Source: Colwelliaceae bacterium
GTDB taxonomy: Bacteria; Pseudomonadota; Gammaproteobacteria; Enterobacterales; Alteromonadaceae
Assembly (NCBI GenBank): GCA_023954655.1
Contig: JAGSHH010000011.1
Location: 1-32,757, forward strand
Direction of reading: 5' to 3'
DNA length: 32,757 nt
The notes beneath the pieces were generated by a model. The model made no database searches. It saw nothing but the letters and a program-made list of their open reading frames with translations, and was not told where the DNA came from. Shown one piece after another: positions 1 through 32,757 of this stretch. The stretch's first letter is position 1, and the number at the start of each line of letters is the position of its first letter. The position numbers were made by a program, and so were the translations under genes.

Positions 1-220
1 ATATAGCAGCGCCATTTTCTATAATAAAAGGAGTAGTTAATTGCAATTCATCTAAAATGATTTTTACTTCTGCAAAAGTTTTACTCGTATTTAAAATGAC
101 TGGGATATTGGCACTTTTGAGCTGCTGAATGGTTTCGTTTGCAGCCGTTGATTGATAAGTAAAGTGGTCAAGTAATGTCCCATCTAGATCACTGAAAATA
201 AGTGTTTTTAACTTATTCAT
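1..220 (-). CDS. HAD-family mannosyl/glucosyl-3-phosphoglycerate phosphatase, N-terminal part (runs off window)
   Basis: Only the first 73 or so codons lie in the window, read leftward from ATG at 220. The protein opens with the HAD motif I FSDLDGTLLD (residues 9-18), whose first Asp is the expected nucleophile. Then follow the NTSKT motif II region and a PFIIENGAAI stretch, a combination typical of the HAD-IIB phosphatases of the YedP/MPGP group. Known members remove phosphate from mannosyl- or glucosyl-3-phosphoglycerate to give the compatible solutes mannosylglycerate or glucosylglycerate. Its ATG overlaps the stop of the upstream glycerate kinase as ATGA, so the two are probably translationally coupled. 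I infer a glycosylglycerate pathway from this pairing; the synthase or phosphorylase would lie outside the window. A sugar phosphatase of other specificity is possible. Confidence 0.8.
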   Translation of the reverse strand, partial: MNKLKTLIFSDLDGTLLDHFTYQSTAANETIQQLKSANIPVILNTSKTFAEVKIILDELQLTTPFIIENGAAI

Positions 221-1098
221 AACGTTTCCGCTATCGACATTTTTGTGATTTTACGGTCGTAATCTAAATAAAGAAGCGCGTCACTGGATTGTGAAAATGT
301 ATTGCAGCCTTGAACACTCAATCTTTGGAAATATTGAGTGAAATTTAAAATTTCTGAGGGAGACATAATTTTTGAATTAGCTAAATCAATATTTCTATCT
401 TTTAATTTTTTTTCTTGTTCTAAACGCCATTTATAAACGCAGTCAAATGACGGTGCTTGAAGGGCTAACCAAAAATCCATTTTTTCGTACAAAGGGGTGT
501 AAGCTCTTGTAAGTTGTTGGTTAACGTAATTTCGCCATTCACCCGTTTCGTCATATTGAGATTCAAGTTCATTGATGGGGGTTGATAACTGCTCTTCTGT
601 TTGTGGTTTTATGCCCCAACACCAACCTTCAACAATAATAATGTCTGCAGGTTTATTAAGTACAGTCCATTTTTCTTCAGGAAAAGGGTCATCAGTGGCT
701 TTGTTAAATCGGGGGATTGAAAAGCCTGTTTTTTTCTCTTTTAGTTGAGTTAATACATGATTCAGCTGAGTAACGTCATGTGTTCCTGGAACTCCCCTCA
801 TTGCTAAGAGAGGGTGAATATCTTGTGCTAATTTCTGACGTTTTTCGTTTGAAAAATAGAAGTCGTCTAAAGACATTACCACAACATTTAATTGATACTG
901 TGTCATTAAATAGGTTGCAATATAATCCGTTAGCGTTGACTTACCACTTCCTTGGCAACCGTTTATACCGACAAAGTAAACGTCATTACGCTCAGAATAG
1001 CGGCTAAAAACTTGCTCTGCGAGAGGTTTGTAATATTGATCAACCGCAAATTTGAAATCTTCAGGTAGATTGTGTTGTTTAATAAAAGTTGAAAGCAT
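217..1098 (-). CDS. D-glycerate 3-kinase-like P-loop kinase (GLYK family)
   Basis: A soluble P-loop kinase of 293 residues from the chosen start. It has a Walker A motif GINGCQGSGKST (about residues 44-55), an SLDDFY segment resembling the uridine-kinase/PRK fold, the RGVPGTHD signature (about 101-108) and an IVEGWCWG segment. These match the plant GLYK / bacterial glycerate kinase family, which phosphorylates D-glycerate to 3-phosphoglycerate. Two in-frame ATGs exist at 1107 and 1098. AGGA sits directly against the first but about 8 bases before the second, so I choose 1098. It overlaps the downstream phosphatase by 4 bases. Together they suggest handling of glycerate released from glucosylglycerate or mannosylglycerate. 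The kinase family is fairly sure; the exact substrate is inferred. Confidence 0.85.
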   Translation of the reverse strand: MLSTFIKQHNLPEDFKFAVDQYYKPLAEQVFSRYSERNDVYFVGINGCQGSGKSTLTDYIATYLMTQYQLNVVVMSLDDFYFSNEKRQKLAQDIHPLLAMRGVPGTHDVTQLNHVLTQLKEKKTGFSIPRFNKATDDPFPEEKWTVLNKPADIIIVEGWCWGIKPQTEEQLSTPINELESQYDETGEWRNYVNQQLTRAYTPLYEKMDFWLALQAPSFDCVYKWRLEQEKKLKDRNIDLANSKIMSPSEILNFTQYFQRLSVQGCNTFSQSSDALLYLDYDRKITKMSIAETL

Positions 1099-1575
1099 AA
1101 TTTCCATCCTAAATATAAAAGCAAGTTATTATGATTATTCCAATTCCTATGCCATGTCAGATTTAATTTAGATTTCATTTTAATTAACTGTAAAATATAA
1201 AGTTTTACTTTTTTCTAAAGTCATCGGGAATTATTTTAAATTAGAGGAAAGTGCAAAAGTTGATTTAAATGCGCGATATTGGTGCAAGCTTTTATCAAAA
1301 ATTAGCCTCTTTTAGGGAGGTCTTTTAGTTTCCCGTATTTCAGAAAGAAATATTGATATAGGTTTATTGTATATCCAAGATTCAACGTGCCGTTAGGTTT
1401 ATTAAGCCTTAATATCAGGGTCTAGGAGCATAACTTAATGGAATAATCATATTATGTTATTTTTAAAAAGCAGAGCTAATGTTTAAATGGAAAAAGTTCA
1501 GTTGCACTTTATTATTTTGATGTCTCAATATTCCAGGGTGGGATAGAGTGATGATTGATATTTCTTTTAAGCTAG

Positions 1576-1617
1576 TGGTCAGGAAAATGACCAAGAAAGA
1601 TCAGATGCAGTCGATCT
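1576..1617. repeat. Intergenic stem-loop repeat, seed CCAAGAANGA (copy 1)
   Basis: Two small inverted repeats lie next to each other: TGGTCA/TGACCA around a 6-base spacer (1576-1593), then AAGATC/GATCTT. The stretch ATGACCAAGAA...TCGATCTT is shared with the copy at 7861-7891, and the seed CCAAGAANGA also occurs in the hairpin at 6395-6431. It could be a small dispersed element or a transcription terminator. No transposase is nearby. Confidence 0.4.
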
Positions 1618-1691
1618 TAGTACACCTTGAATGTTATCTCTTTCTCTTAAATTATATCTATTTTAGAATTTATGATTGAATTCCATATTTG

Positions 1692-1719
1692 TTGCACATT
1701 TCACATGTAAAATTATTAT
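1692..1719 (+). promoter_or_regulatory. Possible sigma-70 promoter for the sulfatase
   Basis: TTGCAC at 1692-1697 (4 of 6 to the -35 consensus) and TATTAT at 1714-1719 (5 of 6 to the -10) are separated by 16 bases, about 70 bases before the sulfatase start. In such AT-rich DNA a chance match is possible. Confidence 0.3.
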
Positions 1720-1791
1720 AACTAAGATTGTCTATTATTAGTGGAGTAACGGTACTCTGTGACAATTGTTCATAATTAAAAGGCGTTTGGT

Positions 1792-3990
1792 ATGTGCAAA
1801 AATAGAAAACTCTATTTTTTTATAGTAATAGGTTTGTTAGCCGGTTGTGGCGGCGGGGGTAGTAGCGATGATATATCTACTGAAGTGATCATACCACCCG
1901 TAGTTGAAATGCCTATTGAAGATGATCAAGCTCCAAATATATTGTTTATTATTTCAGATGATCAAGGGCTTGATGCGTCTGCTCAATATGATCTTAGTGA
2001 AGATTCACCTAATACGCCGACTTTAAATGAGTTAGCGCAGCAGGGAATTATTTTTGACAATATGTGGGTAACTCCAGCTTGCACTACTACGAGAGGAACA
2101 ATTATCACTGGTAAATACGGAATCAATAGTGGAATTGAATCGATACCAGCAAATTTATCAACAGAGCACGAAATATTACAGCAGTATTTAAAGAAAGACT
2201 CAGCAACAGAACAATATCAATCAGCTGTTTTTGGCAAGTGGCATTTGGGTGTGGGAAATGGCAATGACAGTCACCCGAATGAGGTTGGCGTTGAACATTA
2301 TGCGGGTAATTTAGCTAATTTATCAGACTATTATGACTGGCCATTAACTATAAATGGTATTACAGAAAATATAACAGAATACCATTCTACTAAAATCACC
2401 GATTTGGCACTTGAATGGGTAAACAACCAAACGTCACCTTGGTTTGCTTGGGTTGCCTATTCAGCTCCCCATTCGCCATTTCATTTACCGCCAGAGTCGC
2501 TACATAATCGTGATTTAAGTGGTACAAGTGATGATATAACTAATAATAAACGTGAATATTATTTGGCTGCAATTGAAGCTATGGACTCGGAAATTGGTCG
2601 TCTACTTAATTCCTTAGATGAAGAAACCCGAGCCAATACTATTGTCATTTATATTGGAGATAATGGAACACCAAGTGCAGTGATCGACAATACTATTTAT
2701 AGTAACTCACATGCAAAAGGTAGTTTATATCAAGGCGGCATTGCCACCCCGTTTATTGTTTCTGGAAAAGGGGTTACACGCTTGAATGAGCGGGAAAGTG
2801 CTTTAGTAACTGCAACAGATATATTTGCGACGATAGCTGATATTGCAGGTGTTAATGAAACTAAAATACATAACAGTCAAAGTTTCAAAGCGCTTTTATC
2901 TGAGACGGGAGGATTTGACCAAGATTATATTTACACTGCATATAAATCGGATGATGTGACAGGATGGACTACTCGTTCAGAAAATTACAAGTTAATTGAA
3001 TTTGATGATGGCACTCAAGAACTCTATTCTTTACAAGATAGTTTTATGGAAGTGAATAATTTATTGCCGACAAATGATTTACAATTACTTGAGCATTTAG
3101 CTAATTTAGAAAACTTTGCCGAATTAATTCATCCCGGTACCACTATAAGTCCTATTGATATTACCAACGTGATTTTAGACAATAAAAGCCAAAATTGTGT
3201 AGATTATATTGAACAGTTTACTTCAACAGTAAATGACATAAACAACAGTAAAGTTTTTTATGGCAACTTGGTTATTTCGCAGGTAGGGGATAAATGTTTA
3301 TTTCAAACTAATGCAATTCCAAATCATGACTTTAATGACGGTGGTAATGCATTCCCTAATAATGTTAGTGAGCAAAATGACCTATTTGAAATAACCATTT
3401 CACCAACAATTGCTACTCAGCCTACCTATATCTCATTGCAAGTAGACAACGCAATTATGCTTAATGGGGTAAAAGTAGATCTGTTAGCCGCCGGTTGTTA
3501 CGGTATTGGTAATGGAAAAGTTGGCTGTAACGATATGAGCCAACCATGGCGATATGATCCTATGCATGGCGCTAATGGTTTTGCAGTTGACTCCCATAAT
3601 GCACATGCTCAACCTGATGGCACATATCATTACCATGGTTCACCAGTTGCGTTATTTGACGATAATAATAGTCAGGATTCACCTGTCATTGGTTTTGCTG
3701 CTGATGGATTTCCGATTTTTGGTTCTAACTTTGAACATCAAGGGACTATTCGTAAAGCACAATCAAGTTACCGCTTAAAGGTTGGAAGCCGTCCTAGTGG
3801 ACAAGGTGAGCCGGGTGGAAATTACGATGGAACCTATCGAGATGACTATGAATATATTGAAGGAATAGGTGATTTAGATGAATGTAATGGCATGACATTA
3901 AATGGCGTATATGGGTATTACATTACTCAGGATTACCCTTATGTGCTTGCCTGCTTTTCAGGAACACCAGATTCTAGCTTTACTAAATAA
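1792..3990 (+). CDS. Sulfatase-YHYH domain fusion lipoprotein
   Basis: A 732-residue protein. The signal sequence ends in the lipobox LLAGC (Cys19), followed by a glycine/serine linker, so it should be an envelope lipoprotein. Residues about 48-440 are a type I sulfatase: the metal-binding DD of IISDDQG (56-57), the formylglycine site CTTTRG (Cys97, Arg101), GKWH (148-151) and GDNG (289-292). Position +2 of the CxPxR-type motif is Thr instead of Pro. After a linker, residues about 480-725 form a second domain carrying the TYHYHG motif (612-615) that names the YHYH family, with several cysteines. Sulfatases cleave sulfate esters, in marine bacteria often from algal polysaccharides; the role of YHYH domains is not established. 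AAGG lies 8 bases before ATG. It stands alone, with no sulfatase-maturation gene or polysaccharide locus nearby. Confidence 0.9.
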   Translation: MCKNRKLYFFIVIGLLAGCGGGGSSDDISTEVIIPPVVEMPIEDDQAPNILFIISDDQGLDASAQYDLSEDSPNTPTLNELAQQGIIFDNMWVTPACTTTRGTIITGKYGINSGIESIPANLSTEHEILQQYLKKDSATEQYQSAVFGKWHLGVGNGNDSHPNEVGVEHYAGNLANLSDYYDWPLTINGITENITEYHSTKITDLALEWVNNQTSPWFAWVAYSAPHSPFHLPPESLHNRDLSGTSDDITNNKREYYLAAIEAMDSEIGRLLNSLDEETRANTIVIYIGDNGTPSAVIDNTIYSNSHAKGSLYQGGIATPFIVSGKGVTRLNERESALVTATDIFATIADIAGVNETKIHNSQSFKALLSETGGFDQDYIYTAYKSDDVTGWTTRSENYKLIEFDDGTQELYSLQDSFMEVNNLLPTNDLQLLEHLANLENFAELIHPGTTISPIDITNVILDNKSQNCVDYIEQFTSTVNDINNSKVFYGNLVISQVGDKCLFQTNAIPNHDFNDGGNAFPNNVSEQNDLFEITISPTIATQPTYISLQVDNAIMLNGVKVDLLAAGCYGIGNGKVGCNDMSQPWRYDPMHGANGFAVDSHNAHAQPDGTYHYHGSPVALFDDNNSQDSPVIGFAADGFPIFGSNFEHQGTIRKAQSSYRLKVGSRPSGQGEPGGNYDGTYRDDYEYIEGIGDLDECNGMTLNGVYGYYITQDYPYVLACFSGTPDSSFTK

Positions 3991-3998
3991 TTTATGAT

Positions 3999-4039
3999 TA
4001 AGTATTAACGGTATTTTATTAAAGTACCGTTAATACTTA
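3999..4039. terminator. Long stem-loop between convergent genes
   Basis: A perfect 15-bp stem, with arms at 3999-4013 and 4025-4039 (core AAGTATTAACGGTA) and an 11-base loop. It lies 8 bases after the sulfatase stop and 57 bases beyond the end of the minus-strand acyltransferase. No proper T-tract follows on either strand, so it may stabilise 3' ends or act in both directions as a weak terminator. Confidence 0.6.
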
Positions 4040-4095
4040 TATGGTTTTAGCCTCTTGTTACACAATCATTGTTATTTAAAAGTATTAATAGCGAT

Positions 4096-5379
4096 CTATA
4101 TAATAATTTCTATTCCTATAGCCATCACAAGTACCGTTGCAGCAGCATAACCAATAGGCTGTATTATTACTCCATAATCGTTATTCATTTTCAGTCCGAA
4201 AAAAGGTCTCAAAATATCAGTGCGCCTAATGACTTCATAGCCTAAGAAACAAGTTATTACGGTGAGAATAAGTAATAATAATGGTTCTATTATTGGTCCT
4301 AAATTGTATTGGCTTAAGTTATATCCAATGACCAAAATTAGAGTTTGATGCAGGATATAAAAAGGATAAACAGCGTCATTAAAATAACTCAGTTTTTTTG
4401 ATTTTATGTTTAAGAATTTATGTGCAATGGCAAACATCAAAAGTACTCCAAGCACTCTTAACATGCTGTAATTAAACATGCCAATCATTAATATTGCCGG
4501 GTTACTTGATTGATCTCCTTTTAAATTATCTAGCCAGACTAGATTGTAGAATACGATAAATGTGCAATAACACATGACTAAAGCAATAAGTAATGGTTTT
4601 ATATTTTGGCTTACTCGTTGCCAAAATAAAGGATTCCAACCAATAAGGTATCCATAAACCATGAGACTAAAGCCTAGCGGATACCTAACATCTTCCATCT
4701 CCCAGTTAATCTGAATGAAAAATAATGGCAAAGTTGCTAATAATATCGCTAATACACCATGGCGATGAAACATCCAATCTATACAATGTGTAACCCATTT
4801 AGTATTTAAAAATGGTATTAAGCAGAGCATGACAAGAGAGTATTGCCATAAAGCTCGGATAAACCATAAGTGATTTACATCAATATGAGGCCATATACCA
4901 CTTTGGTATTTATCAAAAACGTTGGAATTGTTGGAAAAGAATTCATTTAGAAATTGCCAAAAACTTAGATTAAGATCACCGTTATAACTCATTTCAACAT
5001 AAAGTTGTGGGGGCACAACAATTAAGACGCCAAATAACAAAGGCAGTAAGAGTCGTAGAGATCTCATCGTGATAAACCGCCAAAGTGAAACCTTGGCTAA
5101 GACAAATCGAATGGCAATCCCTGAAATAAGCCATAATATAGGCATTCTCCAAGGTTCAATAATGAGCATGAAATTTTCAAGAAATTGAGACTGATAAGCA
5201 CTTTTAGCATGCCAACCCCAATTTTCAACATAAAACATACCGGTATGAAATAAAATAAGTAAGCCAAATACGATTATTCTCAACCAATCAAGATCATAAC
5301 GCCTATTGGGCATGTCTTTACTATTTGGTATAAATAAATTCATCATATTTGTTAAATTTAGTTTCTTCATCACACTCAT
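4096..5379 (-). CDS. Acyltransferase 3 family integral membrane protein
   Basis: A 427-residue multi-pass membrane protein with about ten hydrophobic segments. Near the N-terminus it carries RYDLDWLR (27-34) followed by a histidine in LILFHTGM (His45), the pattern of the acyltransferase-3 / OpgC / NodX group, which transfers acyl groups such as acetyl or succinyl to extracytoplasmic sugars or glucans. The acceptor cannot be predicted. The start is supported by AAAGGAG 10 bases upstream. It is transcribed divergently from the LytTR regulator across 147 bases, which suggests control by that regulator. Length fits stand-alone members of the family. Confidence 0.85.
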   Translation of the reverse strand: MSVMKKLNLTNMMNLFIPNSKDMPNRRYDLDWLRIIVFGLLILFHTGMFYVENWGWHAKSAYQSQFLENFMLIIEPWRMPILWLISGIAIRFVLAKVSLWRFITMRSLRLLLPLLFGVLIVVPPQLYVEMSYNGDLNLSFWQFLNEFFSNNSNVFDKYQSGIWPHIDVNHLWFIRALWQYSLVMLCLIPFLNTKWVTHCIDWMFHRHGVLAILLATLPLFFIQINWEMEDVRYPLGFSLMVYGYLIGWNPLFWQRVSQNIKPLLIALVMCYCTFIVFYNLVWLDNLKGDQSSNPAILMIGMFNYSMLRVLGVLLMFAIAHKFLNIKSKKLSYFNDAVYPFYILHQTLILVIGYNLSQYNLGPIIEPLLLLILTVITCFLGYEVIRRTDILRPFFGLKMNNDYGVIIQPIGYAAATVLVMAIGIEIII

Positions 5380-5526
5380 AATGATTGCGCTCCTTTGACT
5401 TGTTATCGCTATATCATCGCTGTTAGACTGGAAAAATAAATATCATAAAGGCTATAAATACAGTAGCTAGGGATAAGCGGTGGTATACAGGGATGAAGAA
5501 AATTAATTTTCAAGTGATAAGACTAA

Positions 5527-6378
5527 ATGACTAAACTTTCGCATTTTCAAAAGTATAAATTACGTTATGAAATGGCAATTTTGTTTTGTTACTTCCTAAT
5601 CAATAATACGTTGTTAGCAACTTCCGTCATCATGGAATCTAAACGAAAAGGGGAACAGTTGCCTTTTAAATTATGGGAGCCGTTCGTGTGGGAATATTCA
5701 AGTGCTATAGGTTCGTTGATTTTATTTCCAATGTTAGTTTTGTTATTACGTAAACTCCCTTTCGATTGGTCGATGTTTAAGCGATCACTCTTCTATTATT
5801 TTATTGCATCAATTATCTTTTCACTTTCCCATGTAGCTTTAATGGTCGGCATTAGAGAGGCTGTATATTTTATAATGGATGGCCAATATGACTTTGGTGA
5901 TGTTTGGTTTGAGTTGTTGTATGAATATAGAAAAGATCTATGGAGCTTTATATTTTTCATTGTTTTCATTCAAGGATATCAATTTATTCTCAGTCGGTTA
6001 CAAGGGGAGGCGAACCCTGTTGCCCAAAGTGAAGATGAAAACATAACGCAGAGTTTCGATCGATTACTAGTTAAGAAACTAGGGAGAGAATTTATCATAA
6101 AAGTTGAAGATGTCGAGTGGCTAGAGTCATCAGGTAATTATGTGAATTTGCATATAAAAGGGAGGATTTATCCTACTCGAGCAACTTTAGGCAAACTTAT
6201 TGACCAAATATCAGAGAAAGGTTTTTGTCGTATCCATCGTTCACATGCAATTAATTTAGAGTATTTAGAGTCAATTACACCATTAAGTAGTGGTGATAGT
6301 GAAGTTAAGCTAGAAACAGGTAAAGTGCTTAATTTATCTAGACGATATAAAGATAGCTTTAAAGGACAGCTACTTTAG
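5527..6378 (+). CDS. Membrane-anchored LytTR-domain transcriptional regulator
   Basis: A 283-residue protein with two parts. Residues 14-157 contain about four transmembrane segments (roughly 14-34, 57-75, 87-107, 139-157). Residues 180-280 are a LytTR DNA-binding domain, with the typical VEDVEWLESSGNYV segment, an FCRIHRSHAINL segment and a C-terminal LSRRYK segment. There is no receiver domain, so this is not a classical response regulator; the membrane part probably senses a signal or partner directly. The ribosome-binding site is weak. It is divergent from the acyltransferase gene, its likely target. LytTR proteins usually bind paired direct repeats, which I could not identify with confidence in the 147-base gap. 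Confidence 0.88.
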   Translation: MTKLSHFQKYKLRYEMAILFCYFLINNTLLATSVIMESKRKGEQLPFKLWEPFVWEYSSAIGSLILFPMLVLLLRKLPFDWSMFKRSLFYYFIASIIFSLSHVALMVGIREAVYFIMDGQYDFGDVWFELLYEYRKDLWSFIFFIVFIQGYQFILSRLQGEANPVAQSEDENITQSFDRLLVKKLGREFIIKVEDVEWLESSGNYVNLHIKGRIYPTRATLGKLIDQISEKGFCRIHRSHAINLEYLESITPLSSGDSEVKLETGKVLNLSRRYKDSFKGQLL

Positions 6379-6394
6379 TTAATTGTTTATTATG

Positions 6395-6431
6395 AAATAC
6401 CAAGAATGAATTTTTGTCATCCTTGGTATTT
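6395..6431. terminator. Stem-loop between convergent genes, seed CCAAGAATGA
   Basis: Arms AAATACCAAG (6395-6404) and CTTGGTATTT (6422-6431) pair perfectly. After one mismatch, ATGA/TCAT (6406-6409 and 6417-6420) extends the stem around a 7-base loop. It is 17 bases after the LytTR gene and 29 bases from the end of the minus-strand membrane-protein gene. It shares its seed with the stem-loops at 1591 and 7865, so it may belong to the same repeat family. Confidence 0.6.
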
Positions 6432-6460
6432 ATCTTTGGCTATAGGTGGTCTCTATTAAG

Positions 6461-7102
6461 TTAACTTCTTAATGTCTTCATATCAGTAATAAGTTCTTCT
6501 AATTTTTTAAACTGTCGACCATAAACAATATTGAGGTCCAATCGATATAAAGCTTCGGCGTATCTCGCTACAATTAAGGTTAATACGGTTATTAACACTA
6601 TAAGGTAGTATGGGTAACCTACTATTAATATATCAGTCGGAAACTTTTCTATGAATAAAGCAATTATTTTTCCCCCCGCTTTACTCACTATTGCTTGAGT
6701 AGCCATGCCAAGAAAAAACAGCGGATAAAACATTTTGTAATACCAAGAGTAAGTATCTATAGAGCTTTGAAGCCATTCGTTAAAGCTTATCAAATAATCA
6801 TAACTGCTTTGTCCTTTTGATAAGTTAACCGATTTTTTTAACTCTTTTTTAGCCAATATTACTAGTGGCATCAGCAAACAACAAATATATAAACCGAGAA
6901 ATGGTGCACCGATAACGCTCATCATAACAAGCATGATTAAACTGCCTATAATGATTGCATTGATATTAATTGCGAACATATTTTGTAGTTTATCAACAAT
7001 ATTTTGTGATTTTCGATTATATAAATCATTAACTTTAGGAACTGTTAGTTGATCCTCGTTAACAAAACCTTCCTTCCACATAGTTTCAATTGATTTATTC
7101 AT
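6461..7102 (-). CDS. Four-helix membrane protein, probable partner (anti-sigma-like) of the ECF sigma factor
   Basis: A 213-residue protein with a cytoplasmic-looking N-terminus (1-42, containing an MWKEGF segment), hydrophobic segments at about 43-63, 65-85, 124-141 and 157-178, and a charged C-terminal helix with IVYGRQFKKLEELITDM. I do not recognise a zinc-binding anti-sigma motif. It starts 3 bases after the sigma factor stop, so the two are co-transcribed. Membrane proteins in this position normally hold ECF sigma factors inactive, which is the inferred role; similar sigma/membrane-protein pairs occur in Bacteroidetes and Alteromonadales as far as I recall. The sequence itself does not prove anti-sigma activity. 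Confidence 0.75.
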   Translation of the reverse strand: MNKSIETMWKEGFVNEDQLTVPKVNDLYNRKSQNIVDKLQNMFAININAIIIGSLIMLVMMSVIGAPFLGLYICCLLMPLVILAKKELKKSVNLSKGQSSYDYLISFNEWLQSSIDTYSWYYKMFYPLFFLGMATQAIVSKAGGKIIALFIEKFPTDILIVGYPYYLIVLITVLTLIVARYAEALYRLDLNIVYGRQFKKLEELITDMKTLRS

Positions 7103-7105
7103 ATT

Positions 7106-7594
7106 CTAATCCTTTTTATTAATAATTTTGTTTAATCTGTCTTTAATGCGTTTTATTCGAACACCAATATTGTTTGTATTGCTGCCAATAATTTCGGCAA
7201 TTTCTTCATAAGTTTTTTCTTCGAGATAAAGTAAAATGATGGCTCTATCGGTTTCTGATAAATGTTTTATGGCGTTATACAAATGATTAATTTCATCACT
7301 GATAAATGCTTTGCTATCGTCAATGACTTCTTCTGGTAATGAGTCTGAGACAATTTGCTTATCACCAGTTTTCCGTCGTTTTAAATAGGTTAAACAGACA
7401 TTTAGTGAAATACGGTAAATCCAAGTTGACCATTCACTCTCTTTATTAAAGTTATCTTTGCTTCGCCAAATTTGCAGACATACTTCTTGATAATAATCTT
7501 CAAAATCTTCTTGGCTATTTGTATAAGCTCGGCAGATTTTGATGATGATTCCAGCGTATGGCAGTATTGAGAGCTGATAAAAGTCGCTTCCCAT
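7106..7594 (-). CDS. ECF-type RNA polymerase sigma factor (sigma-70 family)
   Basis: A 162-residue ECF sigma factor. Region 2 spans about residues 8-75, with the EDFEDYYQEVCLQIWRS segment (region 2.1-2.2) and STWIYRISLN (2.4). Region 4 spans about 103-158, with LSETDRAIILLYLEEKTYEE and the helix-turn-helix EIAEIIGSNTNNIGVRIKR. There is no region 1 or 3 and no C-terminal extension. AGGAA lies 9 bases before the ATG. It leads a two-gene operon with the membrane protein downstream. The regulon is unknown; ECF factors often regulate their own promoter, so the region upstream of 7594 is the first place to look for its recognition sequence. Confidence 0.93.
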   Translation of the reverse strand: MGSDFYQLSILPYAGIIIKICRAYTNSQEDFEDYYQEVCLQIWRSKDNFNKESEWSTWIYRISLNVCLTYLKRRKTGDKQIVSDSLPEEVIDDSKAFISDEINHLYNAIKHLSETDRAIILLYLEEKTYEEIAEIIGSNTNNIGVRIKRIKDRLNKIINKKD

Positions 7595-7912
7595 TAAAAT
7601 TTTGTTCCTGTTGATTCGTTTTGCTTAGTTAGTGGCGAGGGGGTTGTCTTTATTACACCTAACAAAAAATATTTTTTGAAAATCACTTTACCCACTTAAT
7701 TTTATTGGTGTTAATGAACATTGAGATATCAATAAAACTTAACACTCAAATGAGTTTAGCTGCAAATTAAGATTATTTCTGACGATAAAGTTATATAAAA
7801 ATATGTGGTTAAGGCCGTTGGAATATGATGGGTGTTAATACTATTTCAGTGACAGTAGCAATGACCAAGAACGATTTCTCATCGATCTTGGAGCATTGTT
7901 TTCAATATTTTA
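7595..7912. other. Intergenic region upstream of the sigma factor operon
   Basis: About 318 AT-rich bases with no convincing coding frame. It lies upstream of the sigma factor and downstream of the GFA gene, both on the minus strand, so it should hold the sigma operon promoter. The only clear structure is the stem-loop at 7861-7891. Confidence 0.6.
7861..7891. repeat. Intergenic stem-loop repeat, seed CCAAGAACGA (copy 2)
   Basis: CCAAGAACGAT (7865-7875) pairs with ATCGATCTTGG (7881-7891) with one mismatch around the 5-base loop TTCTC. The preceding ATGA and the CCAAGAA...TCGATCTT layout match copy 1 at 1587-1617. It lies 21 bases beyond the stop of the minus-strand GFA gene, so it could also serve as that gene's terminator, though no T-tract is present. 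Confidence 0.5.
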
Positions 7913-8323
7913 TTAGCTTGGATATTGATCAAACTTATCCGCCGTTTGTCCTTTATCAAACCAAGCCGGCTTTTCTTCACAAAAAATATTAGCTTGTGGT
8001 GTTATTTTTGGATCACCTTCAAGATAACCAGCAGGTATCACTAAAGCACTACCATCTCTACTTAAATATGGCACTTGTGAACCACATTCAGAGCAAAAAC
8101 AATTACTAAAGCGTACTGCATTTGGTAAATCGAAACGTTTTATTAAGGCTTGGCCTGAATGCCATTCAATACTATCAGGGCTAGTGAAAATTAATGAAGC
8201 GAAAGCTGAACCGGTTTTCTTCTGGCAACGATCACAATAACATTGATAGAATTTTTCAAAGGGGCCTTGCACGGTGCTTTTTACTTGGCCACATAAACAG
8301 CTGCCAGTGACTTTATTGCTCAT
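7913..8323 (-). CDS. GFA-family zinc-binding protein
   Basis: A 136-residue protein of the GFA/CENP-V fold, named after the glutathione-dependent formaldehyde-activating enzyme. The zinc-ligand cysteines are all visible: GSCLCG (Cys9, Cys11), QCYCDRC (28, 30, 33) and NCFCSEC (75, 77, 80). The length is normal for the family. Most members have no proven enzymatic role, and glutathione-formaldehyde activity should not be assumed. GAGG precedes the ATG at a suitable distance. The neighbours give no functional clue; it is separated from the peptidase gene by 98 bases containing a stem-loop. Confidence 0.88.
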   Translation of the reverse strand: MSNKVTGSCLCGQVKSTVQGPFEKFYQCYCDRCQKKTGSAFASLIFTSPDSIEWHSGQALIKRFDLPNAVRFSNCFCSECGSQVPYLSRDGSALVIPAGYLEGDPKITPQANIFCEEKPAWFDKGQTADKFDQYPS

Positions 8324-8364
8324 TGTAGTGCCTCATCCATATTTAAATTTCTGTTGAGGCACTA

Positions 8365-8402
8365 TCTAAATAGATTAACTCGTGTTCGTCAATCTATTTA
8401 GA
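8365..8402. terminator. 12-bp stem-loop after the S15 peptidase gene
   Basis: TCTAAATAGATT (8365-8376) and AATCTATTTAGA (8391-8402) pair perfectly around a 14-base loop. It starts 19 bases beyond the stop of the minus-strand peptidase gene. No T-tract follows on the minus strand, so termination strength is doubtful. Confidence 0.5.
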
Positions 8403-8421
8403 GTTTTCTAATAAGCGACAG

Positions 8422-10770
8422 TTATTGCTTCCATGGTGTTAAAGGAAGCTTTATTTCACTGTCGTTAAACCACTTTATGATTAATGGCTCCCCTGCATCA
8501 GCAATGGTTTCAGAATTTACATCTTTACCTGAGCCCAAATTAACTTGTGCATCAACGTTTTTATTTACATTGAGAACTATCACTAACCGACTGCCCTTTT
8601 CGATGAGTTTTGCGGTCATACGGTTGTTAGTTATCGGCACTATTGTTTTTTGATTAGGTACCAATAACTTACGTTGACTCATATCATGAGCAAAGCTTGC
8701 TCGGCTAATATATCTATTGAGGTGGAAAACACTACCGTCCGCCTTCATTTCATAAAAATTGTAACCTATGTCGACATCTTTCTTATTAACTGCAATAGAA
8801 AACTGGCCGGTAATTGCACCGGCAAACTGTTGTGGTGTACTCATCGGTTTGGTTACGAAAATTATCCCATTAGGTTCGTTTAATTTATCTTCAATAATAT
8901 TCCAATGGTTTTCATTATGCTGAGTAATACGGTCAGCCATATCAATAGTTTGATTGAATGAACTGATGTTTTTATCTTGGTTTTCACTCAGTAAAAAGTA
9001 ACTCTCGCTATCTTTGTGGTCGCCTTTTTGTTTACTTAAGTAAAAGCTTGTTGATTGATTATTTAATAGTTCAAAAGAATTATGATGTTGCCAAGTATTA
9101 CTCCCCATTAGTTGATAGTTTACCTTGTTTTGCACAAGCTTCGGTTTGGCTTTTTGAAAGAGAACATGATCAAACCATTCAAAAGTAATTTCTTCAGTGT
9201 CTTTTTCTAGAGCAACCTCGTCAAGTTTATAATTACTGTGATGTGAACGTGGTATACCTTGGGCTGTGCCATGGTTATATGGGCCAATTAATAGTGAATG
9301 ATTAGCGTTTTTATTGTATTTATGATGGCGAGTTAAAAAGTCGACAGCTGAAATTTGGCCGCCGTCAAAATATCCTGTTATTGATAATACTGGAATATTA
9401 ATACGCGCATAGTCTTTTTGATACGGTAACATTTTTTGATAAAACTCATCGTAACTTGGGTGATCTAACAGTCTTTGAAACCAAGGGTTTTCTTTACCAT
9501 CTATTTTATCTAGCTCTCTTACAGATCCTCCACTTTCAAACAATGCTTTATTACGTTTTTCTGCTTTTTGCCAATCCGCATAAACACTGTTGTCCATAGT
9601 GTTATTGTTAGTTACTAGGAAAGACCATTCATAATTGGCGGTCAAAACAATATTGTTTTCATAGGGTAAGCCAGTAATTGGGCTAGCCGCAGCATAAGGT
9701 ACAATGGTTTTAAGTGCGGGATGCATATATTTTGCAGCTGCCCATTGCGTAAAACCATTGTAACTACCACCGTACATGGCAACTTGACCATCACTCCATT
9801 CTTGTTTAGTGATCCAATCAATAACAGCCGTAGCATCTTTTCCTTCATGTTCCCAAGGTACAATCGTATTTGTACTTAAACGCTTTCCTCTAGAATTAGC
9901 AACTACACCAATATAACCATGCGCCGCTGCATGAATAGCCGTTCTAATATGTGATTTTTCGTCGGCGTAAATGGTAAATTGAAAAGCAGCCGCACGTTTT
10001 GTCTTGTCATTTTTTCGCCTAACAATGGTTGCCGTTAATTCGATGCCTTCATCAGTTGTGATCAATACTTCAGGTTCAATTTTATATCGTTTATTATTTT
10101 CTTTCTTAATGGCTTTTTGACTAACAGGAATTACTTTAGCAATAACATGATAGAGCTGAGTATTCACAATAAGATTGATGGCTTGTGCCGTTGTAAGTTC
10201 TTCTAAGGATTTATAGTTTCTAAAAATATTCGCTACATAATTTTCAGCGTTAAGTACCGACCAACCAAGCGCTGAACTTACTTGAAATAACTTTTCATCT
10301 GACATCGTGCTAAACAGTTGGCTTAACTTTGTGGTGAGTAGCAATGTAAGATTTTTCTTATCAGAAGTTTGAAGATCGAGCATAGCTTGACTATGCAAGG
10401 TGTAGTGATAATTATTTAGCGCATTTGTTTGTTTATCTATCTCTGATATTAAATGTTGATATTCTGCGCGTATCGATAACAAAGCAGTTTTGTTAAACAT
10501 TGACTGCTGTGCAATTTCTTCAGTAGATAGTTGTTTAGCGATCATTTTAAGTTCTGTGAGAAACACTTTAGAATTTAATAGTTGTCGAATTTCTTCACCA
10601 TTGCCTAACTTTAATTGAGCTAAAGCTTTAGGTGTTGTAAAGGTTTGAACTTTAATTTCTTCAGCCTTTACTCTGTCAGAAAATAATATGACAAAACAAA
10701 TGATGTAAAATGACAAAAGTGAAGCGAATAGTGGTGTATTTAGGCGCTGAAAATATCCTTTGAATTTCAT
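8422..10770 (-). CDS. Secreted S15-family peptidase / CocE-NonD hydrolase
   Basis: A 782-residue protein with an N-terminal hydrophobic signal (about 13-36, ending VKA). Residues 40-225 form an additional, mainly helical region of unknown role. From about 232 there is an alpha/beta-hydrolase of the S15 (X-Pro dipeptidyl-peptidase) and CocE type: the nucleophile in YGGSYNGF (Ser336), Asp469 in GYFDGG and His500 in GPYNHG. The last 200 or so residues correspond to the C-terminal jelly-roll domain of this group. Family members release X-Pro dipeptides or cleave esters and amides; which applies here is open. The gene is divergent from the membrane-tethered propeller regulator at 10928, an arrangement suggesting joint regulation. 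Confidence 0.9.
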   Translation of the reverse strand: MKFKGYFQRLNTPLFASLLSFYIICFVILFSDRVKAEEIKVQTFTTPKALAQLKLGNGEEIRQLLNSKVFLTELKMIAKQLSTEEIAQQSMFNKTALLSIRAEYQHLISEIDKQTNALNNYHYTLHSQAMLDLQTSDKKNLTLLLTTKLSQLFSTMSDEKLFQVSSALGWSVLNAENYVANIFRNYKSLEELTTAQAINLIVNTQLYHVIAKVIPVSQKAIKKENNKRYKIEPEVLITTDEGIELTATIVRRKNDKTKRAAAFQFTIYADEKSHIRTAIHAAAHGYIGVVANSRGKRLSTNTIVPWEHEGKDATAVIDWITKQEWSDGQVAMYGGSYNGFTQWAAAKYMHPALKTIVPYAAASPITGLPYENNIVLTANYEWSFLVTNNNTMDNSVYADWQKAEKRNKALFESGGSVRELDKIDGKENPWFQRLLDHPSYDEFYQKMLPYQKDYARINIPVLSITGYFDGGQISAVDFLTRHHKYNKNANHSLLIGPYNHGTAQGIPRSHHSNYKLDEVALEKDTEEITFEWFDHVLFQKAKPKLVQNKVNYQLMGSNTWQHHNSFELLNNQSTSFYLSKQKGDHKDSESYFLLSENQDKNISSFNQTIDMADRITQHNENHWNIIEDKLNEPNGIIFVTKPMSTPQQFAGAITGQFSIAVNKKDVDIGYNFYEMKADGSVFHLNRYISRASFAHDMSQRKLLVPNQKTIVPITNNRMTAKLIEKGSRLVIVLNVNKNVDAQVNLGSGKDVNSETIADAGEPLIIKWFNDSEIKLPLTPWKQ

Positions 10771-10927
10771 GAGGTAACCCTTGATTTTAAAATAGCTAAT
10801 TGAACAAAATTGATGGCAGCTAGCTTAAAATTATTAATAAAAATTGTAGTGATAATACGGTGACTTTTTATGACTTTTGATGACCAGCCGTCAGGAATAT
10901 GCTACTTTCCCGCTACATACCTAACTT
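10771..10927. promoter_or_regulatory. Divergent promoter region, S15 peptidase / propeller regulator
   Basis: These 157 bases must contain both start regions. A short near-repeat, TTTTATGA then CTTTTGATGA, sits at about 10866-10882 and could be a binding site of the winged-helix regulator, but this is a guess. No strong sigma-70 pair stands out. Confidence 0.35.
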
Positions 10928-13027
10928 GTGAGCATTAACATGCGTTGGCAAATAGCTGAATATATTTTTTGTGATCAGCAACAAACTCTATTATCTGAAG
11001 GAAAAAGTCAGCAATTAGAGCCGATGATGGTTGAATTGTTGAGTTACTTTTGCAAAAACGTTGATCAAATTATTAGTAAAGATCAATTAATAGAACAAGT
11101 TTGGTTAGGACGTATTGTTAGTGATAATGCTGTTAGTAAATTAATCACAAAACTGCGTAAAGCTTTTTCTGATGATGCTAAACAACCTAAATTTATATCT
11201 ACCTTCCCTAAGAAAGGTTATAAATTTATTGCATTGGTGGAGCTTATACCATCTGAAAATTATGAGCCTCAGATTTTGAGTCGGCAGGTTACAATTCCTA
11301 TTCAAGCCTCTAAAGCAAAAAAATTTTATTACCCAATAATTTCACTTTTGCTTTTATTATCTATTTTTCTAGGCGTTTATTTGCAAGATAACCAAGTAGA
11401 GACAAGCTTACTTAACTATGCGAAAGCACTTACGGCAGAATCAGGAAATGAGCTTTTTCCTGCGGTTTCTCCTGATGGCACACGAATGTCTTATATGTCA
11501 GCCAGAGAAGATCGGATGCACTTGCTTGTCAAAAATATTAATGATGAGCGCACGATAGAAATTAACCATGAAGAAGGTGTGGGTGTTGGGCCTGCAAACT
11601 GGAGCTTTGACGGTCGTTTGCTGGTTTACTTAGTGGCGACACCCAATCGCTGCCAATATTTTATTCGTGAAATTAATGACTTAGAAGTTGGTGAAGCTCA
11701 GTTAATTCATAACTGTCCCGCGGGGAGTTATGGTGCAATTGCCTTTACTCATGACAATAACCGTTTAATTTTTACGGAAAGTGAAGGGGGAAATAGCCCA
11801 TATTCACTTTTTGAAATTGATTTAAGAACAGATAAGAAAACACGCTTAACTCAGCCAGAATTATTTTTAGGTGGAAACAGTCAATTTGATATGCATCCAT
11901 CGGAAAATAAAATACTGATTTCATCACCCGATAAGCAACAATGGGAAGGGTTCTATTCACTTGACCTAGAAACGGATGAACTGTCTTTATTGTTCAAACA
12001 AGATGCTTATATTTGTTGTGGAATATGGAGTCACGATGGTGAAAGAGTTGTCTTGATGGGAGAGCATCCAGCTTATCAATTGCTGAGTTATGATCTTGCA
12101 GGTGAAGACATGAGGATTATTTATTCAGGGAGTCGTCAAATTAATCGACCTACTCGCCATACGAATGGCAAAGATTACATGTTTTCATCAGGTCAGCAAA
12201 ATAATAATATTCATGTATATGACTATAACGATAATACTAATATTGTAATCGCCGATTCTTCAGTTGATGATCGACTCGCCACTTTTTCGCATCATATTAA
12301 TAACTCTGATAAAAATTCTGCTAAGCAAAGTATTGCATACATTAGTTTAACCACAGGTAATGAAGAAGTGTGGTTAACAGATTTGGAAGGTAAAAAGCGT
12401 TCTAAATTAACTAATTTTAATGACAGTCGTCATTATGTTGATCTGCAATGGTCTCCTAATGGGACTCTTTTAATGGCATTGACACTCAATGAAATCCATC
12501 TTATTGATACATTAACTGGAGAGTTTAAACGATTGAAGTTGCCGCAAGCTGAAATCAGGGGTGTCTCATTTAAAGATAATGAAACACTTTCATTTAGTCG
12601 AAAATCTCAAGGTGCATGGCAGGTTTACTTTTATCAGATAAACTCCGACATTGTCACTCTTTATGAAAGTAAATGGCAATATGTGCAATTTGCAGCAGAA
12701 GAACAAAATACCTTATGGTTGGATCAAAATGATCAACTTTATTGGGGTAGCAATCAGCAAATGGTAAATAACACAGAGTTACAGAAAATTGATTTGTTGT
12801 CCGGACGTTTATTCAACTTGAAAAAAAGAAATCAAAATTGGTACTGGTCTAATAGCAAAACAAACTATTCATTGATGCGTTATTCAGCATTAAGTGAAGT
12901 TACAGAGTCTGTTATCCCGAGCAATGTCTTTCAGTTTGATGTACAAGTGAGCTATATTCTTTACGGAAAAAGCTTAACCTCAAATAAGGATGTTTATCAA
13001 ACGATGTCTACACAGAACGCGCAGTGA
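10928..13027 (+). CDS. CadC-like membrane-tethered winged-helix regulator with TolB-type beta-propeller
   Basis: A 699-residue one-component regulator. Residues 5-103 are an OmpR/PhoB-type winged helix (Trans_reg_C), including SDNAVSKLITKLRKAF and FPKKGYKF. A single transmembrane helix lies at about 134-152. The rest (about 165-690), placed in the periplasm by this topology, consists of repeated WD40/TolB-like blades such as LFPAVSPDGTRMSYMS and WSPNGTLLMALT. It probably senses a periplasmic ligand and regulates transcription from the membrane, as CadC and ToxR do. The start is uncertain: GTG at 10928 or ATG at 10940, neither with a good ribosome-binding site; the winged helix begins right after either. 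The divergent S15 peptidase is the likely target. Confidence 0.88.
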   Translation: MSINMRWQIAEYIFCDQQQTLLSEGKSQQLEPMMVELLSYFCKNVDQIISKDQLIEQVWLGRIVSDNAVSKLITKLRKAFSDDAKQPKFISTFPKKGYKFIALVELIPSENYEPQILSRQVTIPIQASKAKKFYYPIISLLLLLSIFLGVYLQDNQVETSLLNYAKALTAESGNELFPAVSPDGTRMSYMSAREDRMHLLVKNINDERTIEINHEEGVGVGPANWSFDGRLLVYLVATPNRCQYFIREINDLEVGEAQLIHNCPAGSYGAIAFTHDNNRLIFTESEGGNSPYSLFEIDLRTDKKTRLTQPELFLGGNSQFDMHPSENKILISSPDKQQWEGFYSLDLETDELSLLFKQDAYICCGIWSHDGERVVLMGEHPAYQLLSYDLAGEDMRIIYSGSRQINRPTRHTNGKDYMFSSGQQNNNIHVYDYNDNTNIVIADSSVDDRLATFSHHINNSDKNSAKQSIAYISLTTGNEEVWLTDLEGKKRSKLTNFNDSRHYVDLQWSPNGTLLMALTLNEIHLIDTLTGEFKRLKLPQAEIRGVSFKDNETLSFSRKSQGAWQVYFYQINSDIVTLYESKWQYVQFAAEEQNTLWLDQNDQLYWGSNQQMVNNTELQKIDLLSGRLFNLKKRNQNWYWSNSKTNYSLMRYSALSEVTESVIPSNVFQFDVQVSYILYGKSLTSNKDVYQTMSTQNAQ

Positions 13028-13034
13028 ATATTTT

Positions 13035-13048
13035 TTGATTTACATCAA
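13035..13048 (+). promoter_or_regulatory. FNR-type operator upstream of the TonB receptor operon
   Basis: TTGATTTACATCAA matches both half-sites of the FNR/Anr consensus TTGAT-N4-ATCAA exactly. A -10-like GGATAACT at about 13067-13074 would place a transcription start near 13081, about 40 bases from the centre of the site, the usual class II activator position. It lies just after the stop of the propeller regulator and about 110 bases before the receptor start. This predicts oxygen- or redox-dependent activation by an FNR/EtrA homologue. Confidence 0.7.
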
Positions 13049-13158
13049 TTGTTTACTTAATTAAATGGATAACTGCGACATTTAGTCACACTGCAAATAA
13101 AGATAATTCATCTACCATATTGGCACTTTTAAAATTACACTTAAAATGCAAAGCCGTT

Positions 13159-15267
13159 ATGAAAAAAACTTTAAAGTTATCTATTCTCGCTCTTTTTGTC
13201 GGTCATTATTGTCATTCTCTTTCCGCTGAAACGTTATCTCCTGAAGGAGATGTCATTGTTGATGATTTTGAAAGGATCACTATAACTTCGAATCGTAAAG
13301 AGTCGCTCGATACAGACCTTGCTATGTCGGTCCATGGTATTGGGAAAGATGAATTAGACATTGATAACGGTCAACATGTTGCAGAATCTTTAAATAGTAT
13401 TTCTGGTGTGTTGATTGACCAACTTTCTGGTGGCCAAGGACATAAAGCGGCGATTAGAATGCCAATGAATACCAGTGGGTATTACTTATATTTGCAAGAC
13501 AATATTCCTCTGCAATCCCCTGCTTTTTTTAATCATAATGCTTTATGGTGGTCGAGTTTTAATTCGAATGTTGCACGTATGGAAGTACTAAAAGGTGCTG
13601 GTACAGCACTTTATGGTTCAGGAGCTGTCGCAGCAACGGTGAATATATTATCTGAAGATGTTGCCAAAGCGCCTGAAACAAGCCTTGATGCGATGTTAGG
13701 TGAAGACGAATATTCAAAGGTACAAATCAGCCATAGTAATCGTATTTCGGATACACAAGGTTTTCGTGTTTCTGCTTCATTTCTCAATAATGAAGGCTGG
13801 CGAGACCATACTGGCTCAAAGAGAGCTGAAGTAACTATTCGTCATGAGCTCGAGTTAAGTGATAATGAACGTTTAGTGACCTCTTTTGTAATGTCAGATC
13901 TAGAACAAGAGATGGCGACAAGTTTGTCTGAGGAGTTATATAAAAATGATAAAACCAACTCAGGCCTTTCTGATGAAGTATTAGCGAGTGATCCTTTACG
14001 CAAAACAGAATACATGCGCATTTCAACTCAATGGGATAAAACCAATGGCAATAATTATTATTCTTTGATTCCTTATTATCGAGTACGCACTAATGATTAT
14101 ACTGCTACTTGGAATCAAAATATGCCTAAAGTTGAGTCTGAAGTGAAAACGTTAGGTTTATTAGCTTTAGCTAATTTTGAGCATGAAAATGATAGTGAAA
14201 CAACGATTGGTTTTGATATTGAATTTACTGAAGGCGATCAACTTTCTTATCAACCGCTCGATTTCACAACAACCGGTTGGGGAGCAGATACCTTTGTTAA
14301 AGGAGAAAAGTTTTATGATGATACTACTCAATACATCGGTTTTTCTCCATATGTGCAACACAAACAGAAATTGAGTGAGAATATCGATGTAACGTTAGGT
14401 GCCCGTTATGATTATGCAAAATATGAATTTAAAAATCATTTGGATGTCTTTGGCGATATTGGCCATGGAAAGTTAAGCCTTGAAAATAAAGATGATGACT
14501 TTAGCCATTTAAGCCCTAAAGCTAGCTTAAATTATCATTTAGGTGACGATAGTAGCGTTTATTTACGATATGCGAATAGTTTTCGTTTGCCAACAGCTGG
14601 CAGTTTATATCACTTAACCACGAAAGATGATGGAAATGCTAAAGCGGTAGATCCCGAAGTATCTGATACTTATGAGCTTGGTTATAAAGTAAACCTAGAA
14701 ACCGTGAATTTTGACTTTGCCATTTATTATATGGATGTAGATGATGGCATTGTTCATGCCTATAACGATCTTGGTCAACGGTATTTAACTAATGCGAGTC
14801 GAGTCATTCATAAAGGTTTTGAAGCGGCTATGTTGTGGCAAATAAGTGAACAATTTAATATCACTACTGCTTATAGCCAAGCCAAACATGAATTTGATCA
14901 ACATGAACAATACTCTGGCAACGAAATGACAGCAGCGCCTGAATACATAGCAAATGTTCGCCTTCGTTTTATGCCTTCCTTTTTACCCGGCTTTTCAAGC
15001 ATGCTAGAAATGCAATCCATTGGTGAATACTGGTTAGATGATGCTAATAGCCAAGACGCAGATGGAAATGATCGTATCGAAGACGGTTATACAGTTGTAA
15101 ATTTTAAAGCGCGTTATCAGATTAATGAAAAGTTAGCATTGCATGCTCGCTTATTAAATGTTGCTGATAATGAATATGTACAAGAAGGATCTTATCGTTA
15201 TGGTAAAACAAAATATTCTCCTGGTGCACCAAGAACACTTTATGTTGGGCTAAATTACCAATGGTAA
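13159..15267 (+). CDS. TonB-dependent outer-membrane receptor
   Basis: A 702-residue receptor from the ATG at 13159. That start opens a clean signal peptide (MKKTLKLS... ending LSA); an in-frame TTG 39 bases earlier would spoil it. A short region DDFERITIT (35-43) may be the TonB box, followed by the plug (about 50-165, with VARMEVLKGAGTALYGSGA) and a barrel of about 22 strands ending in aromatic Trp, as outer-membrane proteins do. It imports a scarce ligand using TonB energy; siderophore-type and metal-type receptors look alike at this level. Downstream genes encode an Asp-box protein, a thioredoxin and a redox two-component system, with an FNR site upstream, so a metal-related substrate is plausible but unproven. 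Confidence 0.9.
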   Translation: MKKTLKLSILALFVGHYCHSLSAETLSPEGDVIVDDFERITITSNRKESLDTDLAMSVHGIGKDELDIDNGQHVAESLNSISGVLIDQLSGGQGHKAAIRMPMNTSGYYLYLQDNIPLQSPAFFNHNALWWSSFNSNVARMEVLKGAGTALYGSGAVAATVNILSEDVAKAPETSLDAMLGEDEYSKVQISHSNRISDTQGFRVSASFLNNEGWRDHTGSKRAEVTIRHELELSDNERLVTSFVMSDLEQEMATSLSEELYKNDKTNSGLSDEVLASDPLRKTEYMRISTQWDKTNGNNYYSLIPYYRVRTNDYTATWNQNMPKVESEVKTLGLLALANFEHENDSETTIGFDIEFTEGDQLSYQPLDFTTTGWGADTFVKGEKFYDDTTQYIGFSPYVQHKQKLSENIDVTLGARYDYAKYEFKNHLDVFGDIGHGKLSLENKDDDFSHLSPKASLNYHLGDDSSVYLRYANSFRLPTAGSLYHLTTKDDGNAKAVDPEVSDTYELGYKVNLETVNFDFAIYYMDVDDGIVHAYNDLGQRYLTNASRVIHKGFEAAMLWQISEQFNITTAYSQAKHEFDQHEQYSGNEMTAAPEYIANVRLRFMPSFLPGFSSMLEMQSIGEYWLDDANSQDADGNDRIEDGYTVVNFKARYQINEKLALHARLLNVADNEYVQEGSYRYGKTKYSPGAPRTLYVGLNYQW

Positions 15268-15278
15268 GAGGATTTATG

Positions 15279-16514
15279 ATGAAATATATAAGCGTTAATT
15301 TGTTAAACACATCAATTTTAATAGGGTTACTGTTAATTAGCTCAGTGACTAATGCACAACATAATCATCAAGCTATTATGAAAAAAAAACCAGCAGCGAT
15401 TAAATGTCTAAATTTTGATATTAAATGTGCTAAAACAGTAACTTCTGCTTTCTCACCTAATGGAGATTTATGGAGGTTATGGGCATTAGAGCAAAAAATG
15501 TTTTTCCAAATTTCAAAAGATAATGGCCAAACATTTTCACCATCACAGCAAGTGAATATTCCACTTGAGAAAATATCTGCAAGAAATGAAAATCGACCAA
15601 AAATTGCTTTTGATAAATATGGTGGTGTTTATTTATCTTGGGCATCGCCACTTGAGAAAAAATATACAGCAAATGTGCGCTTTAGTTATTCGGAAGATTA
15701 TGGAAAGTCGTTTTCAAAACCGGTAACTGTTAATAATGATAACTTGCTGACAGGGCATAGTTTTAACGAGATGCAGGTTAACGAGAATGGAGATGTAAAA
15801 ATCGTTTGGCTTGATAGTCGCTTGTCATATCAGTTAAAAAAACAAGGTAAAAAAGCTAATGGTTCGGCTTTGTATTACGCTAAAGCTAATCTTAGAGAAG
15901 GGATAGTTGAGTTTAAAAACGAACAGTTAGCCAATGAAACCTGTGTTTGTTGTCGAATTGCAATGGATGTTAACAAAAAGGAAGAATTAGCAATATTTTG
16001 GCGTCATATTTACGGTGATAATATTCGAGAATTTGCGTTGCTGACCTTAGATAATGAGATGAAACGGGAGTCAATTCAAATTAGTAATGATCATTGGAAG
16101 ATAGATGGATGCCCTCACCAAGGGGGAGGAATCAGTATTGATCAGGAAAATAGATACCATCTTGTGTGGTTTAATCAAGGAGATAAAGGTAAAGGTATTT
16201 TTTATGCATCATCTAAAGATCAAGGTAAAACGTTAACTAAACCATTATCAGTAGGCGATTTCAAAGCACAAGCAGCTCATCCACATATTATGCAAAATAA
16301 CAATGTTGTTGATATTGTATGGACGCAATTTAATGGTATAGAGCATCAATTATGGCACCAGCAGTCAATTGATAACGGTAAAACTTTTGCAAGAGCTAAG
16401 GAAGTATCGCAAGCAAGCTCAGGTTCGGATCGACCATTCATTATTAAAAAAGGTGGCCAAAACTATGTCAGCTGGCAAAGGCCTAAGCAAGGACATTTAG
16501 TGAAAGCATTATGA
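15279..16514 (+). CDS. Secreted Asp-box (BNR/sialidase-like) beta-propeller protein with CxCC motif
   Basis: A 411-residue exported protein (signal peptide to about residue 26, VTNA|Q). Four Asp-box repeats are clear: SKDNGQTF (79-86), SEDYGKSF (138-145), SKDQGKTL (312-319) and SIDNGKTF (363-370), indicating a sialidase-like propeller. I do not see the arginine triad context of true sialidases, so glycosidase activity is doubtful. Instead there are cysteines in TCVCC (222, 224, 225) and IDGCPHQGG (278), plus Cys43 and Cys50 and an N-terminal HNH, suggesting metal or redox chemistry. Of the in-frame starts at 15261, 15276 and 15279, the last is best spaced from AGAGGA. It lies 11 bases after the receptor stop and overlaps the thioredoxin gene by 4 bases. 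Confidence 0.8.
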   Translation: MKYISVNLLNTSILIGLLLISSVTNAQHNHQAIMKKKPAAIKCLNFDIKCAKTVTSAFSPNGDLWRLWALEQKMFFQISKDNGQTFSPSQQVNIPLEKISARNENRPKIAFDKYGGVYLSWASPLEKKYTANVRFSYSEDYGKSFSKPVTVNNDNLLTGHSFNEMQVNENGDVKIVWLDSRLSYQLKKQGKKANGSALYYAKANLREGIVEFKNEQLANETCVCCRIAMDVNKKEELAIFWRHIYGDNIREFALLTLDNEMKRESIQISNDHWKIDGCPHQGGGISIDQENRYHLVWFNQGDKGKGIFYASSKDQGKTLTKPLSVGDFKAQAAHPHIMQNNNVVDIVWTQFNGIEHQLWHQQSIDNGKTFARAKEVSQASSGSDRPFIIKKGGQNYVSWQRPKQGHLVKAL

Positions 16515-16984
16515 ACTCGATGAAAGTTTTGTTCATAGTTGTAGCCCTTTTCTTTAGTGATAATGCGAGCGCTGAGTCAAAAGTATTTTCGGCAAGTACC
16601 TTTAAAGAATTAAAACAGCAAAACTTAGGTAAGCAATGGTTAATGATTTTATGGTCTGTAGATTGCCCTGCTTGTTTCAAAGAGTTGGCGTTAATCCAGA
16701 AAATACGAGCAATTAATTCAGATATAAATGTCGTAATCATTAATGCTGATGATAACGATGAAGTAGAAGATGAACGTCAAAAAGTGATTTCATCATACGA
16801 ATTGTCTTCGTTGCAAAACTATTATTTTGCAGATGGTGAAGGAGATCAAGCCCGTTTTATTATTGATAGCACATGGTATGGTGAATTACCTCGTAGTTAT
16901 TTTATCGAAAGCAATGGAAAGTTTCATGGTAAAAGTGGTTTGGTCAATGAAAAATTAGTCAGAAAATGGTTGATAGAAAACTAA
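16511..16984 (+). CDS. Periplasmic TlpA-like thioredoxin
   Basis: A 157-residue protein with a signal peptide (about 1-21, ending ASA) and a thioredoxin fold carrying the redox motif CPAC (Cys52, Cys55) in LWSVDCPACFKEL. A Pro in the GELPRSYFI segment is at the expected cis-proline position. TlpA/ResA/DsbE-type proteins reduce specific disulfides in the periplasm, for example during cytochrome c or copper-centre assembly. Its start overlaps the stop of the Asp-box gene (ATGA), and that neighbour has a CxCC motif, so I infer that it may be the redox partner of those cysteines. A general thiol reductase role remains possible. Confidence 0.85.
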   Translation: MNSMKVLFIVVALFFSDNASAESKVFSASTFKELKQQNLGKQWLMILWSVDCPACFKELALIQKIRAINSDINVVIINADDNDEVEDERQKVISSYELSSLQNYYFADGEGDQARFIIDSTWYGELPRSYFIESNGKFHGKSGLVNEKLVRKWLIEN

Positions 16985-17041
16985 GCGGATTGGTATAAAT
17001 ATGGGTATGATATTTAGCAATATTTTTCAAACTACTTATTC

Positions 17042-18292
17042 ATGATCTTATTCGACTTTAAAACGATGGCAGTTATTCAGCGACTGTTCCTTCTTAGAAC
17101 TTTAGCGATTGCCATTCAGCTGGCGACGGTTTTAATCGTTTATTATGTGATGTCTTTGGAGATATCACTTTTTCCGTTATTGATTGTGATAGTTGTTGAA
17201 TCTGTCTTTCATATTTTCAGTATTTATATTTTTAAAAACCGAGAGGCGGGTAATGCAGCGATTGTTTGTCAATTAATTGCAGACATTATTTTCTTAAGTA
17301 TTTTATTGTCATTAAGTGGTGGTGCAACCAACGCTTTTGTTTCGTTATTATTATTGCCTATTATTATTGCCGCAGTGAGTTTACCTTCACGTTATTTATC
17401 GATAATTTCATTATCCGCTATTAGCTCATATAGTATTTTATTATTTAGAATGCCAGAGCACACGATGCATCAAATGGATATGAGTAATCACTTTTTTGCG
17501 ATGTGGGCTAACTTTTTGCTATCTGTTTTGGTAGTCACTATTGTGGTTGGAGCAATGGCGCGTATTATCACAAATAGAGAGCAGTCTATAGCGAAACAAA
17601 GAGAAGAACAATTAAGAAGTGAGCAGTTACTTTCTCTAGGGTTAGCTTCAGCACAGGTTACTCACCAATTAGCGACACCTTTGGCAAATATTCAATTACT
17701 GTTTGATGAATTATTAGAGGACCATCCTGAGCATGTTGCTGTGCAATCTATGCGGCATCCATTAGAACAATGCCGTAATCAACTTGGCTACTTTAGAAAC
17801 CTTGCCGCTTCTATCAGGGAAGGAAATACTCAAAATATTACGGTTGATGAATTGCTTGAACAATTTAACGATAGTTTACAATTACACTTTCCAGAACAAT
17901 CTATAGATGTTATTCAAAACCAAGAAATTCACGCTAGTATTCACTCAGATGCAATGCTAATTTCCGCACTACTAAACTTAGTTCAAAATGCTATTCGAGC
18001 AAATAAAGAAAATAATGAAAAAGCCCTGACACTAACAGTTTATTGTTGCCAGCAATATTTGCACCTTGTTTTAAGAGATTTTGGTACCGGCATTGATTCA
18101 AACATTACTAAAGCTCAACAAGATTCCTTAGGCGAAAAATTAGTTGAAAGTAGTAATGGTTTAGGTATGGCAATATTGTTATCAAATACAACATTTAATC
18201 GTTTACAGGGAAGTTTGAAAATATCAAATCACCCGGTAAAAGGTAGTCTTGCACATGTGAAATTAGCATTACTATCATCAAGTAATAACTAA
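17042..18292 (+). CDS. RegB/PrrB-like redox sensor histidine kinase
   Basis: A 416-residue sensor kinase. About six transmembrane helices fill residues 15-172. GGATNAF (93-99) corresponds to the quinone-binding GGxxNPF heptapeptide of RegB, with Ala in place of Pro. The H-box is QVTHQLATPLA (His208), followed by EQCRNQL with Cys244 where RegB has its redox-active cysteine. N-box (LLNLVQNAIRAN) and G-boxes (DFGTGI, NGLGMAI) follow. RegB homologues respond to the quinone pool and control respiratory genes. The start at 17042 lacks a clear ribosome-binding site; ATG at 17066 is an alternative. It lies 57 bases after the thioredoxin gene and 8 bases before its response regulator. Confidence 0.87.
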   Translation: MILFDFKTMAVIQRLFLLRTLAIAIQLATVLIVYYVMSLEISLFPLLIVIVVESVFHIFSIYIFKNREAGNAAIVCQLIADIIFLSILLSLSGGATNAFVSLLLLPIIIAAVSLPSRYLSIISLSAISSYSILLFRMPEHTMHQMDMSNHFFAMWANFLLSVLVVTIVVGAMARIITNREQSIAKQREEQLRSEQLLSLGLASAQVTHQLATPLANIQLLFDELLEDHPEHVAVQSMRHPLEQCRNQLGYFRNLAASIREGNTQNITVDELLEQFNDSLQLHFPEQSIDVIQNQEIHASIHSDAMLISALLNLVQNAIRANKENNEKALTLTVYCCQQYLHLVLRDFGTGIDSNITKAQQDSLGEKLVESSNGLGMAILLSNTTFNRLQGSLKISNHPVKGSLAHVKLALLSSSNN

Positions 18293-18300
18293 AGGTAAGT

Positions 18301-18840
18301 ATGAAACTATTGATCGTTGAAGATGATACTGCATTTGCTGCAACGTTAGTTAGGCGTTTATCTAAGCACGGCTTTGATTGTCAAGAAAGGCACCAGGCAG
18401 ATGAAGCTTTACATGCATGCCATCAATTTAGGCCAGACTATTTAATACTAGATATGAAACTTGCAGCTGATAATGGCTTAATGTTGATAAAACCAATTCG
18501 AGCACTTTTACCTGATATCCGCATCGTTTTATTGACAGGTTTCGCTAGTATTGCCACTGCCGTCGAAGCTATTCAGATGGGAGCAAATGATTATTTAGCA
18601 AAGCCTGTTGATACTCAAATGTTATTAAAAGCCTTGAAAGGAGAAAACTCAGAACCAAATACTTTAAAGGTTGAAACTGATATTGAAAGCAAGCCTATGT
18701 CTCCAGAGAGACTAGAATGGGAACATATAAATCAAGTACTTAGTAGTAATGATGGCAATGTTTCTGAAACCGCTCGCCAATTAGGCATGCATCGACGAAC
18801 TCTACAACGAAAGTTACAACGAAAACCAGTGATTAAGTAA
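18301..18840 (+). CDS. RegA/PrrA-like response regulator
   Basis: A 179-residue response regulator. The receiver occupies about 1-112 with acidic pocket Asp8/Asp9, phosphorylation site Asp51 (LILDMKL), Thr79 and Lys101. A Fis-type helix-turn-helix lies at about 153-175 (NVSETARQLGMHRRTLQRKL). This short receiver-plus-Fis-HTH architecture is that of RegA/PrrA/ActR/RoxR, the partners of RegB-type kinases. AAGG five bases before the ATG supports the start. Likely targets include its own operon and respiratory genes; this is inferred from the family. Confidence 0.9.
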   Translation: MKLLIVEDDTAFAATLVRRLSKHGFDCQERHQADEALHACHQFRPDYLILDMKLAADNGLMLIKPIRALLPDIRIVLLTGFASIATAVEAIQMGANDYLAKPVDTQMLLKALKGENSEPNTLKVETDIESKPMSPERLEWEHINQVLSSNDGNVSETARQLGMHRRTLQRKLQRKPVIK

Positions 18841-18851
18841 TACTGGTTTTC
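18821..18851. terminator. Stem-loop overlapping the response regulator stop codon
   Basis: GAAAACCAGT (18821-18830) and ACTGGTTTTC (18842-18851) form a perfect 10-bp stem around an 11-base loop containing the TAA stop. It lies between convergent genes, 9 bases from the end of the minus-strand gene, and could act on both strands. The T-run is only four bases. Confidence 0.6.
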
Positions 18852-18859
18852 TGAAGTTA

Positions 18860-19378
18860 TTATCGATTTCGAATCACTTCACAAGCAAATTTATCCCATA
18901 AAGGACTACCATATCCTTGGTATAAATCATGGTTGATTTCAGTTGTAAGTTTTTCAACATTGCTAGAAATATTGAGTGATAATAAATATTCCTTTTTTAC
19001 CACAATAAATTGTTTTTTATAGGGTAAAAGCCAACTTTTATTTTCTTGCATTGATAACGCTAATTTCGCCTCTTCATAATCTGAAAACCATAAATTAACA
19101 AATGTATTACATGCATGATTATTAAAAAACGTTCCCATATCTGGCATTGATTTCAACGATTGTTTACCTGAGAGAACGATTTGAGCATTATGCCAATTTT
19201 CAAAACCAAGTTGTCGAGAAATAATTAACTGGCAATGCTTTAATTGGATGTCGCTTGCCGAAACTACCTGAATACTTTTCAATGAAATTTTGAGTTTTGT
19301 TAAAATATTCGGATCAGCTTTAACTGCTTTACATAATTTTTTGGCTTGTATTTTTGCTTCGTTTAACGCTAATTCCAT
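18860..19378 (-). CDS. Uncharacterised two-part protein
   Basis: A 172-residue soluble protein; no signal peptide or transmembrane helix. Residues 1-70 are helical and contain LIISRQLGFENWHNAQ, resembling the helical ARELGFxSWP-type segment seen at the N-terminus of some ankyrin-repeat and other small bacterial proteins. Residues 80-170 contain MGTFFN, WFSDYEEAKLAL and LLPYKKQFIVVKKEY, which look like a conserved domain, but I cannot name the family with confidence. GAGGG lies 7 bases before the ATG, inside the end of a possible 60-codon gene that overlaps this start by 10 bases. Convergent with the RegA-like gene. Confidence 0.7.
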   Translation of the reverse strand: MELALNEAKIQAKKLCKAVKADPNILTKLKISLKSIQVVSASDIQLKHCQLIISRQLGFENWHNAQIVLSGKQSLKSMPDMGTFFNNHACNTFVNLWFSDYEEAKLALSMQENKSWLLPYKKQFIVVKKEYLLSLNISSNVEKLTTEINHDLYQGYGSPLWDKFACEVIRNR

Positions 19379-19551
19379 TTTGTTGCCCTCATTGTTATTT
19401 CTAATGAGTACTGTTTACCGCTAAATTTTGCGAGAAAATATAAAGTGATTAAAAATAACAGTGTATTAAATGTTAACAAGGGAAAAAAAGAATAGGTATA
19501 GTTTTTATTGTTACAAGGTTTTTTTGGGTGTAAGTGTTTTTGATAAATCAT
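19369..19551 (-). CDS. Possible small single-pass membrane protein (60 aa)
   Basis: A 60-codon frame with a good ribosome-binding site (AGAGGT, 9 bases before ATG), a basic N-terminus, and a hydrophobic stretch at about residues 23-43 that could span the membrane. Its TAG stop overlaps the start of the 172-residue gene by 10 bases, a layout allowing translational coupling. I recognise no family. Support comes from the Shine-Dalgarno sequence and the overlap, not from homology, so it could still be an untranslated leader. Confidence 0.4.
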   Translation of the reverse strand: MIYQKHLHPKKPCNNKNYTYSFFPLLTFNTLLFLITLYFLAKFSGKQYSLEITMRATKWN

Positions 19552-19564
19552 TATTCAATTACCT

Positions 19565-19684
19565 CTAAGTATGAGTGGCATCCCGCAAAGCCTACTTAGT
19601 TCGTAATGAACTGATTATTGTATTATTGATAGCAGAGTGAATTCATCTTTAGCGGACAGGCGTCTCTGTAGCCTGACTAAGATG
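19565..19684 (-). ncRNA. Candidate structured leader RNA (two hairpin domains)
   Basis: Read on the minus strand, domain 1 (19684-19644) has an outer stem CATCTTAG/CTAAAGATG and an inner stem CAGGC/GCCTG with the 9-base loop TACAGAGAC. Domain 2 (19599-19565) has outer stem CTAAGTA/TACTTAG and inner stem GGC/GCC with loop TTTGCGGGAT. Loop 1 CAGAG can pair with CTCTG just downstream (19637-19633), and the GCGGG of loop 2 can pair with TCCGC of domain 1 (one G-U). The AGTTC/GAACT hairpin at 19612-19598 excludes the domain 2 stem. The last arm runs into the AGAGGT ribosome-binding site of the small gene. It matches no riboswitch class I know. Confidence 0.35.
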
Positions 19685-19710
19685 CTATTAGTTAGAAATA
19701 TTGAAGTCAA
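19682..19710 (-). promoter_or_regulatory. Possible sigma-70 promoter for the leader / small-gene operon
   Basis: On the minus strand, TTGACT (19710-19705) and TAGCAT (19687-19682) are separated by exactly 17 bases. Transcription would start near 19675, inside the first hairpin domain, so either the outer CATCTTAG/CTAAAGATG repeat is a DNA operator rather than RNA, or the real promoter lies further upstream. Confidence 0.4.
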
Positions 19711-19741
19711 GGGTTTTCATGAAAGTAGAGATTAGAAAAAG

Positions 19742-20509
19742 CTATCTATTTTCCCACTTTTGTATAATTTTATCGTAAGTTCCATTGCTTTTAATGGTAT
19801 TTATTGCCTGTGATAGGTTCATCACAACTTCTTTTGGCGTTTCTAAACTGCAAGCCAAATATAGCTCGACTGGTTTCTCGCTCCATTTCATATACGTTTT
19901 AAATTGGTCGGGATCCATGTCACTATATTTTGCACGATATCGCACATTAATAGTATCAGCTAAAATTAAATCAACATTATCTATCGAGGTAAGTAATTTT
20001 AACATTGAGTAGGTATTGTTAATGATATATAAGTTTTTATTTTCTTCAAACCCTAATGCTAATAATTTGTGATGAGTTCTATCATCTTTTAATACAGCAA
20101 CATTATACTTTTTTACCTCTTCAATATTGTTAATGCTAATATCTTTTCGGTTCGACAAACCTATAAAATAATCGTTTGTTGTAATTAATTCGCCAACCCA
20201 TTGAAATTTATTTTCTCTTAATTTATTACGTGACATTAAATAAACACAGGTATTTTTTTGTTCTTTTGCCATCACAAATGATCGTGACCATGGATAAATT
20301 TTTATATCATACTTGTAAGGCGTGAGAGCTAAAGCTGCATGAACAATTTCAGTAGTAAGACCTGCAACATTCCCTGTTTCATCTATTATTTGATAAGGAG
20401 GTGAATGCTCTGTGACTATTTGTAGTTCTGTTGAATAAGATGACATAGCAAAAGAAATAAAGAATAAATAGCATAGTGTTCGAAAGAGATAACTGGTTTG
20501 AAAAGACAT
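19742..20509 (-). CDS. Orphan SBP_bac_3-type periplasmic substrate-binding protein
   Basis: A 255-residue exported protein with a signal peptide (about 1-27) and the bacterial solute-binding family 3 fold: EHSPPYQIIDETG, GLTTEIVHAAL, IYPWSRSF (71-78) and the C-terminal NTIKSNGTYDKIIQKW, which matches the final helix of this family. No permease or ATPase genes are adjacent, so it is not evidently part of an ABC importer; such orphans are common in Alteromonadales and may feed sensors or have other roles. The ATG at 20509 has AGGAG 5 bases upstream; an in-frame TTG one codon earlier is unlikely. It is a distant paralogue of the gene at 24692. Confidence 0.85.
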   Translation of the reverse strand: MSFQTSYLFRTLCYLFFISFAMSSYSTELQIVTEHSPPYQIIDETGNVAGLTTEIVHAALALTPYKYDIKIYPWSRSFVMAKEQKNTCVYLMSRNKLRENKFQWVGELITTNDYFIGLSNRKDISINNIEEVKKYNVAVLKDDRTHHKLLALGFEENKNLYIINNTYSMLKLLTSIDNVDLILADTINVRYRAKYSDMDPDQFKTYMKWSEKPVELYLACSLETPKEVVMNLSQAINTIKSNGTYDKIIQKWENR

Positions 20510-20859
20510 CAATTCTCCTATTTAGGTAATAAACAATTTATTATTACCAACTACTAAAGGCAAGTGTTCACTCCCGTATTAGGGATTATCCTATCATTCT
20601 CAAGGTTATCTTTGAAGTATATATTTTGAACGCTTGTCTAATTATTTTAAACGAGTAACTGAACGAAAATTCTTGTAAATTGTGCAGTTAACCTCTCCCT
20701 ATAACATTTCGCATTCTAATTCATTAATCATTGTTATATTAATATTCAGGTAAAATGGAGATGTGTATTTATGTGTGATTATTTAATGTGGTAGAGTTGT
20801 TTATCAGATAACCTTATTTACACTTTATCTAGTTAAACAATAAAAAACAAAAGGAACTT
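20510..20859. other. Intergenic region between divergent genes
   Basis: About 350 AT-rich bases containing the promoters of the binding-protein gene (minus) and prsT (plus). Small palindromes such as TTATCAGATAA (near 20800) are present, but nothing I can assign to a known regulator and no coding frame. Confidence 0.5.
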
Positions 20860-23607
20860 ATGAAAAATTTTATTTTTTTACTATTCATAGGCTTGTTATT
20901 ATCATGTAGCGAACAATCTTCACAAGACCATATAGCCGCCGCTAAAGTAAACATAAAAGCTAATGATTATAATGCGGCGTCAATCCAATTAAAGAACGCG
21001 ATTAAAATATCCCCTAAATTACCAGAAGCACGCTATCTATTAGGTAAAGTCTATTTAAAAAACAAAAACTATCAGAGTGCTGAAAAAGAGTTAAATAAAG
21101 CATTGGAACTCAATTACCCTGCCAGCGAAGTGCTTCCATTGTTATCTGCTGCTTATAAGAATACCAAATCTGATGTTGCTTTGCTTGAGCTGTCTCATAA
21201 TGTCAAAGGGCTTTCTCCTGAAGAACAAGCTGAAATATCTTTTTATAAGATACAAGCTATGTTTCGTTTGGAACAAAATGAAAAAGCAAAGGCTCTCGTA
21301 GAAGAAGTCCAAAAAATTGCAACTGAGTCAGAATTTAAAACATTAGCTTTTGTTTATTCATTGCTATTAGATAGTCAAATTGACGTTGCTCAAGAGCAAT
21401 TGACAATTATTTTAGAAAATCACCCAAAGCAAGCTGATGCATTGAAATTGCTAGCCGTAATTGCTTTAAGAAAAGGAGAGAAAGATCTAGCTGCTAATAC
21501 TTATGCTAATTATCTGTCATATTATCCTGAAGATTTAGAAATTGCTTTTATCAGCGCAAGAATACTAGTTGAGTTAAATCGAACGCAAGAAGCCGAACCA
21601 ATAATCGATAAGCTATTATTGATTAATCAAGAAAATGGCTTATTGAATCAACTCAAAGGGATTGCTCGCTTCAATGACAAAGATAATGAAAAGGCCTTGT
21701 TCCATACTGAAAAAGCAATTATTGCTAGCCCTTCAGATCCAGCATTAAGATTACTCGCAGGCTATAGTGCTTTTCGACTTGATAAATATGAAATAACACA
21801 TCAACATTTATCTATAATTGCCGAGCAACTTCCTTCTACACATGAAGCCTTAAGGTTATTAGCTGTAAGTCAGTTACGATTGGGATTAGCAAAAGAAGCA
21901 GGCGAAACGGTAAATTCATTAAGTGAGTTATCTGATAAAGATAATGCACTTGTTTCTAGTGTCGGACTTGCCTTAGTTAAAGGTGGAGAAGTAAAACAAG
22001 CGAAAGAAATATTAAGTAGATCGAATAAATTAGCAGCTAATACCGCAGAAGATTTAACAAGGTTGGGTTTATTAAAGTTATCTCTTAATGATATAGAAGG
22101 TATTACAAATTTAGAATTAGCATTAGATAAAAAACCTCAACAAAAAGTTACTCGTAATACACTTGCAACGGCATATTTAACTACTAAACAATATGATAAG
22201 GCTCTGGACTTAGCCGAACGTTGGAAAGCTAAAGATGTAAATGATATTCAGGCCTATATTTTAGCTGGAAGTGTCTACCTTCAACAAAAAGATTTAGACA
22301 GAGCAAAGCGAGAATACCAACAAATATTGTCATTCGACGAAAATCATATTGGAGCTAGGTTGGCACTTATTGATATAGCCTATCAAGATAAAGACTTTTC
22401 TGTAGTTAAAACTAGTCTTGAAGAAATATTAACAATAGATCCTTCACATATACCTTCATTAATAAAGTTTTATCGATTTGAATTTGAGCATGGAGAGCCA
22501 TCTAGCATAATTAGTTTTATCGAAGAGCAATATAAAAAAGACTCTGAAAATAAAGGTTTACAACTTTTAATGGCTAAAGTGTACCTTCAAGAAGGTAATC
22601 CTAATAAAACGATTGAGCTACTTAATGGCTTTGATACTAAGGATGCGCCAAAAATTTACTGGCAAACTTTAGGGCAAGCGTTTTTTAAATTGAAAGATTT
22701 TACCAATGTTCAAAAACATTACCAAGATTGGTTAGAGCAAGCACCGAATGATCGTGATGCAATAATGAGTAACTTACTACTCTTTGACAATCAGCGTAAA
22801 TATAAGAAAGCGCTTGAATTAAGTAGTAAGTATCTTGAAAACCGACCAGGTGATGTCGAAATATCCTTGCTAGATATTCATTTTCTTTTAGTTACTGGAG
22901 ATTTTGAATCTGCTAAGAAGCAATTATTATCGATACCTGAGCAAGCAAAACAATTACCTTTTACTAAAGGCTTAATTGGGCAGCTTCAAATGCATAACAA
23001 GGAGTATGCAAAAGCATTAATTAACATTCAAGAAGCCTATAACGCTCGAAAAACATCTCGAAATGTTAGTTTAATCTATATTTGTTTAATCAATACAGGT
23101 CAGCAAAAGCAAGGTTATAGCTTTTTACAAGATCATGTCAAAACCCATTCAAATGATATTGTAAGTTATATGAAGTTAGCCCAAATACAAATAAATACTG
23201 ATACCGAGGCTGCAATAAAAAGTTATGAGCATGTCCTGACTATTTCCGAAAAAAATTTTGTAGCATTAAATAACTTAGCTTATTTTTATTTGGAGCGTAA
23301 TCAATTAGAAAAAGCCCTAGAACATGCAACAAAATCACTAAACCTACAACCGAATATGCCAGATGTACTTGATACCATAGGTCGTATCTATATGGCCAAA
23401 AAGGATTATGAAACCGCGGTTAAACACCTTTCTAAAGCAGTGAATGAAAGTGATGCAATAGAAGATATTTATTTAAATTATATTGAAGCATTACTGTTAA
23501 ATAACAACAAGGCATTAGCACAGCGAAAAATGGATCAAAAATCTTTTGAGTCTCCCCAATCTATTGCTAAAGCTAAAGAGCTAAAAGCCTTATATAAGCT
23601 AAATTAA
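20860..23607 (+). CDS. prsT: PrsT-type TPR-repeat lipoprotein (PEP-CTERM system)
   Basis: A 915-residue protein made almost entirely of tetratricopeptide repeats behind a lipoprotein signal (lipobox LLLSC, Cys16). Repeats are clear from the N-terminus (AAKVNIKANDYNAASIQLKN, then AEKELNKALEL) to the C-terminus (ALEHATKSLNLQPNMPDVLD). Length, lipidation and the closing repeats match the PEP-CTERM system TPR protein PrsT, associated with exopolysaccharide and PEP-CTERM protein export by EpsH/exosortase. AAGGAA precedes the ATG. No exosortase, prsK or prsR is in the window, so the assignment rests on domain layout; a general TPR lipoprotein is the alternative. Convergent with the siroheme gene. 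Confidence 0.8.
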   Translation: MKNFIFLLFIGLLLSCSEQSSQDHIAAAKVNIKANDYNAASIQLKNAIKISPKLPEARYLLGKVYLKNKNYQSAEKELNKALELNYPASEVLPLLSAAYKNTKSDVALLELSHNVKGLSPEEQAEISFYKIQAMFRLEQNEKAKALVEEVQKIATESEFKTLAFVYSLLLDSQIDVAQEQLTIILENHPKQADALKLLAVIALRKGEKDLAANTYANYLSYYPEDLEIAFISARILVELNRTQEAEPIIDKLLLINQENGLLNQLKGIARFNDKDNEKALFHTEKAIIASPSDPALRLLAGYSAFRLDKYEITHQHLSIIAEQLPSTHEALRLLAVSQLRLGLAKEAGETVNSLSELSDKDNALVSSVGLALVKGGEVKQAKEILSRSNKLAANTAEDLTRLGLLKLSLNDIEGITNLELALDKKPQQKVTRNTLATAYLTTKQYDKALDLAERWKAKDVNDIQAYILAGSVYLQQKDLDRAKREYQQILSFDENHIGARLALIDIAYQDKDFSVVKTSLEEILTIDPSHIPSLIKFYRFEFEHGEPSSIISFIEEQYKKDSENKGLQLLMAKVYLQEGNPNKTIELLNGFDTKDAPKIYWQTLGQAFFKLKDFTNVQKHYQDWLEQAPNDRDAIMSNLLLFDNQRKYKKALELSSKYLENRPGDVEISLLDIHFLLVTGDFESAKKQLLSIPEQAKQLPFTKGLIGQLQMHNKEYAKALINIQEAYNARKTSRNVSLIYICLINTGQQKQGYSFLQDHVKTHSNDIVSYMKLAQIQINTDTEAAIKSYEHVLTISEKNFVALNNLAYFYLERNQLEKALEHATKSLNLQPNMPDVLDTIGRIYMAKKDYETAVKHLSKAVNESDAIEDIYLNYIEALLLNNNKALAQRKMDQKSFESPQSIAKAKELKALYKLN

Positions 23608-23634
23608 TCACTTAAATATTATTTTGTTATTATC

Positions 23635-23674
23635 TGTAACAGCTATCCTGCAATCATTTAAGGTAGCTGTTACA
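23635..23674. terminator. Stem-loop between prsT and the siroheme synthase gene
   Basis: TGTAACAGCTA (23635-23645) and TAGCTGTTACA (23664-23674) pair perfectly; CCT/AGG extends the stem to 14 bp past one bulged base. It lies 28 bases after the prsT stop and 25 bases from the end of the convergent gene. No T-tract follows directly. Confidence 0.6.
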
Positions 23675-23698
23675 AGTCAAATAATTAAAGCAAAATTT

Positions 23699-24664
23699 TT
23701 AGATACCACTTATTAACTCTTTCGTGCTAATGGTGCTTAAAGCCAGTGCTGAATTATGTGGGAGTGCATGATGCTCTGCTAATAAATAAATGACTTTTTT
23801 GCCTGCTTCAGCCAACTCGAGTGCATGTTGATAATTGATTAACATACTTGAAGGAGTGTTTTGAGGGAACTTGTCAGCATCACGACGAATATATTCAATT
23901 AAATTTTCATTGACCTTTTCATCATAAAATACCGCGTCTGCAAATTGCATTTCTCTGTGTGCACCAAGAGTGAGTTTATCAGGATCGCCGTCTAGGGTAT
24001 GAATGAAAGTTATCTCACCTTGTGGTGGTGGTATTTCTTCATTCAAACTAACAATCAATTGTTGTTCTGCTTGTTGGCTATTACCTTGTAAAATTGCATT
24101 ACCAATTGTGCCTCGTAATGTTGCTTCCCAAAAAGTTCTTCTATTACGTAAACCTTTTACTCTCGCTTTAACATGATCTCGAAACTTTAATGAGAAATCA
24201 GCAAGCTTTCCATAACCATCGGGTAATGTTTTTTCTATCTGTTCACGTAACATTCTTAATAGAATCGGAGCACTACCTGAGCTAGACATTGCGATAAGAA
24301 TAGGTGAGCGATCAATAATAGCGGGAGTTATGTAACTGCACAATTCAGGTTGGTCAACAACATTAATGAGTAACTTTAATTTTTCTGCTTCTTCGAAAAT
24401 TTCATAATTAACCGTTGAGTTGTCAGTAGCAGCAATCACTAAGTTAAATGATTCAAGTAACCCTTTTTGGTAATTATGACCTAACCAATTGAGTTTATTG
24501 CTATTAATTAAACGTTCAACACTTGAATTAACTTCTTTACTCATAACAGTAATTTTTGTCGTGGTTTTTAAAAGTAATTCAATTTTTCGAGCCGCAACTT
24601 CACCGCCACCAATGACAATGGCATTAATTTTATCTGAGGTTAAAAATATAGGGTAATAATTCAT
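23699..24664 (-). CDS. Siroheme synthase N-terminal half (precorrin-2 dehydrogenase/ferrochelatase) with remnant methyltransferase domain
   Basis: A 321-residue protein, against about 457 for full CysG. Residues 1-205 are the precorrin-2 dehydrogenase/sirohydrochlorin ferrochelatase: NAD-binding VIGGGEVAARK (17-27), Asp104 in NVVDQPE and Ser128 in the AMSSSG loop, both at the positions known from CysG. Residues 216-300 still align with the start of the uroporphyrinogen-III methyltransferase domain (GEITF, LTLGAHREMQFADAVFYDEKV, RRDAD). The SAM-binding GAGPGD is changed to HTLDGD and the protein stops where GGDPFIFGRGGEE should follow. The remnant cannot be an active methyltransferase, so a separate CobA-type enzyme is expected elsewhere. 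The reading frame is intact. It follows the binding-protein gene by 27 bases. Confidence 0.9.
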   Translation of the reverse strand: MNYYPIFLTSDKINAIVIGGGEVAARKIELLLKTTTKITVMSKEVNSSVERLINSNKLNWLGHNYQKGLLESFNLVIAATDNSTVNYEIFEEAEKLKLLINVVDQPELCSYITPAIIDRSPILIAMSSSGSAPILLRMLREQIEKTLPDGYGKLADFSLKFRDHVKARVKGLRNRRTFWEATLRGTIGNAILQGNSQQAEQQLIVSLNEEIPPPQGEITFIHTLDGDPDKLTLGAHREMQFADAVFYDEKVNENLIEYIRRDADKFPQNTPSSMLINYQHALELAEAGKKVIYLLAEHHALPHNSALALSTISTKELISGI

Positions 24665-24691
24665 AAGGGTAAATTGTTAATATCTTGTCAT

Positions 24692-25465
24692 TTATAGTCG
24701 TTTGGCGTTATCTAATTGCCATTTTGCCATGATTTTATCATATCGGCCGTCAGCTTTTATTGATTCAAAACTGTTTTTCACTTTAAGTATAATTGCTTTA
24801 TCTGTATTTAAACTTGCTGCTAAATATAAGTCTGAAGCGATATCGGGTATTTCATAAATAAGTTTTACTTGAGAAGAGTCGAGTCCAGTTTTATTAATTT
24901 CATAACGCCAAACTATGTTATTGGTAAAAGCGATATCTGTTCTGCCGCTATATAACATTTGCCATAACACAGGGTATTTACTGCTTAAGTAAAGATTTTT
25001 GTCTATTTGGAAGCCTTTATCTCGCATGTATGTTTCTGCTAAGTCATCTCGAATAGAACCCACAGAATATTGTTTAGCGTCAGAAATATGAGCAATCTTA
25101 ATGTCAGTTCTTGACGTTAGTGTTGAAAGGTAAGACTTAAGCGTAAACAACTTGCTAACCCAATGAAATTTATCTTCTCGACTTTTCCCTCTGAGAATTG
25201 AAAATATAAAAGTATTTGGCTGTGTTAAAGCTAATTCATAACTTCTTGCCCAAGGGTAGATAACAATTTCGGCATCAATATTTGTTTCTTCAATAATTAA
25301 GTTTACTAATTCAACGAATGCGCCTGTTGGAGGTAGCTCTTTATTTTCAATTTGTAGTGGTGGTAAATCTTCAGTTAGAAATAATACTTTTTGAGCGGAA
25401 ACGGGAAGTGTTATTAAAGATAATAATGGGCAAACTAGTAATAAAACAATATTACAAAGCCTCAT
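24692..25465 (-). CDS. Second orphan SBP_bac_3-type periplasmic substrate-binding protein
   Basis: A 257-residue exported protein with a signal peptide to about residue 24 (PVSA|Q) and the solute-binding family 3 fold: LTEDLPPLQIENKE, GAFVELVNLIIEE, VIYPWARSY (68-76) and the C-terminal FESIKADGRYDKIMAKW. It shares the YPW(S/A)RS segment, overall length and C-terminal helix with the protein at 19742-20509, so the two are paralogues, although clearly diverged. AAAGGAA lies 5 bases before the ATG. It is upstream of the siroheme gene on the same strand, 27 bases apart, possibly co-transcribed, with no functional link I can name. No transporter genes are adjacent. Confidence 0.85.
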   Translation of the reverse strand: MRLCNIVLLLVCPLLSLITLPVSAQKVLFLTEDLPPLQIENKELPPTGAFVELVNLIIEETNIDAEIVIYPWARSYELALTQPNTFIFSILRGKSREDKFHWVSKLFTLKSYLSTLTSRTDIKIAHISDAKQYSVGSIRDDLAETYMRDKGFQIDKNLYLSSKYPVLWQMLYSGRTDIAFTNNIVWRYEINKTGLDSSQVKLIYEIPDIASDLYLAASLNTDKAIILKVKNSFESIKADGRYDKIMAKWQLDNAKRL

Positions 25466-25586
25466 CGCATTTCCTTTATATACCTTACACGTGTCTTTAT
25501 AGTGTCGTGCGTTAACGTAAATAGCAATGAGTTTTTAGATCAAAAAGTGATAAACTACAACTAATGTCTAATGAACGAGAAATAAC

Positions 25587-26468
25587 ATGCCTTGGATACA
25601 ACTTCGATTAAGTGCAGACGAAGAAACGGCTGAGAAATATAGTGATTGGTTAACGGCCTGTGGCTCACAAGCGGTCACTTTTATTGATGCGAAAGATACA
25701 CCTATATATGAGCCTTTGCCAGGTGATGATGTGATCTATTGGTCAAATACTGTCGTGATGGGATTATTTGAAGCATCTCATGATATGGATAAAGTAATTA
25801 CTTACCTACAAAGTATTCACCCAGATAAAAAGGCTATGAGATATAAGCTAGAACAGTTAGAAGATAAAGACTGGGAACGAGAATGGATGGATAATTTTCA
25901 CCCTATGAAGTTTGGTGAACGCTTGTGGATATGCCCTAGCTGGCGAGATGTTCCTGAGCCTGAAGCCGTGAATGTAATGCTAGACCCCGGTTTAGCATTT
26001 GGCACCGGAACTCATCCTACAACTGCATTATGTTTAACATGGTTGGATAGTTTAGATCTTAAAGGTAAAACTGTTGTAGATTTTGGTTGTGGATCTGGAA
26101 TTTTATCGCTTGCAGCATTAAAACTTGGTGCAGAAAAGGTAATTGGTATTGATATCGACCCACAAGCCCTTCAAGCAAGTAAGGAAAATGCCAAACGAAA
26201 TAATGTAGAAAGTAGACTTGAGCTATATTTACCTGAAGATCAACCAATGTGTAAAGCCGACGTTGTTGTTGCGAATATTTTAGCTGGACCACTGAGAGAA
26301 TTAGCACCGACCATTATTGAGTTTGTTGGTGAAAATGGCTTACTTGCTTTGTCGGGTGTTCTAGAAGAACAAGCAACAGAATTGCAAACAATTTATGGTA
26401 AATGGTGCAAAATGGATCCCATCGCTGTTCAAGAAGAATGGGTTCGTCTTTCTGGTGTCATGAAATAA
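25587..26468 (+). CDS. prmA: Ribosomal protein L11 methyltransferase
   Basis: A 293-residue cytoplasmic enzyme of normal length that trimethylates ribosomal protein L11 using S-adenosylmethionine. The N-terminal substrate-binding domain (about 1-90) starts MPWIQLRL. The linker [15 protein letters not shown] and [15 protein letters not shown] (132-146) are PrmA signatures, followed by SAM motif [12 protein letters not shown] (164-174) and the NILAGPL motif. The order prmA-dusB-fis is the usual gammaproteobacterial arrangement. A stem-loop follows the stop. Confidence 0.97.
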
Positions 26469-26501
26469 AGCAATAACCTTTCTATTTAACCAATAAAAAG
26501 T

Positions 26502-26540
26502 TGTGTAGATTTTGTTATCTATTTGTACAAAATCTGCACA
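26502..26540. terminator. Stem-loop after prmA
   Basis: TGTGTAGATTTTGT (26502-26515) pairs with ACAAAATCTGCACA (26527-26540), 14 bp including one G-U, around an 11-base loop. It sits 34 bases after prmA and ahead of the dusB promoter. There is no T-tract. Confidence 0.55.
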
Positions 26541-26608
26541 CATCAATAGTTTGCAAAAAGTCAATATGAAAATGATGAAAAAAAGTCATTTTTGTTCAAT
26601 TTATATGC

Positions 26609-26637
26609 TTTTCAATCTGAAAAAAAACACGTAAACT
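26609..26637 (+). promoter_or_regulatory. dusB-fis promoter with GC-rich discriminator
   Basis: TTTTCA (26609-26614) and TAAACT (26632-26637) are 17 bases apart. Between the -10 and the expected start near 26645 lies TAGCGCCC, an unusually GC-rich run in this AT-rich sequence. In enterobacteria the dusB-fis promoter has such a discriminator and is under stringent (ppGpp) and growth-phase control, so the same is inferred here. Confidence 0.55.
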
Positions 26638-26675
26638 TAGCGCCCTTTTGAAAGGTAGCTCAAAAAAACAACAGC

Positions 26676-27641
26676 GTGAAGATAGGTTCATATTCTTTAG
26701 CAAGTAATACTATGCTTGCACCCATGGCGGGAATAACTGACCAACCATTTAGGCAATTATGTTGTCGAATGGGGGCTGGACTTGCAGTATCAGAAATGGT
26801 TTCTGCGAATCCTAAAGTATGGAAAACTGAAAAATCTAAGCGTCGTTTGATTCATGGTGCTGAAGCTGGTATTTGTTCTGTTCAAATAGCGGGTTCGGAC
26901 CCAGAAGAGCTAGCTTATGCTGCGCAAATAAATGTTGATAATGGTGCACAAATCATTGATATCAACATGGGTTGTCCAGCAAAAAAGGTGAATAAAAAAT
27001 TAGCGGGTTCAGCGTTATTGAAAGAACCTACTTTGGTCGAACAGATTGTAAAGTCTGTAGTTGATAAAGTAGATGTTCCAGTAACGTTAAAAATTCGCAC
27101 AGGATGGTGTGAAAATACACGTAATGGTGTAGAAATAGCAAAAATTGCAGAACACAATGGTATTCAATCATTGGTTGTTCATGGTCGTACTCGCAACGAC
27201 TTTTATAAGGGTGACGCTGAATACGACACCATTAAAGCAATTAAACAAGCTGTTTCAATTCCTGTGGTAGCAAACGGTGATGTCACTAGTGCGCTAAAAG
27301 CATCTGAGGTGCTTAATTACACAGGAGCCGATGCCATTATGGTTGGCCGAGGTGCCCAAGGTCGCCCTTGGATATTTAGAGAAATTAATCATTTCTTGGA
27401 AACTGGTCAGTATTTAGATCCGCCCTCATTGGATGAGGTACGCTCAATCGTGATTGAGCATGTAAAAGGTTTACACAAATTTTATGGTGACTTTATGGGT
27501 GTTCGTTTTGCCCGAAAGCACGTTTCTTGGTACATGCAAACGCTTGACCCAGAAAAACAGTTTCGTTCTATTTTTAATGCTTTAGAGTCTGATCAAGATC
27601 AGCTTGATGCATTAATTAGGTATTTTGATAATTTAATTTAA
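26676..27641 (+). CDS. dusB: tRNA-dihydrouridine synthase B
   Basis: A 321-residue FMN enzyme that reduces uridine to dihydrouridine in the tRNA D-loop. The TIM-barrel start [14 protein letters not shown] (13-26), the catalytic cysteine in NMGCPAKK (Cys100), KIRTGW and the GRGAQGRPW phosphate-binding motif are all present. The start codon is GTG (MKIGSYSL), fixed by alignment to the DusB N-terminus; no strong ribosome-binding site precedes it. It is the first gene of the dusB-fis operon, with 17 bases to fis. Confidence 0.96.
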
Positions 27642-27658
27642 GAAAGAGTCTGAACTTT

Positions 27659-27946
27659 ATGTTTGAACAAAATATTTCATCTCCATTCGTTACCGGTAAC
27701 ATGCAAACTCAAGCAGAAGCATCGCCATTACGCAGCCAAGCTAAAATCGCAATTAGCAACTACTTATCACAATTAAACGGTAATGATGTTGACGATATGT
27801 ATGACCTTGTACTTTCAGAAATAGAAGCACCAATGCTTGAAGAAGTGATGAAGTATACTCGCGGTAACCAAACCCGCGCAGCAAATTTACTAGGTATCAA
27901 TCGTGGTACTTTACGTAAGAAGCTTAAAAAATACGGTATGAACTAA
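27659..27946 (+). CDS. fis: Nucleoid protein Fis
   Basis: A 95-residue DNA-bending protein, close to the 98 of E. coli. The C-terminal helix-turn-helix [20 protein letters not shown] (about 70-89) is almost identical to known Fis. The preceding [13 protein letters not shown] helix provides dimer contacts. Fis shapes the nucleoid and activates rRNA and tRNA promoters during fast growth. It follows dusB in the same operon and is closed by a strong terminator. Confidence 0.98.
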
Positions 27947-27952
27947 AAACTA

Positions 27953-27995
27953 GCAGGTTCGCCTGCATTGAAAAAGCACCCTAGGGTGCTTTTTT
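27953..27995 (+). terminator. fis terminator with preceding UUCG hairpin
   Basis: GCAGG-TTCG-CCTGC (27953-27966) is a small hairpin closed by a stable UUCG tetraloop. It is followed by AAAAAGCACCC/GGGTGCTTTTT (27971-27981 and 27984-27994) running into a T-tract, a typical intrinsic terminator that also has A-tracts for the other strand. Confidence 0.9.
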
Positions 27996-28068
27996 ACTTA
28001 TTGACAGTTGAATATGTTAGCGCATACGAAAACTTTCACTAAACTGTACACAAAAAACCATGGAAGTA

Positions 28069-28084
28069 ATACCTATTTAGGTAT
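28069..28084. promoter_or_regulatory. Palindrome upstream of purH
   Basis: ATACCTA-TT-TAGGTAT is a 7-bp inverted repeat about 50 bases before the purH start. It could be an operator or a leader hairpin; it does not match the PurR box. The related string CCTATTTAGGTA also occurs near 20517, which may be chance. Confidence 0.25.
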
Positions 28085-28136
28085 AAATGCCAAGGACATA
28101 TGTCAAAGGCCAGACTAACAACTTATTTAAAGGTTA

Positions 28137-29750
28137 ATGAAAAAAGCAATGGATACTCCACGCCCAATCAAACGTGCACTTTTAAGTGTTTCTGACAAAA
28201 CTGGTATTGTAGATTTCGCTCGTCATTTAGCGCAAAAAGGTGTTGATATTTTATCAACTGGCGGTACTGCTAAATTATTAGCGGATAACGGCATTCAGGT
28301 AACTGAAGTTTCCCAACATACTGGTCATCCAGAAATTATGGATGGTCGTGTAAAAACTTTACACCCAAAAATTCACGGTGGTATTTTAGCGCGTCGAGGT
28401 ACAGATGAAGCGGTAATGAATGAAAACAACATCGATGCTATTGATATGGTTGTTGTTAATTTATATCCATTTGCCAATACTGTTGCAAAAGATGGCTGTT
28501 CTTTAGAAGATGCGATTGAGAACATTGATATTGGTGGCCCAACAATGGTTCGTGCTGCGGCAAAAAACCATAAAGATGTCACTATTATTGTTAATGCTTC
28601 CGATTATGATCGTGTTATTGCTGAAATGGATGCAAATAGTGATTCATTGACTTACAACACTCGTTTTGATTTAGCGATTGCTGCCTACGAGCATACAGCA
28701 TCATACGATGGCATGATTGCTAATTATTTTGGCCAAATGTTATCGGCGCACAGCGAAGAAGCCAGTGAAGTTAACTTTGAAGAGAAAAATAAATTCCCAC
28801 GTACTTTTAATAGTCAGTTCATAAAGACTCAAGATTTACGTTATGGCGAAAACTCTCATCAAGATGCTGCTTTTTATGTTGAAGCTAATCCAGAAGAAGC
28901 ATCTGTTTCTACTGCTAAGCAAATTCAAGGTAAAGCGCTTTCTTATAATAATATCGCAGATACCGATGCTGCGTTAGAGTGTGTGAAAGAATTTGAAGAA
29001 GCAGCCTGTGTTATTGTTAAACATGCAAACCCATGTGGTGTTGCAATTGGTGACAATATTTTAGCGGCTTACGACCAAGCGCATAAAACTGACCCGACGT
29101 CAGCATTTGGTGGCATTATTGCTTTTAACCGTGAATTAGATGCGGATACTGCTGAAGCAATTGTTTCTCGTCAATTTGTTGAAGTTATTATTGCACCAAG
29201 TATTTCTGATGCTGCGGCGCAAATTGTTGCGGCTAAACCAAATGTTCGTTTATTAGAATGTGGCCAATGGTCAACACAAACAACAGGTTTAGATTATAAA
29301 CGTGTAAATGGTGGTTTATTGGTTCAAGATAGAGACCAAGGTAAAGTTGCCGCGAATGATTTAAAAGTTGTTACTAAGCGTCAGCCTTCGGCAGATGAAA
29401 TGCGTGACTTACAATTTTGTTGGAAAGTAGCAAAATATGTTAAATCAAACGCAATCGTTTACGTGAAAAACAGTATGACTATTGGCGTAGGTGCGGGTCA
29501 AATGAGCCGTGTTTATTCTGCCAAAGTTGCTGGCATTAAAGCTGCAGATGAAAACTTAGAAGTTGCAGGTTCTGTAATGGCCTCAGATGCATTCTTCCCA
29601 TTTCGTGATGGTTTAGATGCTGCTGCAGCTGCAGGGATAACTGCAGTAATTCAGCCTGGTGGTTCAATGCGTGATGATGAAGTTATTGCTGCAGCAGATG
29701 AGCATAACATTGCTATGGTATTTACTGGAATGCGCCACTTCCGCCATTAA
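28137..29750 (+). CDS. purH: Bifunctional AICAR transformylase / IMP cyclohydrolase
   Basis: A 537-residue enzyme catalysing the last two steps of IMP synthesis: formylation of AICAR, then ring closure. The N-terminal MGS-like cyclohydrolase domain (about 10-200) has [10 protein letters not shown] (39-48), [15 protein letters not shown] (68-82) and [17 protein letters not shown]. The C-terminal transformylase domain (about 205-537) has RYGENSHQ and the catalytic KHANPCG (295-301), and ends FTGMRHFRH. Length is normal. Two in-frame starts exist (28137 and 28149); AAAGG lies just 3 bases before the first, so a few residues at the N-terminus are uncertain. Unlike in many relatives, purD is not next but separated by an unrelated gene. 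Confidence 0.97.
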
Positions 29751-30032
29751 TTGCGTTTCTTTTTGTTAGAGAGTGAAATTTCATCGTTAGAAATGCTCAC
29801 GTATATTCATACGCTGTGCATTTCCGCCTTGAACTTTCAATCTCTACCTTCAAGAAAACACAATTAATATTAATGTAGGAAAGGTAATTAAACAAAGTGA
29901 CATGTTTTGTTTGCGATGAATGCTGTTTTTTCAAAGATAGATGAAAGTGTATTCCACTGTCTTCGTTCTAATTATCTGTTATAAATAGTATCGAAATCAT
30001 TCAACATTAATTAAATATTTATGGAAGAGATA

Positions 30033-30851
30033 ATGAAAATAATAAAATCAATATTAACAGCTTCACTGATCAGTTTAACCGCAGCTTCATTAAATGTTGC
30101 TCATGCATATAGTGATAATTCACTAAATAAAGCTATTGCAGGTGAACATCGTAGCGATAAAAATAAAGCACGTGACAAATACCGGAACCCACAAGAAACT
30201 TTAGAGTTTTTTGGTTTTAAGTCAAATATGACAGTTGTTGAAATTACGCCTGGTGGCGGTTGGTATACTGAAATTTTAGCCCCAGCTTTAAAAGGCTCTG
30301 GTAAATTGATTGGTGCACATTACCCTGATACGGGTGAAGATAATTACTACAGTAATTCACGTAAAAAATTAGTTAAAAAGCTAGCCAGTAATGCTGTTTT
30401 TAGCGAAGTAGAGTTAAGTAACTTTGTACCTAAAAAAGCGAGTGAATTAGCAGCTGCAGGTACAGCTGATATGGTATTAACTTTCCGTAATTTACATAAC
30501 TGGGGTGAAGAAGGGGTTCAGCAAGTATTTAAAGATGCATACAAAGCACTTAAAGCTGGCGGGGTTTTAGGTGTAGTAGAGCATCGTTTACCTGAAGGTG
30601 GAGACAAAGAAAAATCTAATGGTTATGTTTCACAAGCAGAAACAATTGCACAAGCAAAAGCTGCAGGATTTAAGTTTGCAGGTAGCAGTGAAATAAATGC
30701 TAATGCCAAAGATAAAACAACACACCCAAAAGGTGTTTGGACATTACCGCCTAGATTAGCTCTTGGTGAAAAAGACAAAGAAAAGTATTTAGCAATCGGC
30801 GAAAGTGACCGAATGACTTTAAAGTTTGTTAAAGCAGCAGCTACTTACTAG
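30033..30851 (+). CDS. Exported SAM-methyltransferase-like protein (COG4798 type)
   Basis: A 272-residue protein from the preferred ATG at 30033. It has a Sec-type signal peptide to about residue 25 (LNVAHA|Y), then a class I methyltransferase-like domain with motif I VVEITPGGGWYTEIL, a middle segment DMVLTFRNLHNW and GGVLGVVEHR. This matches predicted exported methyltransferases. SAM is not known to be present in the periplasm, so real methyltransferase activity there is puzzling; the fold may bind another ligand. An upstream in-frame ATG at 30021 would add four acidic residues before the signal; GGAAGAG supports the inner start. It lies between purH and purD and is followed by two hairpins. 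Confidence 0.8.
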   Translation: MKIIKSILTASLISLTAASLNVAHAYSDNSLNKAIAGEHRSDKNKARDKYRNPQETLEFFGFKSNMTVVEITPGGGWYTEILAPALKGSGKLIGAHYPDTGEDNYYSNSRKKLVKKLASNAVFSEVELSNFVPKKASELAAAGTADMVLTFRNLHNWGEEGVQQVFKDAYKALKAGGVLGVVEHRLPEGGDKEKSNGYVSQAETIAQAKAAGFKFAGSSEINANAKDKTTHPKGVWTLPPRLALGEKDKEKYLAIGESDRMTLKFVKAAATY

Positions 30852-30858
30852 AAAATAA

Positions 30859-30881
30859 TAGAGCTAGGCACTATAGCTCTA
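30859..30881 (+). other. Stem-loop between the methyltransferase gene and purD
   Basis: TAGAGCTA (30859-30866) and TAGCTCTA (30874-30881) pair perfectly around GGCACTA. It begins 8 bases after the stop and directly precedes the terminator-like hairpin, so the two may work together as a 3'-end structure or an attenuator. Confidence 0.55.
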
Positions 30882-30890
30882 AACAATAAC

Positions 30891-30933
30891 GGCTCAACAC
30901 TTCATTTTTTATAAAGTATTGAGTCAGTTTTTT
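30891..30933 (+). terminator. Intrinsic terminator just ahead of purD
   Basis: CTCAACACTT (30893-30902) pairs with AAGTATTGAG (30914-30923) with one mismatch, followed by TCAG and six T residues ending at 30933. It ends only 25 bases before the purD start codon, leaving little room for a separate purD promoter. Confidence 0.7.
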
Positions 30934-30958
30934 AAGTTAAATTTAGGATAATCGTTAA

Positions 30959-32245
30959 ATGAATGTTTTGGTAATTGGTAGTGGAGGTCGTGAGCATGCA
31001 TTGGCATGGAAGGCGGCACAATCAAATAATGTAGAAAAAGTTTTTGTTGCGCCGGGTAATGCAGGTACAGCAACAGAAAACAAATTAGAGAATGTTGCTA
31101 TTTCTGTTGGTGATATTCCTGCATTGGTTGATTTTGCTAAAAATCAAAACATTACCTTAACGATTGTTGGTCCAGAACAACCTTTAGTTGACGGTGTAGT
31201 TGACGCATTTCAAGCTGAAGGCTTAACAATTTTTGGCCCTAGTGCAAAAGCAGCACAATTAGAAGGGTCAAAAGCGTTTACCAAAGACTTCTTAGCACGA
31301 AATGATATCCCAACAGGTTGGTATCAAAACTTTACTGAAATTGAACCAGCTATAGCGTATGTAAGAGAAAAAGGTGCGCCAATTGTTGTCAAAGCTGACG
31401 GTTTAGCAGCGGGCAAAGGTGTTATTGTTGCAATGACTTTAACCGAAGCTGAAGATGCTATTAAAGACATGTTGGCAGGCAATGCATTTGGTGATGCTGG
31501 ACATCGTGTTGTGATTGAAGAATTTCTTGATGGAGAAGAAGCTAGCTTCATAGTCATGGTTGACGGAAAAAATGTTTTAGCAATGGCAACTAGTCAAGAT
31601 CATAAACGTGCATACAATAATGATGAAGGCCCTAATACAGGTGGAATGGGAGCTTATTCTCCTGCACCAGTAGTTACCAATGAAATTCATCAGCGTATTA
31701 TGAACGAAGTGATTTATCCTACTGTTGAAGGTATGGCAAAAGAAGACGCGCCATATACAGGCTTTTTATACGCAGGTTTAATGATAGATGCCGACGGTAC
31801 ACCTAAGGTTATTGAGTATAACTGTCGATTTGGTGATCCAGAAACACAACCAATCATGATGCGTTTAAAATCAGATATCGTAGATCTTTGTTTATCTGCT
31901 TGTGCAGGTAAATTAGATCAATCGGTAATTGATTTTGATCCTCGTCCTGCCGTTGGAGTTGTTTTAGCTGCTGGAGGATACCCTGGAAGTTACGCAAAAG
32001 GTAAAGTGATTTCTGGATTAGAGGTTAATCAAAAGATAGATAGAAAAACATTCCATGCAGGTACTGCTAGTGATAATGGTGATGTTGTAACTGCTGGTGG
32101 ACGAGTATTGTGTGCTACAGCATTAGGGCAAAGTGTTACTGAAGCTCAAAAAGCGGCTTATGAATTATTACATGAAATCAGTTGGGAAGATGTTCAATTT
32201 CGTACTGATATTGCTTATCGCGCGATTGAACGTGAACAGAGTTAG
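30959..32245 (+). CDS. purD: Phosphoribosylamine-glycine ligase
   Basis: A 428-residue ATP-grasp enzyme, the usual length, joining glycine to phosphoribosylamine in purine synthesis. The start MNVLVIGSGGREHAL (1-15) is the PurD signature. GPEQPLVDG, the ATP-grasp segment KADGLAAGKGV and the metal-binding EYNCRFGDPETQ follow. AGGA lies 10 bases before the ATG. It is preceded by a terminator-like hairpin and followed by a strong bidirectional one. Confidence 0.97.
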   Translation: MNVLVIGSGGREHALAWKAAQSNNVEKVFVAPGNAGTATENKLENVAISVGDIPALVDFAKNQNITLTIVGPEQPLVDGVVDAFQAEGLTIFGPSAKAAQLEGSKAFTKDFLARNDIPTGWYQNFTEIEPAIAYVREKGAPIVVKADGLAAGKGVIVAMTLTEAEDAIKDMLAGNAFGDAGHRVVIEEFLDGEEASFIVMVDGKNVLAMATSQDHKRAYNNDEGPNTGGMGAYSPAPVVTNEIHQRIMNEVIYPTVEGMAKEDAPYTGFLYAGLMIDADGTPKVIEYNCRFGDPETQPIMMRLKSDIVDLCLSACAGKLDQSVIDFDPRPAVGVVLAAGGYPGSYAKGKVISGLEVNQKIDRKTFHAGTASDNGDVVTAGGRVLCATALGQSVTEAQKAAYELLHEISWEDVQFRTDIAYRAIEREQS

Positions 32246-32269
32246 TTTTTGAAATAATTACCTATTCTT

Positions 32270-32300
32270 AAAAAATCCGATGTATCCCATCGGATTTTTT
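32270..32300. terminator. Bidirectional intrinsic terminator after purD
   Basis: AAAAAATCCGATG (32270-32282) and CATCGGATTTTTT (32288-32300) form a perfect 13-bp stem with loop TATCC and T/A tracts on both strands. It serves purD and the convergent gene at 32322. Confidence 0.92.
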
Positions 32301-32321
32301 ATTAGTAACTTAAAACTGGTT

Positions 32322-32757
32322 TTAGTGGTTAACCTCAAAAATACCATCCAATTCTTGTTTTAATAAATTTAAATAAGCCTTGTCTGGATTGTCTGAAATT
32401 AACTGAGCTAGTTCTGTTCCTATTGGTGTGAATTTATAAAAGCTTAATAAACAGTTATTTTTAGACGCTGTTAATGTCAGGTTTAGTCCATTAAATGTGA
32501 ATGATATTTTGTCGCCTGAAACTGTTGGAGGTGTTTCTGTTTCTTGAATAAAAATTAGATGATTATCAGCTAATGTCAGTAACTCAGCATATGAAAGTCC
32601 AAATGGGCTTAAGTTGATGTGATGTTCTCTATCTTTTCTAAAAAAATTAAATAACCCTGGGGTTTGAGAAGCACCAGAAATGATCCTCATGCTTTTTTTT
32701 GACTGATCTTTAACGGCAATTGAACAGGCTTTTGAAAGCAATTTAGCTTCATTAATA
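32322..32757 (-). CDS. Conserved hypothetical protein, C-terminal part (runs off window)
   Basis: The open frame continues through the right edge of the window in minus orientation, with no stop and no convincing start inside; a TTG at 32741 is probably internal. The visible 145 or so residues include MRIISGASQTPGLF, LSPFGLSYAELLTLADN, KFTPIGTELAQLI and a short acidic C-terminus. The region looks soluble. I think it resembles a conserved gammaproteobacterial hypothetical family (TIGR03899), but I hold this weakly. No function can be given. Confidence 0.65.
   Translation of the reverse strand, partial: INEAKLLSKACSIAVKDQSKKSMRIISGASQTPGLFNFFRKDREHHINLSPFGLSYAELLTLADNHLIFIQETETPPTVSGDKISFTFNGLNLTLTASKNNCLLSFYKFTPIGTELAQLISDNPDKAYLNLLKQELDGIFEVNH

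Follow-up and report, generated by a model that had tools for sequence, protein, structure and literature searches.

A TonB receptor, a CxCC sialidase-fold propeller and a TlpA-type thioredoxin are, judged by sequence comparison, the constant unit of a gene module found in the window, the whole 32,757-nucleotide stretch of DNA analysed here, and in related loci. We think it probable that the module acquires copper for cuproenzymes, N2O reductase among them, under the joint control of FNR and RegA, with probable read-through into regBA in this genome. As far as the literature searched extends, it would be a new form of TonB-dependent copper uptake.

The order receptor–propeller–TlpA holds in all 18 close loci uncut by a contig end (the window, L016 and L019–L034). 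Across the full comparison set of 68 loci (L017 and L018 were left out as copies of L027 and L026), a TlpA-type neighbour is present in 51, a receptor-sized gene lies upstream in 54, and 44 have both; in GC-rich loci the propeller and PCuAC genes were sought on raw ORFs. The preliminary description had proposed a single system of five genes, of which the three-gene core stands and RegBA as a fixed member falls, the pair being adjacent in 13 of the 68 loci.

Gene layout and promoter elements

All five genes lie on the forward strand. The TonB-dependent receptor (13159..15267; Pfam PF00593, 6.6e-44, and PF07715, 5.6e-11), putatively a receptor for a copper chelate, starts at ATG 13159 within an ORF that opens upstream at TTG 13120. 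After 11 bases comes the gene of the secreted sialidase-fold beta-propeller with its CxCC and GCPH motifs (15279..16514, read from its second ATG), overlapped by 4 bases by that of a TlpA/ResA/DsbE-like periplasmic thioredoxin (16511..16984); a RegB-like redox histidine kinase (17042..18292) follows after 57 bases and a RegA-like response regulator (18301..18840) after a further 8. The coordinates thus agree with the gaps of 11, -4, 57 and 8 bases first claimed, as does the claim that no terminator separates the genes, since none of the predicted terminator-like sites (six in 12800-19500 against a mean of 3.8 in shuffles) falls in the intergenic gaps.

The FNR site claimed to stand in front is indeed perfect: TTGAT-TTAC-ATCAA (TTGATTTACATCAA; 13035..13048, + strand) is the sole match to TTGAT-N4-ATCAA with no mismatch in the window, where sites with at most one mismatch number 10 against a mean of 4.1 in shuffles. 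Scanning from 300 bases ahead of the receptor start to 60 bases into the gene finds such a perfect site in 8 of 53 related loci, compared to 4 of 623 control genes from the same loci; for low-GC loci the figures are 8/36 and 2/296 (p 3.5e-7, p values here being optimistic because the loci are related). The 4-base spacers differ between loci, and at least one of the 53 scanned (L036) has, by eye, a sulfatase gene in place of the receptor.

A second conserved element, with the pattern GCGACA-N4-GTCAC, is found downstream of the FNR site. In the window it is a RegA/RegR-box-like element, GCGACATTTAGTCAC (13075..13089, + strand), 26 bp after the FNR site and one mismatch away from the RegR box, which PMC5506826 gives as GNGRCRTTNNGNCGC while stressing the degeneracy of RegA-type sites; L019, L027, L093 and L110 match that box exactly. 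The module box occurs without mismatch in 17/53 loci compared to 4/617 control genes, which were taken from the same, non-independent loci. FNR site and box together occur at nine places in 196 genomes, namely five modules, three copper-receptor genes and one nosRZ, and the reversed pattern at none in the 196; the module counts for box and composite are partly circular because the patterns were drawn from some of the counted loci. An OprC/NosA-like receptor gene of the window's genome, 67% identical to its L030 counterpart, has this same promoter. Another match to the box, the fourth in the genome (C65:34584), was discarded, being the hairpin of a terminator that lies between convergent genes. 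The PCuAC-bearing loci L112-L118, L121 and L124 are without the box, although f216 and G683 have RegA; L084 has a perfect box on rescanning, with tonB intervening, and L120 one with a single mismatch, upstream scans placing starts wrongly for long ORFs (L114, L120). Together, the predicted FNR site and RegA-type box at the module lend support to the redox control originally suggested.

Copper neighbours, the receptor and related systems

The suggestion of copper as cargo gains support from the neighbouring genes of independent lineages, which by their sequences include PCuAC, DUF1775, CopCD, DUF2946, SCO1 and TonB-copper-like receptors. For instance, a same-strand PCuAC gene lies downstream of the propeller in nine loci of four families (by motif search, L117 being confirmed by Pfam), with TlpA between them in eight and none called in L124. 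At L112 a DUF1775 gene and a CopC-CopD fusion are next downstream, DUF2946 is upstream of the L117 receptor, and SCO1 is four genes upstream in L104. A TonB-copper-like receptor is immediately upstream in L020-L022 and L029-L031 (three of these were tested), TonB or ExbBD genes, named by eye, adjoin several modules, and distant relatives with CxCC are found in a copper operon of Sulfitobacter and, in Methylomagnum, next to CopC.

N2O reductase, a copper enzyme, breaks down the greenhouse gas nitrous oxide and is the main known biological sink for it. Co-occurrence with this enzyme, a check proposed at the outset, came out positive: NosZ is found in 8/12 module genomes compared to 27/184 others, and by genus in 7/8 with the module compared to 6/44 without, both comparisons being confounded by taxonomy. 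As 4/12 close module genomes have no NosZ match, N2O reductase cannot be the only client. The other half of the check, cbb3 oxidase, is uninformative because the enzyme is near universal (191/196 genomes).

The receptor itself keeps three His in 33/33 close relatives. Its best solved relative is PqqU/YncD (2.2e-19), which is not a copper receptor, and its HMM matches are siderophore-, haemin- or PqqU-like. It may therefore be that another scarce ligand (a ferric siderophore, PQQ or haem) is imported, that propeller and TlpA process this ligand or its carrier, and that the copper neighbours reflect a shared respiratory need; in line with this, the accessible part of PMC13274454 has Methylomonas RegA controlling tonB genes and a TonB receptor that are classed with iron uptake. 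We give this reading roughly one chance in eight, since copper genes recur in independent families, while genes for iron, haem or PQQ were not recognised as recurring in a non-exhaustive look at the neighbours by clustering, scanning and reading. Moreover, the receptor family varies between loci while propeller and TlpA stay constant, and the partners sharing the composite promoter are copper-receptor genes and nosRZ.

Copper import remains the preferred reading. The preliminary description knew of no named system for the gene set. This holds in the literature searched, from which subscription papers are mostly absent: no description of propeller or sialidase with TlpA, TonB, copper and RegBA was found there, CrtA, OprC/NosA and the pcu operons being close in kind. 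The copper TonB transporters CrtA/BfrG of Bordetella and Pseudomonas are, in the available portions of the sources, encoded in CruR-CrtA-CrpH operons (PMC12914433, PMC9426467, PMC13038864). As far as those portions go, they have in common with the module a TonB receptor, which in CrtA/BfrG brings in chelated copper for haem-copper oxidases, and neighbours (DUF2946 as CruR, TonB/ExbBD, PCuAC, ScoI) that are also found near modules here, a likeness of gene context. They differ in that CrtA loci, by the same portions, mostly encode a PepSY_TM protein (CrpH), to which none of the eight window proteins scanned by Pfam has a match, whereas here a CxCC propeller and TlpA follow the receptor; a term search of the available CrtA text returned no mention of propeller, sialidase or thioredoxin.

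The OprC/NosA type of copper receptor, NosA being a name for receptors of family TIGR01778, is also close. Genes of this likeness adjoin the module in Colwellia-type loci, and one in the window's genome shares the module's promoter, but TIGR01778 is absent among the 21 family matches of the window receptor listed up to E 0.01. The membrane protein of the Bradyrhizobium pcu operon presumably resembles YcnJ/CopCD. As excerpted, pcuABCDE encodes a TonB receptor, a PCuAC-type chaperone, a DUF1775 protein and that membrane protein, and is described without a propeller or TlpA (PMC8424229, PMC12617631); on this partial description L112 is alike in having PCuAC-type, DUF1775 and CopCD-type proteins, placed after TlpA.

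The RegB/RegA pair

The models for RegB (NF033792, 1.6e-38) and RegA (NF033791, 6.6e-49) are the top NCBIfam matches of the paired kinase and Fis-type regulator, the latter with a PF02954 HTH, though at 132.6 bits (cut-off 350) and 166.2 bits (cut-off 250) both stay under the equivalog thresholds; the RegA cut-off is reached in none of 196 same-family genomes. The quinone heptad of RegB, GGXXNPF, is present in 9/13 RegBs linked to modules and differs, as GGATNAF, in the window and two congeners. In the genome (80.6% complete) this is the only RegA match and the only detected pair.

Both congeners have RegB/RegA at the same place without the module, and beyond the genus the loci closest by RegB (L142, L144) likewise have no module beside RegBA. 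Blastn breakpoints and gene order place the segment missing between the same flanks in the two congeneric genomes at 8401..16994, which holds an S15 peptidase, a CadC-like regulator, receptor, propeller and TlpA; homology restarts at the retained regB leader (16995..17041, + strand), inside which lies a -10-like box, TATGAT, at 17006-17011. By these comparisons, the RegBA of the window is a vertically inherited pair with the module situated in front. Loss in the congeners is a possible alternative to gain in the window lineage, because the RegBs of G001 and G002 are closer to each other than either is to that of the window. The module ends 10 bases upstream of the residual leader, and read-through would therefore probably close a loop in which RegBA belongs to its own regulon; the resident regB upstream regions (window and 16 others) contain no box at up to one mismatch.

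That RegBA is adjacent in only 13/68 loci (weak two-component matches beside L087, L089, L106, L107, L111, L117, L118 and L124 being excluded from the count), and that the window copy is vertically inherited, would also suit a positional accident, with the module beside a housekeeping regulator that does not control it. We put this at about one in ten. The adjacency takes several arrangements and orientations and, mapped on the propeller tree, requires 10 changes or more, seven of them forced by starred branches. The module promoter also has the box where RegBA is elsewhere: RegA, scored as a match at E 1e-30 or better, is present in 24/25 box-bearing genomes compared to 14/22 boxless ones (p 0.006; the strict count puts the one-mismatch locus L028 outside the box-bearing set). 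RegA as binder of the box is further suggested by nosR, which has it (at most one mismatch) in 25/28 genomes with RegA, three being without, compared to 1/6 lacking RegA. Without a RegA match, G101 still has a nosR box and G074 a module box. The likeness to Bradyrhizobium RegSR, which in the seen part of PMC4064962 controls nos and copCAB, lies in a RegA-family regulator that binds the nosR promoter and acts on copper genes; a TonB-propeller-TlpA target is absent from the system as described there.

Propeller, thioredoxin and proposed mechanism

BNR/Asp-box repeats in the propeller stay below the Pfam cut-off (PF02012, 2.5e-5), and searching the PDB with its sequence gave no credible match. 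Its AF2 model (pLDDT 81, pTM 0.81) is matched best by 5mum in Foldseek (E 8.7e-11, TM 0.59), the top matches being glycoside hydrolases, sialidases and ulvan/rhamnose-glucuronate lyases. CxCC (CVCC codons, 15942..15953, + strand) is invariant, found in all listed homologues except L037, a 109-residue fragment. The second conserved Cys is that of GCPHQGG (16107..16127, + strand); [GA]CP is near-invariant, and the pattern is unmatched in L037, L093, L119, L126 and L130. In predicted secondary structure the two motifs immediately precede the innermost strands of consecutive blades, and their cysteines therefore probably make up a single pocket close to the axis, which would take the copper. The chemistry of the propeller, copper handling included, we infer.

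With such folds as nearest matches and three Asp boxes, the propeller could instead be a true carbohydrate-active enzyme of sialidase or ulvan-lyase fold, releasing or modifying a glycan ligand for the receptor. By eye, the genes ahead of the propeller–thioredoxin pair in L036 (sulfatase, pectinase-like, TRAP-transporter-like) suggest the use of glycans, and a sulfatase-like and a glycosidase-like gene lie near L028. This is improbable, at a little under one in ten: identity is about 10%, the sequence contains no [FY]R[ILV]P (the GH33 FRIP motif), and Cys, Trp, Gly, Asp and Arg around CxCC and GCP make up most of its invariant positions. TlpA is the partner in 51/68 loci, and glycan-type neighbours do not recur in clustering, save a sulfatase-like cluster in three loci.

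The thioredoxin has a CPAC motif at 16664-16675 and a conserved stretch, GELPRSYF, and is judged by eye to be secreted, as expected of a CxxC thioredoxin of the TlpA/ResA/DsbE kind. Its matches to Pfam (redoxin-type), to ResA and, best-scoring, to a DsbE/CcmG-type model are all below cut-off; a role in thiol redox or cytochrome c maturation, as a CcmG/ResA relative with the propeller as client, is very unlikely, given that a non-systematic look at the neighbours recognised no ccm genes and that the receptor and PCuAC/CopCD partners do not fit it.

For copper acquisition, we propose that transcription would begin behind the candidate FNR site and RegA-type box, so that the module is expected when oxygen is low or the quinone pool is reduced, co-expressed with nosRZ and the OprC/NosA-like copper receptor. 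The receptor would import a copper chelate using TonB energy, and the cysteine pocket of the propeller would take the copper. The thioredoxin may hold those cysteines reduced, and copper would therefore be held as Cu(I), to be handed on to chaperones or to copper enzymes, for example N2O reductase and haem-copper oxidases. The analogy is TlpA-ScoI-CoxB, where, in the part of PMC13038864 available, a periplasmic thioredoxin keeps copper-binding cysteines reduced; relative to that account the putative client here is a propeller.

More tentatively, and at somewhat less than even chances, the CxCC propeller may be the founder of a new class of copper-handling protein: a sialidase fold that has lost catalysis and become a redox-charged port, one that strips copper from imported chelates, is recharged by a dedicated TlpA and has been combined in evolution with several TonB receptors unrelated to one another. 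Within the gammaproteobacteria it would belong to a compact FNR and RegA regulon with nosRZ, and insertion before the sole regBA would have made a global redox regulator part of a circuit that amplifies itself and is coupled to the import of copper. The data suggest that some database proteins annotated as sialidases are misnamed; if the larger proposal is true, many 'sialidase family proteins' would be copper proteins. Copper import for respiratory enzymes is poorly known in Gram-negative bacteria, and the module offers a gene set that is widespread and whose constant part, propeller and thioredoxin, can be tested. Through a single promoter architecture it would tie the supply of copper to N2O reductase, and its putative RegA box may be usable for reading RegA regulons in Alteromonadales.

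A module of receptor, propeller and thioredoxin

The preliminary description proposed a redox-controlled operon, perhaps for copper, and gene calls with a site scan of the window returned its five genes, their spacings and the FNR site exactly as described. By family profile search the first product (13159-15267) is a TonB receptor, assigned here to no named copper family. The second (15279-16514) is a BNR/Asp-box type propeller, under the Pfam cut-off and with no NCBIfam match found, and the third (16511-16984) is a CPAC thioredoxin of the TlpA/ResA/DsbE kind, under family cut-offs. After this module come a RegB-like kinase (17042-18292) and a RegA-like regulator with a Fis-type helix-turn-helix (18301-18840), modest assignments as both fall under the equivalog cut-offs. 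Next to regA, on the minus strand (18860-19378), lies a gene for a 172-aa protein with no Pfam match, and a 52% identical protein adjoins the module in another locus (L019, 4745-5275).

Propeller searches matched 15 of 196 family genomes (the window's own included), eight loci in named genome contigs (L017 and L018 were dropped as duplicates of loci in G058 and G010) and, with an alignment, 30 of 369 class and 16 of 398 phylum genomes. Of the 68 propeller-bearing loci, 51 have a TlpA-type gene next to the propeller, 54 have a same-strand gene of receptor size upstream (at least one of these, that of L036, reads by eye as a sulfatase), and 44 have both; some misses are contig ends. The order receptor-propeller-TlpA holds in every one of the 18 close loci that no contig end interrupts (the window, L016 and L019-L034), and a CxxC thioredoxin is still adjacent in L035 and L036, where the propellers are 23-28% identical. 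With a model of the window receptor, 33 of 53 loci score above 300 bits and most of the remainder below 75. What stays constant is the pairing of propeller and thioredoxin, while the receptor varies.

All listed propeller homologues carry CxCC except the fragment L037, and a [GA]CP pattern matches all but L037, L093, L119, L126 and L130. The structures closest to the AlphaFold model from a nine-sequence alignment (pLDDT 81, pTM 0.81) are those of glycoside hydrolases, sialidases and ulvan/rhamnose-glucuronate lyases, with the best hit at E 8.7e-11, TM 0.59 and 10% identity; the propeller sequence has no FRIP motif. CxCC (222-225) precedes a predicted strand at 227-231 and C278 one at 283-287. 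If, as appears from the predicted secondary structure, these are the innermost strands of consecutive blades, CxCC and C278 should face each other near the axis, where H160, H280 and H334, which do not vary across the nine closest sequences, may join them.

An FNR site and a RegA-type box

Perfect FNR sites (TTGAT-N4-ATCAA; 13035-13048 in the window) occur in 8 of 53 loci compared to 4 of 623 control genes. Inspection revealed a second element, GCGACA-N4-GTC[A/G]C, 26 bp further on (13075-13089). Its GTCAC form occurs without mismatch in 17 and with one mismatch in 12 of the 53 loci (controls: 4 and 16 of 617), a count that is partly circular because ten of those loci supplied the pattern; it reaches other families without mismatch in L085, L088, L092 and L100. 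Against the RegR box, quoted in an excerpt of PMC5506826 as GNGRCRTTNNGNCGC, the element has no mismatch in L019, L027, L093 and L110 and one in the window.

In the window's own genome the box pattern falls at four places only (none for the reversed control): at the module, at the nosR gene and at an OprC/NosA-like receptor gene (67% identical to the one in L030), with a terminator hairpin as the fourth. The composite FNR-N12-40-box, whose gap range was fixed after these places had been seen, occurs nine times in the 196 genomes and never in the reversed control: at the module in G000, G108, G149, G154 and G193, at OprC/NosA-like receptor genes in G000, G002 and G058, and at nosR in G000. What this search added was the receptor genes of G002 and G058, with no place elsewhere.

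The box tends to accompany RegA. At nosR, allowing one mismatch, it is found in 25 of 28 genomes with RegA compared to 1 of 6 without (p 0.001; 34 of 35 NosZ-positive genomes, G124 having no nosR in the stretch covered). Five RegA-positive genomes of genus g8 have it and the RegA-negative G091 does not; in g52 it is present with one mismatch in G193, which has RegA, and absent from G053 and G087, which lack RegA; in those two the FNR site persists, with 1 and 0 mismatches. In g15, where the best nosR match is just 52-55% identical, no genome has it, with or without RegA. At module promoters, a hand count puts RegA in 24 of 25 genomes with a box matching GCGACANNNNGNCRC exactly and in 14 of 22 that have no such box (p 0.006); the count takes L084 from its rescan and omits six named loci whose RegA status is unknown. 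Exceptions are G101 and G074, with a box and no RegA hit, and the RegA-positive G032, G075 and G096, with no box at nosR (for G096 the upstream stretch is short).

RegB/RegA beside the module

RegA is found in 113 of the 196 genomes, as a single copy in nearly all and with two matches in one. It occurs in each of the 12 genomes that carry a full close propeller, compared to 101 of 184 others (p 0.001), a comparison confounded by taxonomy. Thirteen of 68 loci have RegBA next to the module: downstream on the same strand (the window, L016, L024) or convergent (L028, L096), and upstream on the same strand (L032, L034, L100, L120) or divergent (L084, L088, L094, L110). On a 66-row propeller tree this adjacency needs at least 10 changes, seven of them forced by starred branches.

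In a 29-row RegB tree the window's RegB groups with those of the congeners G001 and G002, both without the module, those of L016/L024 and L028 group with genomes lacking the adjacency, and those of L032/L034 with module-linked RegBs of other families. The first two groupings suggest that the module was placed beside a resident RegBA at least three times in the window's family, or else was lost repeatedly. Homology to the congeners by blastn ends at 8324/8400 and restarts at 16995/16997, 45-47 bases before regB; the remaining leader has a TATGAT common to both, upstream of which now lies the end of tlpA. The segment missing ahead of regB in the congeners also holds a CadC/ToxR-type regulator fused to a TolB-like propeller (10928-13027), divergent from an S15 X-Pro peptidase gene (8425-10770). 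No box was found upstream of resident regB in the window and 16 others of the family, so in the window only the module promoter would put regBA under the box; the regB of L084, a divergent locus, does have a box in front of it.

Copper enzymes and neighbours

The co-occurrence with N2O reductase that the preliminary description proposed to test is seen across the family, in 8 of 12 close-module genomes compared to 27 of 184 (p 1.4e-4) and in 7 of 8 module genera compared to 6 of 44 others; the match is loose inside genera, which makes it support with a taxonomic confounder. The window's own genome has two COX1-type genes (contigs C36 and C48, the latter also matching ccoN) and nosZ (C92).

A motif search on raw ORFs placed PCuAC-type genes behind the propeller, same strand, in L112-L118, L121 and L124, each separated from the propeller by a TlpA gene except in L124, for which no TlpA gene was called; Pfam confirms the one in L117 (2.1e-41). 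The row in L112 goes on with DUF1775 and a CopC-CopD fusion, the L117 receptor is preceded by a DUF2946 gene (the family of copper-responsive CruR, according to an excerpt of PMC9426467), and L104 has SCO1 four genes upstream. A second receptor lies directly upstream in L020-L022 and L029-L031; the three tested (L020, L022, L030) best match a TonB-copper model, under its cut-off (3.3e-44, 4.5e-46, 1.5e-51). TonB or ExbBD genes, named by reading the sequences, stand beside several modules. Distant relatives in 63 plasmid records (L131, L132 and 61 more) are mostly annotated 'sialidase family protein', a label that may mislead, since the two examined both have CxCC and adjoin copper genes, one within a copper oxidase/plastocyanin/TolC row in Sulfitobacter and the other next to CopC in Methylomagnum, where amoAB is close by. 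Counting against copper, L036 and L028 have nearby genes that by eye are of glycan type.

Other neighbours include sulfatase-like and pectinase-like genes immediately ahead of the distant thioredoxin-propeller pair in L036 (11174-16350), a possible glycan link; a gene for an MbnH/MauG-type di-haem enzyme in L028 (441-1361); and, downstream of the module in L088 (5689-8661), genes for TonB (by eye), a Met-rich PF13557-matching protein, a small one-CxxCH protein and a second TlpA-like protein. In Colwellia-type loci the gene for the OprC/NosA-like copper receptor has a class D beta-lactamase-like gene next to it (L030 15321-16196; 3.7e-62, under the cut-off of that family); read by eye, the window's own genome has the same arrangement (L157 3963-7166, C182).

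The promoter and neighbourhood evidence agree in pointing to a low-oxygen, redox-gated copper supply, in which the propeller would bind copper, the TlpA-type thioredoxin would reduce the propeller, RegA and FNR would bind their predicted sites, and transcription would read through the module into regBA.
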